Source of the DNA: Nostoc sp. PCC 7107
GTDB lineage: Bacteria > Cyanobacteriota > Cyanobacteriia > Cyanobacteriales > Nostocaceae
NCBI RefSeq assembly: GCF_000316625.1
Contig: NC_019676.1
Coordinates: 3,304,501 to 3,368,500, forward strand
Direction of reading: 5' to 3'
Length of the DNA stretch: 64,000 nucleotides
The position numbers and the translations under genes are program-made. The notes under the pieces are model-generated. The model made no database searches. It was not told the DNA's origin and was given only the letters and a program-made list of their open reading frames with translations. This document shows, piece after piece, positions 1 through 64,000 of the stretch (within the stretch, counting starts at the first letter, position 1; each line of letters starts with the position of its first letter).

Positions 1-565
1 CGCTAATACGCTTACTATTGATATAAGGAGAGCCATTGTAAAAGCTGAGTAAAGCAGTCAAGGCACAGTAATAAATATTATCAGCTTCTTCGCTGTATTC
101 GTGCAGTTCTTCGATTCCTGGTGCTACTGATAAATTATCCATCAAGAGTGTCAGATAATTTAATGCACGTTGGATTATGTAATTAGTATAATGACGAGTC
201 CAATTTTGCAAAAAGGTATGTTGATTGTGCAGTTTTGCCCAGATAATACTTTCGGCTGTAGCACGATTAAACTCTTTATCCTGTGCGCGTCTATGTTGGT
301 AGGTGAGATATTTTGCTTGTCGTTGGGATGGGTTTTCTAACCTCCCTAAATATTCACCAGTTTGGGTTAAATATAAGACGGGAATGTTATGTGAGCGAAC
401 AATTTGAATGACTTCTTTTGGTAAATTGATATTACCAAAGATGATAAACTGACTGAGATTGCGGATGGGAATACAAATGCGTTGAGTTTGTTGATAAAAC
501 ACCTTTAAATATTGGTGTTGAATTTGGAATGTTACGTCCTGTTCAGTGATGTAAATTGTAGACAT
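1..565 (-). CDS. cas1: Cas1 CRISPR integrase, N-terminal part (runs off the window edge)
   Basis: An open frame starts at the ATG at 565-563 and runs without a stop to base 1, giving about 188 residues. It begins MSTIYITEQDVTFQI and continues with the Cas1 N-terminal beta domain: 'IRNLSQFIIFGNINL', 'NIPVLYLTQTGEYLGRL' and then helical sequence. The same blocks occur in the Cas1 half of the RT-Cas1 protein at 3670-5688, so the family call is firm. The beginning of the catalytic domain is visible as 'EYSEEADNIYY', where family members usually read G-x-E-G-x-A-A-x-x-Y-F. Depending on alignment the catalytic Glu is either one of these Glu residues or is replaced by Ser. The rest of the active site lies outside. 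It may belong to a second CRISPR-Cas locus to the left. No array leader adjoins it inside the window. Confidence 0.85.
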   Translation of the reverse strand, partial: MSTIYITEQDVTFQIQHQYLKVFYQQTQRICIPIRNLSQFIIFGNINLPKEVIQIVRSHNIPVLYLTQTGEYLGRLENPSQRQAKYLTYQHRRAQDKEFNRATAESIIWAKLHNQHTFLQNWTRHYTNYIIQRALNYLTLLMDNLSVAPGIEELHEYSEEADNIYYCALTALLSFYNGSPYINSKRIS

Positions 566-641
566 AAATTAAAACCAACTAGGTTTAGTCGTAGGTGAGA
601 AAGTTTTCTTTCTTTACCTATATTTCAATTTTTTCATGTCG

Positions 642-707
642 ATATATGGGTTCATATTTGCGTTTAAGCAATTTTTATATGACTTGGTATATGAGTTATA
701 TGAGTTG
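642..707 (-). promoter_or_regulatory. putative operator/promoter of cas1, shared with RT-cas1
   Basis: About 77 bases upstream of the cas1 start lies ATATATGGGTTCATATTTG (642) and, 31 bases further on, TTTTATATGACTTGG followed by TATATGAGTTATATGAG (673-704). The same two elements with the same 31-base offset occur upstream of RT-cas1 (5839 and 5870). The function is inferred. The conserved sequence and spacing between two non-identical genes is what is seen. Confidence 0.5.
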
Positions 708-925
708 CTCAAAAGGCATTAAAAAAAGCTGGAAATAGTATCCCAGACTTAAGCATACTTAAAACAATAAAGTGATTATTTATACTTTTTGTTGGTTTGG
801 CCAAGCTTCGAGTTCAGCAACTTCTGAGAAATTTAACAACTCTTCTCCCCATCCAGGGGTAAAAGCACAGTCACAGGTAAAATATATGTACGCCAAGTCC
901 CCATCCCCAAACCCCACAAACCACC

Positions 926-1162
926 ATGAAACAAATTACCCTTGCAGAACTTCCCGAAACTGTCCAAAACCTAATTAACCAAGCTCAAAAAACAGGCGAA
1001 CCCCTCACTATCATCCAAAATGGTGTCCCCTTCGCCATCATATCCCCCATTCAGAAAAAATCACTCCTGCAAACACTTTCTACCCTTGAACCATTGGACG
1101 AAGACTTTGCCGACGTGGACGAAGGATTATTGCCCTTAGATGATATTGAGTTTTCCAAATGA
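926..1162 (+). CDS. Phd/YefM-type antitoxin
   Basis: This 78-residue protein has the N-terminal Phd/YefM pattern: 'MKQITLAELPETVQNLINQAQKTGEPLTI', then 'NGVPFAIISPI', which normally forms the DNA-binding dimer. The acidic C-terminal tail, with many Asp and Glu residues from about residue 55, would be the toxin-wrapping segment. Its stop codon overlaps the start of the next gene (ATGA at 1159-1162), the usual antitoxin-toxin coupling. Its expected roles, by family, are neutralising the PIN toxin and repressing the operon. An upstream frame from 772 overlaps its beginning but shows no family features, so the ATG at 926 is preferred. Confidence 0.85.
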   Translation: MKQITLAELPETVQNLINQAQKTGEPLTIIQNGVPFAIISPIQKKSLLQTLSTLEPLDEDFADVDEGLLPLDDIEFSK

Positions 1163-1578
1163 GTTATTTATACTTATTAGATACAAACATCATTTCTGAA
1201 CTAATTAAAAATCCCAGAGGACTGATATTTTCCCAAATTCAAAATGTCGGAGAAGATACAGTTTGTATAAGTATTATCGTAGCTTGTGAGTCAAGATTTG
1301 GAGCAAAAAAAAAGAACTCTCAAAAGCTCATAGAAAGACTTGAAATCATCTTGGATAGTATTGAAATACTACTCCTAACTCATCCCGTAGAGGAATATTA
1401 CGCAGAAATCCGCACGGATTTAGAACAGCAAGGTAAACCGATTGGCGGTAATGACTTATTAATTGCTGCCCATTCCTTAAGCCTTGGTTTAACTCTCGTT
1501 ACCGACAATGTTCGCGAATTTTCCCGCGTTTCTAATTTAAAAGTAGAAAACTGGCTCAAACCTGATTTAAAACCCTAA
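1159..1578 (+). CDS. PIN-domain toxin (VapC/FitB-like RNase)
   Basis: This 139-residue PIN-domain protein begins 'MSYLYLLDTNIISELIK', giving the first conserved Asp (DTN). A conserved Glu follows in 'ACESRFGAKK', then 'GGNDLLIAAHSLSLGLTLVTDN' supplies the third and fourth acidic positions. That is a complete metal-binding set for a ribonuclease of the VapC/FitB type. It overlaps the antitoxin stop by four bases. The pair ends 36 bases before the distal end of CRISPR array 1, so it sits between the array and the partial cas1. Toxin-antitoxin pairs are common in such islands and may stabilise them. A direct CRISPR role is not shown. Confidence 0.85.
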   Translation: MSYLYLLDTNIISELIKNPRGLIFSQIQNVGEDTVCISIIVACESRFGAKKKNSQKLIERLEIILDSIEILLLTHPVEEYYAEIRTDLEQQGKPIGGNDLLIAAHSLSLGLTLVTDNVREFSRVSNLKVENWLKPDLKP

Positions 1579-1614
1579 CTATTTCAGCTCATTTGTTTCA
1601 GAGTATGGCAAAAC

Positions 1615-3344
1615 GTTTCCATCCCCGTGAGGGGTAAGTGATTTAAAACGGAGATTTGCAAAAAATAAAAAACGCTATGTCAAGTTTCCATCCCCGTGAG
1701 GGGTAAGTGATTTAAAACCTCTCTGCAAAATCAGGGAGAAGAATTGACCCCTGAGGAAGAAGCCGTTTCCATCCCCGTGAGGGGTAAGTGATTTAAAACA
1801 AGAGAGATCCACATATTTTTACAGTTGAAATTCTTGAGTTTCCATCCCCGTGAGGGGTAAGTGATTTAAAACTCTTTGTATTAGGATCACTAGCATACTT
1901 CCACCATGAGGTTTCCATCCCCGTGAGGGGTAAGTGATTTAAAACCCTAAATGGAGAACAGCTTACTTCCAAAACTGTAAATGTTTCCATCCCCGTGAGG
2001 GGTAAGTGATTTAAAACTTATAGAAAAAGGCGGAGCCGCATTCGATGCGGCGATCAAGTTTCCATCCCCGTGAGGGGTAAGTGATTTAAAACTTGTCACG
2101 GATATTTTGTTGCCTGGGTGGCAAAAGCGTTTCCATCCCCGTGAGGGGTAAGTGATTTAAAACACGTTTTTGTGTTGGTAAGCAATGCTGCTGGGGATCG
2201 TTTCCATCCCCGTGAGGGGTAAGTGATTTAAAACACTTGAGTTTCACTCTAAAGGACAGGGTGTTGCTGTAGTAAAGTTTCCATCCCCGTGAGGGGTAAG
2301 TGATTTAAAACAATTGGCAAATTTCTGCGTTTGGAGGGATTGTGTTTCCGTTTCCATCCCCGTGAGGGGTAAGTGATTTAAAACAATGTCGCAAAGAAAA
2401 ATCTTCGAGATAAGATTAGAAGTGTTTCCATCCCCGTGAGGGGTAAGTGATTTAAAACCGTATCATATAGGCGAAGATAGTCTTAAAGACTGGGGTATTC
2501 TTTGTTTCCATCCCCGTGAGGGGTAAGTGATTTAAAACCACAAGATGTGCGCAATAACTTGGAGCAGAGAAAAAGTTTCCATCCCCGTGAGGGGTAAGTG
2601 ATTTAAAACGATGTGCTTTGAATTTTTCAAAGCACAAAGTCAGCCATTGTTTCCATCCCCGTGAGGGGTAAGTGATTTAAAACTAGTGGTAGTTTTGGCG
2701 AAACTACATGCAACGACAAAGTTTCCATCCCCGTGAGGGGTAAGTGATTTAAAACAATTTTCGCCGAGCGGCGGCGTGGGCGGAGCAGCAACGGTTTCCA
2801 TCCCCGTGAGGGGTAAGTGATTTAAAACCATTCGGCATTCTGGCTCGGTTGGAGGTCGCATTCGTGAGTTTCCATCCCCGTGAGGGGTAAGTGATTTAAA
2901 ACGATATAGTTGCCTCGCTTGCAACTTTAATAGCACATAAAAGTTTCCATCCCCGTGAGGGGTAAGTGATTTAAAACTCTGGGGCAAAACATCACCTTGT
3001 CGTACGGTACCGAGGTTTCCATCCCCGTGAGGGGTAAGTGATTTAAAACGAATTCTAGAGTTAATGTCTCAAAAGGGCTATTCTAGTTTCCATCCCCGTG
3101 AGGGGTAAGTGATTTAAAACATTAAATGGTTACCAGCTCCTGAGAGGCTGGCAACTATGTTTCCATCCCCGTGAGGGGTAAGTGATTTAAAACTTTTTAT
3201 TTTCCCATTTCATCTCCTGCGGGAGGGGAGATGGTTTCCATCCCCGTGAGGGGTAAGTGATTTAAAACCACAAAAGATCTCAGAAAGGGGCAAGCGCATC
3301 CTCGCCCTGGTTTCCATCCCCGTGAGGGGTAAGTGATTTAAAAC
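1615..3344 (-). CRISPR. CRISPR array 1, 24 repeats and 23 spacers
   Basis: Twenty-four copies of a 35-base repeat, apparently identical, are separated by 23 spacers of about 34-46 bases. On the minus strand the repeat starts GTTTTAAATCACTTAC and ends CACGGGGATGGAAAC; the central CCCC-TCAC-GGGG can form a short hairpin. Repeats start at 1615, 1684, 1765, 1838, 1911, 1983, 2058, 2129, 2200, 2277, 2350, 2424, 2504, 2575, 2649, 2721, 2794, 2868, 2943, 3015, 3086, 3159, 3234 and 3310. The orientation is set by the leader at 3345-3540 and by the GAAAC end, so transcription runs right to left and the newest spacer is 3269-3309. Six spacers carry perfect stems of 6 bp or more with short loops (see findings). 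The repeat matches array 2 except at positions 6 and 10-12. Confidence 0.98.
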
Positions 3345-3540
3345 CCTACTCTTACACAGACCTTACCAAATAAAGCTTACAGAAGTGTAAAACTGAGGGG
3401 GGTCTGTTTTACCTGTCAACAAACTACCATTATTGACAATAAAGGCAGTATCAAATTCACTCAAACGCTTATACAGTAAGTCATCTGAGGGGGTCTACGA
3501 AACAATAGGCTTTTCAGCATTTGGCTGACCCCCTCAGTTT
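3345..3540 (-). promoter_or_regulatory. leader of CRISPR array 1
   Basis: Read on the minus strand this region aligns with the leader of array 2 over most of its length. Shared blocks are CTGAGGGGGTCAG, GACCCCCTCAG, CTTACTGTA, TTTGAGT, TTGACAGGTAAA and AGACCCCCCTCAG; both end GTAGG directly before the first repeat. CTGAGGGGGTC (3485-3495) and GACCCCCTCAG (3527-3537) form an 11-bp inverted repeat, with a third, near-identical copy at 3393-3404. Promoter and integration-site functions are inferred from position and conservation. Confidence 0.85.
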
Positions 3541-3669
3541 ACATTTCTTTACAAACTTGTTTTAGGAAACTAACTATTAAGTTACAAACAAAGAAGGCTG
3601 ATTGAATTTTCATGGTGCAGGCATTGGTATAAACAATACCATACCAATCAACATGATGCAATTTCTTGA

Positions 3670-5688
3670 TTAAGGTTTCCAAATCATTGGTCGATAGATT
3701 TTTACCTCTCCTGTCAGACAAGCTACATACTCCCGCACTTGTAACTCTAAACACCTGCGGAAACTCACCTTATATCCTGTATTTGGGTGCGTTAACTCCG
3801 ACTGCAACTTTTCTTCCCAGTGCTTGAGAAACTTTTTCAACGCATGGGGTTGAAGATATACGCCTCCTTTTTCATCAGGAGGGGTAAAATCATCTTCTGT
3901 GAAAATATTGGAATTAATCAAATAAGCAACTAAAGAATCAACTAGTTGAGCGCGAAATTCCTCCATTAAATCGCTAACCAAAGCTGGGTGATTATCGCGG
4001 GGAACATGAAGATTACCAAAGTGACTGTGTAATCCTACAGCTTGGATAAACGAGAAAATATTGTGGCTAAGTAAGGTATATCCTAAACTTAAAAGGCTAT
4101 TCACAGGGTCAGTTGGTGGGCGTTTGGTACGCTTTTCAAATTTAAACGCACCAGAAAATAAACTTCCTAATGCTTGAAAATAAACTGTTGCGGCTCTTCC
4201 TTCATATCCTCGCAACGCATCCATACTTTCTGCAAAAGGTAATTTATCCATCAAAATATCTAAATCTTTGATTGCTTCTTTGACAAGATTATCGTCGAAC
4301 TCTGATGATTTTCGGCGTTTTAAACGCATCAATAAAATGCGAGAGTTATGAATTTTAGCTGTCACAATTACTTCTGCTAGAGTTCGTGTAAACTCAGGAT
4401 TTTGGCAACGTTCAACCTGTAACATCAAATATTCAACCTTAGCATCACCCGAAACTTGCAATCTACCAAAATATCTGCCCTTCTGCGATAAATACATAAT
4501 CGAAATTCGTCGCCGCAAAGCCATACTCACCGCACCATGCGAAACATTACAACAACCAAATAACACCACATTACTCACTCGACTAACTGGAACCTTAATT
4601 CGCAATTGACCTTGATAATAAACTTGGAATTGCTGATTTTTGACACTTAAATATGCGCCTTGGTCTGTTATATATAAAGTAGTCATGGTTTCCTGCCAGT
4701 AATGAGATAAAGATGCTCTAGGAAAGTTAATCGGCTTGTCAATACTGCAAGCTTTAGGCGGATGAGAAACTGGTTTTTTTGGTCTTGGTTTAGTGCGAAA
4801 ATAAGGATTACCCGAATCATTAATTACCCATTCACCTTTGAGTACAGGTTTGGGAGGCGGTGGTGCATAAACTTCACCGCCAGCAAAGCGATAACCTAAA
4901 AAAGTAAACTCATCATTAGGAGTGAAAATCTGTGTCTTCTCTGATTGGAGAGTTAAATAAACCTCTCCCAACCAAACAGTAATTTTGTCAAGGATGCGGT
5001 TGGCTTCTTGCCAACTATTACAAGCAATCACAAAATCATCACCATACCGCACTAAATTAATCCCTTGACTCAGACATTTTTTATCAAAATTAGTCAGATA
5101 TAAATTAGCTAAAGCACCAGAAAGTATTCCACCTTGTAAAACTCCTTTGCCAAAATTACGATATTGTCCAGCAATGATCATTCCTGATTGCAACTGTTGT
5201 TCTATTAACTGTAATACACTCGGTTCAAGAGATAATTTCTCCAAGAAAGTTAACAACAATGCCCAAGAAAGATTATCAAAAAAATCAGCAACATCAGCTT
5301 TGATAATCCATTTCGGTTGATATTGGTAATATCCATATAAATGCTGTACTGCTTGCAGAATATTGTGTCCCGGACGATAAGCATAGCTACAATCTAGAAA
5401 GGTACCTTCTAAAGGAAAATACAACTCATCTAGTAGCAAACGCTGAATAATTCGATCCCGCACAGTAGGGATACCAACTAACCGCTTATCACCATTTTTT
5501 TTAGGTATATAAAACCCCTTGGCGGGACTTGCTGTATAAGTTTCATTGTTGAGTTGATAGACGAGATTCTGCAATTGTTCAGTAGCCATCGACTCGAATA
5601 ATTCTACAGAAATCCCATCTACACCCGCAGTCTTACTCCCCGCACAAACTTGTAGCCATGCGAAATGTAGATGTTCTTGAGTGAACAT
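3670..5688 (-). CDS. reverse transcriptase-Cas1 fusion (CRISPR adaptation)
   Basis: This 672-residue fusion has an N-terminal reverse transcriptase (residues about 1-290) with motifs in order: 'AGVDGIS', 'KGFYIPKKNGDKRLVGIP', 'KADVADFFDNLS', 'GVLQGGILSGALANLYL', the catalytic 'RYGDD', 'LTLQSEKTQIF' and 'FTFLGYRF'. YGDD replaces the more usual YADD. A Pro- and Lys-rich linker follows, then Cas1 from about residue 336 ('MTTLYITDQGAYLSV'). Its catalytic set is Glu in 'GYEGRAATVYF', His in 'GLHSHFGNLH' and acidic residues in 'LMEEFRAQLVD'. No N-terminal Cas6 domain is present. By family it integrates spacers and can use RNA as a source; RT-Cas1 proteins accompany type III systems. It lies between two inward-facing leaders. 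No cas2 was found next to it, which is unusual. Confidence 0.95.
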   Translation of the reverse strand: MFTQEHLHFAWLQVCAGSKTAGVDGISVELFESMATEQLQNLVYQLNNETYTASPAKGFYIPKKNGDKRLVGIPTVRDRIIQRLLLDELYFPLEGTFLDCSYAYRPGHNILQAVQHLYGYYQYQPKWIIKADVADFFDNLSWALLLTFLEKLSLEPSVLQLIEQQLQSGMIIAGQYRNFGKGVLQGGILSGALANLYLTNFDKKCLSQGINLVRYGDDFVIACNSWQEANRILDKITVWLGEVYLTLQSEKTQIFTPNDEFTFLGYRFAGGEVYAPPPPKPVLKGEWVINDSGNPYFRTKPRPKKPVSHPPKACSIDKPINFPRASLSHYWQETMTTLYITDQGAYLSVKNQQFQVYYQGQLRIKVPVSRVSNVVLFGCCNVSHGAVSMALRRRISIMYLSQKGRYFGRLQVSGDAKVEYLMLQVERCQNPEFTRTLAEVIVTAKIHNSRILLMRLKRRKSSEFDDNLVKEAIKDLDILMDKLPFAESMDALRGYEGRAATVYFQALGSLFSGAFKFEKRTKRPPTDPVNSLLSLGYTLLSHNIFSFIQAVGLHSHFGNLHVPRDNHPALVSDLMEEFRAQLVDSLVAYLINSNIFTEDDFTPPDEKGGVYLQPHALKKFLKHWEEKLQSELTHPNTGYKVSFRRCLELQVREYVACLTGEVKIYRPMIWKP

Positions 5689-5726
5689 GATGAATAAGTA
5701 AAAAGTAAAAAGGCAAAAGTTTTAAA

Positions 5727-5818
5727 GTAGGTTGGGTGAAGCAACAGCGAAACCCAACATAGATTTTGCCAACTCAAGATGGTTTTATATTGAGTTTTTT
5801 AACGTCCACCCAACCTAC
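5727..5818. repeat. inverted-repeat-bounded intergenic element (MITE-like)
   Basis: GTAGGTTGGGTG (5727-5738) and CACCCAACCTAC (5807-5818) are perfect 12-base terminal inverted repeats around about 68 bases that also contain AACCCAACA. This resembles the small palindromic repeats scattered through Nostocales genomes. It sits between the RT-cas1 start and the putative operator, so it would lie in the leader of that transcript. Confidence 0.65.
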
Positions 5819-5837
5819 AATTTAATTGTTGCAGTGC

Positions 5838-5899
5838 TATATATGAGTTCGTGTATGGGTTATTGACTCTTTTATATGAGTTCGTATATGACTTATGCC
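5838..5899 (-). promoter_or_regulatory. putative operator/promoter of RT-cas1
   Basis: ATATATGAGTTCGTGTATGG (5839) and TTTTATATGAGTTCGTATATG (5870) stand 31 bases apart, exactly as the related pair upstream of the partial cas1 (642 and 673). The motif TATATGAGTTCG is repeated within the element. It lies about 150 bases upstream of the start codon, separated from it by the inverted-repeat element at 5727-5818. The regulatory role is inferred from conservation. Confidence 0.5.
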
Positions 5900-5928
5900 A
5901 ATTCAAAAATTATGAATAAATTTGCTCA

Positions 5929-5953
5929 AGAGACGTTGCATTGCAACGTCTCT
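5929..5953. repeat. 25-base near-perfect palindrome
   Basis: AGAGACGTTGCA and TGCAACGTCTCT flank a single T. A related palindrome with the GTAGAGACGTTG arm occurs at 44474-44501, so this is a dispersed repeat family. Here it lies just beyond the 3' end of the small gene at 5963-6241 and could act as its terminator. Confidence 0.7.
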
Positions 5954-5962
5954 ACATCTAGA

Positions 5963-6241
5963 TTACTGCATCAAAATTTGACGGCTTAAAATACTCATCA
6001 CCTCATCTGGATTACCCGTTGCTTGCAGTGGACTCCAATCTCCCACACTGGCGTAACCAATAACTTGCAAATAGTGAATTGTACTGGTGACGGCTTTGGG
6101 AGAACCAATTAGTAAATGTTTAATTGGTTCTCGGTGGGGAAATGGTTGTTGGGGTATTTGCTTGGGAGTGGGGAAGTGGAAGTTTTGTCTTAAGAACTGG
6201 ACTAATGGGAATTGGGCGAATTTGAGTAATTGTGCCATCAT
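5963..6241 (-). CDS. conserved hypothetical protein, 92 residues
   Basis: This short protein of unknown function has no signal peptide or membrane segment. It contains an N-terminal 'FAQFPLVQFLRQNFHFP', a Pro-rich turn ('PKQIPQQPFPHREPI'), then 'KHLLIGSPKAVTSTIHYLQVIGYASVGDWSPLQAT' and 'DEVMSILSRQI'. The alternating hydrophobic pattern and an AAGGAG-like site about ten bases before the ATG at 6241 support a real gene; similar small proteins of unknown role are, from memory, common in cyanobacteria. It lies inside the CRISPR island between RT-cas1 and the HTH-DUF4384 gene, on the RT-cas1 strand. Whether it is CRISPR-ancillary or only a bystander cannot be told. Confidence 0.7.
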   Translation of the reverse strand: MMAQLLKFAQFPLVQFLRQNFHFPTPKQIPQQPFPHREPIKHLLIGSPKAVTSTIHYLQVIGYASVGDWSPLQATGNPDEVMSILSRQILMQ

Positions 6242-6525
6242 TATCTGTATGCTCCTTTTGTGAGGGGTATAAAAGCGATCGCTCTCTTCTTGCCGGAATC
6301 AGACGATCGCTTTTACCTTTTGTGGGGTTTAGATAAGGGCGGTTGCTTTGTTCTTTGGGGAAGGAAGCGATCGCCTTTATCATGTCTTTTATATTAAAGT
6401 ATAAAATTATACTCGTCAACTACTAATTCCAAAATTTTTATTACTAATTTCCCAATTTTTACAAAGACAAATTATCTTAAATAGCAGTTAACTTTTACCT
6501 TTTACCTTTTTACTTTTTACTTGTT
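6242..6525. other. intergenic region with HIP1 sites and heptamer repeats
   Basis: This is the spacer between the divergent genes at 5963-6241 and 6526-7269. It holds several GCGATCGC-type octamers and, at 6491-6521, a run of TTTTACC-type heptamers of the short tandem repeat class. A 99-codon frame on the minus strand (6120-6419) is judged non-coding. No clear promoter was identified. Confidence 0.5.
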
Positions 6526-7269
6526 ATGTCTCGAACTCTGGTAGCATCACCTGAAGGCGTACAACTAGCAAGAAAAGCCCTAAAAGCTAAAAATTTAACC
6601 CAAACAGATTTTGCTATAGAAGTAAGATTAGGTTATTCAACTGTTAGTAATTTCTTCAACACTAAACCGATATATCGCACAAACTTTCAAGAAATATGCG
6701 TGTTTTTGGGTTTAGACTGGAAAGACATCGCCGTGTTTGGTGATATAGAAACCGAAGAACTCTCACCCCTCGATAAATTATGGCAACAACTTCAATCATT
6801 AGGTTCGCCAACTGAACAAATGGGTTTAGTCTTAGTCAAAGAAGAAACACTTGGTTGGGGGACAAGAATCCCCAGTCGGTACGAAACATCAGTGCAAATC
6901 GGGAGTTACATTCAAGTTGAGATAAATTTGTCAACTCCCGGTTATTTATTGTTATTGCAAAAAGATACATCTGGGCAAATGTGGTGTTTTTGTCCTTCAT
7001 GTTTTGCTCAACAGCCACACTTAGATACTGGTAAAACCAGCTTACCGCAACCGGGTTCACCAATGAACGCTTTCCCCGTCGAAGGAACTCCCGGTAAGGA
7101 AGAAATTATCGCCATCATTACCAAAGAAGTACCTCAATTAGACTGGTTAACCCAAGATAATGATGAGGTTTTAGAACTAGAAGCTAGTCATCTGACAGAA
7201 TTACTAAATTATGTGCATGAACACGAAGAATCTCAACTTTGGTATACAGATTACATGGTGAGCGCATGA
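6526..7269 (+). CDS. HTH (XRE-like) protein with C-terminal DUF4384 domain
   Basis: The 247-residue protein starts with a helix-turn-helix region (about residues 8-70): 'GVQLARKALKAKNLTQTDFAIEVRLGYSTVSNFFNTK', typical of XRE-family DNA binding. The C-terminal part (about 115-210) matches the DUF4384 pattern, with 'GYLLLLQKDTSGQMWCFCPSCFAQQ' and 'FPVEGTPGKEEIIAIITKE'. DUF4384 often accompanies caspase-like and kinase proteins in cyanobacteria; its function is unknown. The gene ends about 120 bases before the leader of array 2 and points toward it. It may control the CRISPR transcripts, which is inference from position. Alternatively it is a passenger of the island. No enzymatic motif is seen. 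Confidence 0.8.
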   Translation: MSRTLVASPEGVQLARKALKAKNLTQTDFAIEVRLGYSTVSNFFNTKPIYRTNFQEICVFLGLDWKDIAVFGDIETEELSPLDKLWQQLQSLGSPTEQMGLVLVKEETLGWGTRIPSRYETSVQIGSYIQVEINLSTPGYLLLLQKDTSGQMWCFCPSCFAQQPHLDTGKTSLPQPGSPMNAFPVEGTPGKEEIIAIITKEVPQLDWLTQDNDEVLELEASHLTELLNYVHEHEESQLWYTDYMVSA

Positions 7270-7389
7270 TAAAAAAGTTAATGTTTTCAGCTTTCAAAAT
7301 TTAAGGTATTTTGTTATACTGCCCTTTAAAAGCACAGAACCTTGAAAACTTAATCTAAAGTTTCCAACTGGAACTTAAAGTATTGATTT

Positions 7390-7605
7390 TGACTTTCTTT
7401 ACATAAGTTTACCTGAGGGGGTCAGGCGATCGCTGAAACCCTTATTCTTTCGTTGACCCCCTCAGGTAGCTTACTGTACAAGCTTTTGAGTCTGGTCTAA
7501 TAGCCTTCTATTCTCAATAATATGTACTTATTGACAGGTAAATTAGACCCCCCTCAGAAATGCCTATCTCTAACCCTCTCTGGCTAAGGCTTCTAAAAGG
7601 GTAGG
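7390..7605 (+). promoter_or_regulatory. leader of CRISPR array 2
   Basis: The region holds the inverted repeat CTGAGGGGGTC (7413-7423) and GACCCCCTCAG (7455-7465), then TTGACAGGTAAA and AGACCCCCCTCAG (7545-7557), and ends GTAGG before the first repeat. These blocks match the array 1 leader in order and approximate spacing. Promoter and integration-anchor functions are inferred. Confidence 0.85.
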
Positions 7606-9538
7606 GTTTTCAATTCATTACCCCTCACGGGGATGGAAACGAGCAATTGTGACCTGGGAGGTCACGGGTAAGCCCGTGTTTTCAATTCATTACCCCTCAC
7701 GGGGATGGAAACCTCAGGATTTCAGCTTTCTCCGCATTACACGCGCAGAAAGTGTTTTCAATTCATTACCCCTCACGGGGATGGAAACTATTCAGGTCTG
7801 CCGGGTGGCTCCTGAAATTTTTTCGTTTTCAATTCATTACCCCTCACGGGGATGGAAACTCTCATTTGCATCTGGTGGGAATGAATGCACCGAAAGTTTT
7901 CAATTCATTACCCCTCACGGGGATGGAAACTTGACAACACCTTGTCCCCAAGGGGGGAAGAGGTTCTATGGTTTTCAATTCATTACCCCTCACGGGGATG
8001 GAAACAATAGTGATGGGGGTAAATGCCTCCGCCCTGGCCTCCAATAGTTTTCAATTCATTACCCCTCACGGGGATGGAAACTCTCTTGTGTTAGTGGGTT
8101 GGCTTAAGTTGTAACCAAGTTTTCAATTCATTACCCCTCACGGGGATGGAAACTTGTCGTCTGCGTTAGCAGGTACTAAAACAGTTTCTAAACCAGTTTT
8201 CAATTCATTACCCCTCACGGGGATGGAAACTGGAGATCGACTTGTACTGCGGTACCTGTCTGAGTCCGGGTTTTCAATTCATTACCCCTCACGGGGATGG
8301 AAACTCTATAGTTTCATCAAACTCACAACACAGTATTTTGTTTTCAATTCATTACCCCTCACGGGGATGGAAACACTTGAGGCGGGGGATGCACCTCCCC
8401 CTCCTACACATTTGTTTTCAATTCATTACCCCTCACGGGGATGGAAACTTTTTGGATGTTCTCAAGCGTGCACTTTGGATCATTATTGTTTTCAATTCAT
8501 TACCCCTCACGGGGATGGAAACAAATATTTTCCCGCATGACCTACTAGAAAATTATCTACATCGTTTTCAATTCATTACCCCTCACGGGGATGGAAACTT
8601 GGACGACGCGACTCGAGAGGATTCTCCCCTCAGAAAATTGTTTTCAATTCATTACCCCTCACGGGGATGGAAACCATAAGTAAAATTGCGACTCATTCCG
8701 CAGGAAGTAACTGTTTTCAATTCATTACCCCTCACGGGGATGGAAACATGTACGTATGGTGGACTATAATTATATCCGGGGATGTCGTTTTCAATTCATT
8801 ACCCCTCACGGGGATGGAAACCTTAAAAATTTGCAATTCTTTACACTGATTAATTGTTTTCAATTCATTACCCCTCACGGGGATGGAAACCCAAGGGTGC
8901 CTTGCTGCAACGCGGTTACAACAAAAGTTTTCAATTCATTACCCCTCACGGGGATGGAAACAAACCTAATAGACCACCAGTAACCGCGCTGAAACCAGGT
9001 TTTCAATTCATTACCCCTCACGGGGATGGAAACTTTAATTTCAGTCTGACTAATGCTTGGAGCAGGGGTTTTCAATTCATTACCCCTCACGGGGATGGAA
9101 ACTTTTTTTACTTCAGTTTCAAAAACTGTCAGATCAAAATGTTTTCAATTCATTACCCCTCACGGGGATGGAAACCTCAAGGACAAGGCAGGAACCTAAG
9201 CCCCTGAACTGTTTTCAATTCATTACCCCTCACGGGGATGGAAACCCTTTCCCGCTTAAGCGGTGAAGGATATCCAAATTATAGTTTTCAATTCATTACC
9301 CCTCACGGGGATGGAAACTCTGTCGCATCGGGATTTATCCCGATGCAAACTTTGGTGTTTTCAATTCATTACCCCTCACGGGGATGGAAACCTGAAGTAG
9401 TTGCGCGGCGAGCTGTGCTGGTGTGATTGGAGTTTTCAATTCATTACCCCTCACGGGGATGGAAACTCAGCAGTATCTCGTTTGACACTGTCCAACGGAA
9501 GGTGTTTTCAATTCATTACCCCTCACGGGGATGAGAAA
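7606..9538 (+). CRISPR. CRISPR array 2, 27 repeats and 26 spacers
   Basis: Twenty-seven copies of a 35-base repeat starting GTTTTCAATTCATTAC and ending CACGGGGATGGAAAC. Repeat starts are 7606, 7678, 7754, 7825, 7896, 7971, 8047, 8119, 8196, 8270, 8340, 8414, 8488, 8564, 8640, 8713, 8787, 8856, 8927, 8999, 9068, 9141, 9211, 9284, 9357, 9432 and 9504. The last copy is degenerate at its 3' end (GGGGATGAGAAAT), which marks it as leader-distal. Transcription is left to right and the newest spacer is 7641-7677, which contains two adjacent hairpins. Four spacers have perfect stems of 6 bp or more with short loops and others have imperfect ones. Many apparent short frames in this region are only translations of the repeat. 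Confidence 0.98.
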
Positions 9539-9599
9539 TTTTAGATAAAATAAGTAATTAATAAAAGCGAAAAAACATATAAACATCTGGAACTAGCAG

Positions 9600-12500
9600 A
9601 TGAAAAAACTTATAAAACAACTCAATCAACTTAACTTACAAGTTGTAGAATTAGCAGGACAAGGAAACCTAGAACAAGCTCTAATAGTTGCCCAGCAAGC
9701 TGTAAATCTAGGCAAAAATCAACAGCTAACAGAAAATCCTGAATATTGTGATAGCTTAAATAACCTCGCCGAACTATATCGGATGCAAGGACGTTACTTA
9801 TTAGCCCAGCCCTTATACTTGCAAACCTTAACTCTCAGGAAAAATATTCTAGGTTCAGAACATCCTGATGTTGCTCAATCTTTAAATAATCTCGCAGCTT
9901 TATATCATGCACAAGGTAATTATATAGAAGCGGAAAAACTATTTTTAGAAGCATTGGAATTGTGGAAAGATATCTTTGGTGAAGAGCATTTTCAAATTGC
10001 GACTAATTTAAATAATCTGGCAGAAATATATCGAGAACAAGGAAAATATTTCCAAGCCGAACAAGTACATTTAGAAGTTTTAGCAATGCGAAAACGCTTG
10101 TTTGGTGAATCACATCCTGATATTGTCCAAACATTAAATAATTTAGCCAACATTTACACATCACAAGGCCACTATGCAGATGCAGAACAAATGCACCTAA
10201 AAACCTTAGCGATGAAACAAAGCTTATTTGGCGAATCACATCCAGAAATTGCTGTTAGCCTGAATAATTTAGCTGCATTGTATGACTCTCAAGGGCGTTA
10301 TTTAGAGGCTGAAGCAACGTTTCATGAAATTCTAACCAAATTGCCAAAAATCCTCCCAAATGAACATCCATACATAGCAACTATCTTAAATAATCTTGCC
10401 AGCAACTATAAAGAACAAGGACGCTACCGAGAATCGGAACAAAAATATCTAGAAGCTTTAGCAATGCGGAAACGCTTGCTAGGAAATCAACATCCTGATG
10501 TAGCAGCGAGTTTGAGTAACTTAGCTGATGTGTATGTTAGCCAAGGACGTTATTTAGAAGCTGAACAAATTTATTTAGAAGCTCATGGGATGAGGAAGCA
10601 ATTGTTCACTTCTGAACACCCTGATATTGCTGAGAGTTTAAGGAATATAGCAGTAGTTTATACATATCAAGGACGCTATTTAGAAGCAGAGCAACAATAT
10701 TTGGAAGTCTTACCTATGCTGGAAAAATTGTTAGGGAAAGAGCATCCAGTTATTGCTGATAATTTAATTAATCTAGCCGCACTTTATGAAGAACAAGGAC
10801 GTTATGCAGAAGCTGAACAGAAATATTTGATAGCGTTAGAAATCCAAAGAAATATTCTAGGGTTAGAACATCCAGAAATTGCCCATACTTTCAACCAAAT
10901 AGCAGTACTTTATCGCCTTCAAGGACGATATGCAGAGTCAGAAAAGCTGCATTTAGAGTGTTTGGCGATGGCAAAACGTCTGTTAGGAGAACAACATCCA
11001 TTTGTTGCAGTTGTTCTGAATAACTTAGCAGTATTATATGATGATCTAAATCAATATTCTCAAGCAGAATCATTATTTTTAGAAGCTCTAGCAATTGTTA
11101 AAACTGCCTTCGGTAATGAACACCCGCAAGTAGCAACTACCATGAATAACTTAGCTGTTATTTATGATTTTCAAGGGCGTTACCAAGAAGCAGAACAACT
11201 GCATCTAGAAACATTAAACCTGAGAAAGTCTTTATTAGGGGAAGAACACCCAAAAGTTTCTATAAGTCTGAATAATCTGGGAGAACTTTACTTTTCATTA
11301 GGGCGTTTTGCACAAGCAGAGCAGAAGTATGTGGAAACTTTGGCGATGCGAAAACGCTTATTGGGAGAAGAGCATCCCGATGTGGCGTTTAGTATGAATA
11401 ATCTCGCTACTGTTTTAGCTGCGACTAACCGCCCAGATGAAGCATTGGCTTATCGCATTGCAGCCAGTAAAATTGAGGATAAGATTATTCGTAACATATT
11501 TGCGTTTAGTTCGGAAAGCGATCGCCTCTCCTTCCTCGACAAAATCAGAAATAATTTTGATTTATTTCTCTCGTTAGTTTACCAACATCTATCCAACTCC
11601 GATAACGCCAAACTTGCAGCCCTAGATTTTATCTTAAAACGCAAAGGACTCACAGCATCAGCCCTGGCGGCTCAAAACCAAGCTCTCTACAGTGGACGCT
11701 ACCCCCAACTCCAAGAAAAATTTCGTCAGCTGAGTGATTTAAACACGCGACTGGTGCATTTAACTTTCTCGGTTCCGCAAACCGATGACACCTCGACAAC
11801 CGAGAAAACCTTACACCAGTTGAGAACTTACCGAGAGAATTTAACACGACTGCAAGCACAGTACAACTACTTGCAAAAACAACTAGCATTGCAAGTACCA
11901 GAGATTCAGTTATCTGAGGAAACTTTTGACCGTCAAACTATAGCCGCAGCCTTACCTCCTGATTCTATTTTGGTCGAATTTGTCCGCTTTGATGTATTTG
12001 ATTTTCAGGCGATCGCCGCGAATGGAGCAACTCAATGGTATCCGGCTCGATATCTAGCATTTATTCTAAAAGCCGGACAACCAGACGCAGTGCAGATGCT
12101 TGACTTAGGAATAGCCGCAACCATTGATGAAGTAATTCAGGTATTTCGCTTACAAGCCTCTGACTATCACCAGCCAACATTAGCTTTGAGAAAAACCCCC
12201 AATAAACCAAAGCTGCATATACAATCTTACGATTCCACAGCCGCTATTCAACTGAGTCAACTGCTTTTTGCACCTATCCGTGACTGTGTAAAAGATTGCA
12301 GACATTTAATTGTTGCACCAGATGGCAATTTAAACCTAGTGCCGTTTCAGATTTTGCCTGTCGATAACACTGGTACAAGACTGTTAATGAATGAATATAC
12401 CATCAGTTATCTCAGTGTTGGCAGAGAAATTCTTCACAGCAAAGTACAAAAACCAAAACCTTCCATCTCTGCACCACTGATTATTGCTGATCCTGATTTT

Positions 12501-13376
12501 GATTTAACAGCAGAGTCCGCTACAAATTTAGCTTCCAAGGCGGAAACGAAAATCAAACCACCCATCCCAGAAACAACCTTGCGTCGCGCTGTGGGGACAA
12601 GATTTTTGGGTGAAAGTGTGGCGAAAAAACTTCTGGATGCAAAATTATACTTAGGTACAGAAGCATTAGAAAGCCGCCTAGTCAATAGTGATTGTCCTAA
12701 TATTATGCTGATTGCCACTCACGGCCTATTTTTGAGTAACTCTGAAACAAAACCAAGCGATCGCCAGCGTACTTTTTTGAGTATAGAACGTCTGCGAACC
12801 ACCAAAGCAGAAAACCCGATGATGCGTTCTGGACTGGCTTTAGCAGGTGCTAACACATGGCTATGCGGTGGAACTCTCCCCCCAAATGCAGGCAAAGGTT
12901 TTGTTTTCGCCCAAGATATCGCCAGTTTAGATTTGTGGAATAATGAACTGACGGTTCTTTCTGCTTGTGATACCGCCAGAGGAGACATTAAAATTGGCGA
13001 AGGTGTATTTGGTTTACGTCGTGCTTTTGCCGTAGCGGGTTCACAAACCCTGGTGATGAGCCTATGGCCAGTTCCAGATAGAGTAACAGCCTTCTTGATG
13101 GAACGTTTTTTTGATAATTTACAGTCTGGTATTGGCCGAGCCGAGGCGTTACATCAAGCTCAGAACTATGTGCGTACAATTACTGTTAAAGAATTACGGC
13201 AATCAGCTTTGGGTGTTGAGGTACTAAAAGAACTTTTAAGAGCTAAGGAAGTATCAGCAGACAGCCAGATTGATTGTCAAGAAGAAGACACACCATTGCA
13301 GCATCCTTTTTACTGGGGAGCCTGGATTTGTCAAGGAAATACAGAGCCACTAACAGTTAGAGCAGTTTTTAGCTAA
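9600..13376 (+). CDS. TPR-CHAT protein (putative caspase-clan protease)
   Basis: The 1258-residue protein has about 13 kinesin-light-chain-type tetratricopeptide repeats of 42 residues (roughly residues 45-600, each like 'LNNLAxLYxxQGRYxEAE...EHP') plus a partial fourteenth. A linker with coiled-coil character follows, then a CHAT domain. The catalytic His is near residue 1041 ('IATHGLF') and Cys near 1122 ('SACDTARG'), so it should be an active cysteine peptidase. Its substrate is unknown. It starts 61 bases after the degenerate last repeat of array 2 and reads the same way, so CRISPR transcripts could run into it. Proteins of this make-up are common in filamentous cyanobacteria and are not the same family as the type III-E TPR-CHAT, so a CRISPR link is speculative. 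Confidence 0.9.
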   Translation: MKKLIKQLNQLNLQVVELAGQGNLEQALIVAQQAVNLGKNQQLTENPEYCDSLNNLAELYRMQGRYLLAQPLYLQTLTLRKNILGSEHPDVAQSLNNLAALYHAQGNYIEAEKLFLEALELWKDIFGEEHFQIATNLNNLAEIYREQGKYFQAEQVHLEVLAMRKRLFGESHPDIVQTLNNLANIYTSQGHYADAEQMHLKTLAMKQSLFGESHPEIAVSLNNLAALYDSQGRYLEAEATFHEILTKLPKILPNEHPYIATILNNLASNYKEQGRYRESEQKYLEALAMRKRLLGNQHPDVAASLSNLADVYVSQGRYLEAEQIYLEAHGMRKQLFTSEHPDIAESLRNIAVVYTYQGRYLEAEQQYLEVLPMLEKLLGKEHPVIADNLINLAALYEEQGRYAEAEQKYLIALEIQRNILGLEHPEIAHTFNQIAVLYRLQGRYAESEKLHLECLAMAKRLLGEQHPFVAVVLNNLAVLYDDLNQYSQAESLFLEALAIVKTAFGNEHPQVATTMNNLAVIYDFQGRYQEAEQLHLETLNLRKSLLGEEHPKVSISLNNLGELYFSLGRFAQAEQKYVETLAMRKRLLGEEHPDVAFSMNNLATVLAATNRPDEALAYRIAASKIEDKIIRNIFAFSSESDRLSFLDKIRNNFDLFLSLVYQHLSNSDNAKLAALDFILKRKGLTASALAAQNQALYSGRYPQLQEKFRQLSDLNTRLVHLTFSVPQTDDTSTTEKTLHQLRTYRENLTRLQAQYNYLQKQLALQVPEIQLSEETFDRQTIAAALPPDSILVEFVRFDVFDFQAIAANGATQWYPARYLAFILKAGQPDAVQMLDLGIAATIDEVIQVFRLQASDYHQPTLALRKTPNKPKLHIQSYDSTAAIQLSQLLFAPIRDCVKDCRHLIVAPDGNLNLVPFQILPVDNTGTRLLMNEYTISYLSVGREILHSKVQKPKPSISAPLIIADPDFDLTAESATNLASKAETKIKPPIPETTLRRAVGTRFLGESVAKKLLDAKLYLGTEALESRLVNSDCPNIMLIATHGLFLSNSETKPSDRQRTFLSIERLRTTKAENPMMRSGLALAGANTWLCGGTLPPNAGKGFVFAQDIASLDLWNNELTVLSACDTARGDIKIGEGVFGLRRAFAVAGSQTLVMSLWPVPDRVTAFLMERFFDNLQSGIGRAEALHQAQNYVRTITVKELRQSALGVEVLKELLRAKEVSADSQIDCQEEDTPLQHPFYWGAWICQGNTEPLTVRAVFS

Positions 13377-13377
13377 T

Positions 13378-13416
13378 AAATTAACGTGCGCCTCCGTTGG
13401 AGACTCACGTTAATTT
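13378..13416. terminator. bidirectional hairpin terminator between TPR-CHAT and moaE
   Basis: AAATTAACGTG (13378) pairs with CACGTTAATTT (13406-13416), and inside it CTCC pairs with GGAG. It starts two bases after the TPR-CHAT stop and serves the convergent moaE region as well. T or A runs border both sides. Confidence 0.75.
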
Positions 13417-13545
13417 AGGATAGAGTAATACTTTGGTATTATCTGCGATCGCCACCAAATTATGTGCCTGTTCTCTAGATAAAACACGGGCATAGGCAAA
13501 CACTTCAGCAATTTTAACAATTTTCTCCTGACTGTTCGCAAGCAC
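13405..13545 (-). CDS. small ORF overlapping the 3' end of moaE (46 residues)
   Basis: A GTG at 13545 opens a 46-residue frame that overlaps the end of moaE in another frame and stops inside the terminator at 13405. It reads roughly 'EKIVKIAEVFAYARVLSREQ' and then 'AHNLVAIADNTKVLLYPKL', with a regular hydrophobic pattern suggesting two helices and a strand. It is not recognised. It may be a translationally coupled small protein or the remnant of a longer gene. Real coding status is uncertain. Confidence 0.35.
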   Translation of the reverse strand: MLANSQEKIVKIAEVFAYARVLSREQAHNLVAIADNTKVLLYPKLT

Positions 13546-13999
13546 CAATACTGACCCAAGTACTAGAACCATTTTGCCAATGTTCTTTTTTCCAAATTGG
13601 TGCGTTATGTTTCAGGGTATCAATAGCATAGCGACAAGCTTCAAACGCCTCACCCCGATGGGGACAACCAATAGCAATTAAAACGCTGATTTCTCCAACT
13701 TGTAACCGTCCAATGCGGTGATGAATTACAACTCGATTGATCTCAGTCCAAAACGTGCGAATCTCAGCAGCAATTTGATAAAATACCTGCATAGCCATTG
13801 GTTCATAGGCTTGATATTCTAAAGCAACCACAGGTTGTCCATCAGTATTATTGCGTACCATCCCACTCATCACCACCACAGCACCATTCGCCGACGCATC
13901 AGCCTTAGCATAAATTTCTTCGAGTGATAATGGGGCAAAGGTAATTGCAAAACTATCTTCGATTCTCGGCTTAACTGGTGCGGTAAATGTATTGGTCAT
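13514..13999 (-). CDS. moaE: molybdopterin synthase catalytic subunit MoaE
   Basis: The 161-residue protein matches MoaE: 'GAVVVMSGMVRNNTDGQPVVALEYQAYEPMA', 'INRVVIHHRIGRLQVGEISVLIAIGCPHRGEAFEACRYAID' and 'IWKKEHWQNGSSTWV', including the conserved Arg/His region and the active-site Lys of 'IWKKE'. With MoaD it inserts the dithiolene sulfurs into precursor Z to make molybdopterin, needed for example by nitrate reductase. No moaD gene is beside it. The gene points left toward the shared terminator and probably has its own promoter in the 150 bases before the pseudogene at 14146. Confidence 0.93.
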   Translation of the reverse strand: MTNTFTAPVKPRIEDSFAITFAPLSLEEIYAKADASANGAVVVMSGMVRNNTDGQPVVALEYQAYEPMAMQVFYQIAAEIRTFWTEINRVVIHHRIGRLQVGEISVLIAIGCPHRGEAFEACRYAIDTLKHNAPIWKKEHWQNGSSTWVSIGACEQSGENC

Positions 14000-14145
14000 A
14001 GCGAAGTTAATAATAATTTGTATAAGTAAGCATAGCCATTACTTAAGTATATTGCTCTGGGGCGAAATGCTACCTCGTCTTTGTACTGATAAATTTTGGG
14101 ACATAACAATCTGTAGCTCTTATTTATCAAAACAAACTCGAAATC

Positions 14146-14535
14146 TTGACTAAAATTCTAGTTAAAGGAAGAAAATGTTTGTCAGCCACTATCTCTGTAA
14201 TTGCCGCCAGTTCATCTGGGCGATCGCCATTTGCCCATATAGTAGAGGATATTAGCGATCGCCAGCAAGCAGAAACTCAATTACGCAGAAAAGAAACACT
14301 GTTACACTCAATGAATAGTGTTTCGCCACAGGCATTTTATGTTGTCGATAAATACACCGATAACATCTTATATTTTAACGATCGCTTCTGTGAAATTTGG
14401 GGTATTGTCCACCTCAAAGAACTGATGGAATATCAACAATTGTTCCATCAAGATATTCAACTACCAAACAATTCGTGTGAGTGATGGTATGGAAGCGATC
14501 GCTGTTTACACTCAGCATCAAAATAAAATTAAGCA
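14146..14535 (+). pseudogene. decayed sensor kinase remnant (PAS and receiver fragments)
   Basis: A frame from a TTG at 14146 to 14484 encodes the end of a PAS-associated segment ('HIVEDISDRQQAETQLRRKE') and the beginning of a further PAS domain ('DKYTDNILYFNDRFCEIWGI'), then breaks. In another frame immediately after (14477-14535) the sequence reads 'VSDGMEAIAVYTQHQNKI', which closely resembles the receiver segment 'ASDGIEAIALYAEHRDEI' of the hybrid kinase at 17798-19690. The kinase core that should lie between is missing. The simplest reading is a hybrid PAS-kinase-receiver gene that lost its middle by deletion, next to intact relatives. Transcription and function are unlikely. Confidence 0.7.
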
Positions 14536-14631
14536 GAACGGTGCAAATAAACCGAACTATGTAACAAAAAGTAAAATGACTGGAAAACCTCTTCCCTCCT
14601 GCCTTGTTATAATGCCCAATTACTAATCACC

Positions 14632-17115
14632 ATGACTAATCAAGATTCAGCACTGATTCTGATTGTCGATGACGACGATGTAACGCGAATTCACTTGCGT
14701 CAACTGATGGAACATGCAGGATATCGAGTTGTAGAAGCCCGTAATGGTTGTGAAGCTATTGGTGTCTACACAGATTTACATCCAGATATGGTGCTATTAG
14801 ATGCCATTATGCCAGTCATGAATGGATTTACTTGTTGCGCTCAGTTGCAAACATTCCCAGATATCCAAGATACACCGATATTAATGATTACAGCAGCTTA
14901 TGAGCCAGCAGACGTAGAGCGAGCTTTTGCTGTAGGTGCGATCGACTACATTACTAAACCAATTCAATGGCTAGTACTATCCCACAGAATCTGCCATCTT
15001 TTGGCAGCATCTCGCGCCATCAAGCAATTACGCCAGCAAAACCAACAGGCGCAACTCCGGGAAGCCCAAATTAAAATTGCCTTAGAAGCTGCCCGTATGG
15101 GTACTTGGGACTGGGATATTATTACCAATAAAATTACTTGGTCAGATAACAAAGAAGCACTATTTGGCTTGAAGCCGGGTAGTTTTGATGGTAAGTATGA
15201 AACTTTTTTGAACTGCATTCACCCCCAAGACCGCCATTTTGTCAATATCTCGATAACCCAAGCTGTGCAAACAGACACAGAGTGTGATGTGGAATTTCGC
15301 ATCGTTTTACCTGACCTGAGTATTCGCTGGTTAGTGAGCAAAGGTGTAGTTTTTCGCAATGCGGCTGGGGAAGCTGCGCGAATGTTTGGAATAGTCGTAG
15401 ATATTACTAAGCGTAAACAGGCAGAAGCCGAACTACGGCAAAGCGAAGAACGATTTCAAATTATTACCCGTGCAACTAACGATGTAATCTGGGATTGGGA
15501 TTTGCTTACTAATCAAGTGTGGTGGAATCAAGGTGTACAAACACTGTTTGGTTATTCATTGTCTCAATTGAATGCTGATTTAAGCTGGTGGTACGAACGC
15601 ATACATCCAGAGGATCAACCAAGAATCGAGAGTGATATGTGGGATGCGATGAATCGCGCTCAACAATTCTGGTCGAATGAATACCGCTTTCGCTGTTATG
15701 ACAACTCCTATGCCGACATTTTAGATCGGGCTTATATCATCTATGACCAGACAGGCAAACCTGTACGGATGATTGGCGCAATGATGGACATTACAGAACG
15801 CAAGCGGGTACAGGCGCAACTACAATGGCAAAACTTGCGATCGCAATTATTTGCTGATATCACCTTAAAAATTCGTCAGTCTCTACAAATTGACGAAATC
15901 TTGCAAACCAGTGTCACAGAAGTACAAAAATTACTCCATGCAGACCGAGTATTAATTTTACAACTGCGCTCAAATGGTAAAGCCATCACCCTGAAGGAAG
16001 CTGTAGTTTCTGGTTTAGCAACGGCTTCTGATCTGGAAATAATTAACCGAGCAACTTTTGACCCAATGTGTCTGGCAAAATATGCTCAGGGAACGATTAA
16101 AGTTATTAGTAACATCGACCAAGAGCAAGCCAACATCTCAATAGCTTATCTCCAAATATTGCAACAATTGAGGGTCAAAGCCCAGATATCCGTGCCAATT
16201 TTTCTGCAAAATCAAATCTGGGGCTTGCTGGTAGCCCATGAGTGCGCCCATCCCCGTCAGTGGAATAACTGGGAAATTGAACTTTTTCAACAACTCGCAG
16301 ATCAAATCGGGATTGCTTTAGCCCAAAGCCAAATTTTAGAAACCGAAACTCGTCAACGTCAAGAACTCAGCCGTTCTAACGAAGAACTACAACAATTTGC
16401 CTTTATCGCCTCCCATGATTTACAAGAACCACTACGGAAAATTAAAACCTTTAGTGAACGGCTGATTAGCAACTGTGGCGACGCTTTACCCGCACCTGCA
16501 TCAGATTATCTAGAGCGAATGCAGAATGCTGTTGTGAGAATGCAGACTTTAATCGAAGATTTATTAACACTCTCACGAGTGACAACCAGAGCGCAACCTT
16601 CTATATCTGTGAATTTAGCGCAAATTACTCAAGAGGTATTGTCTGATTTAGAAGTGCTAATACAGCAAACAGGCGCAACCATAGAAGTTGGAGATTTACC
16701 GACAATTCCCGCTGATCCTCTACAAATGCGCCAATTAATGCAAAATCTGATTGGCAACGCCTTGAAATTTCATCGTCCACAAATGACACCCATTGTCAAA
16801 ATCTATAGTCAATATTTCCACAATCAATCAGATCAATTTGTTGTGGGTTTGGAACTTTGTCAAATTATCATTGAAGATAATGGGATTGGATTTGAACAAA
16901 AATATAGCGATCGCATCTTTCAGATTTTTCAAAGGTTACATGGTCGTCAAGAATACGAAGGTACAGGCATTGGCTTAACTATCTGCCGTAAAATTGTCGA
17001 ACGGCATTTTGGCAAAATTACTGCTGAAAGTAAACCAGGACAAGGGACAAAATTTTTTGTAACTTTGCCGATGAATTTCCCTACAGAATTTTTATTCCTA
17101 GAGAGGGATTACTAA
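14632..17115 (+). CDS. histidine kinase with N-terminal receiver, two PAS and a GAF domain
   Basis: The 827-residue cytoplasmic sensor has a receiver domain (about 6-122, phospho-acceptor Asp in 'DMVLLDAIMP'), then two PAS/PAC units (about 148-265 and 275-395; each ends 'DITKRKQAE' or 'DITERKRVQ'), a GAF-like domain (about 412-560), HisKA with the phosphorylated His near residue 595 ('ASHDLQEPLRKIKTF') and an ATPase domain ('NLIGNALKFH', 'IEDNGIGF', 'GTGIGLTICRKI'). It lacks membrane segments. The GAF has no obvious bilin Cys motif, so light sensing cannot be claimed. It is followed by a response regulator and a hybrid kinase on the same strand, which suggests one phosphorelay. The signal is unknown. 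Confidence 0.9.
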   Translation: MTNQDSALILIVDDDDVTRIHLRQLMEHAGYRVVEARNGCEAIGVYTDLHPDMVLLDAIMPVMNGFTCCAQLQTFPDIQDTPILMITAAYEPADVERAFAVGAIDYITKPIQWLVLSHRICHLLAASRAIKQLRQQNQQAQLREAQIKIALEAARMGTWDWDIITNKITWSDNKEALFGLKPGSFDGKYETFLNCIHPQDRHFVNISITQAVQTDTECDVEFRIVLPDLSIRWLVSKGVVFRNAAGEAARMFGIVVDITKRKQAEAELRQSEERFQIITRATNDVIWDWDLLTNQVWWNQGVQTLFGYSLSQLNADLSWWYERIHPEDQPRIESDMWDAMNRAQQFWSNEYRFRCYDNSYADILDRAYIIYDQTGKPVRMIGAMMDITERKRVQAQLQWQNLRSQLFADITLKIRQSLQIDEILQTSVTEVQKLLHADRVLILQLRSNGKAITLKEAVVSGLATASDLEIINRATFDPMCLAKYAQGTIKVISNIDQEQANISIAYLQILQQLRVKAQISVPIFLQNQIWGLLVAHECAHPRQWNNWEIELFQQLADQIGIALAQSQILETETRQRQELSRSNEELQQFAFIASHDLQEPLRKIKTFSERLISNCGDALPAPASDYLERMQNAVVRMQTLIEDLLTLSRVTTRAQPSISVNLAQITQEVLSDLEVLIQQTGATIEVGDLPTIPADPLQMRQLMQNLIGNALKFHRPQMTPIVKIYSQYFHNQSDQFVVGLELCQIIIEDNGIGFEQKYSDRIFQIFQRLHGRQEYEGTGIGLTICRKIVERHFGKITAESKPGQGTKFFVTLPMNFPTEFLFLERDY

Positions 17116-17334
17116 AACTCCTCAAAATAAGGTTCATTGGACAAATACAACCTTTAATTGCCAGCAAACCACAGAAAAAGTCACAAAATTAAACTCTTGA
17201 AAGCTAGACATCAAGGCTATTTTCCGGCAGAATTCAGCCGTATATCCCCTGCTAAATTAATAATTGCGAATATGAGATTTTTTCTCAGCTTTAATTCATA
17301 CTAATAACTATATTGTAGAAGGAGAAATTGCAGA

Positions 17335-17832
17335 GTGAAGGGTCGGCAACCAACCGTGACTATCTTAATGGCTGATGATGACGAAGATGACAGTATGTTA
17401 ATCCGTGAAGCAATAACAGTCAGTCAATTGCCAATTGATTTACATGCGGTGAGTAATGGTGAAGAATTGATGGATTATCTTTGTCATCGTGGTCAATACG
17501 CTGATACTAGTCTGGCACCACGCCCAGGCTTAATTTTACTAGACTTAAATATGCCCAAGAAAAATGGTCTGGAGGTACTTAAAGAAATCAAAACTGACCC
17601 CGAACTACGACTGATTCCTGTTATCGTCCTCACGACATCCAGGGCAGAAGAAAATATTTATCACACTTACAGTTTGGGTGCTAATTCTTACATAGTCAAA
17701 CCCATGACATTTTCCGCCTTAGTCGAACTCATGAAAACATTAGGGAAATACTGGTTTGACACTGTGGAATTACCACTAGCAGTAGCGGGAGGAAGAAATG
17801 AACAAAAACCTAATCAGAGTTCTGCTAATTGA
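17335..17832 (+). CDS. single-domain response regulator (Rcp1/CheY-like)
   Basis: This 165-residue stand-alone receiver has an acidic pocket 'MADDDEDDSMLI', a phospho-acceptor Asp in 'LILLDLNMPKKNG', 'VLTTS' and 'SYIVKPM' with the conserved Lys. The short insert with 'YLCHRGQYADTS' before the Asp strand is typical of cyanobacterial Rcp1-type partners of phytochrome-like kinases. The start is GTG at 17335, preceded by AAGGAGAA at a suitable distance. Its 3' end overlaps the next gene by 35 bases, so the two are translationally coupled. It is the likely phosphate acceptor of the kinase at 14632 or 17798. Confidence 0.9.
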   Translation: MKGRQPTVTILMADDDEDDSMLIREAITVSQLPIDLHAVSNGEELMDYLCHRGQYADTSLAPRPGLILLDLNMPKKNGLEVLKEIKTDPELRLIPVIVLTTSRAEENIYHTYSLGANSYIVKPMTFSALVELMKTLGKYWFDTVELPLAVAGGRNEQKPNQSSAN

Positions 17833-19690
17833 TGATGACGAAGATGATTATATTTTGACTCGTGATTGGTTCGGTGAATTTCAAGCAGATGGCTGTGAGT
17901 TGTCATGGGTAGATAATTATGCAGATGCCAAGCAGGCGATCGCTGCAAATCAACATGATATATATCTTGTAGACTATCGCTTAGGCATCCACAACGGACT
18001 TGAACTTTTACGCGAAGCCGTTGTCAATGGTTGTGCTGCACCAATAATTTTACTCACAGGTCAAGGCGATAGAGAAATTGACATCGAAGCTATGAAAGCT
18101 GGCGCAGCCGATTATTTAGAAAAAAGCCAATTAACAGCACCTTTATTAGAACGTTCCCTTCGTTACGCCATCGAACGCAAACAAACAGAACAAAAAATCC
18201 GCGAACAAGCCGCATTACTAGATATTGCTACCGATGCAATCTTTGTCCGTGATTTAGATGACCAAATTTTATTTTGGAACAAAGCCGCCGAAACTTTATA
18301 TGGGTGGCGCAAAGACCAAGTAATTGGTAAAAAAACACCAGCACTATGGCAAGAAAAAAACTTGTCTCGCTTGCAAGAAGCATTACGTTTATTGATGAAA
18401 AACGGCTCCTGGCAAGGAGAATTACACCAAACAACAACATCTAATAAAAAAATTATTGTCGAAAGTCGTTGGACATTAGTACGCGATTTTGCACATCAAC
18501 CCCAAGCAATTTTAGTAGTAAATACTGATATTACCCAAAAACAACAACTAGAAGCACAATTTCTGCGGGCGCAAAGACTAGAAAGTATTGGCACACTAGC
18601 CAGTGGTATCGCCCATGACCTCAATAATGTCTTAGCGCCCATTTTAATGACCGCCCAACTTTTAGAATCACAGTTACAAGATGAACGTTCTCGTAGACTA
18701 ATACCAATATTAACGGCTAACGCCAAACGTGGGGCAAACTTAGTCAAGCAAGTCCTGTCTTTCACTCGCGGGATTGAGGGAGAACGTACCCTATTGCAAT
18801 TCAAACACTTAATCCTCGAAATTCAGCAGATTGCCAAAGAAACCTTTCCCAAAACCATCGAAATTACAACTCGACTACCGCAAAACCTCTGGGTGATATC
18901 TGGGGATGCAACCCAACTACATCAAGTGCTGATGAATTTGTGCGTTAATGCCCGTGATGCCATGCCTAATGGCGGAATTTTGAAAATTATTGCTGAAAAT
19001 CTTCTGGTTGATAAAAATTATGCCAATATGCACATTGATGCTAAAGTTGGCCCTTATATTGTTATTTCTGTGATTGACACAGGTTTGGGTATTTCCGCAG
19101 AAATATTAGATCGCATATTCGAGCCATTTTTTACTACTAAAGAACTTGGTAAAGGTACGGGACTAGGACTTTCTACAGTCTTGGGAATTGTCAAAAACCA
19201 CGGTGGTTTTATCAATGTCTACAGTGAAGAAGGGCAAGGTAGTCAATTTAAAATATATTTACCCGCACAGCAAATCACAGAAACCCTGGAAGAATTAGAA
19301 CCAGTATTTCCTAGCGGTAACGGAGAACTAATTTTGATTGTGGATGATGAACCTGCCATTCGAGATATTACCAAAACATCTCTCGAAAGCTACAACTACA
19401 AAGCCATCACAGCCAGCGACGGGATTGAGGCTATTGCTTTGTACGCCGAACATCGAGATGAAATTTCTCTAGTATTAACAGATATGGTTATGCCATCTAT
19501 GGATGGTCTTACCACTATCCGTACACTGCAAAAAATTAACCCAGATATCAAAATTATTGCCATCAGTGGACTTGCTTCCAGCGATAAGGTAAATGCTGCT
19601 TATGATATTGGAATTAAAGCTTTTTTGTCTAAACCTTACACCGCTAATCAGTTGTTAGAAGCAATTAGCTTGATTAAAAATCATAACTAA
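17798..19690 (+). CDS. hybrid histidine kinase, receiver-PAS-HisKA-ATPase-receiver
   Basis: The 630-residue protein begins with a receiver ('VLLIDDDEDDYILTRDW', Asp in 'DIYLVDYRLGIHNG'), followed by a PAS domain (about 140-255), HisKA with His near residue 273 ('LASGIAHDLNNVLAPI'), an ATPase domain ('NLCVNARDAMP', 'DTGLGI', 'GTGLGLSTVLGIV') and a C-terminal receiver (about 508-628, Asp in 'LVLTDMVMPSMDG'). The HisKA sequence is of the NtrB-like AHDLNN type. It starts inside the 3' end of the preceding response regulator, preceded by GGGAGGAAGAA. Together with its two upstream neighbours it probably forms a phosphorelay. It has no transmembrane segment. Confidence 0.92.
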   Translation: MNKNLIRVLLIDDDEDDYILTRDWFGEFQADGCELSWVDNYADAKQAIAANQHDIYLVDYRLGIHNGLELLREAVVNGCAAPIILLTGQGDREIDIEAMKAGAADYLEKSQLTAPLLERSLRYAIERKQTEQKIREQAALLDIATDAIFVRDLDDQILFWNKAAETLYGWRKDQVIGKKTPALWQEKNLSRLQEALRLLMKNGSWQGELHQTTTSNKKIIVESRWTLVRDFAHQPQAILVVNTDITQKQQLEAQFLRAQRLESIGTLASGIAHDLNNVLAPILMTAQLLESQLQDERSRRLIPILTANAKRGANLVKQVLSFTRGIEGERTLLQFKHLILEIQQIAKETFPKTIEITTRLPQNLWVISGDATQLHQVLMNLCVNARDAMPNGGILKIIAENLLVDKNYANMHIDAKVGPYIVISVIDTGLGISAEILDRIFEPFFTTKELGKGTGLGLSTVLGIVKNHGGFINVYSEEGQGSQFKIYLPAQQITETLEELEPVFPSGNGELILIVDDEPAIRDITKTSLESYNYKAITASDGIEAIALYAEHRDEISLVLTDMVMPSMDGLTTIRTLQKINPDIKIIAISGLASSDKVNAAYDIGIKAFLSKPYTANQLLEAISLIKNHN

Positions 19691-19715
19691 GAGTGAATAG
19701 TCATTTGTTCTTTGA

Positions 19716-20252
19716 TTAATCTCCAATTAATTCCACTGCATCTCGTCCATCTAAGTCTTGCAAATAAACTTTGACCACTTCTTCTTTTGCTGTGGGTAAT
19801 TGCTTACCAACAAAATCTGCTTGAATTGGCACTTCTCGATGACCTCGGTCTACTAACACAGCTAAACGAATTATTTCTGGTCTACCATACTCAGTTACAG
19901 CGTTTAAAGCCGCGCGAATTGTTCTCCCTTTGAAAATTACGTCATCAACTAGGACAACGGTTTTCCCTGTCAGGTCAAAAGGGATATCGGTTTTGACAGG
20001 AGTCCGCAAGCCAATTTTGTCAAGGTCATCTCGATAAAAAGTAATATCTAAAGCTCCTACAGGCACTGTGACACCTTCCAGTATCTCAATTTGACGTGCC
20101 AATGATTCTGCAAGGGGTACTCCTCTAGTATAAATACCCATAAGTACCAGTTGCGATAAATCACGCGTCCGTTCGACAATTTGCGACGCTAGGCGGGTTA
20201 AGGTACGCCGCAAGTCTTCTGATGAGAGAATTTCAACTACTTTTGCACACAT
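19716..20252 (-). CDS. pyrR: PyrR bifunctional pyrimidine regulator/uracil phosphoribosyltransferase
   Basis: At 178 residues it has the usual PyrR length and carries the PRPP-binding motif '[18 protein letters not shown]', with '[18 protein letters not shown]' and '[13 protein letters not shown]' as further PyrR hallmarks. In Gram-positive bacteria PyrR binds pyr mRNA to control attenuation and also makes UMP from uracil and PRPP. Whether RNA binding operates here is unknown, since no pyr operon adjoins it. Heptamer repeats occupy its immediate upstream region (20261-20320), so any promoter must lie within or beyond them. Confidence 0.93.
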
Positions 20253-20260
20253 AAGATATG

Positions 20261-20320
20261 GTCAAAGGTCAATAGTCAATAGTCAAAGGTCAACTTGAAC
20301 TATAGACGATTGACCTTTGA
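20261..20320. repeat. heptamer short tandem repeats (GTCAAAG/GTCAATA type)
   Basis: Alternating GTCAAAG and GTCAATA heptamers run upstream of pyrR and end near a TTGACCTTTGA segment. This is the short tandem repeat class common in Nostocales intergenic regions; it also occurs at 22862-22973. Confidence 0.75.
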
Positions 20321-20333
20321 TTTATTACTTTTA

Positions 20334-21293
20334 TCATGACTTGTTTGGGAGACAGAATAATATAGCGATCGCTATTCCTAGCCACAATAAAAAACTATAG
20401 CGCGTGAGTTGCAACGCTTGATGAATTGTTGTCGGTGTAATGGGGTAAATGGCATCGCCTAACAATGGTTTTTCTTTAGCCACACCCCGATACCAATTTA
20501 TCCCTCCCATCTGCACACCCAAAATTGCCGCATAAGCACACTCACTCCAACCAGAGTTGGGACTGGGGTCTAAAATGGCATCTCTGCAACATATCCGCCA
20601 AACAGACAAGGGTTTACCTGATAACAAAGCCAAGGTAATTACAGTTAAGCGACAAGGTAGCCAAGTTAAATAATCTTCTAACCGCGCACAAAACCAACCT
20701 AAATAAGTGTATGGTGCTTCTTTATAACCCACCATTGAATCTAAGGTGCTGCTGGCTTTATATGCCAAAGCTAGAGGAACTGCACCTAAGTTTGGTATAC
20801 AAGCACCAATAATGGCATAAAAAAGCGGAGCCATCACTCCATCGGTGGCATTTTCGCTGACAGTTTCTAACACAGCCCGCAAAATTTCAGCTTCTGACAA
20901 ATTTTGCGTATCTCGACCAACATAATTACTTAAAGCCTGACGCGCTACTGATAAATTGCCAGTAATTAAAGGTTGTAAAACATCTGTGGCGGCTGTTCGC
21001 AAACTTCGCAACGCAAAACAGCTGGCGAGGATGATACTTTCTATGACTATTGCCAATATTGGATGTAACTCTCTGGCAATTTGAACTGTTAGCCAACCGA
21101 TACAACCACTACCAATGATTAAAATTATTCCCAGCAAAATTCCGGCAATTCTTTGTGTTAGGGAATTTTGACATATAGACAAAGCTAATTTTGTGAAGCG
21201 AGAAATTATCCATCCCATCACTTGTACTGGATGAGGCCAACCCCAAGGATCACCTATTAGAAAATCTAAAATTGCGGCGATGATTAATGTCAT
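20334..21293 (-). CDS. cbiB: cobalamin biosynthesis protein CbiB (adenosylcobinamide-phosphate synthase)
   Basis: This integral membrane protein matches CbiB/CobD: 'LDFLIGDPWGWPHPVQVMGW' at the N-terminus, 'NYVGRDTQNLSEAEILRAVLETVSENATDGVMAPLFY' in the middle and 'DPSPNSGWSECAYAAILGVQMGG' near the end. It attaches aminopropanol phosphate to cobyric acid in cobalamin synthesis. The open frame extends upstream to 21371, but those 26 residues ('QNLKSKIQN') are translated heptamer repeats, so the Met at 21293 is chosen, giving about 319 residues. The Rrf2-type gene upstream, on the same strand, lies 67 bases away and may be co-transcribed. Confidence 0.9.
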   Translation of the reverse strand: MTLIIAAILDFLIGDPWGWPHPVQVMGWIISRFTKLALSICQNSLTQRIAGILLGIILIIGSGCIGWLTVQIARELHPILAIVIESIILASCFALRSLRTAATDVLQPLITGNLSVARQALSNYVGRDTQNLSEAEILRAVLETVSENATDGVMAPLFYAIIGACIPNLGAVPLALAYKASSTLDSMVGYKEAPYTYLGWFCARLEDYLTWLPCRLTVITLALLSGKPLSVWRICCRDAILDPSPNSGWSECAYAAILGVQMGGINWYRGVAKEKPLLGDAIYPITPTTIHQALQLTRYSFLLWLGIAIAILFCLPNKS

Positions 21294-21360
21294 ACAATTT
21301 TGGATTTTGGATTTTAGATTTTGGATTGGATAAGGGTTGATTGGTGAGTTTAGCCATTGA

Positions 21361-21804
21361 CTAAACCACAAAACTCGCTTCTTCTCCTAACGATGCTTGC
21401 CAACTGCGGGCATCGTAATAGAGATCTGCCAAGGTAATACTGTATAAAGCTTCTTTAAGTTTTTGATTGAGTCTTTGCCAGAGAGTGTAAGTTACCCAAT
21501 CTTCAGCCTGGATTGGTGTTGGATGGCGATCGGGAATATGGGTAATGGTTTCGCCGACGGCTTCTAATATTTGGCCAATGGAGATTTCTCTTGGTTCTCT
21601 GGCTAGTTGATAGCCGCCAATGCTACCACGCATTGATTTAACTAACCCCGAACGACGCATTTCTATGAGCAATTTTTCTAGGTAAGGTGCAGGAATATCT
21701 TGGCGTTGAGCGATCGCTCTGACAGATACAGGCCCGTAATCTGGCTGTAAGCTTAAATCTAGCAATGCCTTGACACTGTAATGTCCTTTGGTAGTTAGTT
21801 TCAT
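21361..21804 (-). CDS. Rrf2-family transcriptional regulator
   Basis: The 147-residue protein starts with the Rrf2 winged helix: 'MKLTTKGHYSVKALLDLSLQPDYGPVSVRAIAQRQDIPAPYLEKLLIEMRRSGLVKSMRG' in family order, followed by 'GGYQLAREPREISIGQILEAVGE'. The Fe-S cysteines of IscR-like members are missing; no Cys is present at all, so it does not sense through a cluster. A second Rrf2 protein occurs at 35470-35925. The targets are unknown. It stands upstream of cbiB and divergent from cyAbrB across a 640-base gap. Confidence 0.9.
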   Translation of the reverse strand: MKLTTKGHYSVKALLDLSLQPDYGPVSVRAIAQRQDIPAPYLEKLLIEMRRSGLVKSMRGSIGGYQLAREPREISIGQILEAVGETITHIPDRHPTPIQAEDWVTYTLWQRLNQKLKEALYSITLADLYYDARSWQASLGEEASFVV

Positions 21805-22444
21805 TATTTTTTAATCAAGAGTCCATAGTCAAAAGTCTATAGTTCATCAATCAATAGTCCAAAACCTAGATTTTTGCATCTCCAGTTCGTAGGCGAAACT
21901 GCATATTCTCGAAGTAGAGAGTCAAAAATTCGTAGTTCTTAATCTCCATATTCATCGGGCTAATTTGAGATTTGGGATTGCATCTTCGGTACAAGACCCG
22001 TCGCCAGGGGACTTAACAAGTTTAAGAATGTCAATTTTAAATATCCAAGTACATCCACTTGTAGATACAGTCAATCTAAAATTGCAAATCTAAAATTCAA
22101 AATTGTTTGGCTGTTGACTAATGACTAAAGATCAGGTCTGCTTATCATTTTATGTTCTCCCAAGCAAGCTGACTGAGTAGATAAACTTTTATGCGTTAGT
22201 TTAAAAAACTTAAACAAGTATAGTTTAGCAGTTTTCATTCACTATATATAGTGATCAGCATTGTCGATATCTCAACTATAGATTGTCTTGACATTATTGA
22301 TAATTGTGCAACAATTCTGGCTAGGATTGTAATATACTTGGCTTGGTTGATATAAAAACTAAAGAATTTTGTTTCTATCAACTCAATCTCAGCTAAAATA
22401 AAATCGATTCAACTACTTCAACCATTCATTTTCTATCTAAGTTG
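21805..22444. other. long divergent intergenic region between Rrf2 and cyAbrB genes
   Basis: No gene is seen in these 640 bases. The left part has degraded heptamer repeats (GTCAATA, AAAATTC types). Near the cyAbrB gene there is TTGACATTATTG and, further on, TAATATACTTGG, plus a loose inverted repeat TTGATAT...TATCAA. A promoter for cyAbrB is expected here but cannot be fixed by eye. Confidence 0.4.
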
Positions 22445-22858
22445 ATGCCTAAACAGAAAAAAATTGAACCTCTCGTCGGGGAAGAACTGCTCAAAAAAGT
22501 CAAAGAGCTAGAGAACCTTAGCAAAGAAGAAAAAGCCAAGCATTGCGGCTACTATACCGTTACCAAAAATGGTATAGAGCGCGTCAATATGATGAAATTT
22601 TTAAATGCCCTCATTGATGCTGAAGGCATTCAGTTAGACAGTGCGCCCAATGCAAATGGACGTGGTGGACGTAGTGCCAGCTATCGTATTAGCGTACAAT
22701 CCAACGGTAACTTACTGATTGGTTCAGCTTACACAAAACAAATGAATCTCAAACCAGGTGATGAGTTTCTGATCACTTTAGGGAAGAAGCACATTCGCCT
22801 GCGCCAAGTAGATCCAGAAGACAAAGAAGGTATTGAGGAAATAGAAGCCTCAGCATAA
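22445..22858 (+). CDS. cyAbrB-family transcriptional regulator
   Basis: This 137-residue protein is typical of cyanobacterial AbrB proteins, in which the AbrB fold is C-terminal: an N-terminal helical part ('LVGEELLKKVKELENLSKEEKAKHCGYYTVTKNG') precedes 'ASYRISVQSNGNLLIGSAYTKQMNLKPGDEFLITLGKKHIRLRQV'. Cyanobacterial cyAbrB1 and cyAbrB2 control hydrogenase, nitrogen and carbon genes. Which of the two this is was not decided. The frame can open at a TTG three bases earlier, but the ATG at 22445 gives the family's usual 'MPKQKKIEPL' start. It ends just before a block of heptamer repeats. Confidence 0.9.
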   Translation: MPKQKKIEPLVGEELLKKVKELENLSKEEKAKHCGYYTVTKNGIERVNMMKFLNALIDAEGIQLDSAPNANGRGGRSASYRISVQSNGNLLIGSAYTKQMNLKPGDEFLITLGKKHIRLRQVDPEDKEGIEEIEASA

Positions 22859-22861
22859 TAA

Positions 22862-22973
22862 ATAGTCAAGAGTCAAGAGTCAAGAGTCAAAAGTTGCAGT
22901 CGAAATAATGACTATTGACTGTTGACCATTGACCAATAACTATTGACCATTGACCGTTGACTTTTGACTAAAA
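22862..22973. repeat. heptamer repeats GTCAAGA / TTGACCA
   Basis: A run of GTCAAGA units changes to ATTGACC-type units running the other way, giving a large imperfect inverted arrangement between cyAbrB and the convergent ClC gene. The repeat runs into the 3' end of the ClC gene and supplies its last residues. Confidence 0.75.
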
Positions 22974-24802
22974 ATATATTGCTGGAGTGTTTTGCGGGTA
23001 AAGGCCAAATTGCATGTTAATGCGATTTGCTCTTTTTCTAATAAACCTAAAATTCGTTCATGGTTGTCTCTGGCTACCACTGGTAACTGATGCAAACCAC
23101 GTAAAGCCATGCGATCTAAAGCTTCAGATAAAGGTTCATCTCGCCAAGCATAAAGAATTTCAGTGGTGCAGATATCCATGATAGTTTGATTGGATAATTC
23201 GCTCAAAATTTCTGTAGCAGAATTTTGGTAATTTTTCCAGCGGGCAAGAGAGCGATTAATATCTTCTAAAGAAATAATCCCGACTAATTGCTCGGCTTCA
23301 TTAATTACTAAAGCACTGCGTGTGCGATCGCGGGTCATTTCCATCGCAGCTTCTAACAATCCTAAAGTTGCAAGCAATTTTTTGGGGCAGGAAAGCACAG
23401 CATCTTCTACCAAAATTTCCTGCACAATTTCTGCTTGCTCATCTTTCAAATCTGCTAAACCAAATTGTTGAAGTTTCGAGTTAGAGTTGATATTTGGTTT
23501 AATTTGATCAATTAACCACACACTTAAACCCACCGCGGCCATTAACGGTAAAACAATGCGGTAATCACGAGTTAGTTCAAACAGCATTAAAATCGCCGTT
23601 AATGGCGCTCGCACACTAGCCGCCAGTACAGCAGCCATCCCCACCATTGCATAGGCTGGAGGTGCAGCCATATATGCGTCAATTCCTGGAGCGATGAGAC
23701 ACAAAATTTTGGCATAAGCCGAGCCAAAGGAAGCACCCAAAAACATCGCAGGGGCAAATAAACCACCCACAAAACCACTCCCAGCACTAATAGCAGTCAT
23801 AAATAACTTGACTACCAACAAGGACAGCAATAGATTGAGGGAAAACTCCACATCCTGAAGCATGGCTTGGACAGTACCATAACCGATGCCTAAAATCTGC
23901 GGGAATTGCAAAGCTACTAGCCCTAAAATGACACCACCGATAATTGGATGAATTGACTTGGGGATGCCTTTGAAAAACCCAAAACCAGGAACTGAGCCAG
24001 CAAAGCAAGCTTTAGCTAACCGAATTAATTCTGTATAAGCTAGAGAAATCAGACTTGCTCCCAAACCCAAGCCGAGATACAAAGGTAATTCTATAGGGCT
24101 ACGGACTTGGTATACAGGTAAAGCAAAAGCAGGTTGCGTTCCCAAGCCAATTTGGGCAATTAATGCAGCCACAACGGCAGCTAGTAGCACCACACTCACC
24201 GCTGAAGTGGCAAAAGATGTTGCCCCCATAACTACTTCTAAAGCAAAAAATACCCCAGCGATCGGTGCATTAAAGCCAGCCGCTAATCCGGCGGCGGCAC
24301 CAGCGCTTAAAAGTAATCGTTGGCGTTCTTGAGATACTTGGAGAATCAGCGACAACAACATTCCGAAATTAGCGCCAATTTCTACACTCGGCCCCTCTGG
24401 CCCTAAAGAAGCACCACTTCCCAAAGAAACAGATGCAGCAATCATCTTGGTGACAGGCCTTAAGGGTCGCTTAATTGCTGTTCCTTGGGAGGCGGCAATT
24501 AAAGATGACAAACTAGGGCCAAAATCTTGAGTGCGCCAGCGCATTAATCCGACAATTAATCCGCCCATAATGGGAACACAGGCTAAAGTCCAGCCTCCCC
24601 AAGCACCAATCACACTCATCAGATCTTCTAGCATCAGATGGTGAATTAGCTCAATTAAATAGTGAAATGTCACTACACCCATGCCAGTACCACCACCAAT
24701 TAGCATGGCTAAAAACAGCACTACTGTTTCCGGTGTGGGTTGAAAACGGTTAATTAGATGTGTTAAGCGGTGAGAAGGTTTAGGAAATGCAGGTTGTTCC
24801 AT
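22940..24802 (-). CDS. ClC-type chloride channel/antiporter with C-terminal CBS domains
   Basis: This is a polytopic membrane protein with the ClC signature 'GSGASLGPEGPSVEIGA' containing the gating Glu, plus 'GFNAPIAGVFFALE' and 'GSGFVGGLFAPAMFLGA'. After the membrane part come two CBS motifs (about residues 465-610: 'RTRSALVINEAEQLVGIISLEDI', 'MALRGLHQLPVVARD'), which usually bind adenine nucleotides. The Met at 24802 is preferred over the frame's first Met at 24838 because AAGGAAGG stands just before it. The C-terminal residues (about 'KSTVNGQ') come from heptamer repeats that have invaded the gene end. Ion selectivity and channel versus exchanger mode cannot be told. Confidence 0.92.
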   Translation of the reverse strand: MEQPAFPKPSHRLTHLINRFQPTPETVVLFLAMLIGGGTGMGVVTFHYLIELIHHLMLEDLMSVIGAWGGWTLACVPIMGGLIVGLMRWRTQDFGPSLSSLIAASQGTAIKRPLRPVTKMIAASVSLGSGASLGPEGPSVEIGANFGMLLSLILQVSQERQRLLLSAGAAAGLAAGFNAPIAGVFFALEVVMGATSFATSAVSVVLLAAVVAALIAQIGLGTQPAFALPVYQVRSPIELPLYLGLGLGASLISLAYTELIRLAKACFAGSVPGFGFFKGIPKSIHPIIGGVILGLVALQFPQILGIGYGTVQAMLQDVEFSLNLLLSLLVVKLFMTAISAGSGFVGGLFAPAMFLGASFGSAYAKILCLIAPGIDAYMAAPPAYAMVGMAAVLAASVRAPLTAILMLFELTRDYRIVLPLMAAVGLSVWLIDQIKPNINSNSKLQQFGLADLKDEQAEIVQEILVEDAVLSCPKKLLATLGLLEAAMEMTRDRTRSALVINEAEQLVGIISLEDINRSLARWKNYQNSATEILSELSNQTIMDICTTEILYAWRDEPLSEALDRMALRGLHQLPVVARDNHERILGLLEKEQIALTCNLAFTRKTLQQYIFSQKSTVNGQ

Positions 24803-24838
24803 TACCTTCCTTAAGTTGGTGGGAGGCAAGAGAGTCAT

Positions 24839-25482
24839 TTAACGTTGGGGTAAATGTAAGAAAAAAACTTAAATCATTTATCTGTTACTTCTCATTGTGA
24901 GCCATTCTTGATCAACCAGACAAGTGAGTTAGATTTACTGGATTTATAAAGCTTTGATTAAAAAAATTTGTTGGGTGAAAATTTTCTGTGAGAACCAGTA
25001 GATGAAAGAAAATTAATATTTAACGGTCGGCGATCGCTGGTATGGTACAAATTAGGAGTTGCGGAATTTTCTATAGATAAAATACAGTATCGACAAATTG
25101 AGTAGATGTACTATATGGGAGCAACCAACAGCAGTCATCTTCACTTAAATCTAGCTATACTCGTGTTGCGACCCTTGAGTTATTCCTGGTAGAACACTAG
25201 ACGGATGATTGATTATGCCAATTTTAGATTTTAGATTGCCGATTTTAGATTTTTTTGGTTCACACTTCATCCCTAGTGGGCAGAACGAATCAAAAATTCA
25301 AAATTTAAAATCCTCTACCCCTGTACTCTTGTGGTTAGAGTCAATCCAAAATCCCACATCCAAAATCAAAAATTGCTTGGCTAAGGTCGTCATCCCCAAT
25401 TAGTAAGCCTACTAAGCGTTACTCAGAAATTCAATATAACTATTTTTATAGAGCGAGTAGATGGACTAGGCGGACAAGGTAA
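24839..25482. other. intergenic region with heptamer repeats
   Basis: No gene is supported in these 640 bases. From 25215 to about 25375 it is full of TTTTAGA and CCAAAAT heptamers; a 64-codon frame there (25209-25403) is a translation of those repeats. One HIP1 octamer lies near 25030. Confidence 0.5.
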
Positions 25483-25863
25483 ATGAATACACCCATCTTT
25501 GATAATCATTATGTTACTTGCCCAATTTGCCAAAGAAATGCTAGACCCAAACCCATCAAGGCTTACATAGGTTTGTTTACCTGTCCCTATTGCCAGGAAC
25601 GATTAGTAGTCTGTCGTAGCGGTCATTATGTCCGCGATCCGTTTACTTTTAAGCAAATGATCCTAGCTTCGGCATTACGCCGCCAAAGCAGCCCTTTTGC
25701 CAGAATCATCAGAGACTTTCTGCCTCTTAAACGACCTTTGCTTACTCTAGCACTTGGCAGTGCAGTTTTATTTGGTGCGATCGCGATAACTCAGCAACAC
25801 ACCAACCATGATGAGTCAGTGCTACCTCAAAACGAAAGACTTCAAGAAAGAAGCCTGGATTAA
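25483..25863 (+). CDS. zinc-ribbon protein with one membrane segment, function unknown
   Basis: The 126-residue protein has two Cys pairs, 'CPICQRN' (about residues 13-16) and 'CPYCQERLVVC' (about 34-43), forming a zinc ribbon, then a basic stretch ('LRRQSS', 'RDFLPLKRP') and a single hydrophobic segment at about 89-105 ('LLTLALGSAVLFGAIAI'), and a polar tail. The ribbon would be cytoplasmic by the positive-inside rule. No family function is recognised; it looks like a cyanobacterial conserved hypothetical protein. A strong hairpin terminator follows at 25957. Confidence 0.75.
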   Translation: MNTPIFDNHYVTCPICQRNARPKPIKAYIGLFTCPYCQERLVVCRSGHYVRDPFTFKQMILASALRRQSSPFARIIRDFLPLKRPLLTLALGSAVLFGAIAITQQHTNHDESVLPQNERLQERSLD

Positions 25864-25956
25864 GAATGTTGATTAGGTGGTGGGTGCAGGAAGATTTGAT
25901 AAAGTGACGACAACATTTTTGCTTATGGTCTAGTCTGAAATCATTCATGAACAACA

Positions 25957-25989
25957 AGATACCCGGCCGCTGAAAGCAGTCGGGTATCT
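25957..25989 (+). terminator. hairpin terminator
   Basis: AGATACCCG (25957-25965) pairs with CGGGTATCT (25981-25989), and CTG/CAG pair inside around AAAG. It stands about 95 bases after the zinc-ribbon gene and is followed by a T-rich stretch. Confidence 0.7.
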
Positions 25990-26237
25990 ATGTTTATCGA
26001 TTTTCAAAAATCTACTTAAGGGTATAGGTTTCGCCTTTGCGCTATTACCTGTCCCCTGGTATAGTCATTGACCCAATACTTTTCGGATAAGGAATTTACT
26101 CGTGTTCGCGTAGCATCTCCTTTAGGAGAAGGTAAGCAAAAGAGCGGGGGAGAGGTTACTGTTCATTCTCCCTATCCCCCCTACACCCCCGCCCCTCTGC
26201 TACCTCAACGAAGAGATCTATAACCGGAAAGTATTGG

Positions 26238-26345
26238 TTATTGACCTAACCCATCATATCTATTCGGGTCTTTTTTCTCCTTTTTTTTCTGAGGATCTTT
26301 TTTTTGTTTTTTGACTTCTCTATTACCTTTTTTTTCTTTTGACAT
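26238..26345 (-). CDS. Lys-rich miniprotein, 35 residues
   Basis: The frame runs ATG (26345) to TAA (26238) and reads 'MSKEKKGNREVKKQKKDPQK' and then 'KKEKKDPNRYDGLGQ'. AGGAAA lies at a good distance before the ATG. The beginning resembles a widespread family of very short, highly basic bacterial proteins of unknown role that start M(S/A)KxKKGNxExKK. The product would be strongly cationic and probably unfolded, which suggests nucleic-acid or ribosome binding, but that is inference. The A-rich composition could mimic such a frame by chance, but the match to the family start and the ribosome site argue for a real gene. Confidence 0.6.
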   Translation of the reverse strand: MSKEKKGNREVKKQKKDPQKKKEKKDPNRYDGLGQ

Positions 26346-26394
26346 AATGAATTTCCTATGTAGTGTTTACTCAAGTAACAGTTAAAACCATTAA

Positions 26395-26880
26395 TTACTG
26401 AAGACTGGCAACCAAGTAGTCAAAGTAACCACTAACTTCTTGAGAATCTTCTGCTGACATCATCGACATAGTGGCATTCTTCATCCCACGAATACCTTCC
26501 ACCACTGCTTCTAGTGGAGTACCCAGAGACCGATACATTTCACGAGCGCCTATCACCCCAATCTCTTGGATAGGTGTGCTATCACCAGCGACGATACTGT
26601 AAGTGATCAAACGCAGGTAATAATCCATATCACGCAAGCAAGTAGCAGTCATTTCCTGACCGTAAGCATTACCACCAGGTGAAACAATATCTGGACGCTT
26701 TTGAAACAGCTGATTTCCCGCTTGCTTAACTATGCGATCGCGATTTTCCGTTAAACTTTGAACCAGCCGCAGACGGCGCTCACCACTCTTGACAAAGCTT
26801 TTAATCGGCTCTAGTTCTCCTGGGTTAAGATAGCGAGCGTCTGCATCTGCGTTAAGAATTGACTTGACGATTAGGCTCAT
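26395..26880 (-). CDS. allophycocyanin alpha subunit (ApcA-like, stand-alone copy)
   Basis: It is 161 residues, the normal allophycocyanin alpha length. Hallmarks are '[40 protein letters not shown]', '[36 protein letters not shown]' with the phycocyanobilin-binding Cys in 'ATCLRD', and '[11 protein letters not shown]'. It is closer to ApcA than to the terminal emitter ApcD. Differences from classical ApcA lie in the C-terminal third ('[25 protein letters not shown]'). The frame can open six codons earlier, but the Met at 26880 matches the family. No apcB, apcC or apcE lies beside it, so this is a secondary copy, perhaps of a specialised or alternative core. Confidence 0.9.
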
Positions 26881-27576
26881 GATTAACAACTCCTTCAAAA
26901 ATCAAATTATGTTCGTGACAATTACTAGTCAGCCTAGAAACAGCTACTAGTTAAAAGTTTTATTTCTCTTGCATCAAAACTTATAAGTTGGGAATTGCCA
27001 GCAAAAAAGTAATTATTTGGTACTGATGACAGTACGTCCAAGTAGTTACCAAATATTCAGATTAACTGATATATCACCAAGGACTTTTCAAACAACCTTT
27101 TAACAAAGCTTGTGTTCGCTGCTTTTAAATTTACTCAATATTGATCGGTATTACCTGGATACATGTTGGTTTTTCAAATTTCATGTTGTCAGTTTTTAAT
27201 CTCAAAAACTGATGCCTGAGAATCAGCTGTAATTATTTTAAATTTATGAAAGAATCCAACTTTTTATGACTGCTCTGTCCTCAAAACTTGGTTGTAATCC
27301 TCGTAATGTGATTTTTACTTATTATCACTAATATATGTAGGTTATTTTTAACCTATACCTGTTTAGTATAGCAGTTATATTTTACTTTTTTCCCGATTAT
27401 ATTTTTTGGCATTAATAAAGGAAAAATATAGGAAATAAAATATTTTTTTGTATAAAAAACATCCAGTAATCATGCCGCTTTCAATTTAATTTCTGAGATA
27501 AATCTGTAGCAAGAAATACTATTTTTGAGAAAGTAGGCTATAGTGATGAATAGATTACACAAACTAGGCAAAAACC
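26881..27576. other. long divergent region upstream of the allophycocyanin and fasciclin genes
   Basis: These 696 AT-rich bases hold no gene that can be supported. GTACTG-ATGA-CAGTAC (27020-27035) forms a 6-bp hairpin about 140 bases upstream of the allophycocyanin gene and could lie in its leader. Long untranslated leaders are usual for phycobilisome genes. Confidence 0.4.
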
Positions 27577-27978
27577 TTGGCTGACATAATTGATACTGCC
27601 GTTCAGGCTGGTTCTTTCAATACCCTAGTTGCTGCAATCAAAGCTGCTAATTTGGTAGATACTCTCAAAGGTGCTGGGCCATTTACTGTTTTTGCACCTA
27701 CTGATGAAGCATTTGCTAAACTGCCAGCAGGTACAGTAGATAAACTACTTAAAGACATTCCAAAACTGACGAAAATTCTGACTTACCATGTCGTTTCCGG
27801 CAAGGTGCTTTCGGGTGAAGTGGTTAAGCTAAAGTCAGCTACTACCATTGAAGGCTCTGATGTGAAAATTGATGCTTCTCATGGTGTCAAAGTAAATGAC
27901 GCAACTGTTGCCACAGCAGATGTTGCTGCTGATAATGGTGTCATTCACATTATTGATACTGTATTGATTCCTGCCTAA
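27577..27978 (+). CDS. fasciclin-domain (FAS1) protein
   Basis: A single FAS1 domain fills the 133 residues: '[45 protein letters not shown]' (H1 box), '[10 protein letters not shown]' and '[14 protein letters not shown]' (H2 box). The start is TTG at 27577, since no ATG or GTG is in frame upstream and 'MADIIDTAV' is the expected family beginning. There is no signal peptide, so unlike many FAS1 proteins it is predicted to be cytoplasmic unless exported otherwise. FAS1 domains mediate adhesion; the role here is unknown. A strong terminator follows at 28005. Confidence 0.88.
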
Positions 27979-28004
27979 GTAAATGCTTAGATAGTAATGA
28001 TGAA

Positions 28005-28048
28005 TATGTGGGGCAATGACTATTTATTTATAGTTATTGCCCCACATA
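28005..28048. terminator. hairpin terminator after the fasciclin gene
   Basis: TATGTGGGGCAAT pairs with ATTGCCCCACATA, and ACTAT with ATAGT inside, around a TTATTT loop; AATTTT follows. It can serve both the fasciclin gene and the convergent glycosyltransferase. Confidence 0.85.
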
Positions 28049-28180
28049 ATTTTAGATGTATTTTAGGCAAAAATTTTCTACATCATTACATTTTTAGTGC
28101 GGTAAGGAATTGAATATTAGGAACTATGAAGCGGTAGAGAATTAAAATTTCTTCATCCCCAAAAGTAATTTCTGCTCTCC

Positions 28181-29800
28181 TTATAAACGCGGAGTTTCTT
28201 TTGTCACTAATTTCCAACCTTCAGCTTGATCAATGACCTTCATAGATTCTAGTTGGAGGTTGCGAAGAGCATCTGCATTAAGTAAAAAGTATGGTTTGCT
28301 GTCATAGTGCCAATAATATTGCAGTTCGCCCACCTTGGCGGGAATAATAGTGCGATCGCTATAAAAATCTAAGGAAGAACGATGCTGGGGAAAAGAGGTA
28401 TAAATCTTTTTGACGGCGGGATTAACACGGGATATCATCGTCGCTACTGGTTTGACTGGATAAGCTTCTGATAATTCCCAAGCCCAATAATTAGATTTCA
28501 CTAATAAAAATAGCGAAATATAACTTCCCCAAAATAAAATCTTCAAAAATTGCTTGTCACCACGTTCTGCTAAAATTGCTGCCAAAATCATGGTTATCCC
28601 AACTGCGGCAAAAATCAGTTGTAAATCAGTTTTTGGCGGTATCCCCCAACTAAAATACATACTACTAGCCGAAGCTATCACAGCAAGAACAGATAAACCT
28701 GCTACCCAACTCCGGGGATAAGCTGATAGTAAAGGTAAGTTTTCTGTCTCGGCTAATAACGCCCCAAAAGCTAAAGCTAAACCTGGGTAAATGGGGAACA
28801 TGTACCAAGGTAGCTTAGCATCTATCAGGGAAATACTTAATAAGTAAACTCCACACCATACCTGAATTAATTTAGCCCAACTCAGGTTCCGATTTTCCCA
28901 GATGTAACTCACAGTTTGTGGTAAAAATAGTAGCCAAGGCCATGTCCACTTCAAAAGCTCAATCATGTAATACCAAGGTGCTTGAGAACTTTTGATGACA
29001 AATGTCTCAACTTGGTTGCGAGATTGATTTTGCAAGCCAACTTCGATAAAAGCATAACCATAGTGCCAGATTTGGGCAACATACCAACCCACAGCCGGCA
29101 AAATCCCAATGAAGATACCTGTCCAGAAATAATAACTCGTAAGCAATCTAGGGGTATCCCAAAACAAAAATATCACAGCGATCGCACCAAGAAAAATGCC
29201 TAAAATCCCTTGAGTTAGGCAAATCAAGCCAAAACTTACACCTACTCCTAAGCAATAACGCAAATCGCGCCGCGATCGCAATACACACAGCATCATCACT
29301 AGCAAAAAACAGACTACCACTCCATCTATCATCGCTAATCTGCCATAACGCACCACAGGCAGCATTGTCAAATAAATTAAAGCACTATAAACAGCCGCCC
29401 AACGTTGGCGAAATATTTCTCGACCAATACAGTAAAGCAAAGGTACAGACAGCGCTGTTAACATTGCGCCAGGTAAACGTGTTGTCCACTCATTTACACC
29501 AACAACAGAGTACACCCCAGCAATTAACCAATGGGTCAGCGGGGGCTTATTATAGTAAGGCTCACCACCTAAAGTTGGATAAAGCCAACGCATGGAACCT
29601 GCGGGCGCACTCCAAATTTCGCGGGAAACTTGGGCTACAGTTCCTTCATCCCAATCTCGCAGCGGTAAGCCTCCCAAATTGATGCTAAATAGTAGCACCG
29701 CTGCCACCAGCAATACCAATATCCAGACTCGATCAATCCATTTTTCCAGCGCCCGATGTTGCTTTTCTCGATGACCCCAAATAAAGCTTCCTTGTTGCAT
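28181..29800 (-). CDS. GT39/ArnT-like membrane glycosyltransferase
   Basis: This 539-residue polytopic protein has the family's first-loop acidic motif in 'LPLRDWDEGTVAQVSREIW', the re-entrant 'YPTLGGEPYYNKPPLTHWL' and 'TRLPGAMLTALSVPLLY', then about ten further membrane segments. The C-terminal domain ('KIYTSFPQHRSSLDFYSDRTII') would be periplasmic. Such proteins use polyprenyl-phosphate sugars and transfer them to lipids or proteins at the outer face of the membrane. Donor and acceptor are unknown. It stands alone, convergent with the fasciclin gene. Confidence 0.88.
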   Translation of the reverse strand: MQQGSFIWGHREKQHRALEKWIDRVWILVLLVAAVLLFSINLGGLPLRDWDEGTVAQVSREIWSAPAGSMRWLYPTLGGEPYYNKPPLTHWLIAGVYSVVGVNEWTTRLPGAMLTALSVPLLYCIGREIFRQRWAAVYSALIYLTMLPVVRYGRLAMIDGVVVCFLLVMMLCVLRSRRDLRYCLGVGVSFGLICLTQGILGIFLGAIAVIFLFWDTPRLLTSYYFWTGIFIGILPAVGWYVAQIWHYGYAFIEVGLQNQSRNQVETFVIKSSQAPWYYMIELLKWTWPWLLFLPQTVSYIWENRNLSWAKLIQVWCGVYLLSISLIDAKLPWYMFPIYPGLALAFGALLAETENLPLLSAYPRSWVAGLSVLAVIASASSMYFSWGIPPKTDLQLIFAAVGITMILAAILAERGDKQFLKILFWGSYISLFLLVKSNYWAWELSEAYPVKPVATMISRVNPAVKKIYTSFPQHRSSLDFYSDRTIIPAKVGELQYYWHYDSKPYFLLNADALRNLQLESMKVIDQAEGWKLVTKETPRL

Positions 29801-30051
29801 ATTCTACGATCATCATTTTACTTGCTAGTTTGACTGCATAGAGAGCAAAGTGCATCTCTAAATGTTGCACCCCATAACAACATTTGTCTTTACAATTACT
29901 AGATTCCCAGGTTAACTCAATTTTCTCTGATTAGCGATAATTTTTTTGAGCAACCCTACTATTTTTTTCACTTTATTTAACACTCATTGGTTGATAAAAA
30001 TGATACAACTGTTACCAAACAGGTGTGTGAATTACTCGTTAGGAAACATCA

Positions 30052-31653
30052 ATGAGTCTACCTTTTATACTAGATATAACAATTGGATTAGTATTTATTT
30101 ACTTAATATTAAGTTTATTAGCTTCAGAAATACAGGAATTAATTACAACAATCTTGCAATGGCGGGCTGTTCACTTAAAAAAATCCATCGAAATTCTCAT
30201 AGCAGGTGATGTCAGTAAATCAGATGATGATAATGTACTTCAATTAGTCAACGACTTATATAATCATCCCTTGTTGCAAAGCGTCAACCAAGAAGCCAAA
30301 GGATTTTTAACTGTATTACCTCGGAAGTTTATTTGGTTATTATCTTCTCTGCTAAATAAAATTACTCCTCCCGGAGAAAAAAGAACAAAAAGTATTTTTG
30401 GCTATATTAAAAATGGTAAAGAAGATGTGAAAAAGCAAAAGCACAGTGCGCCTTCTTATATACCCGCAGATACTTTTGCCATAACCCTGATGGACACATT
30501 AGGATTACCAAAATTAGTCCAAAAATTAACAGAATCAAGATTGATAAATTTCACACATCAGCAATTAGATGAAATCCAAATTATCTTATCCAAATTAGAA
30601 GCAAGAATAGATAAAAATGATGATTATGTCCGATATTTTTTAGAAAACACTCATGAAGAGTTTAACAAAATAATGGACGAGAATTTTAAACTGATTATTG
30701 CCGATTTTCAGAAAGATAAAATAGATTTATCTACTAGTCTTAATTGTATGGCGAAGAGTTTTGATAAATATATTGGCTGTTTTGCAGCTGATATGCCTGA
30801 GTATGAATTAATTAGTAATACTCTCCAGCGATTAAAAGTTTTAAGAGCCGATATTTTTGATGATATTGAACAAACAATCTGTTTAAAAGGCTTGCGTCCG
30901 AATATTAACGAAGTTGTGCAGTTAATTAGTGTTGGTAGTGAAATTCAGCAAGAGTTTATCAATGAGTTTCAAGACAAAGACAGCGAAGCATACCAGACAT
31001 TTCAATACATCAGCCAAAGATTAGAACAGTTCAGTCAAAAACTACCGCCGTCTGTTGTAGGGAACATGGTGACATTAGCAAGACGCGCTCAACTCAAAGC
31101 CAAGTCAACTGAGGACGGCGTGAACATATTACGCCGAGAAATTGAGCAAACCTTCAATAACTCAATGGAACGAGCCTCTGGTGTTTACAGGCGTAACGCC
31201 AAAGGTGTCGCGTTGTTAATTGGTTTTGCGATCGCTATTATTGCCAATGCAGATACATTTCATATAGTCAGTAGATTATCTAAAGACACAGCTATCCGCA
31301 CAGCTATTGTGAATAATGCAGGACAAATCGTTGAAACTAATACAGTGCAAGATTTACAACGACTGAAAAAAGCAACCGACGAAGTTTTGACAGATATCTC
31401 TCTCCCTATTGGCTGGAACCCAGTTAACCTAGATCAACAACTGCCAAAAGCAAATAGTGGTGACAATACCATATCTTCTATCAAAAACTATTTAACAATG
31501 CTGGCTGGTTGGTTCATCAGTGGAATTGCGATTTCGATGGGTGCGCCTTTTTGGTTTGACTTACTGAGTAAGATTGTCAATGTACGTAATTCCGGTAAAA
31601 AACCTCCAGTTCCCACCCCTGAACAGACTAGTGAAGGAAACAACACCTATTAG
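30052..31653 (+). CDS. membrane-anchored protein of unknown function, 533 residues
   Basis: The N-terminus has one membrane segment ('FILDITIGLVFIYLILSLLASEIQELI'), followed by a conserved-looking 'QWRAVHLKKSIEILIAGD'. The middle (about 80-370) is helical and polar, partly coiled coil. Near the C-terminus are two hydrophobic segments, 'GVALLIGFAIAIIANADTF' (about 383-401) and 'MLAGWFISGIAISMGAPFWFDLLSKIVNVR' (about 483-512), followed by a Pro-rich tail. The architecture suggests a helical cytoplasmic or periplasmic body held by membrane segments at both ends. I do not recognise a characterised family. It has no close neighbour on its strand. Confidence 0.75.
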   Translation: MSLPFILDITIGLVFIYLILSLLASEIQELITTILQWRAVHLKKSIEILIAGDVSKSDDDNVLQLVNDLYNHPLLQSVNQEAKGFLTVLPRKFIWLLSSLLNKITPPGEKRTKSIFGYIKNGKEDVKKQKHSAPSYIPADTFAITLMDTLGLPKLVQKLTESRLINFTHQQLDEIQIILSKLEARIDKNDDYVRYFLENTHEEFNKIMDENFKLIIADFQKDKIDLSTSLNCMAKSFDKYIGCFAADMPEYELISNTLQRLKVLRADIFDDIEQTICLKGLRPNINEVVQLISVGSEIQQEFINEFQDKDSEAYQTFQYISQRLEQFSQKLPPSVVGNMVTLARRAQLKAKSTEDGVNILRREIEQTFNNSMERASGVYRRNAKGVALLIGFAIAIIANADTFHIVSRLSKDTAIRTAIVNNAGQIVETNTVQDLQRLKKATDEVLTDISLPIGWNPVNLDQQLPKANSGDNTISSIKNYLTMLAGWFISGIAISMGAPFWFDLLSKIVNVRNSGKKPPVPTPEQTSEGNNTY

Positions 31654-31980
31654 AAAACATAAATTCCACTAATTTTTAGTGAAAATTGGACAGATGTAAT
31701 ACCAAAAATTTTGGTAATTTAAGTCTAGCCGAAGTAAATCTGGTTTTTTCGCTACATACAGTCAGACTAGGCTAGACGTTTTATCATGTTTATAGGTAAA
31801 ATACGGTAAGCCAGTCGGTTTACAGTTATTTCTAAAAGCGCTGTAAAAAAATCTGTTCTTCATCTTCAACAAGGATCATCATTTACCACCAAGAGCTTTG
31901 TCTAGTACTTGGCGGTAGTTTCTCCTACACTGCTGTAGACAGATGTGACTTGACTAGCAAACCGCGTTTTTGGAAGGAGT
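31654..31980. other. intergenic region with two inverted repeats
   Basis: TACCAAAA/TTTTGGTA (31700-31716) may end the preceding transcript. GTCTAGCC (31723-31730) and GGCTAGAC (31770-31777) form a second inverted repeat followed by TTTT. No gene is seen. Confidence 0.5.
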
Positions 31981-32778
31981 ATGGATTATTTATTACTACC
32001 ATTATTAAGCTTCTTGGTTGGCATCATTGTGGGTTTAACGGGAATTGGTGGAGCCTCTCTTATTACCCCAATGTTGATATTTATTTTTCAAGTTCCACCG
32101 TCAATTGCTGTTAGTTCTGACGTTGTGGCCGCCACCTTAATGAAGATAGTTGGTAGCATCAAACATTGGCAACAACAAACCTTAGATACCGAAATAGTCA
32201 AATGTCTGGCATTTGGTAGCGTTCCTGGTTCACTATTTGGTGTAGGGATACTGCACTACATCAAGCACACTGGAAAGTACAACCTAGATAGTATTTTGCT
32301 ACACTTATTGGGATTGACGATTTTATCAATTACCGTATTGGCGCTGGTACAACTTTTACTTTTAACTTTCTTTCCTAAGCTCAGTTTGCCAGAACTGCCC
32401 AAAATAGACTTAAACACCAATGTAGGGCGTTTTTTTACAATGCTATTAGGGACAATTTTAGGCTGTTTGGTTGGACTAACCAGCGTTTCTTCTGGTTCTA
32501 TGTTTGCGTTGATACTTATAGGCTTTTTCCGTCTCGATGCACGTCAGTTAGTCGGTACAGATATTACACAAGCAGCAATTTTATTGTTCTTTACCTCCCT
32601 CGGACACCTTAGCTTAGGTACAGTTAATTGGAGCTTAGTATTACCGATATGGTTAGGCTCTGTTCCTGGAGTATTATTAGGTGCAAAAATCTGCCAAATT
32701 ACTCCTCAACGCCCACTGCGGTTTATTATCTATGCAATATTGATGATGGTGAGTTGGAAGTTGGTTTATCAAGCTTAG
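31981..32778 (+). CDS. TauE/SafE-family permease
   Basis: The 265-residue protein has eight or so hydrophobic segments and the duplicated TauE/SafE motif: 'VGIIVGLTGIGGASLITPMLIFIF' at the N-terminus and 'GTILGCLVGLTSVSSGSMFALILIGFFRL' in the second half, then 'GTDITQAAILLF' and 'WLGSVPGVLLGA'. Members export sulfite, sulfoacetate or other anions; the substrate is unknown here. GGAAGGAGT lies directly before the ATG. The presence of cysK and cysE nearby (34178-36935) would fit a sulfur role, but they are separate transcripts. Confidence 0.88.
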   Translation: MDYLLLPLLSFLVGIIVGLTGIGGASLITPMLIFIFQVPPSIAVSSDVVAATLMKIVGSIKHWQQQTLDTEIVKCLAFGSVPGSLFGVGILHYIKHTGKYNLDSILLHLLGLTILSITVLALVQLLLLTFFPKLSLPELPKIDLNTNVGRFFTMLLGTILGCLVGLTSVSSGSMFALILIGFFRLDARQLVGTDITQAAILLFFTSLGHLSLGTVNWSLVLPIWLGSVPGVLLGAKICQITPQRPLRFIIYAILMMVSWKLVYQA

Positions 32779-32802
32779 TGATGGAAAAAGAGACAACGAC
32801 TA

Positions 32803-33465
32803 TTAACGATTAACCCAAGGGAATAGGCTAAATGTACCTCTTTCGTACATAATGAATAAACCTAAGCCAATTAAAATAAAAGGTACAAGAATTTTACCGT
32901 AGCGACTTAAAAAATCAGCAATAGTACTATGTTGGCTTAACCAGTAAGCAACAATACACCAAATTCCTACCATTAAAAAGAATACAGTTAAAATCACTCC
33001 TAAGCTGGCAACATTTTGACCAGCAAATAAGGGAATATAAATACTAATATTATCTCCACCATTGGCAATTGTTACTGCGGCAACTTTATACGTTTGGGGA
33101 TGCAGAATACTCAAAATTAAAGATAATACAGAATTAACTGGTGAATGCTGTTTAAATTCAGTGTTTACTGCCTGAATTTCGATAGCTTCTTGTTCTCTGT
33201 TGAACAATTGCATTAAACCGATCGCTATTGGTAAGATTCCCAATAATCCTATCCATTCTCGTTGTACAACCAAACCACCAAAAAATCCTGGTAAGCTGGC
33301 AATGATAATAGCTAAAAACCCCAGATACTGACCAAATATGATATGCCGCCGTCGAAAATTAACATCTACCTGAGAGAAGAGAAGTAGCAAAATCATGATG
33401 TCATCGATATTGGTAGCTGTGAAGGCGACTATTCCTTCAATAAAAGATGTACCTAGATTACTCAT
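32803..33465 (-). CDS. CadD-family cadmium resistance transporter (copy 1)
   Basis: The 220-residue membrane protein has the family start 'FIEGIVAFTATNIDDIMILLLLFSQ', 'HIIFGQYLGFLAIIIASLPG' and the second-half 'HPQTYKVAAVTIANGGDNISIYIPLFA', with Asp and Asn residues inside membrane segments likely to contact cations. It is head to head with a paralogue at 33489-34160, with 23 bases between the two start codons. Family members give resistance to Cd2+ and related ions; the ion here is not known. Confidence 0.9.
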   Translation of the reverse strand: MSNLGTSFIEGIVAFTATNIDDIMILLLLFSQVDVNFRRRHIIFGQYLGFLAIIIASLPGFFGGLVVQREWIGLLGILPIAIGLMQLFNREQEAIEIQAVNTEFKQHSPVNSVLSLILSILHPQTYKVAAVTIANGGDNISIYIPLFAGQNVASLGVILTVFFLMVGIWCIVAYWLSQHSTIADFLSRYGKILVPFILIGLGLFIMYERGTFSLFPWVNR

Positions 33466-33488
33466 GCTGAATTTTTCGTCAAAAGTAA

Positions 33489-34160
33489 ATGAATGAGTTA
33501 ATTACTGCAATTAGCACAGGTGTAGTTGCATTTATTGCCACTAATATTGATGATATTGGGATTTTGCTGTTATTGTTTTCGCAAACTAATGCTAATTTTC
33601 GACCGCAACATATTTTTGTTGGGCAGTATTTAGGTTTTATTGTACTAGTAATCTTGAGTTTATCTGGTTTATTGGGCGGTGTTGTTTTAGGGGCAAACTG
33701 GATAGGATTGTTGGGGTTAATTCCCATTGCTATCAGTATTAGCAGTTTGATTAATCCTGAAGATGAACTTCTAGAGGAAAATCTTCTATCTTCAGATGAG
33801 TACATTCCTAGTTTTATTGCACCCCAGACTTACAGTGTGGCAGCGGTAACTATTGCTAACGGTAGCGATAATATCAGTGTATATATACCTTTGTTTGCTA
33901 GTAGTAAGTTAGCTAGTTTCTGGGTAATTATTGGAGTATTTTTTTGCTTGTTGGGTGTTTTATGCTACATTGCCTATAAATTAACCCATCAAAAAGCGAT
34001 CGCAGATGTTTTAACTCGCTACATTAATCATCTTGTGCCTTTTATTTTGATGGGTTTAGGAGCTTTTATTGTTTTAAGAACTGGTGCTTTAAGTTTAATA
34101 AAATTAGCTGCAAGTTGTTGTTGTTTAGTAGTTTTGATGAAAAAGAACACAGCAAAATGA
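33489..34160 (+). CDS. CadD-family cadmium resistance transporter (copy 2)
   Basis: This is the paralogue of copy 1, with 'VVAFIATNIDDIGILLLLFSQ', 'HIFVGQYLGFIVLVILSLSGLLGG' and 'PQTYSVAAVTIANGSDNISVYIPLFAS'. The 223 residues end in an unusual 'SCCCLVVLMKKNTAK' tail with three adjacent Cys, absent from copy 1, which might bind a soft metal (inference). The ATG at 33489 is 23 bases from the start codon of copy 1, so any promoters overlap the opposite gene's beginning. Two diverged copies suggest a heteromeric transporter or different ion preferences. Confidence 0.9.
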   Translation: MNELITAISTGVVAFIATNIDDIGILLLLFSQTNANFRPQHIFVGQYLGFIVLVILSLSGLLGGVVLGANWIGLLGLIPIAISISSLINPEDELLEENLLSSDEYIPSFIAPQTYSVAAVTIANGSDNISVYIPLFASSKLASFWVIIGVFFCLLGVLCYIAYKLTHQKAIADVLTRYINHLVPFILMGLGAFIVLRTGALSLIKLAASCCCLVVLMKKNTAK

Positions 34161-34177
34161 TATCAAACTTTATTCAC

Positions 34178-35125
34178 CTATTCACTCTCATATAATTGTT
34201 TAAATAGCGGAGTGCTGAGGTAACGTTCACCGAAGCTAGGTTGTACCATCACAATCAAGCGCCCAGCGTTTTCTGGTCGTTTAGCAACTTCAATTGCCGC
34301 ATATAAAGCAGCGCCAGCAGAAATTCCTGAGAGTAATCCTTCTTCTTTGGCTAAACGTCGGCTGTAAGCGATCGCCTGTTCATCGCTGACTTGAATTACT
34401 TCATCTACCAGTTCTAGGCGGAAAATGGCGGGGATAAATCCTGGTCCGATACCTTGGATTTTGTGTGGCCCTGGTTTTCCGCCGATGAGTACAGGACTGT
34501 TGCTTGGTTCAACGGCGATCGCTTGAAAACTTGGTTTACGTTGTTTAATTACTTCTGCAACTCCGGTGATTGTCCCACCAGTACCTACTCCCGCCACTAA
34601 AATATCTACTTTTCCGTCGGTATCAGCCCAAATTTCTGCGGCTGTGGTTTCGGCGTGAATTTTCGGGTTAGCTGGGTTGCCAAATTGCTGCAACATATAA
34701 GCATCGGGGGTTTTGGCGACAATTTCTTCAGCCAGGGCGATCGCCCCCCGCATTCCTTCTACACCAGGCGTTAACTCTAGTTGTGCGCCATAGGCTTTTA
34801 ACATTGCCCGTCTTTCTTGGCTCATAGTGTCGGGCATCGTTAGAATAAGATGGTAGCCCTTAGCAGCCGCCACCATTGCCAACGCAATTCCTGTGTTACC
34901 AGAGGTAGGCTCAACTAAAGTAGTTTTTCCAGGGTAAATTAAGCCTGCTTCTTCCGCTGCTGTCACCATGCTGATGCCAATTCGGTCTTTCACAGAAGCC
35001 GACGGATTCATACTTTCTAGCTTCACGACAATCTCTGCAACTGCACCTGAAGCTTGGGGAATCTTATTTAATCGGACTAAAGGTGTTCGTCCAATTAACT
35101 CCGTAATATCTTGCGCTATTCGCAT
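34178..35125 (-). CDS. cysK: cysteine synthase A (O-acetylserine sulfhydrylase)
   Basis: This PLP enzyme of the CysK type has '[12 protein letters not shown]', the PLP-lysine segment '[15 protein letters not shown]', '[12 protein letters not shown]', '[16 protein letters not shown]' and '[11 protein letters not shown]'. It makes cysteine from O-acetylserine and sulfide. The frame opens at 35155, but the Met at 35125 ('[12 protein letters not shown]') is preceded by AAAGGAG at good spacing, giving 315 residues. It stands with an Rrf2-type regulator and cysE in a small cysteine block, although each may have its own promoter. Confidence 0.95.
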
Positions 35126-35289
35126 AGTGACACTCCTTTTGTTAAAGACATTCAAAAATCAATGTTAGTGGTTAAAAAATTATTGACTCTGGACTATTGA
35201 CCATTGACTATTGGCTAGTACAGGTCGGCGTAAATAAACAGCCCATTTGGAGTTGCTAAAAGACTTGTAGTATCACTATTCTTTCTTTT

Positions 35290-35450
35290 TCCTTTTGCCC
35301 TTCGGATCGCCATTTGACGACAGTTGCCTCAAGTCGGGAGACCCTTTCAGCAGTTCCTCCTGGGGGAAACCCCCAAGACCGGACTGCTTCACCACGGCAC
35401 TGTCTCCTTTATGCCGGGAAACCCGTCCACCGCAATGGCTCACTTTTTAC
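35290..35450. repeat. multi-hairpin intergenic repeat
   Basis: This element contains GCAGT...ACTGC enclosing TGGGGG-AAA-CCCCCA (35361-35375) and further GC-rich inverted repeats such as GCCGGGAAACCCGT. Its high GC and folded structure differ from the surrounding AT-rich spacer. It looks like one of the dispersed structured repeats of Nostocales genomes; mobility is not shown. An 87-codon frame across it is not credible. Confidence 0.6.
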
Positions 35451-35469
35451 TTTTGCCTTTTTGTACTAG

Positions 35470-35925
35470 CTAGATGTAATACATCGGACTCTGCTGTAAA
35501 CGAGCTTCTCTTTCTTGACATAAATCTTGTAGTGTATAGCGGCCTAAAACATCCATAGAAGCCACGTTAGCTTGATCCCAAATTTCATACACTAAACGTC
35601 TTTCTAATGTTGGCGCTTCAGAGTTTTCTTTCTCTTTGCGTTCGCCTTCTACTAAAGTGACAATCTCCAACACAGTAATTTGCCAAGGCTCACGAACCAA
35701 CACAAAACCACCTTTTGAGCCACGTTGACTTTGTACCACACCTGCACGCCGCAAATTGGTGAGAATTTGCTCTAAATAGCGCTCAGGTATAGGTTGTTTA
35801 GAAGTGATTTCGCTCATAGTCAGAGGTACTTTTTTTTCATGGTGGTTAGCCAGTTCTAAAAGTGCTAAGAGCGCGTATTCAACTTTGGAAGACAGATCCA
35901 GGAGAGCGTAATTTTGGCTATTCAA
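35470..35925 (-). CDS. Rrf2-family regulator in the cysteine gene block
   Basis: The 151-residue protein carries the Rrf2 winged helix: 'LSSKVEYALLALLELANHHEKKVPLTMSEITSKQPIPERYLEQILTNLRRAGVVQSQRGSKGGFVL' in order, followed by 'REPWQITVLEIVTLVEGE'. The only Cys is near the C-terminus ('DLCQERE'), so an IscR-type cluster is unlikely. Position between cysK and cysE recalls CymR, the Rrf2 cysteine repressor of Gram-positive bacteria, which acts together with CysK. That parallel is inference. CTACGGT (35947) and ACCGTAG (36059) lie as an inverted pair in the promoter gap shared with cysE and could be its binding sites. Confidence 0.9.
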   Translation of the reverse strand: MNSQNYALLDLSSKVEYALLALLELANHHEKKVPLTMSEITSKQPIPERYLEQILTNLRRAGVVQSQRGSKGGFVLVREPWQITVLEIVTLVEGERKEKENSEAPTLERRLVYEIWDQANVASMDVLGRYTLQDLCQEREARLQQSPMYYI

Positions 35926-36122
35926 GATTTGTACTCAATCAAGATACTACGGTTAATCGACTGTTTTTTCGCATTTTGTGCGAAATTAATTTTGTCTTGG
36001 TGTTGGATGTGATAGCATCCGATTTATCAAAGACTAATAACTATAACTCTATCGCTTTACCGTAGATTATCTTACAAAATGCTGCAAATGAGTTCATCTT
36101 TCACAGGAATTATTTTGGTTTC

Positions 36123-36935
36123 ATGATTTTTACTGCATCTACCCAGAATCGGCCTCAGCCTAGACAAGCATTCACCCACGAACTACAACCTCAAAAGAGT
36201 ATGCTATTAACTGACTTGCGGACAATTTATGAGCGCGATCCCGCCGCCCGTAACTGGCTGGAAATTGTGTTTTGCTATCCTGGACTCCAAGCCTTAGTGT
36301 TGCATCGTTTATCACACTGGCTATATAAAAAAGGCATTCCTTTTTTCCCCAGGTTTATATCTCATCTCAGCCGCTTTTTTACAGGAATTGAGATTCATCC
36401 TGGGGCTGTTATTGGCAAAGGAGTATTTATTGACCACGGAATGGGTGTGGTAATTGGCGAGACAGCAATAGTCGGTGATTATGCGTTAATTTACCAAGGT
36501 GTAACTCTTGGAGGAACTGGTAAAGAAAGCGGTAAACGTCATCCGACATTGGGTAGTAATGTAGTTGTTGGGGCTGGCGCGAAAGTTTTAGGCAATATTA
36601 ATATAGGCGATCGCGTCCGTATTGGAGCCGGTTCTGTAGTGTTACGTGATGTGCCTAGTAACAGCACTGTTGTGGGGATTCCTGGACGGGTGACTCGGCA
36701 AAATAACCTAAATAGCGATGCGCTGGCTCATAATAAAGTTCGAGACGTAGAAGCCGAAGTAATTCGAGCGCTATTTGAACGCGTCAAAAATCTCGAAAAA
36801 CAACTAGAACAATTAAAAACTCAGTCAGCATTAGAATTAACAACTGATGTAAATAATGAACTGGAAATACTCTACAACAGTAAAATAAATAGCGATTCTG
36901 TAATTGAAGACTTTCTCGATGGTGCCGGCATTTAG
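36123..36935 (+). CDS. cysE: serine O-acetyltransferase
   Basis: The 270-residue protein has the CysE N-terminal helices ('[38 protein letters not shown]') and the left-handed beta-helix hexapeptides '[45 protein letters not shown]', with catalytic His in 'DHGMG', then '[18 protein letters not shown]'. It makes O-acetylserine for CysK at 34178. The 26 residues before '[10 protein letters not shown]' look variable, so translation may start at that inner Met. The C-terminal extension after 'VVGIPGRV' (about 70 residues, coiled-coil-like) is longer than in minimal CysE. Confidence 0.94.
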
Positions 36936-37062
36936 TAAAACTAGAGGCGTGACTTATCGCGTCTCTAAATATTCTATGGCAAAAAATAAGGACGAGTAAT
37001 CAAACCCATCCCATAAACATCACTCCTTAATTGTGCAAGACCAAATTTTGATGTTCTAAATA

Positions 37063-38076
37063 TTAATAAATTAGAAAATCTGGCCCATAATTACCACTAC
37101 CATCAGGTAAGGAAATTTGCATCAGTTTAACAGCAGAACCTTGCAAATTATACATTAGACCAATTGCTTGACCAAGTTTAGATTCATCGCCATTAGTCCA
37201 AGCAAGTTCGAGGTTATCTAAGACTAATTTAAAAGCATTATTAAATTCATCTAAAAGTGTGCGGACTTCTTCAGATGGATTTTGCCAACCGCCTTGAGGA
37301 ACTTTTGCCATTGGGTATGTATCGGGAAAAGGAATAACATTACCTGCATATTTCCACTGTCCATCAACTTGCTTTATTTCCCGACCCTGGAGAATTTCGT
37401 CAAATTTATAATAATGAGCTAATTCATCACCAAATCCTTCTGCATCTGGTGATAGAGAAGTTCCCTCTCCTTGTACCTTAATTTCAGTAATTGCTTTCTC
37501 TACATCAGCCAGTGTTTTTATAGCAAATAGTTCATGTCCACCAACATTGTAACCACTATTAGTTAGCTGATTGTTTCCAGTCATGGTTGGCTGTAACTCT
37601 TGAAATGCTGCAAGAATGGCATCATAAAAAGCACCGATGGTAGCAAAGGTTTCTTTGGCAAAGCTAATAGCAATGGGATTTTCAGGAAATTCAATTGGCT
37701 TACAAACTTCTTCTAAATAAGTTTTGCTTAAACCTGCTAAATATACAGTTAACCCAGGTCTTACACCTCCTGGTAAAGGGCTAGGATAGCTTGGTAAAAC
37801 CGTACTGATTCTTGGTGTACCGCCAATAGTTGTTAACATATTGGCAACTAATCCCATGTGCAGCATTTCTTCCATTAAAATACTGCGAATTAAACCCGCA
37901 GCAGACGCGCTTAAATCTTTAATAGACCACCACGCACAAAGATATGGAGGTAAAGTAGCTAACTCTAATTCTATTGCTGCATTTAAACTACTTTTGAGCC
38001 AGTCAATATCTCTGTTTGCACTTTCAGTTTGTAAGAGTTCAGAAATTGAAGTGTTCTTAATTGTGGTGAAACTCAT
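37063..38076 (-). CDS. ferritin-like (VioB/iminophenyl-pyruvate dimer synthase type) protein
   Basis: The 337-residue protein has a ferritin-like four-helix region with likely metal ligands: 'LNAAIELELATLPPYLCAWWSI' and 'IRSILMEEMLHMGLVANMLTTIGGTP' (E...ExxH pattern), then 'GDELAHYYKFDEIL'. This matches the ferritin-like domain found in VioB/RebD-type enzymes and many stand-alone cyanobacterial proteins. Substrate and reaction are unknown; no tryptophan-oxidising partner lies nearby. It is on the same strand, 137 bases downstream of the CHAT-STAND-WD40 gene, and could be read through from it. Confidence 0.85.
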   Translation of the reverse strand: MSFTTIKNTSISELLQTESANRDIDWLKSSLNAAIELELATLPPYLCAWWSIKDLSASAAGLIRSILMEEMLHMGLVANMLTTIGGTPRISTVLPSYPSPLPGGVRPGLTVYLAGLSKTYLEEVCKPIEFPENPIAISFAKETFATIGAFYDAILAAFQELQPTMTGNNQLTNSGYNVGGHELFAIKTLADVEKAITEIKVQGEGTSLSPDAEGFGDELAHYYKFDEILQGREIKQVDGQWKYAGNVIPFPDTYPMAKVPQGGWQNPSEEVRTLLDEFNNAFKLVLDNLELAWTNGDESKLGQAIGLMYNLQGSAVKLMQISLPDGSGNYGPDFLIY

Positions 38077-38213
38077 AGATGTCCCTTATCTCTTTATGGC
38101 TGTGAATCAGTTAATATGCGGAAATTCCGTATATTTCGGCTACAGGATAGCTTTAGCTTGATCGTTCAGCCTTCAGTGATAATACTGATAGATAGGTAAA
38201 GTAAAGTCAAGAT

Positions 38214-41200
38214 TTATTGAGCTAAAGAAATATCATTACAGATTTTGCGATCGCTTCCTTCTACATCATCGCTATTCTTTAAGTAATCTTTTACCCATTC
38301 ACAAGCACTAGCCAGCAACTTATTTAAATCAGTTTCTTCAATATTCCACAATCGCACAGTATTATCCCAACTACCAGAAGCCAGAGTTTTGCCATCGGGG
38401 CTAAACACCACAGTGGTGACGAGAGATTCATGGCCAAAATATGTGTTTAAAAGATGACCATCTAAATCCCAAAGTTTGACAGTTTTATCTTTACTACTAG
38501 AAGCCAAAGTTTTACCATCAGGACTGAAAACCACACTTGTTACTTTAGATTCATGTCCTTTTAGGGTATGTAAAAGATTACCATTTAAATTCCAAAGTTT
38601 GATATTTTTATCATTACTAATAGAAGCAAGTGTCTGACCATCGGAACTAAAAGCTATTTGTGCAACTTCACTTTTATCAGACAATGTTTTTACAAGTTTA
38701 CCATTTAAATCCCAAAATTTGATAGTTTTATCTTTACTAATAAGAAGTAAATTTTGACTATCAGGACTAAAAACTACTTGTGTAATTTCACTTTTATCAG
38801 ACAATGTTTTTATAAGCTTACCGTTTAAATCCCAAAGTTTAATAGTTTTATCGCTACTACTAGAGGCAATTGTTTTACCATTAGGACTAAGAGCAATGCT
38901 AGTAACTAAACCTTTATGCTCATCATCTAAATTTATATCTACTTTTTGTGATTCATTACCATGTAAACGCCAGAAGAAAATATTTTTGTCATTAGTAGCT
39001 GCGACTAAATGTTTACTATCAGCAGACAAAATTATTTTTGTAATTATTTTGGCATCTTTAAAAGCTGGGGAAATGGAATTTACCAATGTTAGTTCTGTAC
39101 CATCTAATTTCCAAAGATTAATACTTTTATCATAACCACCAGAAGCTAAAGTTTTACCATCCCGACTAAAAACTACACTTGTCACTGTATCTGAATGCTT
39201 AAGAGGTTGCCCAATTTTGTTTAGCTTCCAAAATTTAATGGTTTTATCTTTACTAGCACTAATTAGTATCCTTTTGTCAGGATGAAAAACAACACTAGTC
39301 ACTGCTGCTTGATGTCCTCTAAAAGTTTGCAACAAGGTGCCATTTAAGTTCCAGTATTTAACTGTGTTGTCGTCGCTTGTAGATGCAAATGTGTTAGTTT
39401 TATAATCAAAAATAATGCTAGTAACAGCCGCTTGATGTCCTGTTAAATTACGTATTTTTTTACCTTGCATATCCCAAAGTTTAATAGTTCCATCTGCACT
39501 GCCAAAGATAACAGTTTTATCATCAGGACTAAAGACTAGACTTGTAACAGTCGCTAAATGATATTGAGGTTTAATCAATGATGGTGATAGTTTATTCTGT
39601 ACATTCCAAAGTTTAAGCGTGCCATCCTCGCTGCTAGAAACCAAAAATTTATCGTCATGGCTAAAAGCAATATTTGTAACGGCTGCTTGATAGCCTTTGA
39701 TAGTTTGTAACAACTCGCCTTGAAAATTCCAGAGTTTAATGGTTTTGTCTTTACTGGCTGTAGCTATAATCTTATTTTTGTGACTAAAAACAACACTGGT
39801 AATTGCATATTTATGACCTTTGAGAGAGTGCAACAAATTACCATTTACATCCCAAAGATTAATATTATTATCACTACCAGCAGAAGCTAAAATATAACCA
39901 CCAGGACTATAAACAATATTTGTCAGTGAATAGTTATTTTTTGTCAGTTTATGTATTAATGTACCATCTAAGTTCCAGAGAATGATTGTATTGTCATTAC
40001 TGGTAGAAGCTAAAGTTTGATTATCAGGGCTAAAAGCAATATTTGTGACTGCATATTTGTGGCCTGTTAATGTATGTAGAAGTTTGCCATTTAAGTCCCA
40101 AAGTTTGACTGTATTATCATCACTTGCAGAAGCTAAAATTTGACCATTAGGACTGAGAGTAAGATGATTAACTGCTGCTTCATGTCCTGTAAGAGTATTT
40201 AAAAGTTTGCCATCTAAGTTCCACAAAATAATAGTATTGTCTCCACCTGCTGAGGCTAAAGTTCCACCATCAGGGCTAAAAGCAACACTAGAAATATCAG
40301 CTTGATGACCATTTAAACTAGTTTGTAATTTTTCAGTACTTAAATTCCATAGTTTAACAGTTTTGCCATCACCATAAGCCAGAGTTTGACTATCTGGACT
40401 GAAGGCTAATAAATCTGTAGCAATATTAATATCTTCACCGTTCTCTTGAGTATTACTTGGAGACTTGAAAGTTTTTTGAAGTTTACTTTTTAACTGTTTT
40501 AAATCCCAAATTTTCACTATATGATCTAAGCTTGCAGAAGCTAAAGTTTTATTATCTGGACTAAAAACCAGACTGGAAATTATATCCTGATCGGCTTTAA
40601 TCGATTGAGAAATCTTTTGAGGTTGGCTTCCTAAATTCCAGAGTTCTATGGTAATACTTTTATTTTTTATATCAGAATCAAAATCTTGTGCTTTTACTTT
40701 AGCAATTGCTAACATCTTACCATCTGGACGTAAAGAAATACTTGTAACAACTTCAGTTCCTTCCTCTTCTGTCAGTAATTTCGGTTCAGATTTTAGTTGT
40801 GTTAAATCCCAAATACTGACATCAAATAAACCAGCAATAATTAAATTTTGACTGTTAGAACTAAAGCTGATTTTTGTAATGACTTCTTCCGATTGCCAAA
40901 CTTGCTTGGAAGTTGAAGTTAAATTTTTATCATCTAAATGTTCCACGTTCCAAATTTTTACCTCACCATCTTCACTAGCAGAAGCAAGAGTTTTGCCATC
41001 GGGGCTAAATGCAAGACTTGTAATAATAGCTTGATGTTCTCGGAGAATTTTTAACTCTTTACCGTGTAAATCCCAAATTCTAATAGTTTTATCAGCACTA
41101 CCAGAGGCAATAATTTGGCCATTGGGGCTAAAAGCAATTGTTTGAATAGCAGCTTCATGTTTAATTAGGCGATTGCGTTCTTTAATTTGATATACTGCTT

Positions 41201-44171
41201 TTTGCAAAGCTTCGATAACTACAGGCTGTGATTGATCTAGTTTTTGCTTACTCTTGCCTACATTAATTTTTTCTAGAATTTCTTTTAATGGTTCTGGAGG
41301 ATGAATCAGTGATAGGGGTTCGGAAAACAAACGTTTAAAGTTATTTTGTTCTTGTCGTTTTTTTCCAGATTTAATTGCTAAGACAACTGACTTTAACTCT
41401 TGATGGGAATTAAACAGCGCCAAAGAATTTAAACTACTAGCCTTGGTTTCATTCAACTCTCCTTTGCGCCACAAATCTAATGATTTAAATAGCAAAGCTG
41501 TAATAATTAAGGTGATAATTGTACCACCACTGATGATAAAGATTGTGGTAATTTCCCGACGGCGACGAGTTATTTTTTCTTTTTCTTGACGCAAGTGAAA
41601 TGCGGCACAAGCAGACACATATTCTGATTCAATTTGATTTAAAAATCCTGATTGTTGTAATAGTTCTTGGGCATCTTCTAATCTTCCGCCGCGATGGGCA
41701 AGATAATTTTCGTCTTTTTGTTGCTTTTCCCACTCTAAGGCGGCTTGGCGAATTGTTTCGCGCAGTTGTAAATTTACACGGTTTTCATCTAGCCATGTAA
41801 TTAACCTTGGCCAGTAGCGAATTAAAGCTTCATGGGCTACTTCGACTTCTTCTTGAAATGTGGCTGAGTCTACACTAACTACTATTAGTCGCGCACCTTC
41901 ACCAGCTAACCGCTTCAAGAGGTTTTTTGTTAATGCTTGCTTGTCGCCTGCGGGAATTAATTCTTCTAAGCCAACTCGGCGGCGTGTATCTCTGCGCTTC
42001 TCACCTTGGACGGCGTTTTCATCTAAGCGAGTTAAGCGGATGAAGATATTTTTGACTTGTTCTTGTTCGTCCGCTGACAAACTATTGTAAACCTCATCGG
42101 CAGTTTGAGCGATCGCCTTCTGCACTCCCCCAATTGCTTCATATTCTAAAATCCGCAACCATTTGCCGTGTCGGCGTTTCCACAACTCTAGCAAGGCGTG
42201 TTGCAACAATGGCATTGCCCCAGGTTCACCTTGCACATCATCTAAAATGTTATTACTCAAGCCAGCTTCAAAGCGTAACCCCACCTGTAAGGCTTGCAAC
42301 TCCATTGCTTTTCGCAACTCGGCGGAGTCCATCGCCCCGATTAATTTTTGGTTAGACTCCATTAACTCTTTGAGTTGGCGGTAAGTTGCACACTCACCCC
42401 AAAAGTCTGCCCTCATGGTAACAATTACAGGCTGTTGCTTAGATAAACTGATTAATTGTTGGATGAATTCTTGGCGCTGAGTTTCATCGCTACACAGAGT
42501 AAATAATTCTTCAAATTGGTCAACTACAATAATTGACGGTTGATTTTGCACCGCAGCTAAACTGACTTGTAATTGTTCTGTGGGGTTATTGCTGGGGGTG
42601 AGATAAGCCAGTGCTAAACCAAGTTGCTTTTCTTGCAGAGTCGGAATTAACCCAGCTAACACTACCGATGATTTACCACTACCAGATGCACCTAATACCG
42701 CCAAAAAATTATGCTGAGTTAACTTTTGTTCAAGTTGGGTAATTAATTGTTCCCGCCCAAAAAAGAACTCGCGGTTTTGTTGGCGGAAAGGATACAAACC
42801 CAAAAATGGACAGCGGCTATCGTAAACAGGTAATTGTTTATTTAAAGCAACAGCATTAAAACTCAAGTCCAGGACTTCCAGCGTCAAATTGTTGACTTCA
42901 ATTAAAGCTTGTTCCCGTTCTTGGTTGGCTTGGGGACTTAAAGTAGTGTTATCTGTGCCAAAAGTGTTGATTAATTTTTGTGCTGGGGTGTGCAGCTTGG
43001 GGTAAAGTATAGGCGATCGCTCTAATAATAATTTTTTTAATTGTTCTAACCCAAACTCAATTTCTGCGGGTGTCAAATTTCTATCAAGTTGGTCACTAAA
43101 TAACGGTCTTCCCCCCAAACGACTAAACAAAGCCGGAACTGTCACATCTTGTCGTTCCGCCAAGGAAGCTGTCGCCTCCTGTAGCGCCGTGTCTACTTCT
43201 CCAGACTCCCGCAGTTGTTTGTAAAAATGTTCTGTTAAAGCTTGGGCTGTTTTGACAGTGACTTTCTCTGTCATGGCGATAACTGCTGGCATACCCAAGT
43301 CTCGCACCAAACGTTGCCCTACTCCACCTAATCCCGCTTCTGCATCTGGATGGGCGCTTTCGCAAGTGCAAAGAAAGGCAAAATGGGGTAGACCTTTAGC
43401 GCCACGTACTAAGCGCAGCCTGTCTAATAAACGCGTGGCTGTAACCGCCTCAACTGTATCATCAGCCTTTGACCAATACAGAACTGTCTCGCCGTTGTCT
43501 AATAATTTGCCGTGGCTAACAAAATGTAGTAATGTATACTGCTTTGTTCTGTCTGTTAAATGAGTACAAAGTTCATCTAAAGTTGGTAAACCAATTGCCC
43601 CATCAACATTGGCCAAGACATCACAGGGAATATCACCCAAGGCAGAACGTACACTTTTTACAGTAGCTTCCACATCAAACAAATCTAATTGATACTTTTT
43701 AGAATCCGAGGGACTAGCTACTAAAACTAAAGCGCGTAAATCTCGCCGTCCAATGGGAGGGAAACGTCGGTCTGTAGTGGCGGGAATATATAAAGAAAAA
43801 GGCACTCGCTGATCAAGTGCTAACATCTGCCAACCTTCATCTAAAGGGGCGCATAACCTCTCCCAACGTAAGGTTCGCAGTTCTTTATCTGTGGCTTCGA
43901 TAAACAGCAAAACCCGCAAACAATCATTACTTTCGCGGATAGCAGCGGTAAAACCATCACGGATTTCATCTTGGAATAAAGCTTTCCCCAAGAGTGTGCC
44001 GTATTTTTGTGGTTGTCCGAGTAAGCTAATTTGTTGTTGTAAATCTGTCTCAGTTAGCTGGAGATTACCCTCCGCACGCAGTGGTAAGAGTGTTCCCGTC
44101 CGACTATATTCGACCACAATCGGCCAGCTATCGCCTGATTTACGTTGGATGATAATCTCAAAAGTGTTCAT
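38214..44171 (-). CDS. CHAT-STAND NTPase-WD40 protein, 1985 residues
   Basis: Domain order: an N-terminal CHAT peptidase with His near residue 219 ('FVSHGKLL') and Cys near 270 ('FLCTCESAH'); a linker; a STAND-type NTPase beginning 'CPFLGLYPFRQQNREFFFGR' with Walker A 'GASGSGKSS' (about 495-503) and Walker B 'IIVVDQFEELF'; one membrane segment near 890 ('IFIISGGTIITLIITALLF'); then about 22 WD40 repeats to the end. Many repeats are nearly alike ('FSPDGKTLAS...KLWDLNG'), while two or three are degenerate. STAND proteins are ATP-driven switches in which ligand binding to the repeats frees the effector, here probably the CHAT protease. It follows, on the same strand, a C25-type peptidase and an alpha/beta hydrolase. 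A conflict or cell-death role is inferred. Confidence 0.93.
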   Translation of the reverse strand: MNTFEIIIQRKSGDSWPIVVEYSRTGTLLPLRAEGNLQLTETDLQQQISLLGQPQKYGTLLGKALFQDEIRDGFTAAIRESNDCLRVLLFIEATDKELRTLRWERLCAPLDEGWQMLALDQRVPFSLYIPATTDRRFPPIGRRDLRALVLVASPSDSKKYQLDLFDVEATVKSVRSALGDIPCDVLANVDGAIGLPTLDELCTHLTDRTKQYTLLHFVSHGKLLDNGETVLYWSKADDTVEAVTATRLLDRLRLVRGAKGLPHFAFLCTCESAHPDAEAGLGGVGQRLVRDLGMPAVIAMTEKVTVKTAQALTEHFYKQLRESGEVDTALQEATASLAERQDVTVPALFSRLGGRPLFSDQLDRNLTPAEIEFGLEQLKKLLLERSPILYPKLHTPAQKLINTFGTDNTTLSPQANQEREQALIEVNNLTLEVLDLSFNAVALNKQLPVYDSRCPFLGLYPFRQQNREFFFGREQLITQLEQKLTQHNFLAVLGASGSGKSSVVLAGLIPTLQEKQLGLALAYLTPSNNPTEQLQVSLAAVQNQPSIIVVDQFEELFTLCSDETQRQEFIQQLISLSKQQPVIVTMRADFWGECATYRQLKELMESNQKLIGAMDSAELRKAMELQALQVGLRFEAGLSNNILDDVQGEPGAMPLLQHALLELWKRRHGKWLRILEYEAIGGVQKAIAQTADEVYNSLSADEQEQVKNIFIRLTRLDENAVQGEKRRDTRRRVGLEELIPAGDKQALTKNLLKRLAGEGARLIVVSVDSATFQEEVEVAHEALIRYWPRLITWLDENRVNLQLRETIRQAALEWEKQQKDENYLAHRGGRLEDAQELLQQSGFLNQIESEYVSACAAFHLRQEKEKITRRRREITTIFIISGGTIITLIITALLFKSLDLWRKGELNETKASSLNSLALFNSHQELKSVVLAIKSGKKRQEQNNFKRLFSEPLSLIHPPEPLKEILEKINVGKSKQKLDQSQPVVIEALQKAVYQIKERNRLIKHEAAIQTIAFSPNGQIIASGSADKTIRIWDLHGKELKILREHQAIITSLAFSPDGKTLASASEDGEVKIWNVEHLDDKNLTSTSKQVWQSEEVITKISFSSNSQNLIIAGLFDVSIWDLTQLKSEPKLLTEEEGTEVVTSISLRPDGKMLAIAKVKAQDFDSDIKNKSITIELWNLGSQPQKISQSIKADQDIISSLVFSPDNKTLASASLDHIVKIWDLKQLKSKLQKTFKSPSNTQENGEDINIATDLLAFSPDSQTLAYGDGKTVKLWNLSTEKLQTSLNGHQADISSVAFSPDGGTLASAGGDNTIILWNLDGKLLNTLTGHEAAVNHLTLSPNGQILASASDDNTVKLWDLNGKLLHTLTGHKYAVTNIAFSPDNQTLASTSNDNTIILWNLDGTLIHKLTKNNYSLTNIVYSPGGYILASAGSDNNINLWDVNGNLLHSLKGHKYAITSVVFSHKNKIIATASKDKTIKLWNFQGELLQTIKGYQAAVTNIAFSHDDKFLVSSSEDGTLKLWNVQNKLSPSLIKPQYHLATVTSLVFSPDDKTVIFGSADGTIKLWDMQGKKIRNLTGHQAAVTSIIFDYKTNTFASTSDDNTVKYWNLNGTLLQTFRGHQAAVTSVVFHPDKRILISASKDKTIKFWKLNKIGQPLKHSDTVTSVVFSRDGKTLASGGYDKSINLWKLDGTELTLVNSISPAFKDAKIITKIILSADSKHLVAATNDKNIFFWRLHGNESQKVDINLDDEHKGLVTSIALSPNGKTIASSSSDKTIKLWDLNGKLIKTLSDKSEITQVVFSPDSQNLLLISKDKTIKFWDLNGKLVKTLSDKSEVAQIAFSSDGQTLASISNDKNIKLWNLNGNLLHTLKGHESKVTSVVFSPDGKTLASSSKDKTVKLWDLDGHLLNTYFGHESLVTTVVFSPDGKTLASGSWDNTVRLWNIEETDLNKLLASACEWVKDYLKNSDDVEGSDRKICNDISLAQ

Positions 44172-44203
44172 TGGAAGTATGAAGTATAAAGTAGTGCATC
44201 TGT

Positions 44204-44328
44204 CCCGCCTCGGAATAAATTCCGAGTCTTATAGCGCAAGTCATCTCAAGATGACTCAAACAAAAAAGTCTTTTATTCCACAAAGCGTGGACTTTGGCTA
44301 TAAGCCTGGAACTTTAGTTTTAGGCGGG
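44204..44328. repeat. multi-hairpin element bounded by CCCGCCT/AGGCGGG
   Basis: CCCGCCT (44204-44210) and AGGCGGG (44322-44328) bound the element. Inside are CTCGGAAT-AA-ATTCCGAG (44209-44226) and AGTCATCT-CA-AGATGACT (44239-44256). It lies just upstream of the CHAT-STAND-WD40 start codon, between that gene and the C25 peptidase gene, so it would be part of a common transcript. Confidence 0.7.
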
Positions 44329-44473
44329 ATGTGGTTAAACATGAAAATTTTTAAGTTGGGGGTGTAATGATTTAAAAATTGAACAAAAAAAGCTAGAGAC
44401 AAAGAAGTTATCTAGCCCCTAGCCTTTAGCCCCTAATACCGTTTCTTGATGAAAATATAATTTATTGGTTGTT

Positions 44474-44501
44474 GTAGAGACGTTGTATACAACATCTCTA
44501 C
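44474..44501. repeat. 28-base palindrome, same family as 5929-5953
   Basis: GTAGAGACGTTGTA and TACAACATCTCTAC form an imperfect palindrome eight bases beyond the C25 peptidase stop. It shares the GAGACGTTG arm with the palindrome at 5929-5953. It could end or attenuate transcription between the two peptidase genes. Confidence 0.65.
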
Positions 44502-44508
44502 TTGTGAA

Positions 44509-46188
44509 TTAACCCAATTTCTTCAGAGTCTCTAATAAACTCATCACAGTAGAAACTGTAACTTGGAGTTTTTGGGTGCGATCGCCTGAAGTTTGATCAA
44601 CAGCTTTGATAAACTGTTCTAGGGCTTGGGTTAAGTTTGTCTGGGCTTGTTGAAGTGCAGGTGTATCAGTTGATGTCTGCGGTGTTGCTGGTGCAGCAGG
44701 TAATTTGATAGATTCAATTACAGAGCGATCGCCTGTAGAATTATTACTGACAACTAGCCTAACTGCGGGATCGCCAATAATTGCATAACTACGAGCATCA
44801 TTATTAGCTGTCCACATTCCCGATAAACTGACGGGATTAGCCATCGCCCCATATTTAATTTCTTCTAGTTCTGTACTGAGGTCTGAAGATAGTTCAGCAT
44901 AGCGTTCGTTGAAATATTCCACCGCTGACCCAACAGGATGTCCTTCAAGTAGACGCTTCAAGGTACTTTGAAAAACTGCCAATTGCTTACCAGTTTTTTC
45001 CCACACAAACGAACAACCCCAAGCCCGTTCTACGTGACCAATCACCGCCAAAGCGCCACCGTTAGGATGACTCAGCAACTTTCTAGGTAGAGGCGCGATG
45101 AAAGATTTAGGTGCAATTTCTAATCTTTGATTGGAACCTTTTTGATGAGCAAATTCATCCAGTTTAGGAGTTCCTGCACCATAACAAGCAAAGTGAAAAG
45201 CAACCAATCCTAATAAACGCGCATCTTTGCCAATATCATCAGCAGAAAAGTAAAAATCTTCGGGAATTGCTTCACGCCAAGTCAACGGGCCTGGCCAATC
45301 TTGACACAATAACGCTCCTTGGTGGCGTAGTTGCTTTTCATGACCATTGGGAAAACCCATACCATGACTCGCAGTAAACAGTAACGCCGGAGTTTCTTCC
45401 CCACCTAATAATCTACCTAAGCGAGCTTTAGTAGCTTCTTCAGCCAGAATACTGTTAACTGTCCACTCATTGTCTTTTTGCTCATTCAGCATCCATTCGG
45501 CTAAAGGCTTAACCAGATTTTCCGCGCTGAGTTGAGTAGCTTTGTCTGCGGCGTTACGCACCCCAAAAAAGCTGGCGCGGCGAGGTAAAGATAAATTAGT
45601 GGTTTCTGCTTGGACTACACTCCGGGCATACTGAGCATATTCCTCTGGTGTATCAAAGTAAATCCGACCCACCGCATACTGCACATCTAATTGATATTGA
45701 AAACGATAGGGAATCGCTTCTGGATCACCCACAATCATTAGATAATAAGGCATTTTGTCTGGGTCGGCTGGGCCTGGGCCAACACCATGACGCGATAAAA
45801 ATTCACCTTTTGATTCCCCTGGACGATAACCTTTGGGGCCTGCGTATTCCTTATAATAATGTTCGTGTTTTTTCGTCGCTTGTCTTTGGCGATGGTCTAA
45901 TAATTCTTTAAGCGCTTCTTTAATTGCTGGGTCAGCATTAAAAGTAAAAATTACGCCCCAGCCTGTTTCTGCTAGGTTTTTTGGGTCTACCCCTTCCATT
46001 GGGGCGTAATGACCTTGTTGATAGCGCGGGTCTTTTTGCTTAAGTTCATCGAGTTCATCAGGGTCAAACTCTTCACCCTGAGCAATTCTCGCTACTTGTT
46101 CAGGTGTTAAAGGCGGTAATAAATAGCCACCAGAAGCCCCATCAATACCATTGAAATGTAGTTCTTCGGTTAGTTGTTCTACGCTCAT
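44509..46188 (-). CDS. C25-like (caspase-clan) cysteine peptidase
   Basis: The 559-residue protein has a caspase-clan core in the C25 (gingipain-like) style: '[23 protein letters not shown]', 'AVGRIYFDT', the catalytic His near residue 274 in '[12 protein letters not shown]' and Cys near 334 in '[14 protein letters not shown]', then '[15 protein letters not shown]' and '[11 protein letters not shown]'. It has no signal peptide, unlike secreted gingipains, so it should act inside the cell. The C-terminal 60 residues are Thr/Gln-rich and then coiled. It starts 32 bases after the alpha/beta hydrolase gene and precedes the CHAT-STAND-WD40 gene, so two caspase-clan peptidases are encoded together. 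Confidence 0.82.
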
Positions 46189-46220
46189 GTTAGTTACACC
46201 CTGTGATTTTGATTGTTGAA

Positions 46221-47585
46221 TTAATTACCAAAAGCTGCCGCCCAAACTGCATGAGCTACTTCCGGCTTGTCAATGCTGTTGTGTGCGTCGTCATCTTTAC
46301 CGTCTTTGAAGTTACGGATGAAATCACTGCTTTCCAAGTTGTAAACTTTACCTGCTTGGAAATTGTATGCCTTGTCACAGGGGTACATTTTCAGGCTTGT
46401 AGCTTCGTTAATACCTTGAATGCCAAAAGTCCCAATACTGCCATACTCAGGAAATTCTGAGTTAGTCTCAGCAAAGTTAATATCTTGACCTTGGAACCTA
46501 CCTAGTACGCTGGCTGCTGGATACAGTTTGGTGACAGAACTATCGTGAATAGACCGAGTAGTAACAATTGGGCCTGTGACTTTGCGGTCTTTGAGGATGG
46601 AAGTAAAACAACCAGATAAATTTTTGCGGCGGGGAATATCAGGACAGTAAGACCAAAGTGATAAAGCACCTTGAATCAATACTAAAGAATCGACTGGGCG
46701 GACTAACTGATTATTGTTGTTTCCATTCACAATCGAAGAAACCACAATACATCCAAAACTATGACCCACTAAATGAAATCGGGTTGTTTTAGCTGCGGCT
46801 TTTTGCAGTTGAGTTAATAACTTAAAGCCACTATTACTACCTATGTCACGCGCCCGCGCTTTCATCTTCCAATAGGAGAGATATCCTAATACATCCAGAA
46901 TTTTATTGTCAGCAGCATCACCAATTCCAAAACTAATTTCTTCGGTTTCTGCTTCCTCTGCTATGAGAGATTGATAAATATTTTCCGGGTCTAAGTTCAA
47001 CGATGCGCCATCTTCTTCATCACTATTTAAAGCAGCTTCTTTGATTAACACCTCATAAGCTTGGTTCACTTGGGGCGGTAATGTTTCTGGCGGATAGGCA
47101 TATTCTATGGAAGCTGCAAAAATTGTTCTCAGTGCGTCACGCGCTGCTTCCGTATCAGCCACATCTTGAGCATATTGGTCAATTAAATTATTTAACTCTG
47201 ACCCTGATGTGTCGTAAGATGCGGGTTTAGCATTTAAGTCTTCATTCCCCCAAGGTTTACTTGGCCAATGCAACCCAATTAACAAGGGGCGAAATTCTTG
47301 GTTTTGTGACTGGCGTAATTCTTTGATTTTTTGGATATCAGCAGCCCTACTTCCCATAGCTGTTATCCATTTGGTGTATTGTTCTTTCGCTGCGGGAATG
47401 TCACCCATCCATCCGTGGCTAATAAAAAAGACATCTGTAATTGGTTGAGTAGCTAGTATATCTACTAACTTTTCGCTCATGAAACCACCAGAGTCAAGAC
47501 GTTCATTCCCGTTAGCGTCAAAAGCGATGAGATAATAGTCTAACGATAAAGTAGTGGTAGTAATGTTTACAGTTTCAATTGGCAT
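46221..47585 (-). CDS. alpha/beta hydrolase (lipase/esterase-like)
   Basis: The 454-residue protein has an alpha/beta-hydrolase fold: an oxyanion-type '[14 protein letters not shown]', '[14 protein letters not shown]' and the nucleophile elbow '[15 protein letters not shown]' with Ser near residue 276. A catalytic His is plausible in the C-terminal '[12 protein letters not shown]'. It contains a long helical insert (about 120-240) between the oxyanion region and the elbow. It is the first gene of the minus-strand set with the C25 peptidase (32-base gap) and the CHAT-STAND-WD40 protein. By analogy with other modular conflict systems it could be a lipid- or ester-cleaving effector; the substrate is unknown. 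Confidence 0.85.
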
Positions 47586-47634
47586 AGATAAATTTTGATC
47601 TAAGTGTAATTTTGATGTACTGCATTAAGAAATT

Positions 47635-47654
47635 GAGATAGCGATCGCTATCTC
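47635..47654. promoter_or_regulatory. 20-base perfect palindrome centred on a HIP1 octamer
   Basis: GAGATAGCGATCGCTATCTC reads the same on both strands and lies 50 bases before the start of the hydrolase gene, at the head of the three-gene set. The arms go well beyond the usual eight HIP1 bases. It may be an operator or an mRNA hairpin; neither is shown. Confidence 0.45.
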
Positions 47655-48024
47655 TCAATGCAGACTCATAAGTGTTGAATGCACCGCATAAGTACAATCT
47701 GAATACTCATCTAGTTGTTAGGCTTGTACTTCACTGATACTTAGTTATGCCTACACACTTGAATACACATTAACCGTAAAAAAACGGTAAATCCTCAGTT
47801 ATAATACGTACTTTTTTGGAGAGTAAATCAGAAAAGATATTATGTTTTGTTCTGATTTATACAATCAAATTACATACATAGAGCAAAATCTATGAATACT
47901 AATTCAGTCAAAACTCAGACTGCTGTAGGTTGGTGTAGCGATAACTACACTCAACTTACTATTCTTTTAACTGTCTCCTGCTATATATGAAACTAGTCTC
48001 TAGTTTCTTTTGCATCAATTCAGA
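47655..48024. other. intergenic, no gene seen
   Basis: This AT-rich spacer lies between the three-gene peptidase set and the AI-2E-type permease, both on the minus strand. It should hold the promoter of the peptidase set. No repeat or open frame of note is visible. Confidence 0.4.
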
Positions 48025-49161
48025 TTAATCTTCTTTTGGCAAAGTATCTTCAAGGGAAGTAGCGGAGTTTTCTGCTGGCATATCATCATTATTACCAGGA
48101 GGATGACAAACTATCACCACTTCAGTTTCTTGAGAATGAGCATTTCCCCATTCATCTAATACATCTTTGATTAAAACTTCTTGTACCCAAATTTTGGCAA
48201 CAACTGTTAAAGGTAAAGCTAAAAATAAGCCTAAAAAGCCAAAGAAAGTTACAAAAAATAGTTGCGAAATTAAAGTGACGGCGGGTAACAAAGAAACTTG
48301 TTGCGCCATGACATAAGGTGTGATGAAATTACTTTCGGCTTGTTGAATAATAAAGTAAAGAATCAAGACCGCAACAGATTTCCAAGGCGCATCTAATAAA
48401 GCGATCGCCATTGCGGGAACTAAACTTAGTGTTGGGCCAAGATTGGGTATTAAGTTTAAAAATCCTGCCAACACAGCTAAAGCTAAGGCGGCTTTTACTC
48501 CCAAAATTGATAAGCCAATCACACTCATCAATCCCACAACACCCATTGCAATTAACGCACCTGTGACCCATCCGCCTAATGAGACTTCGCATTTATTTAA
48601 AATGCCATCTACCCGACGGCGATAAAACGAGGGAAATACACGAATAAAAACTTTGCGGTAGGCTATAGGGTCAGCTAACAGCATTCCTGTCCACACCAGC
48701 ACCAACAAAACTTTCAGGACGACTTCTAGAGAACTAGAAACAAATGCAAAGGAACTCCCCAAAACGCGATTAATAAAAGGCTGTGCTTGCTGAATCAGAC
48801 TGTTGAGGTCGGGTATGTAGGGAACTAACTGGCTGGGAACTCTAGTTTTCATTTCATCCAGCCAACTATTAAAGCGTTCTAAACCTTGGGGAACCCGGTA
48901 AGTTAATTCATGAAACTGCTGGGCAAAGGGCGGTACTATCAACAAGAAAAAACTTACCACCGCAGCAAAAAAGAGAGCAACTGAAAGGAGTACAGCAAAT
49001 CCCCGTTTCATTCCCAAGTTTTGGAAGCGTTTGGCTAACCGATTTAAGGTAGTGGCTAACACCACTGCGGCAAACATGAGTAATAATACTTCTTTGATTT
49101 GCCACAATATATAAAGAGAGATAACTATGGCGATTAAGCCAATCCATTGACCAAGGTTCAC
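48025..49161 (-). CDS. AI-2E/PerM-family membrane protein
   Basis: The 378-residue protein has an N-terminal paired hydrophobic region ('MNLGQWIGLIAIVISLYILWQIKEVLLLMFAAVVLATTLNRLAKRF' in part), a central periplasmic-type loop ('LIQQAQPFINRVLG') and a C-terminal half with 'GFLNLIPNLGPTLSLVPAMAIALL' and 'QQAESNFITPYVMAQQVSLLP', the family signature. Members export autoinducer-2 in some species or act in sodium/proton exchange; the role is unknown in cyanobacteria. A Glu/Asp-rich tail of about 45 residues follows the membrane part. Confidence 0.9.
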   Translation of the reverse strand: MNLGQWIGLIAIVISLYILWQIKEVLLLMFAAVVLATTLNRLAKRFQNLGMKRGFAVLLSVALFFAAVVSFFLLIVPPFAQQFHELTYRVPQGLERFNSWLDEMKTRVPSQLVPYIPDLNSLIQQAQPFINRVLGSSFAFVSSSLEVVLKVLLVLVWTGMLLADPIAYRKVFIRVFPSFYRRRVDGILNKCEVSLGGWVTGALIAMGVVGLMSVIGLSILGVKAALALAVLAGFLNLIPNLGPTLSLVPAMAIALLDAPWKSVAVLILYFIIQQAESNFITPYVMAQQVSLLPAVTLISQLFFVTFFGFLGLFLALPLTVVAKIWVQEVLIKDVLDEWGNAHSQETEVVIVCHPPGNNDDMPAENSATSLEDTLPKED

Positions 49162-49246
49162 AGGCTGACTCCCGGCGGTTGGTGTGATGCGTCTGGTAAT
49201 GCAGTTAGGTTAGCTGATTTTAGCGATAACGCCCAGATGATTTAAG

Positions 49247-49438
49247 TTAAGTTTGTTTCTGGGTTTGAAATCGCCAGAATAAAGCGATCGCCATAATCAT
49301 ACTAGGTAACAAAACTAAAATTAAGGCGTTTGTTGCTGTTGCCGGCAGTGCCACGCTGGGCAGTACATATTTAATTAACAGCGATATCAAAGCTGAGAGT
49401 ACAAGTAGTTTGACAATAAAACTGAGTTGATTTTCCAT
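49247..49438 (-). CDS. small membrane protein, 63 residues
   Basis: The start at 49438 ('MENQLSFIVKLLVLSALISL') is preferred over the longer frame beginning at 49525, whose first 29 residues are Cys- and Tyr-rich and unlike a membrane protein start. Two hydrophobic helices ('FIVKLLVLSALISLLIKYVL' and 'NALILVLLPSMIMAIALFW') are joined by a short loop, with a basic 'RFQTQKQT' end. Function unknown; it looks like a conserved cyanobacterial small membrane protein. It is divergent from ftsH. Confidence 0.7.
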   Translation of the reverse strand: MENQLSFIVKLLVLSALISLLIKYVLPSVALPATATNALILVLLPSMIMAIALFWRFQTQKQT

Positions 49439-49672
49439 AGCAGTACGGCAATTCACCTTTTCCTGTAGGGTATACCCGAATATAGGCTCAATGGAAGACT
49501 CTCTACAATATTCATATAAATACACATCAAGGCTAAAGTCTGAAGTCTGAAATAAAGTAACCCATGTAGTAAGCTTTTCAGCAATTTAGAATGGGGGATT
49601 TTATGTCATTGGTCAACACAAAGGACAAATGACCCATGACTAATGACAAATCTAAATCGAGGATACATCAAA

Positions 49673-51610
49673 ATGCCTGTAGAAAAAAATAACAAAAATT
49701 CCATCAAACCGCCGCGCATCAAGCAGTTTGGAGGTAGCTTACTAATTTTGTTGACTCTGTTATTACTGCTTAATTTTATAGTTCCTAGTTTCTTTGGCCC
49801 TCGATTACCACAAGTGCCTTATAGTGATTTTGTTGCTCAAGTACAACAGGGTAAAGTAGACCGCGCCGTTATAGGAGGCGATCGCATTGAATATACTCTT
49901 AAAGGGCAAATCCCCGATGACAAAACTACCGCACAGGTATTTGCAACTACACCAGTCGCCCTCGATTTAGATTTACCGAAGATTCTGCGTGAGAATAATG
50001 TTGAGTTTGCAGCACCATTACCAGACCAAAATGCTTGGATTGGTACACTCCTCAGTTGGGTTGCACCACCGTTAATTTTCTTTGGAGTTTGGGGCTTTTT
50101 AATGAATCGCCAAGGTGGTGGCCCAGCAGCACTCACAGTTGGTAAAAGTAAAGCCCGGATTTATTCTGAAGGTAGCACTGGGGTAAAATTCCCCGATGTG
50201 GCTGGGGTGGATGAAGCTAAAGCCGAACTCGAAGAAATTGTAGATTTCCTCAAAAATGCGACCAAATACACCAACTTAGGCGCAAAAATTCCTAAAGGTG
50301 TATTGTTAGTCGGCCCTCCAGGTACAGGTAAAACATTACTAGCAAAAGCGATCGCTGGGGAAGCTGGCGTTCCTTTCTTCAGCATCTCTGGTTCAGAATT
50401 TATTGAACTATTTGTTGGTGTGGGTGCGGCGCGTGTCCGTGACTTGTTTGAACAAGCCAAACAGCAAGCACCTTGTATTGTCTTCATCGATGAATTAGAC
50501 GCGCTGGGTAAATCTCGCGGTGGTGCGGGTGGATTTGTCGGTGGTAACGATGAACGCGAACAAACCCTCAACCAATTACTTACCGAAATGGATGGTTTTG
50601 ATGCCAACACCGGAGTAATTATCATCGCCGCTACTAACCGTCCAGAAGTACTTGACCCCGCCTTACGCCGTCCTGGTCGCTTTGATCGTCAAGTTGTGGT
50701 CGATCGCCCTGATAAAATTGGTCGAGAAGCAATTCTCAAAGTTCATGCACGTAGCGTCAAATTGGCGGATGATGTTAATCTCGCCACCATCGCCATTAGA
50801 ACCCCTGGTTTTGCTGGTGCAGACTTAGCCAACCTTGTCAACGAAGCCGCTTTGTTAGCAGCACGAAACAATCGCCCAGCCGTAATCATGGCAGATTTCA
50901 ATGAAGCGATTGAACGTTTAATTGCAGGTTTAGAAAAACGCTCTCGTGTACTCAACGAAACCGAGAAAAAGACCGTCGCTTATCACGAAGTTGGTCACGC
51001 CATCATCGGTGCATTGATGCCAGGTGCTGGTAAAGTTGAAAAAATCTCCGTTGTTCCCCGTGGTGTTGGGGCTTTGGGTTATACAATTCAAATGCCCGAA
51101 GAAGACCGCTTCTTAATGATTGAAGACGAAATCCGTGGTCGCATTGCTACCTTATTAGGTGGACGTTCCGCCGAAGAAGTTGTGTTTGGCAAAGTTTCCA
51201 CAGGCGCAAGTGACGATATCCAAAAAGCCACCGATTTAGCCGAACGCTACGTTACCTTATACGGTATGAGCGATAAATTAGGTCCAGTCGCCTTTGAAAA
51301 AACCCAACAGCAGTTTCTTGATGGTTACGGTAACGCCCGCCGTGCTATTAGTCCTCAAGTAGCCCAAGAAATTGACAACGAAGTGAAGCAAATCGTCGAT
51401 AATGCTCACCACATCGCTTTAACCATTTTGCAACAAAACCGCGACTTGTTAGAAGAAACTGCCCAAGAACTACTGCACAGAGAAATTCTCGAAGGTAAAG
51501 ATTTGCGCGATCGCCTCACGCAAGCCAAAGCCCCCGAAGACCTGACAGAATGGTTACGCTCAGGTAATGTATCACCTGATAAACCACTCATGCAATCTGT
51601 GTTGAATTAA
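49673..51610 (+). CDS. ftsH: FtsH membrane-bound AAA+ zinc metalloprotease
   Basis: The 645-residue protein has two N-terminal membrane segments (about 22-44 and 118-140), the AAA+ module with Walker A 'GPPGTGKT', Walker B '[11 protein letters not shown]', the SRH '[21 protein letters not shown]', and the zinc site 'HEVGH' with the third ligand Asp further on ('[12 protein letters not shown]'). The second residue group is HEVGH instead of the common HEAGH. It degrades damaged membrane proteins; cyanobacteria have several FtsH, some repairing photosystem II. The Met at 49673 is chosen over 49643 since GAGG lies ten bases before it. Confidence 0.95.
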
Positions 51611-51867
51611 ATTAAGACTTACGCAAAACACCTCTCAAACTCTCATTTCTCCGTGACCTCTGCGTCTCTGTGGTTCGATTTTCCGTAGCCTGTGCGTAAG
51701 TCCTGTAAATAATTAAATGCCTGTGGTGCGTTGTCTTTTGCGACAACGCACCATATTTTTTGGTGTTGTTGAATCAGGGGATGAAATTTTATATACTCAA
51801 AATCTAAAACTCCTCATTCTCTCTGCGCCTCTGCGTGAAACAGCTTTATAAAAAATTGCTATTAGTG

Positions 51868-52035
51868 AAATTCGGACTGTTGTTTATCGAATTTGGGCTG
51901 TCGTTTATTGAATTTGGGCTGTTGTTTATCGAATTCGGGCTGTTGTTTATCGAATTTGGGCTGTCGTTTATTGAATTCAGGCTGTCGTTTATTAAATTTG
52001 GACAGTCGTTTATTGAATTTGGGCTATCGTTTATT
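51868..52035. repeat. 21-base tandem repeat, 8 copies
   Basis: Eight units of the type GAATTYGGGCTGTYGTTTAT run in tandem with a few point differences, mostly at the same Y positions. Units start at 51868, 51889, 51910, 51931, 51952, 51973, 51994 and 52015. Because 21 is a multiple of three, frames stay open on both strands (heptads 'FGLLFIE' on plus and 'NDSPNSI' on minus), but no gene is believed. It ends 89 bases before the aroA start. Confidence 0.95.
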
Positions 52036-52124
52036 AAACGCAGTCGAAGTAAACTCCCCATATTTCTTAATCCCCCGAACTCACGTAATATTTAAGGTGT
52101 AGCTGACCATCTAAGAGGTATAAC

Positions 52125-53405
52125 GTGGATACCATTGCTATCCCTACTCTCAATCGCCCAGTGGATGCCACGGTAGAGATTCCTGGTTCTAAAAGTATTA
52201 CCAATCGGGCATTACTTATTGCTGCTTTGGCGCAAGGCGACACAATTTTAGAAAATGCCTTGTTTAGCGAAGACAGTGAATATTTTGCCAAATGTGTCGA
52301 AAATTTGGGCATTCCCATCACTTTAAATCCTGAACTAGCCCAGATGCAGGTGTCAGGCAAAGGCGGTGAAATTCCCGCAACCCAGGCGGATTTATTTGTG
52401 GGTTTAGCAGGTACAGCCGCACGGTTTATCTCAGCTTTGGTGGTACTCGGTAAGGGTGAATATCGCTTAGATGGCGTACCCAGAATGCGGGAAAGACCAA
52501 TGGGCGATATGTTGACAGTGTTCCAAGCAGGCGGAACCACCGTTAACTTTGAGGGTAACGCTGGTTATATGCCCTACACTATCTACAGTCAGCAATTTAC
52601 TGGTGGACATATTCGCATCAAAGCCAATCAAACTAGTCAGCAACTTTCAGCTTTGTTGATGATTGCGCCTTATGCTCAAAAAGACACAATTATTGAGATT
52701 GAAGGCACATTAGTTTCCCAATCTTACGTAAAAATGACTTGTCGCCTCATGGCAGATTTTGGCGTAGAGGTGAATCAAATCGGTGACAATCAATTTCACA
52801 TCAAAGCGGGACAGCGTTATCAGCCGCGACATTACACCATAGAACCAGATGCGTCAAATGCGTCGTACTTTTTTGCCGCCGCTGCTGTCACTGGTGGACG
52901 AGTGCGGGTGAAGTATTTAACCAAGCAATCATATCAAGGTGATATTCTCTGGCTGAATGTTTTAGAACAGATGGGTTGTCAAGTACGTGAAGCTGATGAC
53001 TATATTGAAGTGACGGGGCCAGAACAGTTACAGGGTATCGATATTGACATGAATGATATATCTGACCTGGTACAAACATTAGGTGCGATCGCTCCTTTTG
53101 CCAGTTCACCTGTTACCATTCGTAATGTCGAACATATCCGCTATAAAGAAACGGAACGTATTCGCGCCGTTGTCACAGAATTACGTCGCTTAGGAGTCAA
53201 AGTTGAAGAATTCACTGATGGGTTAAGGATTGAACCCAGTCCCATCACACCAGCCGCCATTGAAACTTATCACGATCATCGCATGGCAATGGCATTTGCT
53301 GTCACCGGCTTGAAAGTTCCCGGAATTGTCATTAAAGACCCAGGTTGTACAGCCAAAACCTTTCCTGATTACTTCACTCGATTCTTTAAAATGATAGAAC
53401 AATAG
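52125..53405 (+). CDS. aroA: 3-phosphoshikimate 1-carboxyvinyltransferase (EPSP synthase)
   Basis: The 426-residue protein has the EPSP synthase blocks 'EIPGSKSITNRALLIAALAQG' (Lys/Ser/Arg binding shikimate phosphate), 'GLAGTAARFISAL' (the PEP region), 'DGVPRMRERPMGDM', 'DASNASYFFAAAA', 'NDISDLVQTLGAIAPF' with the catalytic Asp, 'RYKETERI' with the catalytic Glu, and 'ETYHDHRMAMAFA'. It makes the penultimate chorismate precursor. The PEP motif has Leu where most enzymes have Asn (G-N-A/S-G-T), which marks a divergent subgroup. The start is GTG at 52125, preceded by AGAGGT. The 21-base minisatellite lies in its upstream region. Confidence 0.92.
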   Translation: MDTIAIPTLNRPVDATVEIPGSKSITNRALLIAALAQGDTILENALFSEDSEYFAKCVENLGIPITLNPELAQMQVSGKGGEIPATQADLFVGLAGTAARFISALVVLGKGEYRLDGVPRMRERPMGDMLTVFQAGGTTVNFEGNAGYMPYTIYSQQFTGGHIRIKANQTSQQLSALLMIAPYAQKDTIIEIEGTLVSQSYVKMTCRLMADFGVEVNQIGDNQFHIKAGQRYQPRHYTIEPDASNASYFFAAAAVTGGRVRVKYLTKQSYQGDILWLNVLEQMGCQVREADDYIEVTGPEQLQGIDIDMNDISDLVQTLGAIAPFASSPVTIRNVEHIRYKETERIRAVVTELRRLGVKVEEFTDGLRIEPSPITPAAIETYHDHRMAMAFAVTGLKVPGIVIKDPGCTAKTFPDYFTRFFKMIEQ

Positions 53406-53470
53406 CTGGCTAATATTCAGTTCCTATCTTAATCTTAACGATAAAGCCGACTACTTATAGGAGTTGCATC

Positions 53471-53917
53471 ATGTCTAACATACGTGAAGAAATGCCTGTA
53501 CTGGCACGTCATGAAGGCGATTGGGTAGGAACTTATACACTCGTAGATACAGAAGGCAAAATTTTAGATAAACATGAATCGCATTTAAGCTGTCAGTTCC
53601 CCGATGATAGTCCTTATTCTTATTACCAAATCAATCGCTATAAGTGGGTTGACGGTAAACAAGAAGAACATAAATTTCCCGGAACATATCGTGATAAAAC
53701 TCTCTACTTTGATACAGAACGCATCGAAGGCAAAGCTTGGGAAATAGATGATTCCACTGTGATTTTGTGGTTTTCTTATAAGACGGTTCCAGTAGCATAC
53801 TTATATGAAATGATTCAAATCAGTCCCGATAATAATCATCGCGCCCGCACATGGCATTGGTTTAAAAATCATCAAATTTACCAACGTACTCTCATTCAAG
53901 AAAAAAGAGTTAGATAG
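53471..53917 (+). CDS. DUF3598-type lipocalin-like protein
   Basis: The 148-residue protein fits the cyanobacterial DUF3598 pattern: 'MPVLARHEGDWVGTYTLVDTEGKILDKHESHLSCQFPDD', 'YQINRYKWVDGKQEEHKFPGTYRDKTLYFDTERIEGKAWE' and 'YEMIQISPDNNHRARTWHWFKNHQIYQRTLI'. The alternating strands suggest a calycin-like beta barrel that may bind a small molecule. There is no signal peptide. A TAGGAG site lies just before the ATG. The substrate and role are unknown. Confidence 0.8.
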   Translation: MSNIREEMPVLARHEGDWVGTYTLVDTEGKILDKHESHLSCQFPDDSPYSYYQINRYKWVDGKQEEHKFPGTYRDKTLYFDTERIEGKAWEIDDSTVILWFSYKTVPVAYLYEMIQISPDNNHRARTWHWFKNHQIYQRTLIQEKRVR

Positions 53918-53940
53918 TCATCTAAAAATTCAAAAATCGC

Positions 53941-54065
53941 GCCAAGCGACTGAAGTCGTGGCTAAACATACAAAACCCACCTACGTGGGTTCATAACCCT
54001 TAATTTTTCCTTAGTCCGCGTAGGCGGACTAAGTTTTTATAGCCGCGAATTCTATTCGTCGGAGC
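53941..54065. repeat. four-hairpin intergenic repeat
   Basis: In order: GCCA..CGACT-GA-AGTCG..TGGC; AACCCAC-CTAC-GTGGGTT (53974-53991); CTTAGTCCGC-GTAG-GCGGACTAAG (54010-54033) followed by T5; and CGAAT-TCT-ATTCG. This is a recognisable dispersed repeat of Nostocales genomes. The third hairpin plus T run would also work as a terminator for the DUF3598 gene. Confidence 0.8.
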
Positions 54066-54145
54066 TAGGTGCAAGATATATGTTAACGCACTACTTTATG
54101 ACATAATAGATAGTTCAATATATATAAATTATATAACTTACGGAT

Positions 54146-55537
54146 ATGGCCAAGACTGACAAAATTAACTTTTCTACTCCTAGCGGTTTCCCGGAATTTT
54201 TACCTAGTGAAAAACGCTTAGAATTATATTTGCTAGATACTATCCGAAGAGTTTACGAAAGTTACGGATTTACCCCTATTGAAACACCCGCAGTTGAAAG
54301 GTTAGAAGTATTACAAGCCAAAGGTAATCAAGGCGACAATATTATTTATGGTATTGACCCTATTCTGCCACCAAATCGCCAGGCAGAAAGAGATAAAGCA
54401 GGCGAAACAGGTTCAGAAGCACGCGCTTTAAAATTTGACCAAACTGTTCCTTTAGCAGCGTATATTGCTCGTCACTTAAATGAATTAAATTTTCCCTTTG
54501 CTCGTTATCAAATGGATGTAGTGTTTCGGGGAGAACGAGCAAAAGATGGGCGTTTCCGGCAATTTCGGCAGTGTGATATTGATGTAATTGCACGGCGAGA
54601 ACTCAGCTTATTATATGACGCGCAAATGCCAGCCATTATCACTGAAATATTTGAGGCAATTAACATCGGTGACTTTTTAATTCGCATCAACAACCGCAAA
54701 GTTTTGACAGGTTTCTTTCAGTCACTGGGTATTGTCGAAACTCAAATTAAAACTTGTATTAGTATTATTGATAACTTAGAAAAAATTGGTGAAACCAAAG
54801 TTAAACAAGAATTAGAAAAAGAAGAGATTTCGCCAGAACAGACAGAAAAAATTATTGAATTTATTAACATCAATGGCAGTACTGATGAAATATTAGATAA
54901 ACTCAAACACCTGTCACAAAACTTACCAGACGCAGAACAATTTAGTTTAGGTGTGACTGAATTAGAAACAGTAATTACCGGGGTGCGTAACTTAGGAGTT
55001 GCCGATAAACGGTTTTGTATTGATTTAGCGATCGCCCGTGGTTTAAATTACTATACAGGCACAGTCTACGAAACTACCCTCATCGGCCATGAAGCTTTAG
55101 GCAGTATTTGTTCTGGCGGCAGATATGAAGAACTAGTTGGGATGTTCATCGGTGAGAAAATGCCGGGTGTAGGCATTTCTATTGGCTTAACTCGCTTAAT
55201 TAGCAGATTACTCAAAGCAGGCATTTTAAATACTCTACCTGCAACGCCAGCGCAAGTAGTAGTAGTAAATATGCAGGAAGATTTGATGCCGACTTATTTA
55301 AAAGTCTCCCAACAGTTGCGTCAAGCCGGAATTAATGTAATTACAAACTTTGAAAAACGCCCATTAGGTAAACAATTCCAAGCCGCAGATAAACAAGGAA
55401 TTAGATTTTGTGTAATTATTGGTGCTGATGAAGCCGCTGCCCAGAAATCATCACTCAAAGATTTACAATCAGGCGAACAAATAAAAGTAGCATTAGCAGA
55501 TTTAGCGGGGGAAGTTAAACTCAGACTTGTTGTATAA
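54146..55537 (+). CDS. hisS: histidyl-tRNA synthetase
   Basis: The 463-residue class II synthetase has motif 2 in 'MDVVFRGERAKDGRFRQFRQCDIDVI', the HisA motif 'ARGLNYYTGTVYE', motif 3 'GVGISIGLTRLISRL' and a C-terminal anticodon-binding domain ('VVVVNMQEDLMPTYLKVSQQLRQAGINV'). The intact HisA motif and Arg residues indicate a charging enzyme and not the HisZ regulatory paralogue. It charges tRNA-His with histidine. The alpha/beta hydrolase gene follows after 21 bases and is probably on the same transcript. Whether the genome has a second HisRS cannot be seen. Confidence 0.92.
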   Translation: MAKTDKINFSTPSGFPEFLPSEKRLELYLLDTIRRVYESYGFTPIETPAVERLEVLQAKGNQGDNIIYGIDPILPPNRQAERDKAGETGSEARALKFDQTVPLAAYIARHLNELNFPFARYQMDVVFRGERAKDGRFRQFRQCDIDVIARRELSLLYDAQMPAIITEIFEAINIGDFLIRINNRKVLTGFFQSLGIVETQIKTCISIIDNLEKIGETKVKQELEKEEISPEQTEKIIEFININGSTDEILDKLKHLSQNLPDAEQFSLGVTELETVITGVRNLGVADKRFCIDLAIARGLNYYTGTVYETTLIGHEALGSICSGGRYEELVGMFIGEKMPGVGISIGLTRLISRLLKAGILNTLPATPAQVVVVNMQEDLMPTYLKVSQQLRQAGINVITNFEKRPLGKQFQAADKQGIRFCVIIGADEAAAQKSSLKDLQSGEQIKVALADLAGEVKLRLVV

Positions 55538-55558
55538 ATAATCAATAGATAGGGTACT

Positions 55559-56374
55559 ATGAATCAACCAATCAAGCGAGCTTTTTTAGACACTGAGGAC
55601 GGACAAATCCTCTATTGTATTGCTGGCGAAGGAGAACCTTTGCTCTTGCTACATCAAAATTTTAGAAGTAGTGATGAATTCCGCGAGTTAATACCAATCT
55701 TTGCTCAGAAGAGATTAGTAATTGCTATGGATTTATTAGGGTTAGGAGATTCCGATAAGCCGCCAAGAATGTATTCAATTGAAGATTACGCAAGAACTGT
55801 TGTTTTACTGTTAGACGAATTAGGAATAAAAACCGCAAGTATTCTTGGAAATCATACAGGAGCTTTTATAGCAGCAGAAGTAGCAGCAGCTTATTCTGAG
55901 CGTGTTAAAACAATTATATTATGCAATATAGATAATTTTAGTGAAGACGGGAAAGCCGCTTTATCAGAGAAATTTGCAAATCTTAAGATAAAATCTGATG
56001 GTTCTCATCTGATTGAAAGATGGTTAGCTAGAGTAAATTATATAGGTTCTGCTGAGTTAAATCACCGTTGGGTTTTAGATGATTTAAAATGTTTTGCTTA
56101 TCCTTGGTATGCACCTTTGGCTGTTATCGACTACAGCCAACGAATGGAAGCAAGATTTCGTTTAATTAAGTCTCCAACTTTAATATTGTCTGGTACAGAG
56201 GACGTAAAACAATTAGAAAGACTAGGTTTTGCTAACGCAGATAATAGAGAGTTTATTTTAACAGCAATTTCTCATGCCAAGATGATTGATATTGAAGGGG
56301 GAACTATATGTATGATGAATCAGATGCCTGAAGAAATATCAAACGTGGTAATTGAATTTTTAGATGAGAACTAA
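55559..56374 (+). CDS. alpha/beta hydrolase
   Basis: The 271-residue protein reads 'EGEPLLLLHQNFRSSDEFRELIPIFAQKRLVIAMDLLGLGDSDKP' and 'ARTVVLLLDELGIKTASILGNHTGAFIAAEVAAAYSERVKTIIL'. The elbow is G-N-H-T-G, so the usual Ser nucleophile (GxSxG) is replaced by His or Thr; the acid ('LSGTEDVKQLE') and a late His ('AISHAKMIDIEGG') are in the expected places. This suggests a hydrolase-fold enzyme with altered chemistry, such as a lyase or non-hydrolytic member. It follows hisS by 21 bases and precedes a bicupin gene by 60. Confidence 0.82.
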   Translation: MNQPIKRAFLDTEDGQILYCIAGEGEPLLLLHQNFRSSDEFRELIPIFAQKRLVIAMDLLGLGDSDKPPRMYSIEDYARTVVLLLDELGIKTASILGNHTGAFIAAEVAAAYSERVKTIILCNIDNFSEDGKAALSEKFANLKIKSDGSHLIERWLARVNYIGSAELNHRWVLDDLKCFAYPWYAPLAVIDYSQRMEARFRLIKSPTLILSGTEDVKQLERLGFANADNREFILTAISHAKMIDIEGGTICMMNQMPEEISNVVIEFLDEN

Positions 56375-56434
56375 GTTGATGTAAATAAAATTTACTGCAT
56401 AGTTAAATACATATAAACAGGGTAGTTTACTGTC

Positions 56435-57352
56435 ATGGATGAAGACAAGAAAAGTATTAATCTTGTAAAAAACGATAAAATTAATGATTTTTTAAATGTA
56501 GAGTGTGTCAAAGAAGACTGGGGTGGAGATGGTAGAGGACGCTTGAACTTATCGGGAAGGCGAACTGCTATATCAAAAGAGTACTTACCTCGTAAGTACC
56601 AATTTTTTAATACAAATGCTCTGCCAGAAGAACAAGGATGGCGAATCAGTGGAATGCCAGACAACTTACTACCAGGAAAACGAAGATTATTAACATGGCA
56701 TGACTGTGGTGCATCCACTTCAAGAGTAGTGCTACCCCCTCAATTTGAAGCACCACCAGGTATATTTACAGCTGACTTGGAAATTTTTATTCTTGCTGGT
56801 GACATTCAAATTGGTGAATGGCGATTAGATAAACATTCTTATTGCTTTATTCCCGCAGGTGTGCAAGTAGAGTCTTGGAAAGTTTTAGGTGAAGAGGAAG
56901 TAGAAATACTTTGGATGGAAAATGGCCCTGTTCCACTCAAATACCAATATGCAGAAACCAGTCATCCAGATGCCAGAATTAGTGAATTTATTCCTGCATT
57001 GGATAGTAAATTATTACCGTGGAGTCAAACACAGACAGTTCAGTTTGAAGTCGCTAAAAAGAAGTTTTTAAGGAAACATAACAATGGGGGTGGAACTTGG
57101 CTCCTTGCTATTTTGCCACATTATGACAGTCACTATGGAATGATTCAATCATATAACGAAGAGGCATTCGCTTTAGCTGGATACTGTAATATAGGCAATT
57201 ACCAATTTGCCAAGGATCACTTGGGCTATTGTCCCAGCTATAATAATATTCCTAGACATATAACTGTTGATGGATATTTTGGGTTTGTTAGAGTTGACAG
57301 AGATGTGTCCCAACTTGGAACAATATTTTCGTCTGCACATATTCATGAATAA
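56435..57352 (+). CDS. bicupin-like protein, function unknown
   Basis: The 305-residue protein looks like two cupin domains in tandem. The first has 'FTADLEIFILAGDIQIGEWRLDKHSYCFIPAGVQVESWKVLGEEEVEILWMENG', with the G(X)5-pattern turns and a late Pro-x-Gly. The second half has 'GGGTWLLAILPHYDSHYGMIQSYNEEAFALAGYCNIGNYQF' and 'GYCPSYNNIPRHITVDGYFGFVRVD'. Few classical metal-binding His occur in the first domain, so catalysis is uncertain. It resembles DUF4437-like or ureidoglycine-aminohydrolase-like bicupins only in fold. Its neighbours, a hydrolase-fold protein upstream and a convergent hydantoinase-like amidohydrolase, suggest a shared small-molecule pathway. Confidence 0.65.
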   Translation: MDEDKKSINLVKNDKINDFLNVECVKEDWGGDGRGRLNLSGRRTAISKEYLPRKYQFFNTNALPEEQGWRISGMPDNLLPGKRRLLTWHDCGASTSRVVLPPQFEAPPGIFTADLEIFILAGDIQIGEWRLDKHSYCFIPAGVQVESWKVLGEEEVEILWMENGPVPLKYQYAETSHPDARISEFIPALDSKLLPWSQTQTVQFEVAKKKFLRKHNNGGGTWLLAILPHYDSHYGMIQSYNEEAFALAGYCNIGNYQFAKDHLGYCPSYNNIPRHITVDGYFGFVRVDRDVSQLGTIFSSAHIHE

Positions 57353-57387
57353 AGATTTGAAGTAACAAGATTTCTGTGATTTGCACC

Positions 57388-58869
57388 CTAACGTCTTTTC
57401 AAATAACACCCACTAGGTTCACCTAAAACTTGTCCATTGTTATAAATTAAATTTCCTCTTAAAAACGTACTTTTCACCCGTCCTGTTAACTCCATTCCCT
57501 CAAAAGGTGTGTAACCTTGCTGTGACTCTGACTCAGCCGCACGCACCACAAAGCTTTCATTAGGGTCTACTAACACCAAATCAGCATCAAAGCCAACTGC
57601 AATATCTCCTTTTGCTAACAACCCAAAGCGCCGCGATGGGTTCCAAGATAGTAACTTAGCCATCTGGTTATAAGACATTCCCCGCTTGCTACCTTCACTC
57701 AATACACCCGAAAGTAAATATTCTGTACCGCCAAACCCAGACTTTGCTAACCAAATATTATTCGGGTCTTTTGTACTGCGTTTTTGTTCAGCAGAACAGC
57801 AAGCATGATCACTCACTATCCAATCTATTTGATGATTGAGTACCGCTTGCCATAAATATTCCACATCAGCGCGGGGACGAATTGGCGGGTTGACTTTTGC
57901 CCAAGTACCATTAGGGGTATCAACATCTAATAATAAATGTCCTACAGTCACTTCTCGCCGAAAATTGATATGTGGAAAAGCAGTTTGCATCGTCAACGCT
58001 GCTTCCATTGCTTTGCGCGAACTTAAATGCAACAAATTGATATTTGCACAGTTAGTTTCATTTGCCAAATAAGATGCAATGCAAATGGCTAACCCTTCTG
58101 AATGCGGTGGACGCGCTGCACTGTAAGCTTTTAGTCCACTCAAGCTAGAATCATTTTCTACTATTTTGGTATAAGCATTGAGAATTTCGGCAACTTCACA
58201 ATGCAAACTCAAACTAATAGAATCTCGCGCTGCTGGATATTGTTTCATCAAGCGAGTTATCCCGCGCATGATAAATTCAAAATGAGCAAAGTCATAGCGT
58301 TCTTCTTTATTAATCATCAAAAACAAATTTTGCTGGTCTGATAAACCATGCAAACCATAGCCACCATAAAACATGAAAATTTTAAACGAAGATACGCCAT
58401 GTTCTTCAAACAATAGAGGTATTTCGTCGATATGTTGACTAGCTATTGGTGCAACGTGATAGCTATAATCAACAAAAAAATTCCCTGCGGATAACGCCAA
58501 TACTTCGGGAAAAAAATCGCGGTAGGAACCACCTTTATTTAGATAATATTGTCCTGTACGAATGTAATTGAGAGTTGTAGTTACTCCCCCCATTGCGGCG
58601 GCTTTACTTTCCGTCACTGCATCTTTATCGAGGGGTTGATAAATCCCGATGTGCGTATGAGCATCCACTACCCCAGGAAAGCCTAGTAAGTTTTTGGCAT
58701 CAAATACTTCTAAGGCTTGGTTTACGCTAATATGAGGAGCAATTTCCGCAAATTTACCGTTTTTAATGCCTATATCGAGTAGCTCGACAACATCAGCATG
58801 AGGACGAACAACTCGCACATTTTTGATAATTTTATCTAGTAAAGGAGGTTCAGACACAGTAGACCCCAC
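57388..58869 (-). CDS. hydantoinase/dihydroorotase-family amidohydrolase
   Basis: The 493-residue amidohydrolase has the binuclear metal centre residues: 'DAHTHIG' (first two His), 'SSFKIFMFY' (carboxylated Lys), 'SLHCEVAE' and 'LLHLSSRKA' (His) and 'IVSDHACCS' (Asp). The pattern fits the dihydropyrimidinase, hydantoinase and allantoinase group, which open cyclic amides or ureides. Which ring it cleaves is not clear. The C-terminal small beta domain ends 'GEPSGCYLKRR'. It is divergent from the oxygenase gene at 58994 with a CTGGTT-A-AACCAG palindrome between, and convergent with the bicupin gene. Confidence 0.9.
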   Translation of the reverse strand: MGSTVSEPPLLDKIIKNVRVVRPHADVVELLDIGIKNGKFAEIAPHISVNQALEVFDAKNLLGFPGVVDAHTHIGIYQPLDKDAVTESKAAAMGGVTTTLNYIRTGQYYLNKGGSYRDFFPEVLALSAGNFFVDYSYHVAPIASQHIDEIPLLFEEHGVSSFKIFMFYGGYGLHGLSDQQNLFLMINKEERYDFAHFEFIMRGITRLMKQYPAARDSISLSLHCEVAEILNAYTKIVENDSSLSGLKAYSAARPPHSEGLAICIASYLANETNCANINLLHLSSRKAMEAALTMQTAFPHINFRREVTVGHLLLDVDTPNGTWAKVNPPIRPRADVEYLWQAVLNHQIDWIVSDHACCSAEQKRSTKDPNNIWLAKSGFGGTEYLLSGVLSEGSKRGMSYNQMAKLLSWNPSRRFGLLAKGDIAVGFDADLVLVDPNESFVVRAAESESQQGYTPFEGMELTGRVKSTFLRGNLIYNNGQVLGEPSGCYLKRR

Positions 58870-58896
58870 ACTAAAATGAGTATGTAAGCTTAAGTT

Positions 58897-58909
58897 CTGG
58901 TTAAACCAG
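58897..58909. promoter_or_regulatory. palindrome in the divergent promoter region
   Basis: CTGGTTAAACCAG is symmetrical around its central A and lies in the 124-base gap between the divergent amidohydrolase and Asp/Asn hydroxylase-like genes. It could be an operator for both. No protein is known to bind it. Confidence 0.4.
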
Positions 58910-58993
58910 GAATTTCAACATAGTACCGGAACCTCAGCTAAAACCCATTATTATGTAACAGTTTTTTATTCAATCATCTTGAGGATAGAAACA

Positions 58994-59788
58994 ATGGAAA
59001 CTTTTAATGAGTATCATCTTGACCCAAAACAATTTCCTTTTCTCAAAGGTCTTCAAGATGAATGGGAAGTAATTAGAGATGAGTTTACTAGCTTTATTCA
59101 GCAAGTATCGCCTGAAGAGTTAAAATTTGCTTACGATGTTTTAGGCCCTAAAAGTAAAACTATTAAAACTAAAGGTGATTCAAAATATAGTGCATTTGGC
59201 ATTTTATTCCAAGGGTTATTTATTGAAGAATATATTCAATTACATCAAATACAATATTCAGATTATGGAACAGATGAAGCCTCAGCAAAAGCACTTGCCC
59301 TAAGAAAGAAATATTTTACAAATCTAGCTGGTGCTATAGATAAAGTAAACTTTGGCAATGAAGATATTCTCAGAAATGTTTATTTCGGCACATTTCATCC
59401 TGGCTTAGATATTAAGCTCCATGTCAACTATAACCCACACACAAATCGCGGATATTTAGGATTAATTGTGCCAGAGGGTGATATTGCTATGAAAATTTGC
59501 CATGAACAACTTTATTGGCACGAAGGAAAATTCCTAATTTTAGATCACAGCTATCCACACTGTCCCCACAATTATACTAGTTACGATAGAACTGTTTTGG
59601 TTGTAGACTTTTTTAAACCAGAGAAACCTAGAGAGGAAGTAATAGGATTTGAACAAGAGCAAGTAACAGAACGTATGCAAGATAATCCTTACAGCTTAGG
59701 TGTGTTTGGTAAAAGTGATAAAGCTAACCAGGAAGATTTTATCAAGTATGGTTTGGCTCATCAATTAGAATGGGACAAAGCATTATAA
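58994..59788 (+). CDS. Asp/Asn beta-hydroxylase-like 2-oxoglutarate oxygenase
   Basis: The protein of about 264 residues has the C-terminal jelly-roll of the aspartyl/asparaginyl hydroxylase family: 'KLHVNYNPHTNRGYLGLIVPEGDIAMKI' followed by 'GKFLILDHSYPHCPHNYTSYDRTVLVVDFF', with His ligands in 'KLHVNYN' and 'YPHCPHN' and a likely 2-oxoglutarate-binding Arg in 'YDRTVLVVDF'. The acidic third ligand seems to be Asp in 'ILDHS'. The frame opens at a TTG (58979), but the ATG at 58994 has GAGGATAG before it. It may hydroxylate a free amino acid or peptide. Its partner genes suggest a biosynthetic role. Confidence 0.82.
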   Translation: METFNEYHLDPKQFPFLKGLQDEWEVIRDEFTSFIQQVSPEELKFAYDVLGPKSKTIKTKGDSKYSAFGILFQGLFIEEYIQLHQIQYSDYGTDEASAKALALRKKYFTNLAGAIDKVNFGNEDILRNVYFGTFHPGLDIKLHVNYNPHTNRGYLGLIVPEGDIAMKICHEQLYWHEGKFLILDHSYPHCPHNYTSYDRTVLVVDFFKPEKPREEVIGFEQEQVTERMQDNPYSLGVFGKSDKANQEDFIKYGLAHQLEWDKAL

Positions 59789-59822
59789 TTTTTATCTACA
59801 CAATGTATTACTAAATATAAGT

Positions 59823-60659
59823 TTAAGCTAGGTGAAATCCACCATCTACTGGCAAAGCTACCCCAGTAATAAATGCAGCTTTAGGAGAGCATAAAAAAGC
59901 TACTACTCCACCTATTTCTTCGGGAAAAGCCCAACGCTGCATAGGTGTACTTTCAATCCTTTGTTTTACAGCTTCACTATCTATTCCACCACTATTTACT
60001 GTGGCAAAGTTCCAGGCTTCGGTCTTAAAATAACCGGGAATAACGACATTTACTGTAATTCGCCGTGGGCCAAGTGTTTTGGCATAGTATCTGGCTAAAA
60101 ATTCCACAACTGCTTTAGCTTGGCCTGGCATAACATAGTTCAATTTGGGAGTTTGATTAGTATTACACCCAGGAGAAGATATTGCTACTATATAGCCATT
60201 TCCATCTTCCATGTAATTGATAGCTTTTTCTACACATCTAATAAAGCATTTAGGATAAACACTCTGATAGTAATCGTACTTTTCAAAATTAGTCCATTTG
60301 CCAGTTCCTAATAGTTGAGTGTGATCATTAGCTGCTGCAATAGCTTGATGAGATTCATGGGATGTTGTTAGCCCAACATACAAGCCTGCATTATGAATAA
60401 ATGCTGTGAGTTTACCTTGAAAATTATCTTCAACACATTTAAAGATTTTTTCAATAGTCGATGCTTCTGCTACATCGCCTTTAATCAGATAAACTTTTTT
60501 TCCATAGGTCGATTCTAGATTACTCTTGGCAATCAATGCTGCCTCTTCATTGGAATTAAAGCCAAGGATAAGGTTATAGCCATCTTTAGCTAACTGCTGT
60601 GATATTCCCCAACCAATACCACGAGTACCACCTGTAACTATTGCTAATTTTGATATCAT
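59823..60659 (-). CDS. short-chain dehydrogenase/reductase with Tyr-x6-Lys site
   Basis: The 278-residue SDR has the NAD(P)-binding 'VTGGTRGIGWGIS', 'NAG' in 'FIHNAGLYVG', a Ser in 'IVAISSPGCN' and 'YVMPGQAKAVVEFLARYYAKTLGPRRITVNVVIPGYFKTE', ending 'ITGVALPVDGGFHL'. The catalytic Tyr and Lys are six residues apart (Y-VMPGQA-K), the spacing of enoyl-ACP reductases such as FabI, not the usual three. It may thus reduce a C=C bond or another atypical substrate. It is convergent with the oxygenase gene. Compared with classical SDRs it has an insert around residues 100-130. Confidence 0.88.
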   Translation of the reverse strand: MISKLAIVTGGTRGIGWGISQQLAKDGYNLILGFNSNEEAALIAKSNLESTYGKKVYLIKGDVAEASTIEKIFKCVEDNFQGKLTAFIHNAGLYVGLTTSHESHQAIAAANDHTQLLGTGKWTNFEKYDYYQSVYPKCFIRCVEKAINYMEDGNGYIVAISSPGCNTNQTPKLNYVMPGQAKAVVEFLARYYAKTLGPRRITVNVVIPGYFKTEAWNFATVNSGGIDSEAVKQRIESTPMQRWAFPEEIGGVVAFLCSPKAAFITGVALPVDGGFHLA

Positions 60660-61057
60660 TTTTGCCTACTCAATAGTAACTTTAATTAATAAAAAACGTT
60701 ACTGAAAAAATTAACATTTGATTCTGGTGTAATCAAATGTTAATTTGTTAATCATCAATTAAGAGATATTCATTCAAGAGAAAAGTGAATATCGTAATAA
60801 TTTTTTGTAATTAACATTCAGTATGAAGCTAAAAGCGTACAGTGATATGATATCCAAAAAACTGACCTAAGAACGAATACAGGCACGCTCAAACTTAGTT
60901 TTTAATTTCTGTGCGGCGAAGGCTAAAACTACTGCTAATCAAGCAGTTGCGACAGCCCAAGAGAAGCCCAAGAGTTATCTGTAAGTATAACTAAAGCCGC
61001 GATCGCTCCCCCAATTAATATTTGTCTGACTAAGTTAGTTAATAAATCTAATCGAGA
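60660..61057. other. intergenic, possible gene remnant on the minus strand
   Basis: No intact gene is found. On the minus strand at about 60945-61055 a frame reads 'DLLTNLVRQILIGGAIAALVIL' in part and then stops, which could be the stub of a membrane protein, but nothing is recognised. The left part is AT-rich with TTAACATTTGAT-like inverted sequence. Confidence 0.3.
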
Positions 61058-61459
61058 ATGATGACACAAGACTCTGCAAATACTTTAAAAGTTGCCCAGC
61101 AAGCATTTGAGCATTTTACATCTGGTTTAGCTACGGGAGACTGGCAAGCATTTCTCGATATGCTGACAGAAGACTTCACCTTTTGGTTTCCAATGGGAAA
61201 GTTTCACGGGTTAAATGAGGGGAAAAAACGCGCGCAAGAGTTTTTGCAATATGTTTCGGAATCTTTTGGTTCGGGAATTACGTTAACGTCTCTAGACCGT
61301 GTTACTAGTAATGAGACAACGGTTGTCTTTGAGTTTCGTGATGAAGGGCTGTTATTAGGACAACCTTATAAAAATCGTGTTGCAGTTTCTTTTGATGTGT
61401 GCGACGATAAAATTTGTGGCTATCGAGAATATTTTGGTAGCGATGGTAAGTCTTATTAG
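61058..61459 (+). CDS. SnoaL/NTF2-like protein
   Basis: The 133-residue protein fits the NTF2-like cone fold: 'VAQQAFEHFTSGLATGDWQAFLDMLTEDFTFWFPMGKFHGLNEGKKRAQEFLQYVSESFG' in order, then strands ending 'NRVAVSFDVCDDKICGYREYFGS'. SnoaL-like proteins are small cyclases, isomerases or ligand binders; the function here is unknown. Two adjacent ATGs (61058 and 61061) are both possible. It lies near the SDR gene but on the other strand, so membership in the metabolic group is uncertain. Confidence 0.8.
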   Translation: MMTQDSANTLKVAQQAFEHFTSGLATGDWQAFLDMLTEDFTFWFPMGKFHGLNEGKKRAQEFLQYVSESFGSGITLTSLDRVTSNETTVVFEFRDEGLLLGQPYKNRVAVSFDVCDDKICGYREYFGSDGKSY

Positions 61460-61472
61460 TTAATGGTAACTG

Positions 61473-61949
61473 TTAATTGAGTTCTTTTAACTCTTTGCAT
61501 TTAGCTTCTGCGGCTTGATAAGCAACTAAATATTCTTTACCACCCAACATCACATCACCATAGTATTCATAAGGTGTTGTGCCGTAAATTGGGAGGGGGT
61601 CATCTTCGGGATAATCTTCTTTTGATTCTTCGATGATAGCTTTTAGTTGTTTGGCGGTTAAAGTTTGTGCTGAGAAATACCAAAGTTCTTGGTTATTTTT
61701 GCGGATGTGGGGTAAGTTAGGATCAATGATGCGCGTGATAGAGTCTTCCCCAGAGGTATCTTTTAACTCAATCCAACCGTGTTCCACAGGGCGATAGGGT
61801 TTACCAGCATAAACTAAAAAACCTTGAACATAAATTGCTCCCTGTGTGGATAATACTGCTTTATAAGCATTATCAAAAATTTTATCTTTTTTACTTTTGA
61901 TGCGTTTAGCAATTTCCAGCGAAAGGGTTTCATCCAATGCTTTATTCAT
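61473..61949 (-). CDS. conserved hypothetical protein, 158 residues
   Basis: This soluble protein has no recognised motif. The N-terminal half reads 'IFDNAYKAVLSTQGAIYVQGFLVYAGKPYRPVEHGWIELKD' and continues 'SITRIIDPNLPHI', which looks like a short beta-rich domain; the rest is acidic ('EESKEDYPEDDPLP') and ends with a helical stretch 'YLVAYQAAEAKCKELKEL'. Good coding appearance and length support a real gene. The strands and the conserved His in 'VEHGWIE' hint at an enzyme-like fold, but no function is claimed. It is convergent with the SnoaL-like gene, 13 bases apart. Confidence 0.7.
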   Translation of the reverse strand: MNKALDETLSLEIAKRIKSKKDKIFDNAYKAVLSTQGAIYVQGFLVYAGKPYRPVEHGWIELKDTSGEDSITRIIDPNLPHIRKNNQELWYFSAQTLTAKQLKAIIEESKEDYPEDDPLPIYGTTPYEYYGDVMLGGKEYLVAYQAAEAKCKELKELN

Positions 61950-62162
61950 TTACAGCGGAAATTTAAGTGCGTACTCATACTATTCTACCATTGACATACT
62001 CTTGATTTAGTGGACTTATGTATGGGGCGATCGCTCTTATCTATCAAGAAACACTACTCATAAAAAAATCTTACTAAATGTAAATAATTTTACATCTACA
62101 GCAGGATGTCTATACTAAATCTCAAAACTTAAGATATATACTGTCTAATCCACATAACCGTT

Positions 62163-63185
62163 GTGATTCATCAACATTCTGACAGTATCATCAACCAGTC
62201 GCTAGCAACAGCCTCAAACAAAGGTTATCAATTTAGCTGGTTTGATTGGTTTTGCCTTTGGTATCCGCCAGGATGGTTAGTTTTGTTTAACCGTCACTGG
62301 CAACATTATCACAACGATCCCGATGGTTGGAACTGGTGGGAATATATATTATTTTTGCTACCTTGTGGGTTTTATTTAGCCCTGTTGATGCGATGGTTGC
62401 GCTTAGGTTGTCGTTCACCAAGAAAAGAAGTCGGTGAATTTAATCCCAACTATCAACAAGCTTTTCGCCAAGAAATTTTAGCCCCCATCGTTAAATATTA
62501 TTTTCGGGGAGAACTGCAACAAATTAATAACTTACCGTCAACAGGGCCGATGATTGTCGCTATGAATCATGCAGGGATGTGTTTTCCTTGGGATTTCCTG
62601 ACTTTGGGTTATTTATTAAGTGAAACACGCCAATGGGTAGTGCAACCATTGGCCAGCGTATCGTTATTTGAACATCCTTGGATAATTTGGTGGCTACCTT
62701 CGCAATGGTCGCAGGTTTTAGGTGGAGTGCGGGCAGAGATTGGTGATTTTGAGACGGCGATCGCTCAAGGTAAAATTTTACTATATGCAGCTGAAGGTAT
62801 CCGCGGGCCGGGTAAAGGTTGGCACAAACGCTATCAATTGCAAAAATTTGATATCAGCTTTATACAATTGAGCGATCGCTATCATATCCCGATTTTGCCA
62901 GTACTTTGCATCGGTAGCGAGTTTTTACATCCTTGGGCTATTAATAGTAAAAAATTACAACGCATAATTAAATTACCATTCTTACCCATATCTCCGTTAA
63001 TGCTGATTTTGCTTTTGTTTCCCTCAATGGGAATTTGGGCGATGAAAACTCGCTTACAATATTTTATCCAGCCTTTAGAACAGCAGATCAATTCGAGTAA
63101 AGACCGTGCAATTACTTATCAACAGGCGCAAAATTTTCGAGAGAAACTGCAAACTCAACTCCATCAGATTTTAGTTCAACGCTGA
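62163..63185 (+). CDS. PlsC-like acyltransferase
   Basis: The 340-residue protein has a hydrophobic N-terminal segment ('WWEYILFLLPCGFYLALLMRW') and the acyltransferase blocks 'GPMIVAMNHAGMCFPWDFLTLGYLL' (catalytic NH...D, with seven residues between instead of the usual four), 'LGGVRAEIGDFETAIAQGKILLYAAEGIRGPGKGW' (equivalent of EGTRS) and 'HIPILPVLCIGSEF'. Members acylate lysophospholipids or related alcohols. The altered NH-D spacing suggests a distinct acceptor. The start is GTG at 62163; no ATG is in frame before the conserved part. Confidence 0.8.
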   Translation: MIHQHSDSIINQSLATASNKGYQFSWFDWFCLWYPPGWLVLFNRHWQHYHNDPDGWNWWEYILFLLPCGFYLALLMRWLRLGCRSPRKEVGEFNPNYQQAFRQEILAPIVKYYFRGELQQINNLPSTGPMIVAMNHAGMCFPWDFLTLGYLLSETRQWVVQPLASVSLFEHPWIIWWLPSQWSQVLGGVRAEIGDFETAIAQGKILLYAAEGIRGPGKGWHKRYQLQKFDISFIQLSDRYHIPILPVLCIGSEFLHPWAINSKKLQRIIKLPFLPISPLMLILLLFPSMGIWAMKTRLQYFIQPLEQQINSSKDRAITYQQAQNFREKLQTQLHQILVQR

Positions 63186-63235
63186 GTAACGCTGAGGTAA
63201 ACGCAAAGGAAAAGGAGAGTTTTTATGAGTTGGAA

Positions 63236-63934
63236 TCATATAGTTTCTACAAAAGCAGTGCCGAAGCGATAACCTTTTCCGTAAACTGTGTGAATTAAAG
63301 TCGTTTCTTTCCCTACTTCAATTTTTCGGCGCAATAGGCGAATTAATGCAGCTATGACATTACTACTTGGTTGTTCTTCATTCTGCCAGAGATGTTCCAT
63401 TATTTGGGCATGAGTTAGCAACTGTCCTGTATGTTCCATGAAGTATTGCAGCAGTTGGCTTTCTTTTTGTGATAGTTCAATAATGCGTCCTTGACGATAA
63501 GCGACTTGGTTATCACAATCAAGTTCTAAATCAGCAACAACTAGCCTCCCGGAAGTAGTTTCATAGGTTTGCAAACCACTACGCCGCAATAAAGCCCTAA
63601 CTCGTGCTAATAATTCCCGTAATTCAAAGGGTTTGACTAAATAATCATCTGCACCAGCGTCTAAACCTTGCACGCGATCGTCTAAAGTATCTTTAGCAGT
63701 GAGAAACAGCACAGGGGTATTTTTGCCTTGTCGCCGCACTTCTTGGCAAATCTCCAATCCGGTTTTTCCTGGTAACATCCAATCTAAAATTAGTAAGTCA
63801 TAATTACTGGCTGTTGCCAATTGACCACCATTTGTCCCATTGTATGCCGCATCTACGGTGTAACCTTCACGAGTTAACACGCGACTTAAGGGGTCAGTTA
63901 ATTCTGCTTCGTCGTCAACTAATAAAATTCTCAT
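63236..63934 (-). CDS. OmpR-family response regulator
   Basis: The 232-residue protein has a receiver domain ('MRILLVDDEAELTDPLSRVLTREGYTV', phospho-acceptor Asp in 'LLILDWMLPGKTGLE', Lys in 'DYLVKPFE') and a winged-helix output ('IELSQKESQLLQYFMEHTGQLLTHAQIMEHLW', 'NVIAALIRLLRRKIE', 'VYGKGYRFG'). The frame extends to 63988, but the Met at 63934 is the usual family start. It resembles the redox- and metal-responsive RppA/NrsR group of cyanobacteria, which is a similarity and not proof. Its sensor kinase is not in the window; one may lie to the right or elsewhere. Confidence 0.93.
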   Translation of the reverse strand: MRILLVDDEAELTDPLSRVLTREGYTVDAAYNGTNGGQLATASNYDLLILDWMLPGKTGLEICQEVRRQGKNTPVLFLTAKDTLDDRVQGLDAGADDYLVKPFELRELLARVRALLRRSGLQTYETTSGRLVVADLELDCDNQVAYRQGRIIELSQKESQLLQYFMEHTGQLLTHAQIMEHLWQNEEQPSSNVIAALIRLLRRKIEVGKETTLIHTVYGKGYRFGTAFVETI

Positions 63935-64000
63935 GCTGCTTATGGTAAGCAATCGAGATATTCTCAATAATAAATGAAATGCCAACACACTAAGGATATC

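What the first reader, a model, noticed from the sequence alone, without database searches (positions are those of the whole stretch)
1615..9538. CRISPR spacers of both arrays are rich in perfect hairpins
Read by eye, at least ten of 49 spacers have a perfect stem of 6 bp or more with a loop of 3-9 bases. Array 1: 2035-2051 GCCGCAT-TCG-ATGCGGC; 2400-2417 AATCTT/AAGATT; 2612-2636 TGTGCTTTGAA/TTCAAAGCACA (11 bp); 2689-2707 GTAGTTT/AAACTAC; 2908-2926 AGTTGC/GCAACT; 3211-3233 CATCTCC/GGAGATG. Array 2: 7649-7665 GTGACC/GGTCAC; 8384-8401 GGGGGA/TCCCCC; 9114-9128 CAGTTT/AAACTG; 9325-9346 GCATCGGGA/TCCCGATGC. Imperfect ones occur at 9246-9269 and 3129-3155. A rough hand estimate for random 38-mers gives one or two spacers with such a stem, and far fewer than one with 9 bp or more. 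The adaptation protein is an RT-Cas1, which in other bacteria can take spacers from RNA. Structured RNA such as terminators or folded transcripts could therefore be the preferred source, or the targets may be elements with many palindromes. Such crRNAs would also fold on themselves, which bears on function.
Basis: partly seen in the sequence, partly recalled or inferred. Interest (0 to 1): 0.85.

Follow-up and report, generated by a model that had tools for sequence, protein, structure and literature searches.

The report
RT-Cas1 CRISPR memories resemble folded RNA
CRISPR memory pieces stored by a cyanobacterial immune system that carries a reverse transcriptase fold into hairpins about as often as pieces of RNA-virus genomes do, a hint that the system mostly remembers folded RNA whose origin is still unknown.

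Summary
Ten of 49 spacers carry a perfect stem of 6 bp or more; dinucleotide shuffles give 2.4. It also recurs elsewhere: in 83 further cyanobacterial arrays beside RT-Cas1, 195 of 1,571 spacers (12.4%). Type III-B arrays without RT show 58 of 745 (7.8%), other non-RT arrays 95 of 1,747 (5.4%). Adjusted for GC and length, RT spacers fold 0.69 kcal/mol more stably than III-B controls (95% CI 0.43-0.92). RT arrays are the more structured in 9 of 11 genomes compared.
Stem frequencies and short loops (48% of 4-5 nt) resemble 38-mers of ssRNA-phage genomes more than chromosomes or non-RT spacers. The target strand is coding, but so it is without RT.
Terminators and RT snap-back are not supported. 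Known-type leviviruses are at most a few percent of the source: 1 of 1,474 spacers hits their RdRp profile, against 177 of 1,500 positive-control windows.
Best reading: RNA-templated memory of folded coding RNA, from RNA replicons or by structure-biased capture of transcripts; the two are not separated. No protospacer was found.

The parts
1615..3344 (-). CRISPR array 1, 24 repeats, 23 spacers, read from the right
   Evidence: exact repeats; Rfam CRISPR-DR37
7606..9538 (+). CRISPR array 2, 26 full repeats plus one degenerate end repeat, 26 spacers
3345..3650 (-). leader of array 1, homologous to the leader of array 2
   Evidence: alignment
7301..7605 (+). leader of array 2
   Evidence: alignment
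3670..5688 (-). RT-Cas1 fusion, 672 aa, RT motifs KADVADFF and YGDD present
   Evidence: Pfam RVT_1 2.4e-35 and Cas_Cas1 9e-92; motifs
1..565 (-). second, stand-alone cas1 (346 aa; the rest lies left of the window, followed there by a Cas2-like 92-aa ORF)
   Evidence: Cas2 named by eye from the sequence
2035..2051 (-). hairpin in spacer A1_06, 7 bp, loop 3
2400..2417 (-). hairpin in spacer A1_11, 6 bp, loop 6
2612..2636 (-). hairpin in spacer A1_14, 11 bp, loop 3
   Evidence: its 27-nt core has no other copy in 192 genomes of the family (own included) with up to 2 mismatches
2689..2707 (-). hairpin in spacer A1_15, 7 bp, loop 5
2908..2926 (-). hairpin in spacer A1_18, 6 bp, loop 7
3211..3233 (-). 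hairpin in spacer A1_22, 7 bp, loop 9
7649..7665 (+). hairpin in spacer A2_01, 7 bp, loop 3
8384..8401 (+). hairpin in spacer A2_11, 6 bp, loop 6
9114..9128 (+). hairpin in spacer A2_21, 6 bp, loop 3
9325..9346 (+). hairpin in spacer A2_24, 9 bp, loop 4
   Evidence: its 26-nt core has no other copy in 192 genomes of the family (own included) with up to 2 mismatches

Best explanation
The RT-Cas1 module (with a Cas2) copies pieces of folded, protein-coding RNA into the two arrays, so the spacers carry the hairpins of the source RNA. The crRNA is antisense to the coding RNA, as the type III effector needs. The most likely source is a pool of RNA replicons (RNA phages or other coding RNA elements) whose genomes are structured throughout; classical leviviruses are at most a small part of it. 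Shown by computation: the hairpin excess, its link to RT-Cas1, the RNA-like loop lengths and the coding target strand. Inferred: that the template was RNA, and that the RNA was a replicon and not a selected part of ordinary transcripts. Confidence that the spacers are RNA-derived by either route is about 0.7; the figure below is for the replicon reading.
For: Stem profile of RT-near spacers (>=5/6/7/8 bp: 29.5/12.7/5.3/2.0%) is like unselected 38-mers of 81 levivirus contigs (26.0/10.7/4.2/1.3%) and of Qbeta, PP7, AP205 and, less closely, MS2 (7.6% with >=6). Own chromosome (16.5/5.5/1.4/0.5%), flanks of the loci (about 14/4/1.2%) and non-RT spacers (17.1/5.4/2.3/0.8%) are lower. Excess folding energy of the target strand is -1.24 +- 0.07 for RT, -0.54 +- 0.08 for III-B without RT and -0.43 +- 0.06 for other non-RT arrays. 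Adjusted effect against III-B -0.69 (CI -0.92 to -0.43, bootstrap by array); 9 of 11 same-genome comparisons agree (Wilcoxon p=0.010). Loops of 4-5 nt: RT 47.9% (null 31.9%, p=2e-5), levivirus contigs 47.0%, own chromosome 33.8%, III-B 31.0%, other non-RT 28.9%. Hairpins sit anywhere in the spacer, as expected if the source and not the cut defines them. In the three pairs of diverged RT spacers that share a hairpin, 0 of 14 mismatches fall in the stems although stems make up 29-39% of the overlaps (my product of chances, about 0.004); three pairs involving non-RT arrays have 6 of 24. One spacer beside an RT-Cas1 (L136) encodes QVVGDDVILPS, close to motif C of a levivirus replicase, SVVGDDVILPT.
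Against: No RT spacer has a protospacer in the data searched, which were few. Only 1 of 1,474 spacers scores >=4 bits with the levivirus RdRp profile, against 177 of 1,500 held-out levivirus windows, and that hit has a set-wide p of about 0.014 (3 of 286 shuffled sets). Hydrophobic-x-GDD-hydrophobic occurs once in 1,537 target strands; by my estimate about 7 would be expected if all came from 4-kb RdRp viruses. DNA-phage hairpins also lean to short loops (40.7%, null 33.2%, p=0.02), and the four reference RNA phages alone lean to loops of 3-4, so that their 4-5 share is not significant (43.6%, null 36.6%, p=0.12). 38-mers of the DNA cyanophage Ma-LMM01 reach 20.1/6.9/2.7%. III-B arrays without RT also exceed their shuffles (58 against 31). 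By array, the fraction with stems >=6 does not separate RT from III-B (Mann-Whitney p=0.15; 0.0015 for energy). The coding-strand bias is equal in III-B without RT. A small array of the own genome, farther from RT-Cas1, has 0 of 6.
Confidence: 0.4

Rival explanations
1. Structure-biased capture: the source is ordinary transcripts (phage or other), but RT-Cas1/Cas2 preferentially captures folded segments, because they outlive RNases, carry 3' OH ends made by RNase III, or offer a duplex.
For: RT-Cas1 is reported to take spacers from RNA and DNA (PMC11014452, abstract start in the listing); the authors name RNase III, which cleaves structured RNA, as one possible supply of 3' OH fragments (passage). 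RT excess with coding target strand. The scarcity of RdRp motifs fits.
Against: Hairpins are not placed at a preferred position and do not reach spacer ends more than by chance (30 of 194, 15.5%, null 13.8%). Stems conserved in diverged spacer pairs (only three pairs) are not predicted.
Confidence: 0.3
2. DNA source rich in palindromes: the elements attacked by these type III systems are DNA phages or mobile elements with many inverted repeats; RT is incidental.
For: Non-RT spacers also exceed shuffles (95 against 59.6 of 1,747; 58 against 31 of 745); one DNA cyanophage, Ma-LMM01, has intermediate stem rates (20.1/6.9/2.7%).
Against: Non-RT arrays of the same genomes, facing much the same pool, are less structured in 9 of 11 genomes. 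Short-loop skew absent in non-RT spacers. The target strand folds better than its complement (0.230 +- 0.058 in RT, 0.110 +- 0.077 in III-B, 0.064 +- 0.050 in other arrays), the direction that G-U pairs on an RNA strand would give; RT and III-B are not clearly apart in this.
Confidence: 0.17
3. Snap-back fossils: RT-Cas1 folds a template back on itself and copies it, so the second arm of the hairpin is made during acquisition.
For: Snap-back DNA synthesis by RT-Cas1/Cas2 is seen in vitro (PMC11014452, passages).
Against: A snap-back stem should run to an end of the spacer. End-touching stems are 30 of 194 (15.5%), null 13.8%; the others have unpaired flanks on both sides. The three diverged pairs share both arms.
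Confidence: 0.04
4. Intrinsic terminators: spacers come from transcript 3' ends.
For: Single spacers have a hairpin followed by a T run (for example one of L044, list).
Against: T4 within 8 nt downstream: 2 of 194 on the target strand (null 2.5%), 5 of 194 on the crRNA strand (null 3.4%); target strand is coding-like.
Confidence: 0.02

Closest known systems
RT-Cas1-associated type III CRISPR-Cas of cyanobacteria (Silas et al. 2017, PMC5513706; abstract, section 5 part 2 of 3, section 11 and search passages read)
   Same: RT-Cas1 fusion with type III loci; spacers of unknown source. In Arthrospira the RT-linked spacers were hyperdiverse, a match was found for only one, and a DNA and an RNA virome gave no confident match.
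   Different: The word hairpin does not occur in that main text and 'secondary structure' occurs once, about group II introns. Here a folding signature is shown for the spacers. The locus here sits with a III-D-like operon (Cas10, Csx10).
Marinomonas mediterranea RT-Cas1/Cas2 (PMC11014452, passages read)
   Same: RT-Cas1 fusion; acquisition from RNA and DNA reported.
   Different: No hairpin enrichment of natural spacers in the passages seen; snap-back, seen there in vitro, does not fit the hairpins here.
CRISPR spacers against RNA replicons: riboviruses (PMC10847044, passages citing its ref. 8) and Obelisks (PMC13096302, passages)
   Same: RT-containing type III systems said to target riboviruses; spacers matching Obelisks reported, some in type III systems.
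   Different: Those are matches of individual spacers, mostly in other bacteria (63 for Obelisks, 9 of them assigned to type III); here it is a population-wide signature in cyanobacteria without any match.
Coding-strand bias of type III spacers (PMC8482600, passages)
   Same: Target strand coding; seen here in RT and III-B non-RT arrays alike.
   Different: 'hairpin' and 'secondary structure' have 0 hits in that text.

Membership tests
RT-Cas1-associated type III CRISPR-Cas | Cas1 fused to an RT domain with intact catalytic motif | tested here: met
   RVT_1 and Cas_Cas1 in one 672-aa ORF; YGDD at residue 215
RT-Cas1-associated type III CRISPR-Cas | type III effector genes nearby | tested here: met
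   Cas10/Cmr2, Csx10 (III-D) and Csx7-type RAMPs about 5-14 kb left of the window, Cas6
RT-Cas1-associated type III CRISPR-Cas | spacers acquired from RNA | not testable with these tools
   needs experiment; folding and loop statistics only fit it
Leviviricetes as main spacer source | spacers encode levivirus RdRp at the rate of levivirus windows | tested here: not met
   1 of 1,474 against 177 of 1,500
Leviviricetes as main spacer source | same hairpin density and loop lengths | tested here: met
RT snap-back products | stem runs to a spacer end | tested here: not met
   30 of 194, null 13.8%
intrinsic terminators | U tract after the hairpin | tested here: not met
   2 and 5 of 194 on the two strands, below null

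The most novel reading that the evidence does not exclude
The RT-Cas1 arrays of cyanobacteria are an archive of a largely unseen population of structured, protein-coding RNA replicons (RNA phages beyond classical leviviruses, or Obelisk-like elements), and spacer folding statistics can be used to tell RNA-derived from DNA-derived CRISPR memories without any protospacer match.
Probability: 0.33. Interest if true: 0.93.

Novelty: new variant of a known kind. Interest (0 to 1): 0.77.

Why it matters
The source of RT-Cas1 spacers in cyanobacteria was left open after about two million Arthrospira spacers gave a match for only one RT-linked spacer (PMC5513706, abstract and sections read). A folding signature that separates RT from non-RT arrays gives a match-free readout of RNA origin, narrows the source to folded coding RNA, and sets an upper limit on classical leviviruses. 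It can be tested at once on existing spacer sets.

Tried and rejected
Terminators, snap-back and classical leviviruses as main source: not supported. Strand bias as proof of RNA origin: dropped, because III-B arrays without RT show the same bias (-0.145 +- 0.034 against -0.148 +- 0.024). G-U asymmetry: a first count (stems with G-U pairs, 102 on the target and 73 on the crRNA strand of 759 spacers, shuffles 49 and 44) was suggestive; in the larger set the strand energy difference is 0.230 +- 0.058 in RT and 0.110 +- 0.077 in III-B, not clearly separated. rRNA as source: 38-mers of three loci around the 16S/23S genes, flanks included, are less hairpin-rich (5.2, 2.4, 3.6% with >=6). Peptide motifs of levivirus RdRps (recalled, then checked on the four phage replicases): [YF]GDD 0 and SxASDS 0 in RT-near target strands; one MGNG, which does not look like a levivirus replicase. 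The L136 motif hit: viral contigs L193 and L202 hold the same peptide; in L202 it lies antisense to a capsid-like gene (gene named by eye), L193 was not read further.

Plasmids were searched with proteins only (73, 74), not with arrays. Exact scans of viral contigs for three spacers gave none. The self-match test covered only the cores of two of 49 spacers (119, 120). Literature lists were capped.

Rows dropped or shifted before counts: arrays with mean spacer length over 44 nt (46; there the array of L291 and three others, by length or distance from cas1); duplicate spacers; for strand tests seven RT-near arrays (83 spacers), one RTfar and one non-RT array of undecided orientation (left out of the strand differences too, but counted in its energy excess in the orientation as read). 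Not all stretches gave arrays: RT-near arrays came from 19 of 36 loci, 8 of 10 and 31 of 40; non-RT arrays from 43 of 50 stretches. Seven arrays (53 spacers, 6 with stems >=6) of six loci had no RT hit in the stretch held and were counted as non-RT, although their cas1 is RT-Cas1-like; without them the non-RT count is 89 of 1,694. The RTfar group may hold arrays of other systems. Array detection is my own script (4 or more exact 18-mers, 3) and was not compared with a published finder. The 11 genomes come from a table of loci that I made by hand. Structure prediction tools for proteins were not used.
Full report
Observation. The window (3304501-3368500 of a 6.33-Mb one-contig cyanobacterial genome) holds two arrays facing each other with an RT-Cas1 gene between them. 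I extracted 23 + 26 spacers; 10 of 49 have a perfect stem of at least 6 bp with a loop of 3-9, 6 at least 7 bp, 2 at least 9 bp. Shuffles that keep dinucleotides give 2.41, 0.61 and 0.04; random segments of the window 2.07, 0.52 and 0.08.

System. RT-Cas1 has an RT domain with KADVADFF and YGDD and a full Cas1 domain. The two leaders are homologous, so one module probably serves both arrays. Left of the window lie a III-D-like effector operon (Cas10, Csx10, Csx7-type RAMPs), Cas6, a Cas2-like ORF (named by eye) and most of a second stand-alone cas1.

Is it linked to RT? Controls came from 50 stretches around other cas1 genes (43 gave arrays), from 20 III-B stretches (19 arrays counted) and from seven III-B plasmid loci (6 arrays counted). 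First count: RT-near arrays (78 arrays, 59 loci with the window's own, 1,557 spacers) 197 with stem >=6 against 63.4 expected, >=7 82 against 15.7, >=8 31 against 3.2; non-RT (54 arrays, 1,747 spacers) 95 against 59.6, 40 against 14.7, 14 against 3.2. The necessary control, III-B arrays with their own cas1 but no RT, gave 58 of 745 against 31. With seven arrays of two plasmids added, RT stands at 205 of 1,620 in 85 arrays; without the window's own 49 spacers, 195 of 1,571. Fisher tests for stems >=6: RT against III-B p=4e-4, against other non-RT p=2e-13. By array (at least 5 spacers), energy excess separates RT from III-B (p=0.0015) but the fraction with stems >=6 does not (p=0.15). With GC and length as covariates and resampling by array, the RT effect on energy excess is -0.69 against III-B (CI -0.92 to -0.43) and -0.71 against other arrays (CI -0.92 to -0.52). 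In the 11 genomes of my table with both kinds, RT arrays are more structured in 9 (p=0.010), and stems >=6 are 43 of 417 against 26 of 456 (p=0.012). Arrays with RT and cas1 as separate genes (84 spacers) show 8 with stems >=6 against 3.6. Arrays of the same loci farther than 5 kb from RT show it too (31 of 244), though some may belong to other systems. In the window's own genome two distant arrays have 5 of 23 and a third, 5 kb left of the RT-Cas1 array pair, 0 of 6. RT loci from the wider class show less (-0.77 +- 0.19, 200 spacers).

What kind of hairpins. The excess is a broad shift: without any spacer holding a stem >=6, RT remains at -0.81 +- 0.07 against -0.34 +- 0.08 (III-B) and -0.27 +- 0.05. 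Loops are short: 93 of 194 hairpins have loops of 4-5 nt (47.9%, null 31.9%, p=2e-5), like levivirus contigs (47.0%) and unlike the chromosome (33.8%), III-B (31.0%) and other non-RT spacers (28.9%); two DNA phages lie between (40.7%). Hairpin centres are spread as in shuffles and stems do not reach spacer ends more often than chance. This speaks against snap-back synthesis, which RT-Cas1 performs in vitro (PMC11014452, passages), and against capture of exactly bounded hairpins. T tracts are not associated, against terminators.

Source. Hairpin density is close to that of unselected windows of ssRNA-phage genomes. The target strand is coding-like: open-frame difference -0.148 +- 0.024 in RT, -0.145 +- 0.034 in III-B, 0.019 +- 0.023 in other arrays. 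So the strand bias belongs to type III in general, as reported (PMC8482600, passages), and only the folding is RT-linked. I tested leviviruses directly: an RdRp profile recognises 177 of 1,500 windows of held-out levivirus contigs but 1 of 1,474 RT target strands. That one spacer (L136) reads QVVGDDVILPS; a levivirus contig with three main genes reads SVVGDDVILPT; 3 of 286 shuffled sets reach the same score. Classical leviviruses are therefore at most a few percent; the contigs were picked by conserved motifs, so very divergent ones would be missed. Other RNA replicons remain possible. In three pairs of diverged spacers within RT arrays the stem is intact while 14 mismatches fall elsewhere; three pairs involving non-RT arrays have 6 of 24 in stems. 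In one L071 pair four of five changes are at third codon positions (FSVLCLLATLA / FSFLCLLATLA), so both coding and stem appear to be kept. This is what a functional RNA structure in the source would give, but three pairs are few.

Judgement. Shown: a real, replicated, RT-linked folding excess with RNA-like loops. Inferred: RNA template (about 0.7 in all), split between RNA replicons (0.4) and structure-biased capture of transcripts (0.3). No protospacer was found. Searches for earlier reports of spacer folding in RT systems (open-licence library, capped lists) showed none in the rows listed.

Noticed in passing
window 9600-13376 and 6526-7269: A 1258-aa TPR-CHAT protein beside array 2 and an HTH-DUF4384 protein divergent from RT-Cas1. 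A TPR-CHAT protein and a DUF4384 protein also lie by RT-Cas1 in Anabaena cylindrica (L290); Nostoc edaphicum (L289) has a TPR and a DUF4384 protein there by annotation. Possibly a conserved protease-type accessory, compare TPR-CHAT of type III-E (recalled).
   Followed up: partly
L136, array beside RT-Cas1: Spacer whose target strand encodes QVVGDDVILPS, close to a levivirus replicase motif C (L194); set-wide p about 0.014.
   Followed up: yes
L071 and L046 RT arrays: Pairs of overlapping spacers from diverged variants of one target, hairpin stems intact.
   Followed up: yes
RT spacers, positions 3 and -4: T at position 3 (40%) and A at position -4 (40%) in crRNA orientation, a symmetric end preference that III-B spacers do not share in this form.
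   Followed up: no
L289, L290, L030, L071 and other RT-Cas1 loci: A second, different cas1 often lies in the same locus as RT-Cas1; in L289 the cas2 follows that second cas1.
   Followed up: no
window 927-1578: Small ORF pair between the second cas1 and array 1 that looks like an antitoxin and a PIN-type toxin; by eye only, no family search.
   Followed up: no
window 51848-52057: Tandem repeat with a 21-bp period, eight overlapping copies of 63 nt found.
   Followed up: no
MT426122.1 62764-62875: Nostoc phage YongM matches seven pieces of a non-RT array (L129), perhaps a repeat-like element in the phage.
   Followed up: no
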